This document shows, piece after piece, positions 1-36,441 of a stretch of 36,441 nt of DNA (positions within the stretch are counted from its first letter, which is position 1; each line of letters starts with the position of its first letter). A program made the translations under genes and the position numbers. The notes under the pieces were generated by a model, which worked only from the letters and a program-made list of their open reading frames with translations, was not told the DNA's origin and ran no database searches. This DNA comes from Solirubrobacteraceae bacterium (lineage in GTDB: Bacteria > Actinomycetota > Thermoleophilia > Solirubrobacterales > Solirubrobacteraceae). The stretch spans positions 1 to 36,441 of the forward strand of contig JADGPO010000071.1 of NCBI GenBank assembly GCA_017882405.1. Reading direction: 5' to 3'.

Positions 1-93
1 GGCGGCAGCCTGCACCTCGGCCAGCGGCCGCGCGGCGCGGCGGTCGGCCAACTCGCCACGGGTGCGCGCCACGATCCGGGAAAGCTCGTTCAC
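1..93 (-). CDS. trpC: Indole-3-glycerol-phosphate synthase, N-terminal part (cut by window edge)
   Basis: Only the first 31 codons are present. The minus strand reads GTG-Asn-Glu-Leu-Ser-Arg-Ile-Val-Ala-Arg, then a charged stretch with RRAARPLAEVQAAA. That is the usual N-terminal helix of TrpC, the enzyme that closes the indole ring in tryptophan synthesis. The GTG start overlaps the trpD stop by four bases (GTGA), which indicates translational coupling and places the gene last in the visible hisIE-trpE-trpG-trpD-trpC run. The catalytic barrel lies outside the window, so the call rests on the N-terminus and on the operon position. Confidence 0.75.
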   Translation of the reverse strand, partial: MNELSRIVARTRGELADRRAARPLAEVQAAA

Positions 94-1145
94 GGGGCGA
101 CCGCGGCGCCCGGGGCCAGCCGCTCGGTGGCAGCCACGAACCGCTCCAAGGCCGCGGTGGCCGCCCCGGAGTCGACCGCCGCCTGAGCGGCCGCGACTCC
201 CTCGGCGAGGCCGGGCGCTCCGCCGGCCGCGTAGATCGCGGCGCCGCCGTTGAGCACCGCCACATCGCGCGCCGGGCCGGCCTCTCCGGCCAAGATCCGC
301 CGGGTGATGTCCGCGTTGCGGGCGGGATCGCCACCGGGGATCGCCTCCGCCGGCGCCGTCGTCAGTCCCAGCTGCTCGGGGGAGACCTCGTACTCGGAGA
401 TGGCACCGTCGCCGGTGACCTCGAATACGCGCGTGGGCGCGCAGATGCTCAGCTCGTCGAGGCCGTCGAGGCTCGAGACCAACAACGCGTGCTCCGTGCC
501 CAGCAGCGCCAGCGCTCCCGCCATCGTCTCCAGATAGGCGGCTTCCGAGACGCCGATCAGCTGCCGGGTGGCCCCGGCCGGATTGGTCAGCGGCCCCAGG
601 AAGTTGAAGATCGTGCGCACGGCCAGCTCGCTTCGCACGGGGATCACGAAGCGGGTCGCCTGGTGATGGGCGGGGGCGAACATGAAACCGAAGCCCACCT
701 CCTCGATGCAGCGGGCTACTGCCCCGGGACTCAGATCGATCCGGGCACCGAGCGCCTCCAGCACGTCCGCCGAGCCCGACAGCCCGGTGGCCGAGCGGTT
801 GCCGTGCTTGGCCACCGTGCAGCCGGCGCCGGCGGCGATCAGCGCCGCCGTGGTGGAGACGTTGAACGTGCGCCGCCCGCCGCCGGTGCCCGCGGTGTCC
901 AGCAGGTCGCGGCGCGCGACCGCGACGGACGCGGCCATCGCTCGCATCGTCCGCGCCAGGCCGGCCAGCTCCTGCACGGTCTCCCCCTTGGTCCGGAGCG
1001 CGATCAGGAAGGCGGCGATCTGGATCTCCGAGGCGTTGCCCCGCATGATCTCGCCCAGCACCGCCGCCGTCTGATCGGCGCTCAGGTCCTGCCGGGAGGC
1101 CAGCGCGTCGATCGAGCGGGTCAGGAGCTGGCCGCCGGCGCTCAA
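90..1145 (-). CDS. trpD: Anthranilate phosphoribosyltransferase
   Basis: TrpD transfers phosphoribose from PRPP to anthranilate, the second step of tryptophan synthesis. The protein of about 351 residues shows the PRPP-binding GTGG loop in LLDTAGTGGGRRTFNVST, followed by the family block AKHGNRSATGLSGSADVLEALG. The length fits the family (about 340). I place the start at a TTG at 1145, because it overlaps the trpG stop as TTGA and is preceded by GGAGG four bases upstream. The open frame runs further upstream, but that stretch is antisense-type sequence beneath trpG. Translation is probably coupled to trpG on one side and trpC on the other. Confidence 0.95.
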   Translation of the reverse strand: MSAGGQLLTRSIDALASRQDLSADQTAAVLGEIMRGNASEIQIAAFLIALRTKGETVQELAGLARTMRAMAASVAVARRDLLDTAGTGGGRRTFNVSTTAALIAAGAGCTVAKHGNRSATGLSGSADVLEALGARIDLSPGAVARCIEEVGFGFMFAPAHHQATRFVIPVRSELAVRTIFNFLGPLTNPAGATRQLIGVSEAAYLETMAGALALLGTEHALLVSSLDGLDELSICAPTRVFEVTGDGAISEYEVSPEQLGLTTAPAEAIPGGDPARNADITRRILAGEAGPARDVAVLNGGAAIYAAGGAPGLAEGVAAAQAAVDSGAATAALERFVAATERLAPGAAVAP

Positions 1146-1717
1146 ACCGCCTCCGCCAGGAAGTTGGCCAGCAACTCCCGGCCCTGCTCGGTGAGCACCG
1201 ACTCGGGATGGAACTGCACGCCTTCGGCGGGCAGCTCGCGATGGCGCACCGCCATCACGATGCCGTCGGCGACGGCGCTGCGCTCCAGCACGTCGGGCAG
1301 CTCGGGCGAGGCGATCAGCGAGTGGTAGCGACCCACCTGCAGCGAGGGGCGCAGGCCGTGGAAGATCGTGCGGCCGTCGTGCTCGATCATCGTGGTCTTG
1401 CCGTGCACCGGCCGATGGGTGACCACCTTGCCGCCCCACGCCTGGACCAGCGCCTGGTGGCCGAGGCACACCCCCAGCGTGGGGATCCGCGCCTCCGGAA
1501 AGCGCCGCACCGCCTCCAGCGAGATGCCGGCTTCGTCGGGAGTGCACGGCCCCGGCGAAACGATCACGCGGTCATAGCCCCTGACCAGGAGGTCAGAGAC
1601 GGTGGCCCGGTCGTTGCGAACGACCTCGATCTCGTGAGCCGGCTGCGCGAGCTCCCCGACGTACTGCACCAGGTTGTAGGTGAAGCTGTCGTAGTTGTCG
1701 AGGACGAGGACCCGCAT
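1142..1717 (-). CDS. trpG: Anthranilate synthase glutamine amidotransferase subunit
   Basis: This 191-residue class I amidotransferase supplies ammonia from glutamine to TrpE. It opens with the family signature VLVLDNYDSFTYNLVQY. The catalytic triad is visible as Cys84 in GVCLGHQ and His170/Glu172 in VQFHPES, and the oxyanion strand is SPGPCTPDEAG. The gene starts eight bases after the trpE stop and its own stop overlaps trpD. A PabA role shared with folate synthesis is possible, as in organisms where one glutaminase serves both, but the trp context makes TrpG the main assignment. Confidence 0.95.
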   Translation of the reverse strand: MRVLVLDNYDSFTYNLVQYVGELAQPAHEIEVVRNDRATVSDLLVRGYDRVIVSPGPCTPDEAGISLEAVRRFPEARIPTLGVCLGHQALVQAWGGKVVTHRPVHGKTTMIEHDGRTIFHGLRPSLQVGRYHSLIASPELPDVLERSAVADGIVMAVRHRELPAEGVQFHPESVLTEQGRELLANFLAEAV

Positions 1718-1725
1718 CTAGACCA

Positions 1726-3210
1726 CTAAGCCCACTCCGGCTGGGCGACCGCCAGCTCGATCGCCTGCATCACGGCCCGGGACTTGGCCACCGACTCCTC
1801 GAACTCGTAGGCCGGCTTGGCGTCGGCCACCGTCCCGCCCCCCGCCTGGACGTGAGCGACACCGTCCTTGACGACGACGGTGCGGATGTGGATGCAGGTG
1901 TCCAGCTCGCCGGTGTAGCTGACCCAGCCGATCGCGCCGCCGTAGCCGCCGCGCTTGACAGGCTCCAACTCGTCGATGATCTGCATCGCGCGGACCTTGG
2001 GCGCCCCCGAGAGCGTGCCGGCCGGCAGCACCGAGCGCAGCGCGTCCAGCGGCCCCACCCCCGGCCGCAGCTCGCCGGTGACGCTGGAGACGATGTGCAT
2101 CACGTGGCTGTAGTTCTCGACCGCCATGAAGCTCTCCACCTGCACCGAGCCGTACTGGCACACGCGGCCGAGGTCGTTGCGGCCGAGGTCGACGAGCATC
2201 ACGTGCTCGGCGCGCTCCTTCTCGTCGGCCAGCAGCTCCTGCGCCATCCGCTGGTCCTCGTCGACCGTCGCTCCCCGCGGGCGGGTGCCGGCGATCGGAC
2301 GGGTGGCCACCCGGCGGCCGGCCACCGTGATCAGTGGTTCGGGGCTGGCGCCGGCGATCTCGAAGTCGCCGAAATCCAGGAAGTACATGTACGGGCTGGG
2401 GTTGACCGCGCGCAGGCCCCGGTAGATCGAGAACGCCTCGATCGGCACGGGCGCCGACCAGCGTTGCGAGGGCACGACCTGGAACGCGTCCCCGGCGTAG
2501 ATGTACTCGATGATCCGCGCCACCATCGCCTCGAAGGTCTCCCGAGACATGTTGGAGTGAAACTCGGGAGCGACGCGTCCCGCTGTCGGCGGGTGCGACG
2601 GGCGCGGGACGGGGCCGTCGAGCCGCCAGCGGATCTCGGCGATCGTGTCAGCTGCGCGGGCGTATGCAGCATCGACATCCCCCTCCGCGTACACGTTGGC
2701 GATCACGGTGACGGTGTGCTTGAGGTGGTCGAAGACGACGAGCGCATCGGTCATCATCAGCGCCAGGTCGGGGACCCCGATCGGATCCGGGTTGGGTTCG
2801 CCGAGCGGCTCGACGGTTCTCACCAGGTCATAGGCGAACACGCCCACGGCGCCGCCCGCGAACGGGGGCAGCCCCTCCAGAGTGGGGATCCGGAAGCGAC
2901 CGAGCTCCTCGCCGGCCAGCTGGTAGGGGTCGCCGGGGTCGCCCAGCGACCAGCGCAGCACCTTGCGCGGGCGCCAGCCGATGAACGAGTAGCGCCCCAC
3001 CCGCCCCTGGTCGGCCGACTCGAGCAGAAAGCACGGTTCGGTGGGGTTCGCGTCCCGCAGCTTGAGGAAGGCCGAGACGGGTGTCTGGCAGTCGTCGATG
3101 AACGTCTGGTGAAGCGGGATCAGGTTGTGGTCGCGGGCCAGCGCGCGCGCGACTTCCAGCGTCGGCGCGGGCCCGGCGGTGGCGCGGGTCTCAGCGCCCG
3201 TGACGGCCAT
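1726..3210 (-). CDS. trpE: Anthranilate synthase component I
   Basis: TrpE turns chorismate into anthranilate with ammonia from TrpG. The 494-residue protein has the N-terminal LLES element ([16 protein letters not shown]) that forms the tryptophan feedback site in this family. It also has the chorismate-binding core blocks [50 protein letters not shown] and GGYGGAIGW. The presence of LLES and the pairing with trpG favour TrpE over PabB. Its ATG lies inside the 3' end of hisIE (20-base overlap), so it is expected to be translated from the hisIE transcript. No separate promoter or leader-peptide attenuator is visible. Confidence 0.96.
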
Positions 3211-3799
3211 CGAGGACTCGCTCGGCGTCGGCGAAGCTCAGCCCTCGACCCCGCATGAGCACGGCCAGGTGGTAGAGGACATCGGCGGCTTCCTCGGCCA
3301 CGCGCTCGTCGGACTCCTCACGCACGGCGCGCACCACCTCCTCGGCCTCCTCCTGGACCTTGGCGCCGGCGAGGCCCGGGTCGTCGAGCAGCGTCGTGGT
3401 GTAGGAGCCGACGGGGCGCTCCGCCGCCCGCGAGGCGATCGTGCGCTCCAGGCTGGGGAGCGTCTCGTACGGCGCCCAGGACTCCAGGTCCCCCCGGTGA
3501 AAGCAGGTCCGCTCGCCGGTGTGGCAAGCCGGACCGGTCGGCTCCACCAGCGCCACCAGTGCGTCACCGTCGCAGTCGTAGCGAATCGCCCTGACCGCCT
3601 GGGTGTTGCCCGAGGTGGCCCCCTTGTGCCACAGCTCCTGGCGCGAGCGACTGAAGAAGTGAATCTCCCCTGTCTCCCGCGTTCGGCGCAGCGCTTCGGC
3701 GTTCATGTAGGCGAGCGTCAGCACCTCGCCGGTGCGCCAGTCCTGGGCGATACACGGGACGAGCCCGCGCTCGTCAAAGGCGATCTCGGCGTCGTCCAT
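3191..3799 (-). CDS. hisIE: Bifunctional phosphoribosyl-AMP cyclohydrolase / phosphoribosyl-ATP pyrophosphatase
   Basis: The 202-residue fusion carries out steps 2 and 3 of histidine synthesis. Residues 1 to about 110 are the HisI cyclohydrolase, with [11 protein letters not shown], the metal-ligand region [13 protein letters not shown] and [12 protein letters not shown]. Residues from about 115 are the HisE pyrophosphatase, an all-alpha MazG-like domain with [13 protein letters not shown] and [10 protein letters not shown] carrying the acidic metal ligands. It is the first gene of the visible his/trp unit and overlaps trpE by 20 bases. No Shine-Dalgarno precedes the ATG. Instead a TAGAAT hexamer lies eight bases upstream, which suggests a leaderless mRNA. 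Confidence 0.95.
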
Positions 3800-3807
3800 G
3801 CGCCGAG

Positions 3808-3830
3808 ATTCTAGTGTCGTGATTCGACAC
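3808..3830 (-). promoter_or_regulatory. hisIE promoter -10 with palindromic candidate operator
   Basis: On the minus strand TAGAAT (3813..3808) is a near-consensus -10 that ends eight bases before the hisIE ATG. Immediately upstream, 3814-3830 is a perfect inverted repeat, GTGTCG-N5-CGACAC. It is exactly 17 bases long, the usual -35/-10 spacer length. A repressor bound there would block RNA polymerase. No good -35 hexamer is visible. The palindrome also lies within the end of the response-regulator remnant, so chance cannot be excluded. Confidence 0.45.
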
Positions 3831-4099
3831 CAGGGGCGGGCGCCCAGTCGGTCAGACCGGTGAGCCGAGCGTGACCACTTGTCTCTCCGTTGGGGAGCTC
3901 GACAATCTCAAACCAGTACTGCGTCCATGTCTTCATCACGTCGACCAGGCCGCCGAACGTCACCGGCTTGGTGATGAACGAGCTGACACCGAGGCGGCGG
4001 ACCTCCTCGGTAAAACGGCCCTCGTGACGGAGGTAGTCCAGGAGGTCCTGACCGTCCGTCGACCACGAACTTCATCTCGTTGGCATGGTCCCACCACAA
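3811..4099 (-). pseudogene. Broken CheY-like response regulator remnant
   Basis: Between era and hisIE the minus strand encodes pieces of a response-regulator receiver domain of the Rcp1-like type. The first piece (about 4099-4057) reads NEMKFVVDG. After a frameshift the second piece (about 4056-3811) reads DGQDLLDYLRHEGRFTEE, then RRLGVSSFITKPVTFGGLVD, and ends with YWFEIVELP and a stop. The shift coincides with a directly repeated GACG, as if four bases had been duplicated. The segment that should carry the phospho-accepting Asp (between REGRF and RRLG), and the N-terminal Asp pair, are absent. The order of motifs and the KP-V-x-F element make the family call fairly firm; the product cannot be a working receiver. 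No start codon or ribosome-binding site of its own is seen. Confidence 0.6.
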
Positions 4100-4102
4100 C
4101 CT

Positions 4103-5020
4103 CTATTCGATACCCAAACGGTCCAGCACGCGCTCGTCTCCCCGCCAATGGCGGCGCACCCGGACCGACAGCTCGAGATGCACCTGGGTGCCCAGCTCGC
4201 GCTCGATCGTCCGCCGGGCGGCGACACCGATCGACTTGATCATCCGGCCACCGGCGCCGATCAGGATGCCCTTCTGGGATTCGGTCTCCGACAGCACCAC
4301 GGCCTCGATCCGCACCAGGTCGGGGCGCGGATACTGAATGTCCTCCACTTCGACCTCCACCGCGTGGGGCAGCTCCTCGCGGGTGCGGGCCAGCACCTGC
4401 TCTCTGACCAGCTCTGCAAGCCGTACCGACGGCTCCTGATCCGAGCGCTGGCCGGCGGAGAAGTACAGCGGCCCGGCGGGCAGCAGGGTCACCAGGTGCT
4501 CGACGAGGCGGGGCACGCCCGCGCCCGTGCGGGCGGACACGGGAAAAATCTCATCGGCCACCTCCAGGCTCGCGGCGTCGGCCAGCGTGGCCGCGATCCG
4601 CGCCTTCTCGGCCCGGTCGACCTTGTTGACGGCGATCGCCACCGGGACTTTCGCGGCGCGCAGCAGCGCGGCGATGAACCGGTCTCCCGGACCGACGCCC
4701 TGCTGAGCGTTGACGACCAGCAGGCAGCCGTCGGCATCGGCCAGTTCACGCTCCACCCGGCGCTGCATGCGCTCGGTGAGCGTGTCGCGGGGGCGCTGCA
4801 CGCCGGGCAGGTCGACCAGCACCAGCTGCCAGTCGGGCCCGGTCGCCACTCCGCGGATCGCCCGCCGGGTGGTCTGGGGCTTGTCGGAGACGATCGCCAC
4901 GTTCACGCCGACGATCGAGTTGGCCAGCGTGGACTTGCCCACGTTGGGGCGGCCCGCCAGGGCGACGAAGCCCGACCTGGTCACGGGCCCGGCCTTAGCC
5001 TTCGCGCTCAGCTGACCCAC
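4103..5020 (-). CDS. era: GTPase Era, 16S rRNA maturation factor
   Basis: Era is an essential GTPase that binds the 3' end of 16S rRNA and helps assemble the 30S subunit. The 305-residue protein shows G1 GRPNVGKST (residues 23-31), the switch II region DLPG and G4 NKVD. The C-terminal KH domain includes the conserved block GILIGAGGRMIKSIG, then VHLELSVRVRRHW. The length is typical. The GTG start overlaps the last 13 bases of ybeY, consistent with a coupled ybeY-era pair. Its stop lies directly against the response-regulator remnant. Confidence 0.97.
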   Translation of the reverse strand: MGQLSAKAKAGPVTRSGFVALAGRPNVGKSTLANSIVGVNVAIVSDKPQTTRRAIRGVATGPDWQLVLVDLPGVQRPRDTLTERMQRRVERELADADGCLLVVNAQQGVGPGDRFIAALLRAAKVPVAIAVNKVDRAEKARIAATLADAASLEVADEIFPVSARTGAGVPRLVEHLVTLLPAGPLYFSAGQRSDQEPSVRLAELVREQVLARTREELPHAVEVEVEDIQYPRPDLVRIEAVVLSETESQKGILIGAGGRMIKSIGVAARRTIERELGTQVHLELSVRVRRHWRGDERVLDRLGIE

Positions 5021-5403
5021 CGCATCAGCTCTGCCTGCAGCGCCAGCATCTCGCCGTGATCGGTTTCGTGGTCCATGCCGCTCAGATGCAGAGCACCATG
5101 CACCACCGCCTCGCGCAAGTCAACGGTGTGCTCCGGACAGATGATGATGTCTCCCAGCTCACGGGGGCCGGCGCTGGGAGCGTCCTCGTCGACGCCGAAG
5201 GACAGCACGTCGGTGGGCAGGTCGATCTGCCGGTACTCCCGGTTGAGCTCGCGGCTGCGTCCCGCGTCGACGAACTCGATCGCGACGTGGCCCTCGTCGA
5301 TCCCGGCGGAGGAGAGCGCCAGCGCGCACAGTTCCTCCAATTCCACCGCCGTTGGGCCGCTGTCGCTGGAGACCTCGATTCCGATCACCTCGACGTCGAG
5401 CAT
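5008..5403 (-). CDS. ybeY: Endoribonuclease YbeY (rRNA maturation)
   Basis: YbeY is a zinc-dependent single-strand endoribonuclease used in 16S rRNA 3' processing and ribosome quality control. The 131-residue protein ends with the family zinc motif VVHGALHLSGMDHE, in which His102, His106 and His112 are the ligands. The upstream LPTDVLSFG block is also conserved. It sits between phoH and era, the order commonly found in bacteria, with a 14-base gap to phoH and an overlap with era. I see nothing unusual in it. Confidence 0.95.
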   Translation of the reverse strand: MLDVEVIGIEVSSDSGPTAVELEELCALALSSAGIDEGHVAIEFVDAGRSRELNREYRQIDLPTDVLSFGVDEDAPSAGPRELGDIIICPEHTVDLREAVVHGALHLSGMDHETDHGEMLALQAELMRWVS

Positions 5404-5417
5404 CCGGCGCCCCCTCG

Positions 5418-7469
5418 CTAGGCGCGCTTACGGGGCCGCAGCTCGGGCGCCAGGCGTTGGGAGTGCTCGTCATAGGCGGCCACGATCCGCCGCACGAGCT
5501 TGTGGCGCACCACGTCCTCGTCACCGAAGCGCACGAACTGCACGTCCTCAACGTGATCGAGGACGTCGGCCACGGCCACCAGGCCGGACGCCTGCTCGCG
5601 CGGGAGGTCGATCTGGGTGATGTCGCCGGTCACCACCACCTTGGAGCTGAAGCCCAGGCGGGTAAGGAACATCTTCATCTGCTCGGGACTGGTGTTCTGA
5701 GCCTCGTCGAGGATGATGAAGCTGTCGTTGAGCGTGTTGTGGGTGACCAGGTAGTCGTCGGTCACGTAGAGCGAATCGGCGGCGGCGACCTGAATGCAGA
5801 CGGTCTCCATCTCGCCTGCCGGCTCGATGGCGTCGATGTAGCGCATCGGTCGCCCACCGCCATGGGTTTCATAAAGGCGTCGCTTGCGCTCCAGACGAAA
5901 CGGCTCGATCCCAGCCGGCAGGCGGATATCGATCACGAACGCATCGTGCCGATGCTCAACTGGTCGGCCGTCAGCGCGGCCCGGGCGGCGTCCATGGGCC
6001 TCACGCCGCCGCCAGTTCGCCACGCCGCCCAGCGAGCGAACGAGGTAGGCGACGTCGTCACGCAGCATCTCTGAGCACGTCGTGTACTGAATCCGGCACG
6101 TCCGTTCTCGCTGGGTCACGGGGCCGCCATCGCTGTCGAGCAGACCCTGGAGTACGGCGATTCGGACTGCGGCGGAGTTGTGGAGGTACAGCTCTGGGAC
6201 GAACTTGCTGTGCGATCTCGTCCCCGCCAGCCCAAGTTCCCGGAGTGCGGCGGTGACCGGGTTGGCGACGATTACGCCACCACGATGGCCGTCGACATGC
6301 CGGAGGACGTAGTCGATGCCGCCCTTCGGTTGAAGTTCGATACCGGCCAGCGAGCTCTCGAGGGCGCGGCCAAGCTCCAGGTCCGCGGTGGCGAAAGTCG
6401 GCGTCGTCGAGGTCGTGAGGCAGCCGTCACCGAGCAGAAGGCCCAGCCCGTACGGATCGATCGGAACCTCTGCCGCCGGGAGCTCGGCGGGGGCCGAGAG
6501 CAGCGGCAGCTCGAACCGGTGCTGGTGGAAGGAGCGGAGCCGGCCGATCATCTCCTGCGTCTCGAGCACGCGCCCGGGCTTGCCCCGACGGCGATCGGAG
6601 GCGGTGAACACTTGCCAGAGGTGCTCGGAGCAGCACAGCGTCGAGGCCCCGTCCTGGGTCCGCAGCCGGTAGACGGGCTTGCGGCCCTGCGGATATACGC
6701 CAATCACCGGCGTCGGCCGTCCGTCGGAGCCGATCACCAGGTCTCCGACGCGCAGATTCCCGATCGGTCGAAAGCCGGACGGGGTGAGCACCCCGCTCGA
6801 CAGGGGTTGAGCTCTGCCTCTCATAAAAGCCAGCGGCGCGACCTCGATCACGCCGCGCTCCAGGTGCTGGGAGACGCGCTCGGGCTCCAGCATGTCGTGC
6901 AAAGCGTCGAACAGGGGGCGCAGGTAGGGGTCGACCTTGGCCATCAGGTCCCCGGGGAGGAAGCCCAGGCGCTCGCCGGCCTCGACCGCCGGGCGCGTGA
7001 GGATGATCCGGTTGACCTCGCGCCGGCTGAGCGCCGCCGCGGCCAGCGCCACCGCCAAAAACGTCTTGCCGGTGCCGGCCGGCCCGATCCCGAACGTGAT
7101 CGTGTTGTTGCGGATCGAGTCGACGTAGCGCTTCTGGTTGACGGTCTTGGGAGCGACCTTGGTGGCGCGATGGCGCCAGACGACGTCCTCCAGGATCTCC
7201 GACGGCGATTCGTGCTCGTCCAGCGCCCGGGTCACGGCCTCGACCGTCCCGGGGACGATCTCGTGTCCCTGGCTGATGAGATCCGACAGCTCCCGCACCA
7301 CCGCGGCGCCGGCGTCGACCGCCGCGGCGTCGCCCTCCAGCGTGAGCATGTTGCCGCGCAGGAACACGTCGCAATCCAGATGCCCGTCCAGGGTGCGCAG
7401 GATCGCGTCCTGACTGCCGGCCAGCTCGGCCGCAACCGCGTTATCCAGCTCGATGGTCCGTTTAGCCAC
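5418..7469 (-). CDS. phoH: PhoH family ATPase, interrupted in frame by an intein
   Basis: The 683-residue precursor is a PhoH-like P-loop ATPase split by an intein. The N-extein is residues 1-219 and includes an N-terminal RNA-binding-type region and Walker A GPAGTGKT (129-136). The C-extein is residues 579-683, starting at TLNDSF and containing Walker [10 protein letters not shown], then [10 protein letters not shown]. Joining the two gives the normal [18 protein letters not shown] sequence and a PhoH of about 324 residues. ATP hydrolysis should therefore depend on splicing, because Walker A and B lie on opposite sides. The exact role of PhoH is unsettled; ybeY and era next door point to RNA metabolism. 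The GTG start overlaps the yqeY stop by one base. Confidence 0.96.
5736..6812 (-). mobile_element. Class 3-type intein with LAGLIDADG homing endonuclease in PhoH
   Basis: The insertion covers precursor residues 220-578 (359 residues). It begins with Ala rather than Cys or Ser ([13 protein letters not shown]), continues with the block A pattern [12 protein letters not shown], and ends in VTHN before Thr579. Class 3 inteins lack residue-1 Cys/Ser and use a Trp-Cys-Thr motif. Here the candidates are Trp285 after the block B His (SEHLW), Cys558 at block F (VCIQV) and Thr576 just before the terminal His-Asn. Two LAGLIDADG-like helices, GLGLLLGDG (341-349) and [10 protein letters not shown] (439-448), mark a homing endonuclease with both acidic residues intact. 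The reading frame is open throughout, so both splicing and endonuclease could be active. Codons such as TTT, AAT, ATT, GTA, TAT and CAA near its start are scarce in neighbouring genes and suggest transfer. Confidence 0.9.
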
Positions 7470-7900
7470 TACGCGCTCAGCGCCTCGCGCACCGCAGCCG
7501 ACGCGCGCTTGCCGTCGGCCCGACCGCCGGAGGCGGCCATCACCGCTTTCATCACCTGGCCCATGTCGCGGGGGCTGCTGGCGCCGGTGTCGGCGATCGC
7601 CTTGCTGACGATCGTCTGAAGCTCGGAATCATCGAGCTCGGCGGGCAGGTAGCCGGCGATCAAGGCGGCCTCTGATTCCTCCTGGTTGGCCAGCTCGGGC
7701 CGGCCGCCGTCGCGGAACTGGGCGGCCGCGTCCAGTCGGCGCTTGCGCTCGCGCCGCAGCACCGCCAGCTCGTCGCCGGCGCCCTCCTTGGTGTCCTTCT
7801 GAAGCTCGGACAGGACCAAGCGCAGCGCGCCCACGCGCTGTTTTTCGCCCGCCTTCATGGCGATCGTCACGTCGGCTCGCAGCTGTTCGGTGATGCTCAT
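7469..7900 (-). CDS. yqeY: GatB/YqeY domain protein
   Basis: This small protein of about 143 residues is of the YqeY family, related to the tRNA-binding tail domain of GatB. Its function is not settled; a link to tRNA or translation is inferred from the domain. Visible family features are ITEQLRADVTIAMKAGEKQRVGALRLVLSE cut short here, the central EESEAALIAGYLPAEL and the C-terminal DMGQVMKAVM. I chose the ATG at 7900, preceded by AAGGGTGG at suitable spacing. An in-frame GTG at 7909 is an alternative and would follow a TATCCT -10-like hexamer by five bases. The stop overlaps the phoH GTG by one base. Confidence 0.9.
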   Translation of the reverse strand: MSITEQLRADVTIAMKAGEKQRVGALRLVLSELQKDTKEGAGDELAVLRRERKRRLDAAAQFRDGGRPELANQEESEAALIAGYLPAELDDSELQTIVSKAIADTGASSPRDMGQVMKAVMAASGGRADGKRASAAVREALSA

Positions 7901-7993
7901 TCGTGCCACCCTTGAGGATAGCCCCGCGGTCGGCTGGGTGGCAGCCGGGTCCCGTCGGCCTGCAGCTCCAGCAGCAGACCAACTTCACCGCGA

Positions 7994-8031
7994 ACGAGGC
8001 CACGCGCCCAGAAGGTAGCGCGTGGCCTCGT
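7994..8031. terminator. 14-bp hairpin after the hrcA-dnaJ-prmA unit
   Basis: A perfect 14-bp stem (7994-8007 pairing with 8018-8031) encloses a 10-base loop. It lies just after the stop of the small ORF at 8040 and upstream of yqeY on the minus strand. There is no T-run on either side, as is common for terminator hairpins in high-GC actinobacteria. The stem is strong enough to separate the two operons, but transcription data are lacking. Confidence 0.6.
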
Positions 8032-8039
8032 CCGACGGC

Positions 8040-8237
8040 TCAGCTGCGATTGCCGCTCGCGATCGGCCGACGTTCGTACGCCTCGATCATCAGATCACGC
8101 TGCGGTGTCCTCGGAACAGCACGCGTAGAGAGGAGAGAGGGCTCTTGCGGATGTCCGGCCCGAGGCTTGGGCCGCGGCGCCACCACGTCGAGGAGTAGGC
8201 CACCGATCGTCACGCCGATTGCGAGTGGATTTGGCAA
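8040..8237 (-). CDS. Small unknown protein with perfect Shine-Dalgarno
   Basis: This is a 65-codon frame starting at TTG. The N-terminal 20 residues are mostly hydrophobic (LAIGVTIGGLLLDVV), followed by a Pro/Arg-rich tail. I recognise no family. It follows prmA by 30 bases and ends at a strong hairpin, so it would be the last gene of hrcA-dnaJ-prmA. The case for translation is the ribosome-binding site, which matches the 16S rRNA tail over ten bases at proper spacing. Against it, codon use is unlike the neighbours (AAT, CCA, GCA, CTA, ACA, TCT, GTT, AGG all occur), which points to a young, transferred or non-conserved ORF. A short membrane peptide is possible but unproven. Confidence 0.45.
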   Translation of the reverse strand: MPNPLAIGVTIGGLLLDVVAPRPKPRAGHPQEPSLLSTRAVPRTPQRDLMIEAYERRPIASGNRS

Positions 8238-8240
8238 CTG

Positions 8241-8250
8241 TCACCTCCTT
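8241..8250 (-). promoter_or_regulatory. Perfect Shine-Dalgarno AAGGAGGTGA for the small ORF
   Basis: The minus strand reads AAGGAGGTGA-CAG-TTG. This is a ten-base match to the anti-Shine-Dalgarno complement, with six bases between GGAGG and the TTG start at 8237. It is the strongest ribosome-binding site I found in the window and decides the start of the small ORF. Confidence 0.7.
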
Positions 8251-8267
8251 GAGTCAGGTTTCCTGGA

Positions 8268-9158
8268 TCACAAGCGACGCGTTGAAGGATCGATCAGACC
8301 GGCCCCGGCGGCATCGGCCCCATGTCCAAGATTGCGTGCGCGAGCGTTGTCCACGCGGTCCATCTTCAGCGCGGTCCACTCCCCCCGCGTCAGCCGGCGC
8401 GTCTGCACCCCCCCGCGCGCGGCGAACGCGCTGGACACCCGGTCGGCCTCGGTGGTCAGGATCCCACTGAGGATCAGCTGTGCGGGCAGGCGGCGCTGGT
8501 GGGCGGCCCAGGCCACGAGCGGTCCGGCCAGGACGTTGGCGGCCACCAGATCTCCGTCGGGCACCTGGTCGCGGCGCAGGTCCCACAGGCGCGCGTCGAG
8601 CGTCACGCCGTTGCGCAGGGCGTTCTCATGCGTCGCGGCCACCGCCGCCGGGTCGTAGTCCAGCGCGGTCACCGGATCGAAGCCCAGCGCCGCCGCCGCG
8701 ATCGCCAGCACGCCCGAGCCGCAGCCGACGTCGACGAACGAGCCGGTGGCCTGCGGCTGCTCGAGCATCAGCTCCAGGCACAGCCGGGTGGTGGCGTGGG
8801 CGCCGGTCCCGAACGCCTGGCCGGGGTCGATCTCCACGTCGACCGCCGTCCCCCCGGGTGGCTCCCACGGCGGGCGCACCGTCAGGCGGTCGCCCAGCAC
8901 CAGCGGCCGGTGAAACGCCCGCCAGCGCTCCGACCAGTCATCGGCGATCTCCTCGGTGCGCACGTCGACCAGTGCGCCACCGGCGGCCGCCCTGAGGTCG
9001 GGGAGGTCGGGCAGCTCACCGACCGCCCCGTAGACCGCAAACTCCACGATTTCCGTGCCGATCGCCACCTCCTCCACCCCGCTGGGCGCCAGCTCCAGGA
9101 GCTCGGCCAGCACCAGCTCCGCCTCCCGGCGGTGAACCCGGACGGCGAGCCGGATCAT
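8268..9158 (-). CDS. prmA: Ribosomal protein L11 methyltransferase
   Basis: PrmA uses S-adenosylmethionine to trimethylate ribosomal protein L11. The 296-residue protein has an N-terminal substrate-recognition domain. It is followed by the family block DPGQAFGTGAHATTRLCLEL, the SAM-binding motif I VDVGCGSGVLAIAA and the NVLAGPL motif where NPP(Y)-like sequences sit in related enzymes. It begins 21 bases after the dnaJ stop, matching the frequent dnaJ-prmA order in bacteria. About 25 C-terminal residues beyond the fold (from about VDNARARN) look like an extension of no clear function. Confidence 0.95.
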   Translation of the reverse strand: MIRLAVRVHRREAELVLAELLELAPSGVEEVAIGTEIVEFAVYGAVGELPDLPDLRAAAGGALVDVRTEEIADDWSERWRAFHRPLVLGDRLTVRPPWEPPGGTAVDVEIDPGQAFGTGAHATTRLCLELMLEQPQATGSFVDVGCGSGVLAIAAAALGFDPVTALDYDPAAVAATHENALRNGVTLDARLWDLRRDQVPDGDLVAANVLAGPLVAWAAHQRRLPAQLILSGILTTEADRVSSAFAARGGVQTRRLTRGEWTALKMDRVDNARARNLGHGADAAGAGLIDPSTRRL

Positions 9159-9179
9159 GGGGTCGCCGCCAGAGCCCGG

Positions 9180-10340
9180 CTAGCCGCCGAAGGCGCGCCT
9201 GAGCTTGCCCAGCACGCCCTCGTCGGTGCGCAGATTGTGCTCGGTGAGGCTGTCGGACAGCTGCTCGAGCAACTCACGCTGCTCGCGCTTGAGGTGGCGC
9301 GGGATGACGACGTTGACGACCACCCGCAGATCGCCGCGCCGGCGACCTCGCAGCCCGGGCATCCCCTTGCCCCGGATCGTCAGCGTCTCGTTGGGCTGGG
9401 TCCCCGCGGGGATCTCGAGCTCGGTCTCGCCCTCGATCGTCGGCACCTGCACGGTCGTGCCCAGCGCCGCCAAGGGGGCGGCCACGTCGACGACCGTCAC
9501 GAGGTCGTCCTGGCTGCGCACGAAGCGGGGGTCCTCGCGCACGCGGATCTGGACGTACAGGTCGCCCGGCGCTCCGCCGTGCTCGCCGGCATGGCCGCGC
9601 CCGGTGATACGAATCCGCTGGCCGTCGTCGATCCCGGCGGGCACGTCGACCGACACCTTGACGCGCTGCACCTTGCGCCCGCGGCCCCCGCACTCGTGGC
9701 ACGGGTCCTGGGCCACCCTGCCGTCGCCGCCGCACTGATCGCAGGCGGCAGCCCGCACGACCTGGCCGAACGGAGTGCGCGAGACGGCACGCAGCTGGCC
9801 GGTTCCGCCGCACTTGGGACACGTCTCGATCGGGGTGCCGGGCTCGGCGCCGTTGCCGCGACAGTGCTCGCAGCGGGTCACCGCGTCGTAGGCGACCTCC
9901 ACCGCGGCGCCCGTGGCCGCCTGCTGCAACCCTATTTCGGCACCCACGGAGACGTCGCCGCCCTGGGCGGGTCCGCCCGCCGCGCCGCCGCCGAAGATGT
10001 TGCCGAAGCCGCCGGCGCGGGCGGGACCGGTTCCCCCGAAGAACGCCTCGAAGATGTCGGCCACCGACCCGAAGCCCTCGAAGTTGGGGGAGTAGCCGCC
10101 GGTGCGCAGGCCCTCGTGGCCGTAGCGGTCATAGGTTGCGCGCCGGTCGGAGTCCGACAGCACCTCGTAGGCCTCGGCGGCCTCCTTGAACTTGCTCTCG
10201 GCGTCGGGATCGTGGCGGTTGACGTCGGGGTGAAGCTCGCGGGCGAGCTTGCGAAACGCCTTCTTGATGTCGGCGTCGCCGGCGTCCCGGGAGACACCGA
10301 GCACCTCGTAGTAGTCGCGGGGCATCTGTGAGGCGCTCAT
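9180..10340 (-). CDS. dnaJ: Chaperone DnaJ
   Basis: DnaJ (Hsp40) delivers unfolded proteins to DnaK and stimulates its ATPase. All parts of a type I DnaJ are present in 386 residues. The J domain has HPD at 37-39, and a Gly/Phe-rich linker spans about 85-125. Four zinc-binding CxxCxGxG repeats lie at CEHC 157, CPKC 174, CDQC 200 and CHEC 214, followed by the C-terminal substrate-binding domains. The ATG overlaps the hrcA stop by four bases, so the repressor and chaperone are coupled. dnaK and grpE are not in the window; this may be the second, HrcA-linked DnaJ common in actinobacteria. Confidence 0.97.
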
Positions 10341-11350
10341 CGTTCGTCGTAGATGTCGACAACGAAGGTGGAGAGCTGAGCCGCGGCCTCACGGACGGCG
10401 CGGATCGCGCCGCCGTAGTTCATCCGCAGCGGTCCGATCACCGACACCGCGCCCAGCGCACGCTGGGGCAATCCGTAGCCGGCGGCCACCAGCGCCAGCG
10501 AGCGCAGAGCGGGCAGCTCGTTCTCGGTGCCGATCCGCACCGCGACGGTGCGCGTGGCAGCGAGCGCCGAGCGCAGCGCGCCCAGCACCGTCACCCGGCG
10601 TTCCAGCGTCTCCATCAGCAGGTTCAGCCCTGACAAATCGCCGCCGCGCTCGGTGGTGAGCAGGTGCGCGGTCCCGTCGACGTAGAGGGTTTCCTGGGCG
10701 GACTCCTCCAGCTCGGTGAACACCGGCGCCAGTGCGTCCAGGAACTCCAGCTCGGTCGGGCTGAGGGAGGGATCGGAGAGGCGGCTGTGGAGCATCCGCG
10801 CCCCCAGCCCGAGGCCCACCAGACGTTCGTTGAGATAGCTGGCCGCCCAGTCCGACAGGCCGGTGTCGACCGGCCTGGGGAAGGTGAAGAGGCGCTTGGA
10901 GACGCCGCCCGTGGAGGTGATCACCACCACCATCAGCACCTGGGGCTGCAGCGCCAGCACCTCGACGTGGCGGATCGTGGAGGTCTCGATCGGGGGCGCG
11001 GAGACGATCGCCAGCAGGTTGGTCACCTGCGACAGGGTCTCGGTGGTGACGCGCATCGCCTCGTCGAGCTCCCGGCGGACCAGCGACAGCGAGAGCCCCG
11101 GGCCGGGCTGCTGGTCGGGCAGCAGGCGGTCGACGAAGTACCGGTAGCCGGCCTCGGTGGGGATGCGGCCGGCGGAGGTGTGGGGATGGGCCAGTAGCCC
11201 CAGCTCCTCGAGGTTGGCCAGCTCGTGGCGGATCGTCGACGGTCCCCATTCGAACTCGGCGCTGAGCGCCTTGGAGCCCACGGGCGACCCCTCGTCGAGG
11301 TACTCCTCGACGAGCCGGCGCAGCACGAGCTCTTGTCTGTCGGTCAGCAT
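10337..11350 (-). CDS. hrcA: Heat-inducible transcription repressor HrcA
   Basis: HrcA represses heat-shock genes by binding CIRCE elements and is itself controlled by the chaperonin. The protein of about 337 residues begins with a winged helix-turn-helix ([17 protein letters not shown], then [17 protein letters not shown]). It contains the family block [18 protein letters not shown] and ends with the conserved [15 protein letters not shown]. Two in-frame ATGs exist, at 11356 and 11350. I prefer 11350 because a TAAAAT -10 ends at 11360, which would place the transcript start downstream of the first ATG. No CIRCE inverted repeat is visible upstream. Confidence 0.95.
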
Positions 11351-11359
11351 CGCCATCGG

Positions 11360-11365
11360 ATTTTA
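11360..11365 (-). promoter_or_regulatory. Candidate -10 of the hrcA promoter
   Basis: TAAAAT on the minus strand lies nine bases before the preferred hrcA ATG. It stands out in this GC-rich context and resembles the sigma-A -10 consensus. No convincing -35 is seen at 16-18 bases. A leaderless or nearly leaderless hrcA transcript is implied. Confidence 0.4.
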
Positions 11366-11389
11366 GTTCGCGCCTGGCGGCCGACCGGG

Positions 11390-11770
11390 TCAGTCCAGCC
11401 GGATCTCCGCCTCGCCGTTGCGGATGATCCGCTTTCCGTTCTGCTTGGCCATGGAGTCGACGATCGCGGTGGGCCCGTCGACCTCGCGGACCTTCCCCTC
11501 CACGGTGATCTCCTGCTCGAGCACGCCCATGCCCCGAAACTCAACCGACAGCCGGGTCAGCTTGTCCGGTCCGCCCAGCGCTTCCGTGTGGGCGCGCGCC
11601 ACCTGCGCCATCGTCCACAGGCCGTGCAGGATGCGCCCCGGCAGGCCGACCTGGCGGGCAAACTCCTCGTCGACGTGGATCGGGTTGAAGTCGCCGCTGG
11701 CGCCCGCGTAGCGGACGGTGAGGTAGCGGTCGGGAGTGACCGTCAGCTCGATCTGATCGCCGACGTTCAT
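11390..11770 (-). CDS. MaoC-like (R)-3-hydroxyacyl dehydratase, HadB-type subunit
   Basis: This 126-residue hot-dog-fold protein carries the hydratase 2 motif in YAGASGDFNPIHVDEEFA. Asp27 and His32 are the predicted catalytic pair, so it is the active subunit. The family dehydrates (R)-3-hydroxyacyl thioesters in fatty acid elongation or degradation. I use the ATG at 11770, which overlaps the stop of the upstream partner as ATGA. Together with the non-catalytic partner and an SDR reductase it forms a three-gene set resembling HadA-HadB with a FabG-type reductase. The physiological substrate (ACP or CoA thioester) cannot be told from sequence. Confidence 0.85.
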   Translation of the reverse strand: MNVGDQIELTVTPDRYLTVRYAGASGDFNPIHVDEEFARQVGLPGRILHGLWTMAQVARAHTEALGGPDKLTRLSVEFRGMGVLEQEITVEGKVREVDGPTAIVDSMAKQNGKRIIRNGEAEIRLD

Positions 11771-12204
11771 GCGCGCACGATATTGGTCCAAGTGCCGGTA
11801 ACGACGGTCTCGCCCCGCTGGTTCACCGACTCGGTCTCGAACACGTAGAACCCCATCGGACCTCGCTCGGACACGTCCTTGACGGTGGTCGTCGTGGTGA
11901 TCTCGTCACCGGCGACGACGAGCGGTCCCCACCGGAACTCCTGACCGCCGTGGACCATGTGGGCGAAATCGATCCCCACCTCGGGATCGAACAGCGCCGG
12001 AGTCATCGCCCGTCCGGCGAACACCACGGCGAACATCGGAGGCGCCACCACGTCCGCATAGCCGGCCTCACGGGCGGCGGCCGGGTCCAGGTACAGCGGG
12101 TCGCGCTCGCCGACGGCGTGCGCGTACTCGATCACCTTCTCCCGCCCGACCGCATACGTGGTGGCGGGATAGACCTTGCCGATCGCGCCGGTGTTGACGG
12201 CCAT
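11767..12204 (-). CDS. MaoC-like N-terminal domain protein, HadA-type subunit
   Basis: The 145-residue protein has the FAS1-dehydratase-like hot-dog domain found in HadA. It shows AVGREKVIEYAHAVGERDPLYLDP and VVAPPMFAVVFAGRAM, with a C-terminal VFETESVNQRGETVVTGT. At the place where the active subunit has D-F-N-P-I-H it has ERDPLYLD, so it probably binds the acyl chain while the partner supplies catalysis. The ATG at 12204 overlaps the SDR stop by one base, and its stop overlaps the HadB-like gene. The tight coupling supports a heterodimer. Confidence 0.82.
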   Translation of the reverse strand: MAVNTGAIGKVYPATTYAVGREKVIEYAHAVGERDPLYLDPAAAREAGYADVVAPPMFAVVFAGRAMTPALFDPEVGIDFAHMVHGGQEFRWGPLVVAGDEITTTTTVKDVSERGPMGFYVFETESVNQRGETVVTGTWTNIVRA

Positions 12205-12998
12205 CAGATTATCACCGGGACCGCGCCGCCGTCCACCGACCAGGCCGCGCCGGCCACGTTGGAAGCCGCCTGCGAGCAGAGGAAGACCACGACGGCGGCG
12301 ATCTCGTCGGGATCCGCGAGCCGGCGGATCGGCACGCCCGCGGCGGCGGACTCCAGCACGTCCTCGCGGGTGCCTCCGCGCGCCTGCACCGTCTGGTCCA
12401 CCAGGCCTCCCGGCCCCAGCCACAGGTCGCCGGCCACCGGGCCCGGGGTGACGGCGTTGATCAGCACGCCCCGGCTCGCGTAGGCGTCGGCATAGGCCCG
12501 CGACAGCGACAGCTCCGCCGCCTTGGCCACCGAATAGGCGACGTTTCGCTGCCCGGGTCGCTTACCCGAGGAGGAGCTGACGTTGACCACCCGCCCCCAT
12601 CCGGCCTGCAGCATCGCCGGCAGCGCGGCTCGCATCAGCCTCATCGGCCCCATCACGTTGACCTCCCACTGGGCCTGCCACTCCGCATCGTCGAGCTCCT
12701 CGATCGCCGTGACGGTCGTCACCCCTGCCGCGTTCACGATCACGTCGACGCCGCCGAAGCCCTCCTGGCATTTCGCCACCGCTCGCTCGCCGGCATCGGG
12801 CGCGGTCACGTCGAGCGCCAGCCACTGCACCTGTTCGCCGGCGTTCAGCTCCCCGGCGGCGGCTCGAAGCCCGTCCTCCGAGCGCGCGACCAGCAGCACG
12901 CGAGCGCGCTCGTCGCGCAGACGGGCCGCCACGGCCAGGCCGATGTCCCCCGAGCCTCCGGTGACGATGCAAACGCGGTCGCGCAGGCCGAGGTCCAT
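12204..12998 (-). CDS. SDR family oxidoreductase (FabG-like)
   Basis: This is a short-chain dehydrogenase/reductase of 264 residues. It has a Rossmann motif TGGSGDIG (13-20), a NAAG block, a catalytic Ser in VVNVSSSSGK, the Tyr-x-x-x-Lys pair in YSVAK, and a C-terminal SVDGG. The ATG at 12998 is preceded by GGGAGA. It is first in a three-gene set with two MaoC-like dehydratase subunits, so a 3-oxoacyl reductase role is a reasonable inference. SDR enzymes are diverse, however, and the substrate is unproven. It is divergent from the cytochrome bd fragment at 13060. Confidence 0.88.
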   Translation of the reverse strand: MDLGLRDRVCIVTGGSGDIGLAVAARLRDERARVLLVARSEDGLRAAAGELNAGEQVQWLALDVTAPDAGERAVAKCQEGFGGVDVIVNAAGVTTVTAIEELDDAEWQAQWEVNVMGPMRLMRAALPAMLQAGWGRVVNVSSSSGKRPGQRNVAYSVAKAAELSLSRAYADAYASRGVLINAVTPGPVAGDLWLGPGGLVDQTVQARGGTREDVLESAAAGVPIRRLADPDEIAAVVVFLCSQAASNVAGAAWSVDGGAVPVII

Positions 12999-13059
12999 GC
13001 GCGCGATTCTCCCATGCGTCGTCGCCGAACCGACGTCCGCCGCGCGGTACCGTCCCCTC

Positions 13060-13207
13060 GTGAGCATCGTCGCGCTCGGCGCCGCCCTCGCTCCCGTTCA
13101 CCAGCGGTACCTGCTCGAGGCCCGCCAGATGCAGGCGCTGTCGTTCGCCGTGCACATCCCGCTGGTGGCCTTCGGCATCGCGTTTCCGGCGATGGTGGTG
13201 TTCGCCG
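13060..13207 (+). pseudogene. N-terminal stub of cytochrome bd-type oxidase subunit I
   Basis: From the GTG at 13060 the plus strand reads about 49 residues ending in a first membrane helix, YLLEARQMQALSFAVHI then PLVAFGIAFPAMVVFA. This resembles the start of actinobacterial CydA-like subunits, with the His that ligates heme in that family. The similarity stops near 13205, where the frame shifts into unrelated membrane sequence and soon ends. A TACCGT hexamer ends six bases before the GTG, so a leaderless-type promoter may survive. The rest of the subunit (over 350 residues) is missing. Confidence 0.45.
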
Positions 13208-13468
13208 CTGCTGTTCTCACTGACCCTGCGCGGCCAGCTGCACCCGGCCGATGACGAGAACGCCTCCGTCGTCGGCGGCCGCTCGGTCAGCGGTCTGCGA
13301 CCGGCGCTGGGCGTGCGGGTGGCCGTGGCGCTGCTCATCGTCGGGGTCGGCATGCTCAACGCCGCCGACGCCCCCTGGGCACATGCCATCGGCGTGGTCA
13401 GCCTGTTCGCCTTCATCGTCGTCGGCTTTGCGGCGATCGTGCCGCCCGCCCTGGCCGACGAGCCCTGA
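13205..13468 (+). pseudogene. C-terminal fragment of an unidentified two-helix membrane protein
   Basis: In the frame that follows the cytochrome fragment, the plus strand encodes about 87 residues to a TGA at 13466. They include PLLFSLTLRGQLHPADDEN, a hydrophobic helix LGVRVAVALLIVGVGML and a second one, IGVVSLFAFIVVGFAAIV. There is no start codon with a ribosome-binding site at its head, and it joins abruptly to the upstream stub in another frame. It reads like the tail of a membrane protein joined by deletion. I do not recognise the family. Confidence 0.35.
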
Positions 13469-13469
13469 G

Positions 13470-13607
13470 CTACGCCGAGGTGCCGGCCGCCGCCGGCACC
13501 CACCCGATCGCCGGGCCGACGTGCCGGGCGATCGTCTCCAGCAGCTGCGCGTTGTAGTCGACGCCGAGCTGGTTGGGCACGGTGAGCAGGATCGTGCCGG
13601 TTGGTTG
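13470..13607 (-). pseudogene. C-terminal fragment of an unidentified protein
   Basis: The minus strand from about 13607 to a TAG at 13472..13470 reads TGTILLTVPNQLGVDYNAQL and LLETIARHVGPAIGW, then VPAAAGTSA. The composition and codon use look coding, but in-frame stops (TGATTGTGA) lie immediately upstream, so only a tail of about 40 residues remains. A 9-bp hairpin (13479-13500) sits at its end. I could not assign the family with confidence. Confidence 0.3.
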
Positions 13608-13622
13608 TCACAATCACGTGGG

Positions 13623-14315
13623 ATGGCTGACGACTTCGAGAGCCCCGGCCAGACGGCGTTCCTGTTCGACCTCGACGGGACGCTGATCGACAGCGTCTAC
13701 CAGCACGTGCTGGCGTGGAGCGAGGCGCTGCAGGAGGTAGGCCTGAGCCTGTCGGTGTGGAAGATCCACCGCCGGATCGGGATGAGCGGCGGTCTGTTCG
13801 TAAACGCGCTCGCCCGGGAGCTGGGCGACCTGGACGCCGAGACGGTGGCTCGCCTGCCGGGCCTGCACGAGGACGCCTACATCCGCCGTTACGACACGGT
13901 CAGGCCCCTGCCCGGCGCGGTCGAGCTCCTGCGGACGCTGACCGAGCACGAGGTTCCCTGGGCGATCGCCACCAGCGGCGTGCAACGCTACGCCCGGTTG
14001 TCGCGAGAGCTGCTGCAGCTGCCCGACGACACGCCGATGGTCACGCGCGACCAGGTGCGTCACGCCAAGCCCGACCCCGACCTGTTCTTGACCGCGGCCA
14101 GCCGGATCGGTGTCGACATCCGCAACAGCCTGGTGGTCGGCGACAGCGTCTGGGACCTGCTGGCCGCCCAGCGGGCGCGAGCGCTCGGCATCGGGTTGCT
14201 GTCGGGCGGGTACGGGCGCGAGGAGCTGTTCTACTCGGGCGCGTTTCGCGTCTACGAGGACCCCGCCGACCTGCTCGCTCACCTCGACGAGGTCGGAGTG
14301 CGCCAGCGGCTCTAG
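13623..14315 (+). CDS. HAD family hydrolase (phosphoglycolate phosphatase-like)
   Basis: This 230-residue haloacid dehalogenase-type phosphatase has all four motifs. Motif I is FLFDLDGTLIDS with the nucleophilic Asp, motif II is ATSG, motif III the Lys in RHAKPDPDLF, and motif IV VVGDSVWDLLAA. An alpha-helical cap lies between motifs I and II. It resembles phosphoglycolate/beta-phosphoglucomutase-like members; the substrate is not predictable. The ATG at 13623 follows CACAAT by eight bases and GTGGG directly. It is the first intact gene after the stretch of fragments and is followed 47 bases later by the DUF1707 gene. Confidence 0.88.
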   Translation: MADDFESPGQTAFLFDLDGTLIDSVYQHVLAWSEALQEVGLSLSVWKIHRRIGMSGGLFVNALARELGDLDAETVARLPGLHEDAYIRRYDTVRPLPGAVELLRTLTEHEVPWAIATSGVQRYARLSRELLQLPDDTPMVTRDQVRHAKPDPDLFLTAASRIGVDIRNSLVVGDSVWDLLAAQRARALGIGLLSGGYGREELFYSGAFRVYEDPADLLAHLDEVGVRQRL

Positions 14316-14326
14316 AGCTGCGGCGT

Positions 14327-14355
14327 TTGCCCCGCGTGCCCCGCAGCGCTAGCCT
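14327..14355 (+). promoter_or_regulatory. Promoter of the DUF1707 gene (leaderless type)
   Basis: TTGCCC (14327-14332), a 17-base spacer and TAGCCT (14350-14355) form a plausible sigma-A promoter. The hexamer ends seven bases before the ATG at 14363, so the transcript should begin at or within a base or two of the start codon. Confidence 0.45.
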
Positions 14356-14362
14356 GATGGGC

Positions 14363-14818
14363 ATGGCCAGGCACGGCAGCTACAGGGCCTCGGATGAGGA
14401 CCGCGATCGGATCGTCGAGCGCCTGAACAAGGCCGCCACCGAGGGGCGCATCGCCGCCGAGGAGCTCGAGCACCGCGTCAGTGCGGCGCTCAAGGCGCGC
14501 ACCTACGACGAGCTGGACGCGACCGTCGCCGATCTGCCCGGCACGAGACTGCGCGGCGGCCAGGCGCCGGAGCGAAGGACAGCCCCCCGGTGGGTGCTGG
14601 CGACGGTGGCCCACAACCCGATGCTGCTGCTGTTCGCGATCCCCGTGGTGGCCGTGACCGCCGCGATGCTGCTGGCCGCCACCGTCATGTGGGCGGTGCT
14701 GATGGTCGTCGTGCTCGTGCTCGGCGGACGCCCGCGGGTCGGCGCGCCGCCGTGGATCTACGCCCGGCGCCAGGCGGTCCGTCAGGTTCGCCGCCGCACC
14801 GGCGGCTACTGGGCCTGA
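14363..14818 (+). CDS. DUF1707 domain membrane protein
   Basis: The 151-residue protein starts with the actinobacterial DUF1707 domain (YRASDEDRDRIVERLNKAAT, then EGRIAAEELEHRVSAAL and TYDELDATVADLP). Two adjacent hydrophobic stretches follow (PMLLLFAIPVVAVTAAML and VMWAVLMVVVLVLGG), probably a membrane hairpin, then a basic tail. The family is common in actinomycetotes and its function is unknown; membrane anchoring of a small regulatory domain is the usual guess. I chose the ATG at 14363 over the one at 14357 because of the spacing from the -10 element. Its 3' end overlaps the convergent methyltransferase gene by 13 bases. Confidence 0.82.
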   Translation: MARHGSYRASDEDRDRIVERLNKAATEGRIAAEELEHRVSAALKARTYDELDATVADLPGTRLRGGQAPERRTAPRWVLATVAHNPMLLLFAIPVVAVTAAMLLAATVMWAVLMVVVLVLGGRPRVGAPPWIYARRQAVRQVRRRTGGYWA

Positions 14819-15573
14819 GCGGGACCTGGGCCCACGGGCCCTTGACGCCGCACCCGCCAGACCACGCCCACCATGTCGAAGCCGTCGCCGTTGACGGTCC
14901 GGCGGTGCAGGTAGCGCTCGCGCGCCAGCTCGGTCGCCTCCGCGCCGAGGCGCTCGCCCCACAGCTCGGCGGTCACCACATCGGCCACACCGTGGTTGGG
15001 GTCGTGCATGTAGGCGACGAGCGCGTCGTCGGCCAGCGTCCGCACGGCAGCCAGAAACGCGTCCGGGGGCACCTGGCTAGGGCCGTCGCCGACGGGGGCC
15101 ACGCAGGAGAGGGCGTTGGCGTCCAGCGCCCGCAGCTCGGCCGTCTGCCGCGCGGTCAGCGACAGCAGGTCCAGCGTCAGGTACTGGCCGTACAGGTTGG
15201 GCCGATCGCGCAGCGCCGCGGTGCGGGCGGCGGGCACGATGTCCGTGCCGTACAAGCCCCGCCCACCCAGGCCCTCGGCGGCCAGCGCCTCACCGGAGAC
15301 TCCGTTGCCGGCGGCCACGTCGATCACCCGCACGTCGGCTCTCGCCCACCCGGCGGCGTCGGCCGCCTCCGCCAGCAGCGACGCGATCTTGGCCGGCGAG
15401 GCACAGCCCAGGCGCTCCTGCACGATCTGCTCGTAGACGCCCGGCAGCGAGTACAGGCGCTCGTACTCGTGCAGGCGCAGATCCTCCACGCCGCCGCCCG
15501 GGCGGGTGACGCGGATCAGCTCCTGCCCGATCTCCGGATCGTCCTGCTCGATCAGTTCGGCGCGCAGCACCAC
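14806..15573 (-). CDS. Class I SAM-dependent methyltransferase
   Basis: This protein of about 255 residues has a SAM-binding motif I, VRVIDVAAGNGVSGEAL, followed by an acidic strand end, GLYGTDIVPAA. A C-terminal part with AYMHDPNHGVADVVTAELWG follows. It starts at a GTG that overlaps the lepA stop by one base (TAGTG), so it is likely translated from the lepA mRNA. The N-terminal segment LRLHEYERLYSLPGVYEQIV is typical of small-molecule methyltransferases of this type, but I cannot name the substrate. The last residues (GPVGPGPAQAQ) overlap the DUF1707 gene on the other strand. Confidence 0.75.
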   Translation of the reverse strand: MVLRAELIEQDDPEIGQELIRVTRPGGGVEDLRLHEYERLYSLPGVYEQIVQERLGCASPAKIASLLAEAADAAGWARADVRVIDVAAGNGVSGEALAAEGLGGRGLYGTDIVPAARTAALRDRPNLYGQYLTLDLLSLTARQTAELRALDANALSCVAPVGDGPSQVPPDAFLAAVRTLADDALVAYMHDPNHGVADVVTAELWGERLGAEATELARERYLHRRTVNGDGFDMVGVVWRVRRQGPVGPGPAQAQ

Positions 15574-17384
15574 TAGCGAGCGTCCCCGAGCTCGAGCACG
15601 GCCAGGAACGCCTCCTGGGGCACCTCGATGCGGCCCACCTGCTTCATCCGCTGCTTGCCCTTCTTCTGTTGCTCGAGCAGCTTGCGCTTGCGGCTGATGT
15701 CGCCGCCATAGCATTTGGCGATCACGTCCTTGCGGTAGGCCTTGATCGTCTCCCGGGCGACGATCCGCGAGCCGATCGCCGCCTGGATCGGGACGTCGTA
15801 CTGCTGGCGGGGGATCTTCTCGCGCAGCTTCTCGGTCAGCGTCCGCCCGGCGCTCTGGGCCTTGGAACGGTGGACCAGCATCGACAGGGCGTCGATCGGG
15901 TCGCCGGCGAGCAGGATGTCCAGCTTGACCAGATCGGACTCGCGCAGGCCGGTCAGGTCGTAGTCCAGGGACGCGTAGCCGCGAGTGCGCGACTTCAGCT
16001 GGTCGAAGAAGTCCAGCACGATCTCGGCCAACGGTAGGTCATAGGTCAGCTGCACGCGCTCGGCCGACAGGTAGTGCATGCCGGCGTGCTCGCCGCGGCG
16101 CTCCTGGCAGAGCTCCATGATCTGGCCGACGAACTCCTTGGGCGACAGGATCGAAGCCCGGATGAACGGCTCGCGGACCTCGGCCACGCGCGCAGGATCG
16201 GGGAAGTCATTGGGGCTGTGGATCGGAATCACGCTGCCGTCGGTGAGCGTCACCTCGTCCTCGACGCTCGGCATCGTGGTCAGCAGCTCCAGGTCGTACT
16301 CGCGCTCCAGGCGCTCGCGGACGATGTCCATGTGCAGCAGACCGAGGAACCCGCAGCGAAACCCGAAGCCGAGCGCCTCCGAGGTCTCGGGCTCCCAGCT
16401 GAGCGCGGCGTCGTTGAGCGTCAGCTTCTCCAGCGCGTCGCGCAGATCAGGGTAGTCGTCGGACTCGATCGGAAAGAGGCCGCAGAAGACCATCGGCTTG
16501 ACCTCGCGGTAGCCGGGGAGCGCCTCCGAGGCGCCGTCGTGCTTGGTCGTCAGCGTGTCGCCGACCCGCAGCGCGCTGACGTCCTTGATGCCGGTGATGA
16601 CATAGCCCACCTCGCCGGCGTGCAGTGCCTTCGCCGGCGTCATCTGCGGGGTGAAGAAGCCGATGTCGTCGATCTCGGCCTCGGTGCCGCCCTGCATCGC
16701 GCGGATCGCCTCGCCCTTGGTGAACGTGCCGTCGACGACCCGGATGTAGGCGATCACGCCGCGGTACTGGTCGAACTCGGAGTCGAAGATGAGGGCCCGC
16801 GGCGATGCGTCGGGGTCGCCGTCGGGCGGGGGCACGCGCGCGATCAGCTCGTCGAGCACAGCGGTCACCCCCTCCCCGGTCTTGGCGCTGATCCGCCGCA
16901 CCGTCTCGGCGGGCTCGCCCAGCAGGTCGGCCACCTCTCCCGCGACGCGCTCGGGCTCGGCGCCCGGCAGGTCGACCTTGTTCAGGCACGGGATCAGCTC
17001 CAGCCCGGCCTCGACGGCCAGATACGTGTTGGCGACCGTCTGGGCCTCCACTCCCTGGGAGGCGTCGACGACCAGCAGCGCGCCCTCGCAGGCGGCCAGC
17101 GAGCGTGAGACCTCGTAGGTGAAGTCGACGTGTCCCGGGGTGTCGATCAGCTGCAACTGATAGGTCTGGCCGTCGTGCGGCGACTCGTAGTAGACGCGCA
17201 CCGCCTGAGCCTTGATGGTGATCCCGCGCTCGCGCTCCAGGTCCATCGAGTCCAGCAGCTGGGCGCGCATCGCCCGCGGGTCAACCGTGTGGGTCAGCTC
17301 GAGGATGCGGTCGGCCAGCGTCGACTTGCCGTGGTCGATGTGGGCGATGATCGAGAAATTGCGGATGTGGGCCTGGTCTGCCAT
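15573..17384 (-). CDS. lepA: Elongation factor 4 (LepA)
   Basis: LepA is a ribosome-bound GTPase that acts on stalled or mistranslocated ribosomes. The 603-residue protein starts [22 protein letters not shown] (G1), with G2 RGITIKAQ, G3 DTPGH and G4 NKVD. Elongation-factor-like domains follow. The LepA-specific tail [19 protein letters not shown], then EVPQEAF, separates it from EF-G and TypA. I use the ATG at 17384 because it aligns with the family start. TAACCT ends ten bases upstream and no clear Shine-Dalgarno is present. The methyltransferase gene begins on its stop codon. Confidence 0.97.
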
Positions 17385-17437
17385 TCCATACTGAAGGTTA
17401 GGAGGGATCGGATCCCACCCACCCGTCTGTTTTCCGG

Positions 17438-17962
17438 CTATGAACGGTCGCGCGCCGCGGCCCGCGCTCGCTCCTCGCGCTGCACCCGGGCACTGATGAA
17501 CCCCGGCAGGAGGCCGAGCTCGTCGAGAGCGCCACGGCCGGCGACGCCCATCGTCAGCAGTCCGGCGAAGATGGCCACGGCGTCGATCGACTTGCGGCCC
17601 TGCTTGTCCCAGTAGTCGTCCTGGAGGTCGAGCCACAGGGCGAACTCGTCCAGCGTTAGCGCCGAGGCGATCCCGTAGGTGCTCGCGGTCACGCGGGAGG
17701 CCCACTCGGGCACCCTGTCGCCGATCCCGAAACGGTAGGTCCACAGGTAGCCGATGCCCAGCAGCCCGAAGATGCCGAACGTGCTGTGGTGGATGTGGCG
17801 ACCGCCGGCGCTGATGTTCCCGAACGGTCCGATGCCGGCGCGGATCGCATGGGTGATCCCCCGGGCGACGACGAACGCGCTGGTGAACCCCACGGCGCTG
17901 AGGAAGGCGCGCTCCTGCCGGGGCTCGGCGAAATGTCTGGCGTAGAAGGCCTTCAGCTCCAT
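17438..17962 (-). CDS. Unknown integral membrane protein with HIHH motif
   Basis: The 174-residue protein has about four hydrophobic segments (near residues 20-38, 58-75, 92-106 and 127-145). It has a striking cluster of possible metal ligands: [11 protein letters not shown] (His56, 58, 59), [17 protein letters not shown] (Asp105, Glu106, Asp112, Asp115, Asp116) and Trp117. The combination of His and acidic residues at membrane edges suggests a metal-binding site, perhaps an oxidoreductase or hydrolase, but I recognise no characterised family. It begins 11 bases after the murJ stop and so belongs to the murJ transcript. The C-terminus is a charged Arg-rich tail. Confidence 0.75.
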
Positions 17963-17973
17963 GGCGACCAGTT

Positions 17974-19599
17974 TTAGCGCCTGCGCAGGCGGCCCATGAT
18001 CAGCGACTCGATCTGCCGCGCCTCGGGGATCCGCATCCACAGCACCACCCGCGCATAGAGGACGCCGGCGGCGGCGAGGGCGATCCCCACGGAGAGGATC
18101 TGGGCGAGCAGCGACGTGCCCAGCAGCGCGTCTAGTCCCTTCCACACCAGATAGCCGAGCGCGGTGATCGGCGCGGTGGCGAGCAGGATCCGCGCCGTGA
18201 CCATCGTCGTCTGGGCCATCTCCAGGCGGCCGTTGAAGCCGATCCGCAGCCGGTGCAGCTGCAGCCAGGTCATCACCACGTTGGCCACCAGCGTCCCGAT
18301 CACGGGGCCGGCAATGCCCAGCGGCTTGTACAGCGCCAGCGAGACGATGATGTCCACCACGACGTTGATGGCCGCCAGCTTGGTGGGGATCCACGGTCGC
18401 TGGAGGGCGAAGAACGTGCGGCTCAACAGGAGGTTGACGCCCGCGAACGGCAGGCTGAAGGCAAACCAGAACAACGCCTTGGCCACCAGTTGGGTCGATC
18501 CGGGGCCGAAGCTGCCGTGCTGGTAGACGAGGCGGGTGATCGGGACCGCCAGCACCGCCAGCAGCGCCGCCGACGGGATCAGCAGCAGGTTGATCTGGCG
18601 GATGCCGTTGCCCAGCGTGCGCCGCATGCCCGTCGGATTGTGGGCGCTGGCCATCCGGCTGAGCGTGGGAAACAGCACCGTGGCTACGGCCACGCTGAAG
18701 ATCCCCTGCGGCAGCATGTAGATCCGGAAAGCGTCGTTGATGGCGATCGGCACGTGCGGGGAGACAAGTGCACCGAGTCCGGCGTTGATGAAGATGTCGA
18801 GGTTGATGATCCCGATGCTCAGCGTCACCGGGAAGAACAGGATCAGCACCTGGCGCACCCGCGGATCGCGCCAGTCGAAGGCGAACGCGAGGCGGAACTC
18901 CGTCCGGCGCGTCGCCCAGGCGATCAGCAGGAACTGCACGATGGTCGCCACCAACCACGCGATCGCGTAGGAGTAGACGGCGTCCTCACCGTGGAAGTGC
19001 GCGTGGAGGATCACCATCAGCACGACGATCACGACGTTCCACACCGCCGGAGCGAGGGCGGGAACCGAGAACTCGTCGTAGGACTGCAGGATCCCCACCA
19101 GCAGCCCGGTGAGGCTGAGCAGCAGCACGACGGGGAACAGCACCCGCGACAGACCGGTGGCGAGCACCGTCGCGGGCGTGCTGAGGGTGCCCGTGAACAG
19201 GGGCATGACCAGGCCGGCGATCCCCATGTAGACGATCGTCAGCAGACCGAGCGCCACGAGAATCAGCCAGAACAGCGACGAGGCCAGCCGGAATGCCTCG
19301 CGCTTCTTGCCCGCCTGCAGCAGCTCGGTGAAGATCGGGACGAACGCGGCCCCCAGCGCGGCCTGCGAGAACAGGTTCGAGAACAGGTTCGGGATCTGCG
19401 AGGCGATCGTGAACGCCGACCCCGCGCCGCTGGTGCCGAAGAAGCTCGCCTGGACGACCTCGCGTCCCAGGCCGGCAACCCGCGAGAGCGCGGTGGCGAC
19501 GGCGACGATGGCGGTGCTGAGCGCCAGCCGCTGACGCGGCGGGGGCGGCGGCGACAGTGGCGGGGTGGGTGGGGGTCCGATTGGGCTCTGGTCGGACAC
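17974..19599 (-). CDS. murJ: Lipid II flippase MurJ (MviN)
   Basis: MurJ moves the peptidoglycan precursor lipid II across the inner membrane. The protein of about 541 residues is almost entirely membrane helices. It shows the family sequences [34 protein letters not shown] and [13 protein letters not shown] near the start and the conserved internal [18 protein letters not shown]. It has a Pro-rich cytoplasmic lead ([14 protein letters not shown]). I place the start at GTG 19599, seven bases after a TATAGC -10. Starts further upstream would run into the rpsT promoter and coding region. In many actinobacteria MurJ carries a pseudokinase extension; this one does not. Confidence 0.93.
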
Positions 19600-19606
19600 G
19601 GAGGGC

Positions 19607-19635
19607 GCTATAGTACGCGCCGGTTCAGCGGTCAC
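19607..19635. promoter_or_regulatory. Divergent murJ/rpsT promoter region
   Basis: On the minus strand GTGACC (19635..19630), a 17-base spacer and TATAGC (19612..19607) end seven bases before the murJ GTG. On the plus strand TATAGT (19609-19614) overlaps the same bases and could serve as the rpsT -10, leaving a 5' leader of about 30 bases. The shared TATA core makes the element almost symmetrical. No good -35 is seen for rpsT. Confidence 0.5.
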
Positions 19636-19653
19636 CCGCGGGCCAATTTCGAT

Positions 19654-19914
19654 ATGGCCAACATCCACTCACAGAAGAAGCGGATCCTGCGCTCCGAGCG
19701 CGAGCGGCTTGAGAACCGGCGTTACACGTCGGCCGTCAAGACGTACTTCCGCAGGCTGGAGCGAGCTGTCTCCGAAGGTGAGACCGAGACCGCCGAGACC
19801 GAGCACCGCGCGCTCGTCAAGACGATCGACAAGGCCGTCAAGAACGGCGCGCTGCACCGCAACAACGGCGCGCGCAAGAAGTCTCGCGCGGCCCGCCTGC
19901 GCCGCGGCGTTTAG
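19654..19914 (+). CDS. rpsT: 30S ribosomal protein S20
   Basis: S20 binds 16S rRNA early in 30S assembly. The 86-residue, strongly basic helical protein has the family start MANIHSQKKRILRSERER and the tail LVKTIDKAVKNGALHRNNG followed by ARKKSRAARL. Length and charge are typical. It is monocistronic or co-transcribed with the following coiled-coil gene, which is read in the same frame after its stop. The leader of about 30-40 bases has no strong Shine-Dalgarno. Confidence 0.97.
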   Translation: MANIHSQKKRILRSERERLENRRYTSAVKTYFRRLERAVSEGETETAETEHRALVKTIDKAVKNGALHRNNGARKKSRAARLRRGV

Positions 19915-20001
19915 CGTCCGCAGGCCGGCCTTCCTGGCACCGAAACCCATCGGCTGATCGCTCTTTCACCGACCGCCGACCCCGACCGCGTCACCTTCGA
20001 G

Positions 20002-20934
20002 GTGGAGCGGCTGGAGGCGGCCGAGGACGGAAAGGTCGTGGTCTCCGGGCGATGGTTCGGGGTGCGCGGGCGCCGCTTCGTGCGCCCCACGCTGACGCTC
20101 ACGCTGGGCGATGGCGGACCTGAGCGGCGCTGGCTGGCCGCCCTGGAGCACAAGCCCTGGGCGGCGCAGGACGGCGAGCCGTGGATGGCCGCGTTCCCGG
20201 TCGACGTCGAGCTGGCGAGTGCCTCTGCGATCGAGCTCTCGGTGGCGCCTGACATCGAGATCGCGCTGCGCCCGCCGGAGGGCGCCGCCGGCTCGCCCAG
20301 AGAGAGCGCGGTCGCGGCGCGGGCCCGCTCGCCCCTGGCCAAGCAGGACGCGCGAGGGCGCCGGCCGAGCGCCCGGGCACAGGACCTCGAGCGGCTGTCC
20401 ACGCGCCTGTCCTCCGCCGAGTCGGCGCTGGAGCGGGAGCGCGACCGGCGCGCCTCGGCCGAGTCGACTCTGGAGGAGCAGCGCGCCGAGAGCCGCAAGC
20501 TCAGCGCCGAGCTGGGAAGAGCGCGCGCCGAGCTGGATCTGGCGCGCACCGTGCAGCGTGAGGCCGAGGCGATGTCGGCCGAGCTGGACTCCGCCCGCCG
20601 CGAGCTGCGCGCCGCCGGCCAGCGCTACGAGCAGCTCGCCCAGGAGCACGATCGCGTGATCGACGCCCACGCTCGCGTCGAATCCGACCTGCGCGAGCGC
20701 TCTGGGGCGCTGGAGTCCGCTCGTGACGCCCTCGAGCAGGAGCGCGAGCGCGGCAGCGAGGCCCTCTCGAAGCAGCAGGCGCTGCCGGCGGGCGCATCCC
20801 AGCGGATCGAGCGCCCGCTGAACCCGGCGCTGCAGTCGCGTCCCAACTGGGCGTGGCGAGGGCTAGCGCTGCTGGTGATCGCGGCCGTGGCGGTCGCCGT
20901 GTGGCTGGTACTTCACTCCACGATCCTGCATTGA
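20002..20934 (+). CDS. Tail-anchored coiled-coil protein of unknown function
   Basis: This is a protein of about 310 residues in three parts. Residues 1 to about 95 form a compact beta-rich domain (GRWFGVRGRRFVRPTLTLTL and LEHKPWAAQDGEPWMAAFP). Residues from about 120 to 260 are a long Ala/Glu/Arg heptad-rich coiled coil (LERLSTRLSSAESALERERD and so on). The end is a single hydrophobic helix (WRGLALLVIAAVAVAVWLVL) five residues from the stop, so the protein would be anchored by its tail with the bulk in the cytoplasm. I do not recognise the N-terminal domain. The start is uncertain: the frame is open back to the rpsT stop and translation could begin at a CTG near 19957. Confidence 0.65.
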   Translation: MERLEAAEDGKVVVSGRWFGVRGRRFVRPTLTLTLGDGGPERRWLAALEHKPWAAQDGEPWMAAFPVDVELASASAIELSVAPDIEIALRPPEGAAGSPRESAVAARARSPLAKQDARGRRPSARAQDLERLSTRLSSAESALERERDRRASAESTLEEQRAESRKLSAELGRARAELDLARTVQREAEAMSAELDSARRELRAAGQRYEQLAQEHDRVIDAHARVESDLRERSGALESARDALEQERERGSEALSKQQALPAGASQRIERPLNPALQSRPNWAWRGLALLVIAAVAVAVWLVLHSTILH

Positions 20935-20945
20935 CACCCCCAGCC

Positions 20946-21926
20946 TCAGTCGGCGATCCGCCCGATCGCCAGCAGCGCAGCCGTGTCCTCGGCGCCGCCC
21001 CGGGGGCCACCGCCCCGCGAGGCCAGCTCCAGATCGGCGATCTCGCAGGTGGCCTGACGCAATCGCTCGACACCGGCGCGGCGGGCGTCGGCGATCAGGC
21101 GGTCGGCGGCCCGCGAGGGCATCCGCAGGCGGCGCTTGACCTGCGCCGGCGCTTCGCCCGCGTCCAGCGCGGCGGCCACCTCGTGGGCCTGGCGCACCCG
21201 TTGGGAGATCCAGTACAGCAGCCCGGGCAGCCGCTCGCCCTGCTCGCGCAGCTGCAGGTAGGTTCGGACCGCCGCCGCCCGGTCACCGGCCACCCAGGCA
21301 TCCGCGACCGTCCAGGCGCGGCGCTCGGCCGAGGAGGCGGTCAGCTCGGCGACGTCGTCGGCATCCACCGTCGCAACCTCCTCGTCGGCCCCCAGTGCCA
21401 GCTTCTCCAGCTCGCGCAGCAGCCGCTGCTGACGCTCGCCGACGTGGCCGATCAACGTGCGGGCGGCCTCGGGCTCCAGCTCGATGCCCAGCTCGGCGGC
21501 GCGGGCGATGGTCCACTTGGGTAGCTCCCACGGCTTGACGCTGTTCTCGTCGCTGATGTCGCCCTTGACCTGCTTGACGGCGGCGTGCAGGCGATCGGGC
21601 GCACGGTTGCGGCTGTCCTCCCGCGCGAAGAAGGCGACCGTGGTCTCCGGGGCGATGCCGGTGATCGCCGTCTCCAGCGCGTCCATCTCCTTGTCCTTGA
21701 AGCGCTCGGCTCCCTCGACGATCACGAACCGCCGGCCGAGGGCGAGCGTCATCGCGTCCAGTGCGGCGGCCACCGCGTCGGGCGTGGCGTCCTCGCCCTC
21801 CAGCAGCTCCAGCCCCTCGGCGCCGCTGAGCGACTCGGCCAGCGCCCGCAGGCGAGCCCGGCGCTCGGCGATCCGCCCGTGGTCGTCTCCGTGGATCAGA
21901 TAGGCGGGCTTGAACGTGGGCGCCAC
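20946..21926 (-). CDS. holA: DNA polymerase III delta subunit
   Basis: HolA is the clamp-loader subunit that opens the beta clamp. The 326-residue protein has the family opening PAYLIHGDDHGRIAERRARL. It also has RRFVIVEGAERFK, the TVAFFAREDSR strand in the AAA+-like core, the helical linker LLRELEKLALGA, and a C-terminal collar region with LLYWISQRVRQAHEV. The GTG at 21926 begins the conserved part. A TAGACT hexamer lies ten bases upstream. It follows the LOG-like gene by 23 bases and converges with the coiled-coil gene, leaving 11 bases. Confidence 0.92.
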   Translation of the reverse strand: MAPTFKPAYLIHGDDHGRIAERRARLRALAESLSGAEGLELLEGEDATPDAVAAALDAMTLALGRRFVIVEGAERFKDKEMDALETAITGIAPETTVAFFAREDSRNRAPDRLHAAVKQVKGDISDENSVKPWELPKWTIARAAELGIELEPEAARTLIGHVGERQQRLLRELEKLALGADEEVATVDADDVAELTASSAERRAWTVADAWVAGDRAAAVRTYLQLREQGERLPGLLYWISQRVRQAHEVAAALDAGEAPAQVKRRLRMPSRAADRLIADARRAGVERLRQATCEIADLELASRGGGPRGGAEDTAALLAIGRIAD

Positions 21927-21949
21927 TGCGCTTCTCAGTCTACGAGCGT

Positions 21950-22420
21950 CTACGAACACCGCGCGGCGGCCAGCGCCAACGCCCGTCGCACGGCATGCGC
22001 CGGCGAGTCGGCCACCTCGACGCCCTCCACGTCCCACGTGTCCAGCCCCACCACCGGCAGTCCGGCGACGAGGGCGAGCGCGATCTCCGACAGCGTGCCA
22101 TAGGCCCCCCCGATCGCCACGGCGGCATCGGCGGCACGCACGATCAGCCCGTTTCGCAGCTCGCCCACCCCGGTGGGCAGCGCGATCGTGACCCACTGGT
22201 TGGCTGCGCGGCGGTCCTCGCCCCGCAGGATGCCGATCACGGTCCCACCGGCGCCGTTCGCTCCCCGGCTGGCGCTCGCCATCACCCCCGGTCCCCCGCC
22301 CGTGACGACGATCGCCCCGGCCTGCGCCAGGCCGAGGCCGACCTCCTCGGCCGCGCGCTCCTGCTCGGCGGTGGCGACGGAGGCGCCGATGACCGCCACG
22401 TACGCCGTCCCGGCGCCCAT
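21950..22420 (-). CDS. TIGR00725/LOG-like Rossmann protein
   Basis: This 156-residue protein belongs to the SLOG/lysine-decarboxylase-like Rossmann group. It has VAVIGASVATAEQ, the glycine-rich VVTGGGPGVMASASRGA and the C-terminal AVAIGGAYGTLSEIALAL. Members include cytokinin-activating LOG enzymes and molybdenum cofactor carrier-like proteins. The LOG catalytic PGGxGTxxE is here IGGAYGTLSE, which retains Thr-x-x-Glu but is closer to the carrier-like TIGR00725 type. Binding of a nucleotide or nucleotide-like ligand is the safest statement. The ATG at 22420 lies three bases after the leuS stop (TAG-TTG-ATG), so it is in the leuS operon. Confidence 0.8.
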   Translation of the reverse strand: MGAGTAYVAVIGASVATAEQERAAEEVGLGLAQAGAIVVTGGGPGVMASASRGANGAGGTVIGILRGEDRRAANQWVTIALPTGVGELRNGLIVRAADAAVAIGGAYGTLSEIALALVAGLPVVGLDTWDVEGVEVADSPAHAVRRALALAAARCS

Positions 22421-22423
22421 CAA

Positions 22424-24943
22424 CTACCTGACGACGACGTTGACCAGCTTGTCGGGCACCACGATCACCTTGACGACCTTGTGGCCGTTTAGGTGCGCCT
22501 GGACCCCGCGGCTGGCCATCGCCAGCCGCTCGAGCTCCTCGCGTGGGGAGCCGGTGGGCGCGGTCACCCGGTCACGCACCTTGCCGTTGACCTGGCAGAC
22601 CAGCTCGAACGTCTGGGCGGTCAGCATGTCCGGGTCGGCGTCGGGCCACGGCTGCTCCCACACCCGCTCGCCGGTCAACCGCTCGTAGACCTCGGACCCC
22701 AGATGCGGCGCGAACGGGAAGACCAGCGAGGCCGCAGTGGCCACCGCGAAGCGTCGCGACTCGAGCTCGGCCTGCGGATGGCGGTAGACCTCGTTGATCA
22801 GCTCCATCACGGCGGAGATCGCGGTGTTGAACGCGAACCGGCCGCGGATGTCGCCGGTCACCTTCTCGATCGCCCAGTTGGCCTTGCGCACGAGGATGAG
22901 CCCTTCGCCATCGGGCTCCGGCGGCTGATCGGCGGGACGGGGATCGCGAGTCGCATCCTCCGCCCCGGCCAGCTCGTCGCCGGCCCGCCACAGCCGGTTG
23001 AGGAAGCGGTGAACGCCTTCGACGCCGGTTTCAGACCACGCGGCGTCCTGGTCGGGCGGTCCGATGAACAGCACGTAGCAGCGGGCCGCATCGGCCCCGA
23101 AGCGCTCGACGATCTGGCTGGGAGCAACCACGTTGCCCTTAGAGCTGGACATCTTGTTTCCGTCGGCGCCGAGGATCATCCCCTGCGTGAACAGCTGCTC
23201 GAAGGGCTCCTGGGCAGAGAGCAGGTTCATGTCGTGCAGCGCCTTGACGAAGAAGCGCGCGTACAGCAGGTGCAGGATCGCGTGCTCGATGCCGCCGATG
23301 TAGGTGTCGACCGGCATCCAGCTGTCGAGCACTTCGCGGTCCCACGGCGCCTCGTCGTTGCGGGCGTCGCAGTAGCGCAGGAAGTACCAGCTGGAGTCGA
23401 CGAACGTGTCCATCGTGTCGGTCTCCCGCCGGGCGGGGCCGCCGCATTTCGGGCACTTGATGTTGACCCAGCCCTCGGCGGCGGCCAGCGGCGAGCGTCC
23501 GCGGGGCTGGTAATCCTCGATCTCGGGCAGCCTGACGGGCAGCTCGTCCAACGGAACGGGCACCATGCCGTCCTTCTCGCAGTACACGACCGGGATCGGA
23601 CAGCCCCAGTAGCGCTGGCGGGAGATCAGCCAGTCGCGCAGGCGATAGTTGACCGAGGCGTGCCCGGCCCCCTCGCGGTCCAGCCAGGCGACGATCGCGT
23701 CGCGGCCGGCGACCGCGTCCATGCCGGTGAAGTCACCCGAGTTGATCAGCCGCTCGTCGTCGGTGTGGGCGGTGAACGCCTGGGCGCTCACGTCGGGGTC
23801 CTCCTCGCCCGCGGGCGCGACCACGGGGCGGATCGGGAGATCGAAGGCGGTGGCGAAGTCGTAGTCGCGCTGGTCGTGGGCGGGCACGCCCATGACGGCG
23901 CCGGTGCCGTACTCCATCAGCACGTAGTCGGCGACGTACATCGGGATCGCCTCGCCGTTGACGGGGTTGGTCACCGTGCGCCCCAGCGCAACCCCGGTCT
24001 TGGGCTTGTCGATGTCGCCGCGGGTCTCGGCCGATTCGATCAGCGCCCGGTTGACGTACTCCTGGACCTCGTGCTCGTGCTCGGTGCCGACCACCAGCCT
24101 GAGCACGTCGGGATGCTCGGGCGCCATCACGAAGAACGTCGCCCCGAACAGAGTGTCGGGCCGGGTGGTGAAGACCGCGTAGTCCAGCGGGTGGGCGGGA
24201 TCGACATCCTCGCAGCGGAACGTCACCTCGGCGCCCTCGCTGCGCCCGATCCAGTTGCGCTGCATCGCCTTGACGTTGGCGGGCCAGTCTATCCGGTCCA
24301 GGTCGTCGAGCAGCCGGTCGGCGTAGTCGGTGATCCGGAAGAACCACTGCTCCAGCTGGCGCAGCTCCACCTCGTGGCCGCAGCGCTCGCAACGGCCGTC
24401 GATCACCTGCTCGTTGGCCAGCACCGTCTGGTCGTGGGGACACCACTTGACGGCCGCCTCCTTGCGATAGGCGAGTCCGCGCTCCAGCAGCTGGAGGAAG
24501 ATCCACTGCGTCCAGCGGTAGTAGCTGGGCTGATGGCTGGACAGCTCGCGCGACCAGTCGATCGAGATGCCCCAGCGGTGAAACCAGTGGCGATAGGAGG
24601 CGATCGACTTGTCGGTGGCCTCGCGAGGATGGACCCCGGTCTTGATCGCGTTGTTCTCGGCCGGCAGCCCGAAGGCGTCGTAGCCCATCGGGTGCAGGAC
24701 CCGCTGACCGGTACGGCGATGGAAGTGGGCGATCGCGTCGCCCAGCGCGTAGTTCTTCAGATGACCGACGTGCGGCTCGCCGCTGGGGTAGGGCAGCATC
24801 TCCAGGACGTAGGCCTTCTCCTGTACCGGGCCGCGGCCGGTTCTCTCGTCGGGCTCGTTGGTGACCTCCCAGGTGCCCTCACGCTCCCACAGGTCCTGCC
24901 ACTTGGGCTCGATGCGGGTCGGGTCATAGCGGCGCTCGGACAT
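22424..24943 (-). CDS. leuS: Leucyl-tRNA synthetase
   Basis: This 839-residue class I synthetase charges tRNA-Leu. The HIGH-type signature is HVGH (58-61) in [16 protein letters not shown], and the KMSKS loop is KMSSSKGN near residue 597. The CP1 editing domain is present ([14 protein letters not shown] and the [13 protein letters not shown] block). Zinc-like Cys pairs occur in [14 protein letters not shown] and IKCPKCGG. The C-terminal anticodon-binding domain ends with VNGKVRDRV and [17 protein letters not shown] ends 12 bases before the ATG and no Shine-Dalgarno is evident, so the leader is very short. An 80-base region separates it from the divergent coiled-coil gene. Confidence 0.98.
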
Positions 24944-25023
24944 GTCTGACGGCTGAGGTTACTTGGGGTGTCGCGACCGAGTTCTTGCGCCCGCGGAAAC
25001 CCAAGGATCACTACCATGGCGCC

Positions 25024-25725
25024 GTGACCGAGCAGAAGAGCAATGGCGAGAGTCGGCCCACGACCGGTAAGCGGTCCGCCGCGGACCGGGTGCAATCGAT
25101 TCTGTCCGCCGCCGAGGCGGCCGCCGAGCAGATCCGCTCGGAGACCGAGGCCCGGGTCCGCGACCGGATCGCCGAGGGCGACCGCGCCGCCGACTACCGG
25201 ATCCAGGCTGCCGAGGAGGAGGCCGCCGAGATCCTCGAGTCCGCTCGGACCGACGCCGAGCGGGTGCTCCGCGAAGCCCGGGAGCGGGACGAGCAGGCCA
25301 AGACCACGGCCACCAGCGAGGCGCTGACGATCGTCGCCCGCGCCCAGGAGAGCGCCGATGCGACGCTCGCCGAGGCCGAGGAGGCCGCCTCACGCAGCCG
25401 CGAGGACGCCGAGCGCCACACCCGGGAGCTGATCGGCGAAGCCCGCCAGACCGCACAGGAGGTCCGCAGCGAGGGAACGGAGCTGGTCGCCAACCTGCGC
25501 CAGATGGGCGATTCGCTGCGCGCCAACGCCGAGCGGATCCTGCGCGACGTCCAGGGCGTGCACTCGCATCTGGTGGCCAAGATCGAGCGCGTCGAGCGGG
25601 CCACCCGCCAGCCGGCCGCCGGCCCGTCCCGGACCCGGGCCGACCGGGCGCTCGCCCGCGGTCCGTTCGATGATGCCGGGGACGGCGACGTGCCCGACGT
25701 TCCGGAGTTCATCCCCCGCCGCTGA
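25024..25725 (+). CDS. Coiled-coil protein, DivIVA-like, function unknown
   Basis: The 233-residue protein is nearly all Ala/Glu/Arg-rich coiled coil from about residue 15 to 195 (ADRVQSILSAAEAAAEQIRS, EEEAAEILESARTDAERVLR and similar repeats). It has an acidic disordered tail (FDDAGDGDVPDVPEF). This composition resembles DivIVA/Wag31-like and SepIVA-like polar scaffold proteins of actinobacteria, but the DivIVA N-terminal membrane-binding motif is not visible, so the assignment is only by type. The GTG start lies six bases after TACCAT, a leaderless arrangement. It is divergent from leuS. Confidence 0.7.
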   Translation: MTEQKSNGESRPTTGKRSAADRVQSILSAAEAAAEQIRSETEARVRDRIAEGDRAADYRIQAAEEEAAEILESARTDAERVLREARERDEQAKTTATSEALTIVARAQESADATLAEAEEAASRSREDAERHTRELIGEARQTAQEVRSEGTELVANLRQMGDSLRANAERILRDVQGVHSHLVAKIERVERATRQPAAGPSRTRADRALARGPFDDAGDGDVPDVPEFIPRR

Positions 25726-25738
25726 GCGAGCTCCCCGG

Positions 25739-25897
25739 GGCCCGGACCTGTCCGGCATCTACTGCGGGGCGCTGGACCGCGCCTATCTGCTGCCCGTCGA
25801 TCTCGTCGCCGGGAAGTACGAGATACGGCTTCGGCTCGCCCCGGCGCGCAACGGGCAGCGATCGTGTACTACGCTTGCACGTGAGTTCGAATTCGAC
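25739..25897 (+). pseudogene. C-terminal remnant of a group I intron-associated PD-(D/E)XK endonuclease
   Basis: Directly upstream of tRNA-Ala the plus strand encodes PDLSGIYCGALDRAYLLPVD, then AGKYEIRLRLAPARNGQRS and REFEF. This is the C-terminal pattern (F-x-x-Y-C-x-x-x-D-x-x-Y-x-x-P, then R-L-R-x-x-x-x-R-N-x-Q) of the small endonuclease family named after group I introns. The frame then continues without a stop through the tRNA gene (GAVAQLGERLAGSQKV), as database members of this family often do. The N-terminal half with the catalytic Asp and Gln-x-Lys is absent, and the preceding bases belong to the end of the coiled-coil gene. It is therefore a truncated relic, and no start codon is seen. 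Confidence 0.55.
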
Positions 25898-25970
25898 GGG
25901 GCTGTAGCTCAGCTGGGAGAGCGTCTGGCTGGCAGCCAGAAGGTCAGGGGTTCGAGCCCCCTCAGCTCCA
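25898..25970 (+). tRNA. tRNA-Ala (anticodon GGC)
   Basis: This is a complete 73-base cloverleaf. The acceptor GGGGCTG pairs with CAGCTCC (one G-U) and the discriminator is A73. The D arm is GCTC-AGCTGGGA-GAGC. The anticodon arm is TCTGG-CTGGCAG-CCAGA, giving anticodon GGC. The T arm is AGGGG-TTCGAGC-CCCCT. The terminal CCA is not encoded, so it must be added after transcription. It is the only RNA gene I find. Confidence 0.97.
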
Positions 25971-26024
25971 CTCCTTCGACCCGTCCGCTCCTGGTCGGCG
26001 CCAACGCGTGGCCTGAGTGCGGGC

Positions 26025-26666
26025 CTACTTCTCAGTCTTGGCCGCCTCCAGCGCGGCCGGCGGATCCAGCGCGGCGCCGGCCGAGCCGCCCTGCATCAGC
26101 CCCAGTGCCCGGTCAGCCAGCTCAGCCGCCTCGGCGCCGCTGACATCCTCGTCGCGCAGCGCCAGGGCGAGGAGCACCTGGTGCAGCAGCTCGGGGCTCT
26201 GCAGGTCAGGCGGCGGACCGGCCGGCGGCAGCGAGCGCACCCCGGCCAGCAGGCCCGAGGCGCTCACGCCGCGGCCGAACAGGCCGCTGGGATGCTTGTC
26301 GGGGATCGTGGCCACGATCCCGCCCGTGGCGGGGTTGACCACCGAGATGCGGCTGCGCAGGCCGTGGCGCTCCAGCGCCAGCCGGTAGCCGGAGAGGCGT
26401 AGGTAGCCCAGCTGCGCCGCCAGCGCGATGAACGCCGGCAGGTCGCCCTCGTTGCGCAGCTTGGTGTGGTGAAGCGCGATCTGGGTGCCCGCATCGGGCA
26501 GGTTGGGATCCGGATCGGGGGCGATCAGCAGGAAGGCCTGGGGCCCCAGCCGCCCGGCGCCGACTCCGCCGATGTCGGTCAGCAGCTGGTAGCCCCCCAG
26601 GCCGAGCGCGCCGACGATCCCCGGCGGCAGAGGGTGGGTGGCCAGATGTCCGGTCGAATGTGTCAT
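26025..26666 (-). CDS. Unknown protein in tandem with AIM24-family gene
   Basis: This 213-residue protein resembles nothing I know. It begins with a glycine-rich hydrophobic part (PPGIVGALGLGGYQLLTDIG) and continues with AFLLIAPDPDPNLPDAGTQ. It contains a block ALERHGLRSRISVVNPATGG typical of a folded alpha/beta domain, and ends in an acidic/Ala-rich helical region (SGAEAAELADRALGLMQ). The frame has the GC-rich third-position bias of a real gene. It starts 17 bases after the AIM24-like gene stop, so the two are probably co-transcribed and may work together. No Shine-Dalgarno is convincing. Confidence 0.6.
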   Translation of the reverse strand: MTHSTGHLATHPLPPGIVGALGLGGYQLLTDIGGVGAGRLGPQAFLLIAPDPDPNLPDAGTQIALHHTKLRNEGDLPAFIALAAQLGYLRLSGYRLALERHGLRSRISVVNPATGGIVATIPDKHPSGLFGRGVSASGLLAGVRSLPPAGPPPDLQSPELLHQVLLALALRDEDVSGAEAAELADRALGLMQGGSAGAALDPPAALEAAKTEK

Positions 26667-26683
26667 CGAGAGCCTCGCGCCGG

Positions 26684-27463
26684 CTACTTGTCCATCAGCC
26701 CGCCGACCAGGCCGCCGATCAGACCGCCGGCGCCCTCGCGCTGGGCGTTGCCGCCGGCGCCCTCGGCCACGGGCGGGTGGAAGTAGGCGCTCTGCAGGCC
26801 GACCCGGCCGGGCCCGGTGAAGCGGTTGAACACCAGGTTGCCGCCCCCGCCGGAGAGAAAGCCGGTCTTGAACCCGTACACCTCCTGGGACATCTGGACG
26901 GAGTGGTCGCGGTAGACCCAGCCGCCGGGCTCGATGTCGATCGACTCCCCTGCGTCAAGCTGCTTCTCGAACACGTTGCCGTAGCCGTGCACCCAGACGA
27001 CCCCCTCGTGGTCGCCGGCGTAGAACTCGTCGACGAAGAAGCCGCCGCCGTAGAGCATGTTGGCGAAGCCCTTGATCCGGCTGTAGTCGTACTGGACGTT
27101 GCCGGTCGCGGCCAGGAACTGGTGCTCGCGCACGACGATCCCGTTGCCCGCCGCCAGGTGCAGGGCGGCGATGTGACCGGGAGCGTCGCGGCTGAAGGCT
27201 ATTTCTCCGGCCGACTGGGCCTCGATCAGCAGCAGCGGCATCCCGCCGAACGCGCGGCGCTTGAGGCCCTTCTTGAGCGGGTGCAGGCCGATCTGCATCT
27301 GCGGGTACTTCCACAGCAGCACGTGATGCTCGAAGTAGACGGGCACCTGGCCGTCGAGCGCCATGTGCAGGACCGGCACCAGCTCGCCCTCGAGGCGATA
27401 GTTGAGTCCCGGAGCTGTTCCCTCCGTGATCGTGGTCGGCAACATGGTTGGTGCGCTCGGCAT
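26684..27463 (-). CDS. AIM24 family protein
   Basis: The 259-residue protein matches the AIM24/DUF124 beta-helix family. It has repeated beta strands with QSAGEIAFSRDAPGHI, HLAAGNGIVVREHQFLAATG, GEVV-like GDHEGVVWVHGYG and the conserved DAGESIDIEPGGWVYRD. The C-terminal region is glycine-rich (GAGGLIGGLVGGLMDK), which may promote assembly or membrane contact. The bacterial role of the family is unknown. The ATG at 27463 has AAGGAG at good spacing, one of the clearer ribosome-binding sites here. It is divergent from the pyrophosphatase gene, 87 bases away. Confidence 0.88.
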   Translation of the reverse strand: MPSAPTMLPTTITEGTAPGLNYRLEGELVPVLHMALDGQVPVYFEHHVLLWKYPQMQIGLHPLKKGLKRRAFGGMPLLLIEAQSAGEIAFSRDAPGHIAALHLAAGNGIVVREHQFLAATGNVQYDYSRIKGFANMLYGGGFFVDEFYAGDHEGVVWVHGYGNVFEKQLDAGESIDIEPGGWVYRDHSVQMSQEVYGFKTGFLSGGGGNLVFNRFTGPGRVGLQSAYFHPPVAEGAGGNAQREGAGGLIGGLVGGLMDK

Positions 27464-27550
27464 CGGCTCTCCTTGTTTCGTGGGCCCCTGGGACGGCCAT
27501 CACGCATCGCCCCCCCGGTACGGCGGTAAGTATCGCGATAATCGAGGGCG

Positions 27551-29170
27551 ATGCGTCCTATCTACGTCACCGGACATCGCAATCCCGACACCGACTCGAT
27601 CGCCGCGGCGATCGGCTACGCCGAGCTCAAGACCCGGCTGGACCCCAACAACGAGTACATCCCGGTGCGCCTAGGCGACTGCAACTCGCAGACTCGCTGG
27701 CTGCTGGAGCGCAGCGGCGCGCCCGAGCCGCGCCACTTAGACCACGTGATGCTGCGCGCCCGCGACGTGATGCGGACGAGCTTTCCGGCCACCCGCCAGG
27801 ACGAGCCCATCCGCGAGGGCGGCCTGGCGATGGGCAAGGCCGACCTGGAGCTGGTGCCGATCGTCGACGACGACGGGGCCCTGGCGGGAGTCCTCACCGA
27901 GCGGGCGCTGGCGCGGCGCTTCATCCGCGACTCGCTGCGCACCTCAACCCTGGAGGAGGCGCCGACGTTCGTCAGCGCCGTCGTCTCGGTGCTGGAGGGC
28001 GAGCTGGTCACCGGAGAGGATCGCCAGCTGTCGGGCCGCGTGTGGGTTTACGCGATGGACCCGGCGTCAGACAGCGGCATCGCCGAGGGCGACGTGGTGG
28101 TCGTCGGCAACCGCCCGGACGCGCTGACCCGGGTGATCGAGCTGGGCGCTGCCCTGGTGGTGCTCTCCAACAACGCCCCCGCGCCCGAGGAGGCGCTGCG
28201 CCTGGCCAAGGAGCGCGGCACGGCGATCGTCGTCTCGCCCTTGGACAGCTATGTCTCGGGGCGGATGATCACCCTGGCAGCGCCCTGCAGCGCGCTGATG
28301 GAATCCGACCCGCTGACCGTGACCCCGGACTTCCTGCTCGACGACATGTCAGAGCAGATCAAGGAGCTGCACTACGGAGCGGCGGTGGCGGTCGACGGCG
28401 AGAACCGGCCGGTGGGGCTGGTCACGCGCTCGGACCTGGTCGCGCCGGCGCGCCGGCGACTGGTGCTCGTCGATCACGCCGAGCAGGCCCAGAGCGCCGT
28501 GGGGATCGGCCAGGCCGAGATCCTGGAGATCCTCGATCACCATCACATCGGCTCGATCGAGACCCGCGTTCCGGTGACGGCCACCTTCGATCCCGTCGGC
28601 TCGACCGCCACGCTCGTGGTGGAGCGCTTCCGCCAGGCCGGGATGGAGCCCAGCCGCGCCACGGCCGTCATGCTGCTCGGCGCGGTGCTGTCGGACACGG
28701 TGATCCTCAACTCCCCCACCACGACCGAGCGCGACCACTCCGTCGTCGAGTACCTGGAGCGCGTGCTGGCGCTCGACGCGCAACAGCTCGGACGCGAGAT
28801 GTTCGAGTCGACAGCCGACGTGTCGGACCTGAGCGCCGACGAGATCGTCAGCCAGGACGCCAAGCGCTATCAGGTGCGCGGCGACCAGGAGATCTGCATC
28901 GCCCAGATCGAGGTGGTCGGCGACGGGCTGCTCGGGCGCAAGGACGAGCTGCTCCGAGCGCTACGCCGCGAGCGCGAGGAACAGGACCTGGCCATCTACG
29001 CCCTGATGATCACCGACGTCGTCGCCAAGGGCACCGAGATGCTGGTCGCCGGCGACGTCTCCGCGGTGGCCCGCAGCTTCGGCGTGGAGGCGTCTGACAG
29101 CACGATCGACCTGCCCGGCGTGATGAGCCGCAAGAAGCAGGTCGCGCCCAAGCTGATGACCGCGCTGTAG
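27551..29170 (+). CDS. Family II (Mn-dependent) inorganic pyrophosphatase with CBS domains
   Basis: This 539-residue CBS-pyrophosphatase hydrolyses pyrophosphate and is of the nucleotide-regulated kind. The DHH catalytic part opens with GHRNPDTDSI (8-17). CBS 1 lies at about 70-125 (RDVMRTSF through VLTERALARRFI), a DRTGG-like insert at about 140-250, and CBS 2 at about 252-300 (SDPLTVTPDFLLDD, then VGLVTRSDL). The DHH part then resumes with VDHAEQAQS (308-309) and ILDHHHIGS (329-332), and ends with DHHA2 (DGLLGRKDELLRALRRE, SRKKQVAPKL). In characterised relatives AMP/ADP inhibit and ATP or diadenosine polyphosphates activate through these domains. GATAAT ends eight bases before the ATG. It converges with rsfS, leaving two bases. 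Confidence 0.93.
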   Translation: MRPIYVTGHRNPDTDSIAAAIGYAELKTRLDPNNEYIPVRLGDCNSQTRWLLERSGAPEPRHLDHVMLRARDVMRTSFPATRQDEPIREGGLAMGKADLELVPIVDDDGALAGVLTERALARRFIRDSLRTSTLEEAPTFVSAVVSVLEGELVTGEDRQLSGRVWVYAMDPASDSGIAEGDVVVVGNRPDALTRVIELGAALVVLSNNAPAPEEALRLAKERGTAIVVSPLDSYVSGRMITLAAPCSALMESDPLTVTPDFLLDDMSEQIKELHYGAAVAVDGENRPVGLVTRSDLVAPARRRLVLVDHAEQAQSAVGIGQAEILEILDHHHIGSIETRVPVTATFDPVGSTATLVVERFRQAGMEPSRATAVMLLGAVLSDTVILNSPTTTERDHSVVEYLERVLALDAQQLGREMFESTADVSDLSADEIVSQDAKRYQVRGDQEICIAQIEVVGDGLLGRKDELLRALRREREEQDLAIYALMITDVVAKGTEMLVAGDVSAVARSFGVEASDSTIDLPGVMSRKKQVAPKLMTAL

Positions 29171-29172
29171 CG

Positions 29173-29550
29173 CTAGGCGGCCGAGCCGGCAGCCTCCACG
29201 GCGAACGACGGGGCCTCGCCCCACAGCTGCTCGAGCCGGTAGAACTCGCGCGTCTCGGGCGTGAACACGTGCACGACTACATCGAGGTAGTCGAGCAGCA
29301 CCCACCGGGACTCGGGGAGTCCCTCCACCCGGCCGGGCAGCAGCCCGAACGCCGATTTCATCCCAGCGTGGATGGCGTCGTGGATCGCCCGCACCTGGCG
29401 GTCCGAGCGTCCGGTGCAGATCAAGAAGTAATCCGCGTAGCCCACCATGCCGCGCAGGTCCAACTGCACGATGTCCAGCGCCTTGCGGTCGGCGGCCATG
29501 TCGGCGATCGCGGTCGCGATGCCCTCCGGGGTCAGTGTGTGCTCGCTCAT
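29173..29550 (-). CDS. rsfS: Ribosomal silencing factor RsfS
   Basis: RsfS binds ribosomal protein L14 and blocks subunit joining when nutrients are scarce. The 125-residue protein shows the family blocks ALDIVQLDLRGMVGYADYFL, ICTGRSDRQVRAI and RWVLLDYLDVVVHVFTPETR, and then YRLEQLWGEAP. The ATG overlaps the nadD stop (ATGA), as is usual for nadD-rsfS pairs. It is the last gene of the obgE-proB-proA-nadD-rsfS run. Confidence 0.95.
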   Translation of the reverse strand: MSEHTLTPEGIATAIADMAADRKALDIVQLDLRGMVGYADYFLICTGRSDRQVRAIHDAIHAGMKSAFGLLPGRVEGLPESRWVLLDYLDVVVHVFTPETREFYRLEQLWGEAPSFAVEAAGSAA

Positions 29551-30152
29551 ACTTCCTTCTGACTGTAGAGGCCGTGTCGTTTTATGTATCCCTCCACCTG
29601 ATCGGGTACGAAGTAGCGGATCGGCTGCCTGGCGCCGACGCGGCGCCGCACCATCGTCGAGGAGATTCCGATGCGCGGCATCGCGAAGAACCTCGCCTGG
29701 TCTCCCCCGCGCAACTTGCCGAGGGTCTCGTCGACCGCGTCCCGAGTGGTGCCGCGACGCTCGGCGATCGCCACGGTGGCCAACTCGAGCACTCGCTCGG
29801 GCTCATGCCACTCGGTCAGACCCTCGGCGATGTCACCGCCGAGGATCAGCACCAGCTCGTCTTGGGACGCTTGGTTTCGCAGCGTCTTCAGGGTATCGAC
29901 CGTGAAGGACGGCCCCGCGCGCTGGAGCTCCATGTCCGACACGGCCAGGCGCTCGTCGTCCGCCACCGCCAGCCGGCACATCTCCAGGCGATGCTCGGGG
30001 CCCGGCTCGTGCTCCACCGGCTTGTGCGGGGGAATGCGGGCAGGGATCAGCAGCACGTGATCGAGCGATAGCTCGCGGTGGGCCTCCTGGGCGCAGACCA
30101 GATGGCCGAGGTGCGGCGGATTGAAGGTGCCGCCGAGGATGCCTAAGCGCAC
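29547..30152 (-). CDS. nadD: Nicotinate-nucleotide adenylyltransferase
   Basis: NadD adenylates nicotinate mononucleotide on the way to NAD. The 201-residue protein opens with LGILGGTFNPPHLGHL, which holds the nucleotidyltransferase G-x-F-x-P-x-H-x-x-H motif. It continues with LIPARIPPHKP and ends near GISSTMVRRRV (the ISSTxxR motif), then QVEGYIKRHGLY. Start is GTG at 30152, directly before the conserved strand, 22 bases after the proA stop. An open frame upstream of it lies in proA antisense-like sequence and is ignored. Confidence 0.95.
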   Translation of the reverse strand: MRLGILGGTFNPPHLGHLVCAQEAHRELSLDHVLLIPARIPPHKPVEHEPGPEHRLEMCRLAVADDERLAVSDMELQRAGPSFTVDTLKTLRNQASQDELVLILGGDIAEGLTEWHEPERVLELATVAIAERRGTTRDAVDETLGKLRGGDQARFFAMPRIGISSTMVRRRVGARQPIRYFVPDQVEGYIKRHGLYSQKEV

Positions 30153-30174
30153 GGCGGGTGGGCAGAAGCCGATT

Positions 30175-31440
30175 TCAAGTGCGGGTGTGCCCGGCGCCCT
30201 GCACCAGGTACTTGAACGTGCACAGCTCGCGCAGGCCGATCGGCCCGCGCGCGTGGAGCTTCTGGGTGGAGTTGCCGATCTCGGCGCCCATCCCGAACTG
30301 GCCGCCGTCGGTGAAGCGCGTCGACGCGTTGACGTACACGCAGGCGGCGTCAACCCCGAGCTGGAAGGCGCGCGCGGAGGCGGTGGCGCCGGTGACGATC
30401 GCCTCCGAGTGACCGCTGCCATGCGCGTTGACGTGCGCGATCGCCGCCGGCACGGAGTCGACGACCGCCACGGCCATCTCCAATGCCAGGTACTCGGTGT
30501 CCCAGTCCTCGTCGGTGGCCACGTCGATCTCCACGCCCGGGGCGGCCTGACGGACGGCATCGTCACCGTGCAGACGGACTCCGGCGGCGCTCAGCTTCCG
30601 CAGCGCGGTGGGCAAGAAGGCGTCTGCCACATCGGCGTGGACGAGCAGCTTCTCGGCGGCGTTGCAGGTGCCGGGCCGCTGCAGCTTGGCGTTGAGCACG
30701 ATCGACAGCGCGTCGTCGAGATCGGCGCTGGCGTCGACGAACACGTGGTTGTTGCCCGAGGCGGCGTAGATCACCGGCACGGTGGCCACGCCCTTGAGCG
30801 CGGCCTTGAGCCCCTCCCCACCGCGCGGGATGATCAGGTCGACGACTCCCGTCTGCGTGGCCAGCTCGGCCAGCTCCTCGCGATCGCCCCCGCCCAGCAG
30901 CGCCAGCGCGCCCTCGGGCAATCCGGCCTCGATGGCCGCCGCGACGGCGACCGACGCCAGGACCGCGTTGGATGCAAGAGCGGTGCTCGAGCCGCGCAGC
31001 ACCACGGCGTTGCCGGACTTCAGGCACAGCGCGGCGGCATCGATGGTCACGTTGGGACGCGCCTCGTAGACCACCGCGATCACGCCCAGGGGCACGCGCA
31101 CGCGTCGCATCTGCAGCCCGTTGGGCAGCGTGGACCCATCGATCACCTCGCCCACCGGATCGGGCAGCGAGGCGATCTTGCGCACCCCTGCGGCCATCTC
31201 GGCGATCCGATCCTTGTCCAGCGCCAGTCGATCCAGCAAGGCATCGGAGAGGCCGTTGCGCTCGCCGTCCTGGAGGTCGCGTGCGTTGGCCTGAAGGATC
31301 TGATCGCTGCTTGCCACCAGCGCCTGCGCGATCGCATCGAGCGCCGCGTTCTTCACGCCCGAGCCGAGCGTGGCCAGCGTGCGCGAGGCCCGCTTGGCGG
31401 CGCCACACGTCTCGGCTATCGAGAGGGTCGTGGTGGCCAT
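30175..31440 (-). CDS. proA: Glutamate-5-semialdehyde dehydrogenase (gamma-glutamyl phosphate reductase)
   Basis: ProA reduces gamma-glutamyl phosphate with NADPH, the second step of proline synthesis. The 421-residue protein contains VPLGVIAVVYEARPNVTIDA, GNAVVLRGSS, the catalytic Cys in RPGTCNAAEKLL, and the tail EIGNSTQKLHARGPIGLREL. The ATG at 31440 fits the family start. Upstream, CTGACG-N17-TACCCT ends six bases before it, so proA may have its own leaderless promoter although proB precedes it by 31 bases. Confidence 0.97.
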   Translation of the reverse strand: MATTTLSIAETCGAAKRASRTLATLGSGVKNAALDAIAQALVASSDQILQANARDLQDGERNGLSDALLDRLALDKDRIAEMAAGVRKIASLPDPVGEVIDGSTLPNGLQMRRVRVPLGVIAVVYEARPNVTIDAAALCLKSGNAVVLRGSSTALASNAVLASVAVAAAIEAGLPEGALALLGGGDREELAELATQTGVVDLIIPRGGEGLKAALKGVATVPVIYAASGNNHVFVDASADLDDALSIVLNAKLQRPGTCNAAEKLLVHADVADAFLPTALRKLSAAGVRLHGDDAVRQAAPGVEIDVATDEDWDTEYLALEMAVAVVDSVPAAIAHVNAHGSGHSEAIVTGATASARAFQLGVDAACVYVNASTRFTDGGQFGMGAEIGNSTQKLHARGPIGLRELCTFKYLVQGAGHTRT

Positions 31441-31446
31441 GCCACA

Positions 31447-31475
31447 AGGGTAGGGCACCCACGCGGCGCCGTCAG
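31447..31475 (-). promoter_or_regulatory. Candidate internal proA promoter
   Basis: On the minus strand CTGACG (31475..31470), a 17-base spacer and TACCCT (31452..31447) lie between proB and proA. TACCCT ends six bases before the proA ATG. The -35 overlaps the proB stop codon. It would allow proA-nadD-rsfS expression apart from obgE-proB. Confidence 0.4.
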
Positions 31476-32575
31476 GCCAGGACGAAGTAGTCGCGATGAA
31501 TCGCCTCCTGGGAGGCGCGCGGGAGCAGCTCGCGCACCGCCGGGGACTGCAGGCCTCGAACCTGGCGCAGCTCGATCGCCGAGTAGTTGGAGATCCCCTT
31601 GCCGACCGACTCGTCGCCGTGGACGATCTCCACCGCGTCGCCGGCCTCGAAAGCGCCGCGGACCTCGACCACCCCCACGGGGAGCAGACTGGTGCCGCCC
31701 TCGCGCAGGGCGCGGGCCGCCCCCGCGTCGACCAGCACCCGGCCCCGCGCCGGCTTGGCGTACTTGAGCCACAGCTTGAAGCTGGAATAGCGGCCCTCGC
31801 GAGCCGGGAAGCGCGTGCCGATCGGCTCGCCGGCGGCTGCCTGCGTGATCGATCCCGGCTGCAGGCCTCCGGCGATCACCGTCGGGATCCCGGCTGCGGT
31901 GGCCATCTCGGCGGCCACCACCTTGGAGCGCATCCCGCCAGAGCCCAGCGGCGACGGCGCCAGGCCGATGTCCAGCCCGTCCAGGACGCTGAAGTCCGAC
32001 ACCTCGTGCATCAGCTCGGCCCCCGGATTCACACGCGGGTCGGCGGTGAACACGCCGGCCGCGTCGGTGAGCAGCAGCAGCTGCTCTGCGCCGAGCAGGA
32101 TCGCCACCTGCGCGGCCAGGAAGTCGTTGTTGCCGAACGAGATCTCGTCGGTGGTGGTGGTGTCGTTCTCGTTGATCACCGGCACCACCCGCCACTCCAG
32201 AAGCTTGCGCAGCGTCTGACGGGCGTTGAGGTAGTGCGTGCGGGCGCTCATGTCGAAGAACGTCAGCAGCACCTGGGCCGAGCGCACGTCGCGGGCGCGC
32301 AGCAGGTCGTCGTAGACCTGATACAGCTTGCCCTGCCCGACCGCGCTGGCCGCCTGCAGCTCGTCGATGGCCCGCGGGCGCCGGTTGGTGGGCGCGAGGT
32401 TCATCACCTCCATGCCCCGGGCGATCGCGCCACTCGTGACCACAATCGGGGCGCGTCCGGCGTGGTGCAGGGCCGCGACCTCGTCGCAGATGCGCCCCAG
32501 CACGTCGGCGCGCACCGCTCCGCGCTCGTCGGCCACGATGCTCGACCCCAGCTTGACCACGAGCGGGTTGATCAT
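31472..32575 (-). CDS. proB: Glutamate 5-kinase
   Basis: ProB phosphorylates glutamate, the committed and normally proline-inhibited step of proline synthesis. The 367-residue protein has the amino acid kinase fold with VVKLGSSIV, IVVTSGAIARGM, PVINENDTTTTDEISFGNND, and the GSGGMRSKVVAAEMATAAGI block. A C-terminal PUA domain runs from about residue 275 (RGRVLVDAGAARALREGGTS). The ATG overlaps the obgE stop (ATGA), so it is coupled to Obg. Confidence 0.96.
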   Translation of the reverse strand: MINPLVVKLGSSIVADERGAVRADVLGRICDEVAALHHAGRAPIVVTSGAIARGMEVMNLAPTNRRPRAIDELQAASAVGQGKLYQVYDDLLRARDVRSAQVLLTFFDMSARTHYLNARQTLRKLLEWRVVPVINENDTTTTDEISFGNNDFLAAQVAILLGAEQLLLLTDAAGVFTADPRVNPGAELMHEVSDFSVLDGLDIGLAPSPLGSGGMRSKVVAAEMATAAGIPTVIAGGLQPGSITQAAAGEPIGTRFPAREGRYSSFKLWLKYAKPARGRVLVDAGAARALREGGTSLLPVGVVEVRGAFEAGDAVEIVHGDESVGKGISNYSAIELRQVRGLQSPAVRELLPRASQEAIHRDYFVLA

Positions 32576-33882
32576 GTGTCGGGGTCCAGGTCGAACGCCA
32601 CGCCGGCGATCTGCACCTCGTCGCCGGCGGCGAACCCCTGGGCCTCGAGCGCGCGCAGCACCCCGATCCCGCGCAGCCGGCGCTCCAGGTGAGCCAGCGC
32701 CTCCTCGTTGTCCAGGTCATAGCGCGCCACCAGCCGCTCGATACCCGCCCCGTCGACCGCGAACGTGCCGTCCTGCACGCGCCGCACCGTGTAGGCGCGC
32801 GGCGCGGCCGGGCGAAACGTCCGGTGCTCGGCCAGCTCGGCGCCGCCGGCCGGTTGCATCGGCTCACCTGACGGCTCGGTCTGGACTGGAACCCGGCGCA
32901 CGAGCTCGGCGGCCAGCTCGTCGAGCCCGCGGTGGGTTGCCGACGAGGTCACCATAACGGATCCCGCCCGCCCCTCCGAACCGAGGTGCTCGCGCCACAT
33001 CTCCTGCGCCGCCGCCGCCGTGTCGGCATCCACCAGGTCGGCCTTGGAGAGGGCCAGCACACGCGGCAGCCCCGCCAGCCTCGGGTCGTAGGCGGCCAGC
33101 TCGCGCTCGACCGTGGCGTGGTTGTCCACCGGGTCAGACCCGTCCAACGGTGCCAGGTCGAGCACGTGCACCAGCAGGCGAGTGCGCTCGACGTGGGCGA
33201 GGAACTCGTGGCCCAGCCCCGCCCCGCCACTCGCCCCCTCGATCAGCCCCGGAATGTCGGCGATCACCAGTTGCCGGGTCTCGGTTGCAAGCGTCCCCAA
33301 CGCCGGGGAAAGCGTGGTGAACGGATACGCGGCGATCTTGGGGTGCGCCCGCGTGAGCCGCGCCAGCAGCGAGGACTTGCCGGCATTGGGCAAGCCGATC
33401 AGGCCCACGTCGGCCAGCAGCTTGAGCGCCAGCGTCAGCCACGTATCAGCGCCCGCCAGGCCGCGCTCGGCGAAGCGCGGCGTCTGGTGGGTGGGTCCGG
33501 CGAAGCGCTTGTTGCCCCGGCCGCCCGGCCCGCCGCGCGCGACCACGGCTCGCTGGCCGGCGCGCACCAGGTCGTGGCGGGTGCCGTCTGACTCGACCAC
33601 CACCTCGGTGCCGGGAGGTACGGCCAGCTCCAGCAACGAGCCGTCGGCGCCGTGGCGCAGCGCGCCCTCGCCGTGACCGCCGCGGCCCGCCTTGAAATGC
33701 GCGCGGCGCCGAAACGACTCCAGGTCGCGCAGCGAGTCGTCGCACACCAGCACGACCTCACCTCCCCGGCCACCATCTCCGCCATCGGGGCCACCCTTGG
33801 GCACGTGGGCCTCGCGGCGAAAGCTGAGACAGCCATCGCCGCCGGCTCCGGCCTGGACGTGAATTCGCGCTCGATCGTGCAT
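32572..33882 (-). CDS. obgE: GTPase Obg
   Basis: Obg is an essential GTPase of late 50S assembly and the stress response. The 436-residue protein has the glycine-rich Obg fold (RIHVQAGAGGDGCLSFRRE, GGDGGRGGEVVLV), then the G domain with G1 GLPNAGKSSLL, G3 DIPGLIEGA and G4 LSKADLVD. Its C-terminal OCT domain ends with DEVQIAGVAFDLDPDT. The ATG at 33882 begins the family-typical MHDRARIHV and has GGGAG six bases upstream. Only 16 bases separate it from the divergent SDR gene, so the two promoters must overlap the opposite coding regions. Confidence 0.96.
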   Translation of the reverse strand: MHDRARIHVQAGAGGDGCLSFRREAHVPKGGPDGGDGGRGGEVVLVCDDSLRDLESFRRRAHFKAGRGGHGEGALRHGADGSLLELAVPPGTEVVVESDGTRHDLVRAGQRAVVARGGPGGRGNKRFAGPTHQTPRFAERGLAGADTWLTLALKLLADVGLIGLPNAGKSSLLARLTRAHPKIAAYPFTTLSPALGTLATETRQLVIADIPGLIEGASGGAGLGHEFLAHVERTRLLVHVLDLAPLDGSDPVDNHATVERELAAYDPRLAGLPRVLALSKADLVDADTAAAAQEMWREHLGSEGRAGSVMVTSSATHRGLDELAAELVRRVPVQTEPSGEPMQPAGGAELAEHRTFRPAAPRAYTVRRVQDGTFAVDGAGIERLVARYDLDNEEALAHLERRLRGIGVLRALEAQGFAAGDEVQIAGVAFDLDPDT

Positions 33883-33898
33883 CCTGTACTCCCAGGTT

Positions 33899-34585
33899 AT
33901 GTCCGATCCCGTATTCCTGATCACGGGCGCGTCGTCGGGTATCGGCGCCGCCACCGCCCGCGCCGCCGTCGCCGCCGGCTACCGCGTGGTCCTGGCGGCG
34001 CGCTCCGTCGACCGCCTGCAGGAGCTGGCCGCCGAGCTCAGCGGCCCCCAGCGCGCGCTCACGGCGCGGTGCGACGTGACCGAGTGGGACCAGCAGCAGG
34101 CGATGGTCGCCAGCGCGCTCGACAGCTTCGGCCGCTTGGACGTCGTGTTCGCCAACGCCGGCTTCGGTGCCAAACGCGGCTTCCTCGAGGAGTCGCCCGA
34201 GCAGTGGCGCTCGATGGTGCTCACCAACGTCTACGGAGCGGCGCTCACGATCCGGGCGACGATCGAGGCGCTGCGAGAGTCCCGCGGCCATCTTCTACTG
34301 ACCGGCTCGGTGGCGGGGCGCCGCGCCCTCCCCGGCTCGCTGTACTCCGCCACCAAGTGGGCGGTCACCGGCATGGGCGAGTCGGCTCGCCAGGAGCTCA
34401 ACGGCTCGGGAGTGCGGGTCACGCTGATCGAGCCCGGGATGGTCGACACCCCGTTCTTCTCCAACCGCCCGACCGACGCGCTGCACCCCGACGACATCGC
34501 CCGCGCGGTCATGTTCGCGGTCTCCCAGCCGCCCCACGTCGACGTCAACGAGATCCTCGTCCGCCCGACCGCCCAGGACGGCTGA
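33899..34585 (+). CDS. SDR family oxidoreductase
   Basis: This 228-residue short-chain dehydrogenase has TGASSGIG (residues 9-16), NAGFG, a catalytic Ser in LLTGSVAGRRA and Tyr-x-x-x-Lys in YSATKWAVTGM. The EPGMVDTPFF block follows the active site. It resembles the NADP-preferring classical SDRs (VLAARSVDRL after strand 2). The substrate is unknown. It lies on the plus strand between obgE and rpmA, where related bacteria usually have nothing, and is followed by an mscL stub. The ATG at 33899 is weakly supported by AGG four bases upstream. Confidence 0.9.
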   Translation: MSDPVFLITGASSGIGAATARAAVAAGYRVVLAARSVDRLQELAAELSGPQRALTARCDVTEWDQQQAMVASALDSFGRLDVVFANAGFGAKRGFLEESPEQWRSMVLTNVYGAALTIRATIEALRESRGHLLLTGSVAGRRALPGSLYSATKWAVTGMGESARQELNGSGVRVTLIEPGMVDTPFFSNRPTDALHPDDIARAVMFAVSQPPHVDVNEILVRPTAQDG

Positions 34586-34588
34586 CGC

Positions 34589-34654
34589 GTGACGCTGCTC
34601 CAGGACTTCAAGAAGTTCCTGCTGCGCGGCAACCTCGTCGAGCTGCCGGTCGCC
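34589..34654 (+). pseudogene. N-terminal stub of mechanosensitive channel MscL
   Basis: From a GTG four bases after the SDR stop, 22 codons read VTLLQDFKKFLLRGNLVELP then VA. This matches the N-terminal amphipathic helix and start of the first membrane helix of MscL (F-x-x-F-x-x-R-G-N-x-V-x-x-x-V-A). The next codons are basic, unrelated sequence running antisense into rpmA to a stop at 34751. The pore helices are missing, so it is a truncated relic. The Pro near the end is unusual for MscL. Identity rests on a short match. Confidence 0.5.
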
Positions 34655-34661
34655 CGAGCGT

Positions 34662-34682
34662 GCCGGGGCGCGAGGCCCCGGC
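34662..34682 (-). terminator. Hairpin terminator after rpmA
   Basis: An 8-bp GC stem (GCCGGGGC/GCCCCGGC) with a 5-base loop begins seven bases beyond the rpmA stop on the minus strand. There is no T-run, but it is well placed to end the rng-rplU-rpmA transcript before the oppositely oriented SDR segment. Confidence 0.55.
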
Positions 34683-34688
34683 GGCGAC

Positions 34689-34958
34689 TCACTCCGCAGT
34701 CGCCGGCTCGCCGGGCACGACCGCGATCACGCGACCGCGCCGGCCCCGTGTGAACTGCACGTGCCCCGCCGACTTGGCGAAGATCGTGTCGTCCCTGCCG
34801 ATCCCGACACCCTCGCCGGGCTTGAAGCGCGTACCGCGCTGGCGGACGATGATCTCGCCGCCGGTGACGGTCTGACCGGCGAAGACCTTGACGCCCAGGT
34901 ACTTGGGCTTGGAGTCACGGCCGTTGCGGCTGGAGCCGAGTCCCTTCTTATGAGCCAT
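34689..34958 (-). CDS. rpmA: 50S ribosomal protein L27
   Basis: L27 reaches the peptidyl transferase centre with its N-terminus. The 89-residue protein starts [20 protein letters not shown], directly as the mature type with no cleavable leader. It continues with [20 protein letters not shown] and [15 protein letters not shown], all as in the family. The ATG lies within the last bases of rplU (11-base overlap). In most actinobacteria obgE follows; here it is displaced by an SDR gene on the other strand. Confidence 0.97.
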
Positions 34959-35364
34959 CGGACCCTCCCGAGGTGGTCGCGGTCGCTTCCGTGGTGGTCG
35001 CTTCCGTGGTGGTCGCTTCCGTGGTGGTCGCCGACTTGGCGCGCGAATCGGAGCCGTTGGACACCTTGAGCGTCGTGATCTCGATCCGGGTCAGGTCCTG
35101 TCGGTGGCCGTTGCGGCGCCGGTAGCCCCGCTTGGGCTTGAACTTGACGATCCGCAGCTTCGGACCGCGCTCGTGGGCGACCACTCGGGCCTGGACGGTC
35201 ACCTTGGCGATGTCGTCGCCGTCGACCATGTCGGCCCCGTCGACGTAGAGCAGCGGCTGCAGGTCGACGGTGGCGCCATCATCGGCGGGCAGGCGTTCTA
35301 CCAGGAGGTGCTCCCCCTGGCTGACGCGGTACTGCTTTCCACCTGTCTTGACGATTGCGTACAT
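34948..35364 (-). CDS. rplU: 50S ribosomal protein L21 with a repeat-rich C-terminal extension
   Basis: Residues 1 to about 102 are ordinary L21 ([45 protein letters not shown]). The protein then has about 36 extra residues of low complexity, mostly Thr, Ala, Glu and Ser with repeated TTTEA units and a GGSDGS end. L21 is normally about 103 residues, so the tail is an addition. It is encoded by a 15-base tandem repeat and overlaps the rpmA start. The rng stop lies three bases before the rplU ATG. Confidence 0.96.
34981..35025. repeat. 15-bp tandem repeat in rplU
   Basis: Three perfect copies of GGTCGCTTCCGTGGT lie at 34981-34995, 34996-35010 and 35011-35025, with partial copies on both sides. 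The unit is a multiple of three, so gain or loss of copies changes the length of the L21 tail without a frameshift. Confidence 0.95.
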
Positions 35365-35367
35365 GGC

Positions 35368-36441
35368 TTACTCGTTGTCGGACGAGCCGCTCGCGGCCGA
35401 ACCGGCCTTGGCGCTCGAACGGCGTCGCCCGCCCCTGCGGCCGCGACGCCGAGGCTTTGAGTCTAGATCATCGCCGTCCTCGCCCGCGGGCCCCTCCAGC
35501 GATGGGTGGGCCGGACCGATATCCACGAGCGACGCCTGAGCGGCGGTGCGACCGACCTCGTCGATGCGCACCAGGTGCTTCTCGCCCACGTATTTCGTCC
35601 CGCCGTGGATCGAGATCACGTAGCCGTCGACCTTGGCCACCGCGTCGCCGGAGTTGTACATGTGAGGCTCGACGATCTCGACGTAGACCTCCTCGCCCTC
35701 CCGGAACGGCAGCGCGCGCTCCAGGACCTGTTCGCGATCGCCCTCCAGCAGCACCGCGAAGTGGTCCAGCGGCAGCCCCTCGGACCCCTCGAAGTGAAAC
35801 CACTTGCCGGTCTGCTCCTCGACGGCATGCAGCACACGGGCGTCGTTGCCGGTGAACTCGGCGCTCACCCGCGGGTTCATCTGGATCAGGATCGCGTCCG
35901 CGGTGGTCTCCTTGGCCAGGTCCCGCATCCGGCGCTCGAACTCGATAGCGATCGTCTCCTCGGACTTGATCACGCCCTCGCCGTCGCACGTCGGGCACGG
36001 CCGGGTCATGATCTCGCGCACGCCCTCGGTGACGTTCTGGCGCGTCATCTCGACCAGGCCGAGGGGCGAGATCTCGACCACAAACGTCTTTGTGCGGTCC
36101 TCGTCGAGCGCCTTGCGCAGCGTCTTGAGCACGGCATCGCGGTTGCGGGCGCGCGCCATGTCGATGAAGTCGATCACGATGATGCCGCCGATGTCGCGCA
36201 GACGGAGCTGGCGCACGACCTCGTCGGCGGCATCGAGGTTCGTCTTGGTGATCGTGTCCTCGAGCCGGGCGCCCTTGCCGCGGCCGATGAACGATCCCGA
36301 GTTGACGTCGATCCCCGTGAGCGCCTCGGCGTAGTCGATCATCAGATAGCCGCCGCTCGGCAGGTCGACGCGCCGCGAGAGCGTGGAGGCCAGCACCTGC
36401 TCGACACCGAAGGCCTCAAACAACGGTGTCTGCTCCTCCCA
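35368..36441 (-). CDS. rng: Ribonuclease E/G family protein (5' end cut by window edge)
   Basis: This is the C-terminal 357 residues or so of an RNase E/G endoribonuclease that processes rRNA and mRNA. The catalytic region has IDVNSGSF and GGIIVIDFIDM with the two metal-binding Asp residues. It has the Cys pair CPTCDGEG used for zinc-linked dimerisation, and EISPLGLVEMTR. After the catalytic part there is a TRAM-like beta domain (EEVYVEIVEPHMYNSGDAVA to HLVRIDEVGR). The tail is Arg-rich and disordered (RRRGRRGGRRRSSAK), probably for RNA binding. The frame is open to the window edge. The stop lies three bases before rplU. Confidence 0.93.
   Translation of the reverse strand, partial: WEEQTPLFEAFGVEQVLASTLSRRVDLPSGGYLMIDYAEALTGIDVNSGSFIGRGKGARLEDTITKTNLDAADEVVRQLRLRDIGGIIVIDFIDMARARNRDAVLKTLRKALDEDRTKTFVVEISPLGLVEMTRQNVTEGVREIMTRPCPTCDGEGVIKSEETIAIEFERRMRDLAKETTADAILIQMNPRVSAEFTGNDARVLHAVEEQTGKWFHFEGSEGLPLDHFAVLLEGDREQVLERALPFREGEEVYVEIVEPHMYNSGDAVAKVDGYVISIHGGTKYVGEKHLVRIDEVGRTAAQASLVDIGPAHPSLEGPAGEDGDDLDSKPRRRGRRGGRRRSSAKAGSAASGSSDNE

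Follow-up and report, generated by a model that had tools for sequence, protein, structure and literature searches.

Class 3 inteins start splicing with a cysteine of block F and not with residue 1 (PMC3196547, PMC6195587, PMC7664689), and a phage origin has been proposed for them (PMC3196547). In mycobacteria, class 3 inteins are described for two proteins, DnaB and PhoH (PMC6195587). The PhoH inteins of M. fortuitum (OBK00716) and M. xenopi (EID13626) are presented as class 3 with a WCT triplet in the legend to Fig. 6a of PMC6195587, and a PhoH intein of M. smegmatis is named in PMC7360933. Thus, class 3 PhoH inteins are already known, which answers in the affirmative, for mycobacteria, the question of an earlier sequence-based account of this locus (the preliminary description) whether such PhoH inteins had been catalogued. 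Among other phage papers mentioning both an intein and PhoH, the intein is placed in the terminase in PMC7156551, PMC3853055 and PMC3868846, and the mention of phoH in PMC3653736 comes with no intein in that gene. A literature search, run mostly outside subscription journals, turned up no publication dealing with Thermoleophilia PhoH inteins or with phage copies of class 3 at the RGR/T site (the slash marks the insertion point).

The window, i.e. the whole 36,441-nucleotide stretch of Solirubrobacteraceae DNA analyzed here, contains a phoH gene whose frame, read from 7469 to 5418 on the minus strand, codes for 683 residues with zero internal stops (Table 1). An insert, AQPL...YLVTHN, lies between MRGR and TLND of PhoH, downstream of Walker A and ahead of the Walker B region. 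The open frame, the position of the insert inside PhoH and between the two Walker motifs, its initial Ala and its Thr-His-Asn end before Thr had all been proposed in the preliminary description and are borne out by the translation; the calculated masses of the intein (39.3 kDa) and of the ligated extein (35.7 kDa; precursor, 75.0 kDa) agree with the approximately 39 and 35 kDa given there. A Pfam search assigned PF02562 (PhoH, E 1.7e-89) to two stretches of the precursor and LAGLIDADG_3 (PF14528, E 5.4e-8) to the part between them. With a PhoH domain, Walker A on one extein and Walker B on the other, the host protein belongs to the PhoH family. The NCBIfam match list contained exception models for intein-bearing GyrA and Tes and none for PhoH. 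The neighborhood comprises HrcA, a DnaJ-like frame (9180-10340, assigned by eye from the ORF list), PrmA, YqeY, PhoH, YbeY, an Era-like GTPase with KH domain, HisI/HisE and an anthranilate-synthase-like gene; as this is a housekeeping cluster, the PhoH encoded here is considered cellular. Our main reading, to which we assign a probability of roughly 0.93, is that the phoH gene of the window is chromosomal and harbors a full-length class 3 intein together with its LAGLIDADG homing endonuclease. The intein exemplifies an established type well and does not represent a new one, because this insert is common at the identical position among actinobacteria and is present there in two phage contigs, too. 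The mycobacterial PhoH inteins, compared by description only, share the extein family and the WCT class 3 signature with the window copy; their hosts belong to another class of Actinomycetota.

Table 1. Features of the intein-containing phoH gene in the window, and phage contigs with an insert at the same site.
Feature	Position or length	Strand	Basis and conservation
phoH precursor gene	5418..7469	minus	683 codons, GTG start; ORF and PF02562, E 1.7e-89
N-extein of PhoH	6813..7469	minus	residues 1-219, MRGR end; intein-free relatives match up to residue 219/220
Intein	5736..6812	minus	359 residues, precursor 220-578, A1 ... THN359
C-extein of PhoH	5418..5735	minus	residues 579-683, Thr+1 start TLND; intein-free relatives resume at 579 in 22/24 loci
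Walker A GPAGTGKT of PhoH	7062..7085	minus	precursor residues 129-136
ILDEAQN (Walker B region) of PhoH	5694..5714	minus	precursor residues 586-592; seven residues from splice junction
Intein residue 1, Ala, no class 1 nucleophile	6810..6812	minus	A 199, S 35, C 5, gap 1 among 240 matches listed
Cys61, candidate extra thiol by the active site	6630..6632	minus	three residues before block B His, place of Thr in TxxH motif
Block B His64	6621..6623	minus	240/240 matches listed, 43/43 PhoH-site inteins
Trp66 of WCT motif (B:12), precursor W285	6615..6617	minus	240/240 matches listed, 43/43 PhoH-site inteins
LAGLIDADG motif 1 GLLLGDG, acid D129	6423..6443	minus	precursor D348, motif 343-349; D129 in 40/43 PhoH-site inteins, 239/240 matches listed
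LAGLIDADG motif 2 GLLDSDG, acid D228	6126..6146	minus	precursor D447, motif 442-448; D228 in 39/43 PhoH-site inteins, 239/240 matches listed; PF14528
Cys339 of WCT motif (F:4), precursor C558, predicted initiating nucleophile	5796..5798	minus	240/240 matches listed, 43/43 PhoH-site inteins
Thr357-His358-Asn359: T of WCT (G:5, precursor T576), penultimate His, terminal Asn	5736..5744	minus	240/240 matches listed each
Thr+1 of C-extein, predicted acceptor nucleophile	5733..5735	minus	T 230, S 10 among 240 matches listed
Phage contig 1 (L100, L181, L198)	100,340 bases		intein identity to window 58.9%
Phage contig 2 (L180, L199)	65,267 bases		intein identity to window 38.8%

The residues named in the preliminary description as the candidate WCT triplet (Trp285, Cys558 and Thr576 of the precursor) are present as intein residues 66, 339 and 357, at the class 3 positions B:12, F:4 and G:5, and residue 1 is Ala, not Cys, Ser or Thr. 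W66, C339, T357, H358 and N359 were invariant in all 240 proteins among the matches listed, and the same five residues were found in every one of 43 PhoH-site inteins (the window copy, 40 cellular and 2 phage copies, after removal of the duplicates L026, L030 and L071 and of the broken L025). W66, C339 and T357 were also present in 45 of 45 first-extracted inteins, some of which come from phages and plasmids and lie in other genes. Residue 1 varied in the PhoH-site set (A 36, S 6, C 1); at least 28 changes were counted on a 241-row FastTree (the 240 listed proteins and the window, column 1 left out), and 4 were needed on the 43-row tree (column 1 included). Invariant WCT and HN residues combined with a variable residue 1 fit class 3, and the assignment already made in the preliminary description is well supported at the sequence level. 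Taken alone, 40 of the listed relatives would not count as lacking a nucleophile at residue 1, which is Ser in 35 and Cys in 5. In 2011, Tori and Perler reportedly included inteins that combine WCT with Ser1 or Cys1 in their work on class 3. The window intein is ordinary as such; what makes it useful is its large number of natural relatives, since the 240 listed ones vary among Ala, Ser and Cys at residue 1 and all retain the block F Cys, natural variation that supports the class 3 rule.

The 40 listed relatives with Ser or Cys at residue 1 could also point to an intein of class 1 (or class 2) in which Trp, Cys and Thr occur incidentally and splicing takes another route, e.g. direct attack by Thr+1. 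A search of solved structures is in line with this alternative in that the top match was gp41-1, a class 1 intein (6riz, E 2.5e-13; 6qaz, E 1e-10). Its matches to PI-SceI (E 1.2e-6) and to class 3 DnaB inteins with E values of 6.5e-6 to 9.9e-6 (6rix and 6riy, which we take to be M. chimaera DnaB1, and 6bs8, presumably M. smegmatis DnaBi1) speak for the main reading. The class 3 DnaB inteins resemble the window copy in having WCT and THN and no nucleophile at residue 1; DnaBi1 differs in its location in the P-loop of DnaB and in being described without an endonuclease (PMC6195587). gp41-1 likewise has no endonuclease, unlike the window intein; its block B and THN are reported to resemble class 3 (PMC12245125), and we interpret 6riz, with W and C among its aligned letters, as the WCT-grafted variant described in PMC7664689. 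In a block-wise tree of only 40 columns, the 10 class 1 rows (those usable from 30 loci) fell on one side (92/89, not starred), and class 1 and PhoH inteins as one group were not rejected on this small tree (p 0.149). Such an incidental triplet is nevertheless very improbable, given that residue 1 changes at least 28 times and Cys339 never in the same rows, the opposite of the class 1 constraint, and given the presence of the triplet in all 45 first-extracted inteins. A first class 1/class 3 tree placed 3 of the 10 class 1 rows within class 3 and gave p 0.308 for class 1 plus PhoH; its block B was poorly aligned, and it was set aside because this block fell in gaps in 7 of the 10 class 1 rows.

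For the class 3 intein of the window, the published class 3 mechanism predicts that Cys339 attacks the Arg219-Ala1 bond and that the N-extein then passes to Thr+1; Asn359 would cyclize and the exteins would be joined into a 324-residue PhoH. Splicing, its dependence on Cys558 and the inactivity of PhoH before splicing are expected by analogy with other inteins.

Both LAGLIDADG motifs keep their acidic residues (D348 and D447), as claimed in the preliminary description. Two motifs with acids, the PF14528 match over the second motif region and the PI-SceI match predict a LAGLIDADG homing endonuclease. In the set of 43 PhoH-site inteins, one or both endonuclease acids were missing in 5 (L016, L017, L023, L031, L081), and 6 were shorter than 350 residues (L017, L019, L023, L081, L082, L100; 314-342 residues); acid loss and shortening with the splicing residues kept read as the usual decay of homing endonucleases. 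The 5 relatives lacking acids, together with one copy that reads in two frames (L025), could suggest that the window intein is itself decayed and no longer splices, in which case the gene product would be an inactive PhoH. In the window copy, however, no splicing residue and neither endonuclease acid is missing, and a deposited sequence (P0001) is 99% identical to it. In a comparison with the nearest relative L001 (one pair only), dN/dS was 0.10 in the splicing part and 0.117 in the endonuclease part at synonymous differences of 0.56-0.59. With dN/dS this low in both halves (approximately 0.11), the window copy looks maintained, and we give decay hardly any credence.

The copy in two frames is the PhoH intein of Nocardiopsis sp. 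CNR-923 (L025, around 5001-6025); its frame is broken near intein residue 58, by decay or by a sequencing error.

Of the 7,994 candidates scored in a search with the intein part (region 221-579, one residue off the intein at 220-578), 5,622 proteins had E <= 1e-3; the best 120 of the 5,622 all had a PhoH domain and were 76-99% identical over the intein. With an Amycolatopsis copy as query, 5,704 of 7,993 candidates were obtained, the best 120 again all with a PhoH domain. Where the source gave a name, the listed relatives almost always bore a plain PhoH name and never that of an intein, and the nearest named ones among the matches listed were from Solirubrobacterales, an order of Thermoleophilia. 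A genome scan yielded 25 loci: 23 PhoH-site inteins whose frame is unbroken, L024 in another gene, and L025 with a broken frame. In the Thermoleophilia-type class of G001, 147 of 149 genomes gave a match and at least 6 of the 149 carry the PhoH intein, namely G001, the center genome chosen for having it, and 5 others; in the Actinomycetes class of G002 (Micromonospora haikouensis), the respective figures were 115 of 116 and at least 13 of 116, center included. The occurrence of the PhoH intein across these genomes is sporadic. The intein-free phoH genes were single uninterrupted, seamless frames in 24 of 24 loci examined; their alignment resumed at query residue 579 in all but L039 and L043, where the local alignment overruns. 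The endonuclease would cut such intein-free phoH alleles, a target deduced from the insertion site only, and the intein DNA would be copied in by repair.

The third-position G+C content was 0.81 in the intein versus 0.92 in both exteins, and most of the 42 relatives show a drop as well. Immediately ahead of the intein (6813-6830, minus strand), the six codons GCT TTT ATG AGA GGC AGA include the only two AGA codons among the 29 Arg codons of the PhoH extein; the eight neighbor genes have 3 AGA in 209 Arg codons. At the equivalent position L001 has GCG TTC ATG CGC GGG CGC, and the 21 bases on the other side of the intein are identical. The AGA-rich codons are possibly a co-conversion scar of homing.

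The sporadic occurrence could result either from homing between classes or from inheritance of the intein with PhoH from an early actinobacterial ancestor followed by frequent loss. Within the class of the window, all 7 comparisons gave a lower similarity to the window copy for the intein than for the extein core (62.7-81.1% versus 75.5-91.8% identity), whereas between Actinomycetes and the window the intein was about as similar as the extein core (53.9-69.2% for the intein, 63.6-67.7% for the extein core, the intein being higher in 18 of 33). The branch separating the 33 Actinomycetes rows had a length of 1.85 in the extein tree, which contains two very long phage branches, versus 0.036 for the branch to the class of the window in the intein tree. 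From these similarities and branch lengths, transfer between classes is favored. Vertical descent is in agreement with the grouping of the 8 rows of the window's class on one side of the intein tree (94/87) and with an AU test in which the 33 Actinomycetes inteins as one group (the vertical topology) were not rejected (p 0.142). The intein is, on the other hand, rare, its site is seamless where it is absent, and phages carry it; we therefore consider vertical descent with loss unlikely, though a good deal less so than the alternatives weighed above.

In tblastn searches with the intein, 462 of the 50,697 phage records contained relatives, none of which reached 60% identity, as did 26 of the 72,556 plasmid records, the best of which (L069) is a chromosome-sized Nonomuraea record. 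For the whole precursor, none of the 50,697 named phage records had a match covering 80% at one place, and 2,894 of them had partial matches. Full-length phage inteins of class 3 type, located in terminases, DnaB and helicases of the SNF2-like kind (e.g. in phages Phrappuccino, PhiPA3 and LucasX), share WCT and THN with the window copy at 36-42% whole-intein identity; the three named differ in sitting after GK and before C or T, not at the PhoH MRGR/T site. A scan of viral contigs confirmed 124 relatives, of which 80 were kept; many of those examined are preceded by GK and followed by T, S or C, which resembles a Walker A site. Scanning the viral contigs by the C-junction gave 13 stretches, with a PhoH intein only in L181. 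Two phage contigs have an insert in PhoH at the same MRGR/T site as the window (Table 1). PHROG matches were obtained for 3 of 10 tested proteins of the 100,340-base contig (exonuclease, UvsX-like recombinase, DnaB-like helicase) and for 2 of 10 of the 65,267-base contig (virion structural protein and, weakly, portal protein, E 1.2e-6). A search of both contigs for terminase (PF03354) found none, so their phage nature rests on the IMG/VR listing and the other genes. Phages with PhoH genes could carry the intein between lineages, and the two same-site copies provide specific candidate cases in which a phage may have brought a class 3 intein to a chromosomal gene.

The Campylobacter phage vB_CcoM-IBB_35 has a PhoH-family intein that was reported in 2012 as unseen before in that gene (PMC3322345). 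In this PhoH-family protein (L232, 15971-17890), the intein is short, starts with Cys1, ends in SKN/C and is inserted at VDE/CQN, with the RGR/T site empty; by its position it occupies another site and by its first residue it is not class 3. Its site lies 11 residues downstream of RGR/T, so that a single conserved PhoH segment has two positions used by inteins.

Position 61 of the window intein is Cys, as in 240 of 240 matches listed; in the wider set of 43, it is C in 24, S in 17 and T in 2, and a Cys at position 60 or 61 occurs in 34. The corresponding residue of DnaBi1 is Asp62 in a DxxH motif, and splicing of DnaBi1 is reported to be blocked by a disulfide to the catalytic Cys (PMC6195587). 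That Cys61 might bring about the same disulfide block in the window intein is a guess. A wider proposal would make the PhoH-site intein a redox- or metal-gated switch, with Cys61 beside Cys339 forming a disulfide or binding zinc, that pauses PhoH maturation under stress and is shuttled between phage and host phoH with the same-site phage copies as reservoir; we regard it as doubtful.

Related inteins were also seen at other sites. The Caudovirales phage GX15bay has one with the end THN/TNFIV at a different-looking site of a gene annotated as 'PhoH' (L062). Streptomyces aureus and two other genomes carry a related intein of class 3 type at LLQGEVGSGK/T (L024, L083, L087), presumably the Walker A motif of a RecG-type helicase. 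On a plasmid of Miltoncostaea oceani (L065, 2001-3014, the same stretch as L056), a related intein is inserted at GK/T of an annotated T2SS/T4SS-type ATPase; in the genome of this organism (G125), the PhoH match stops at the intein site, like that of intein-free genes.
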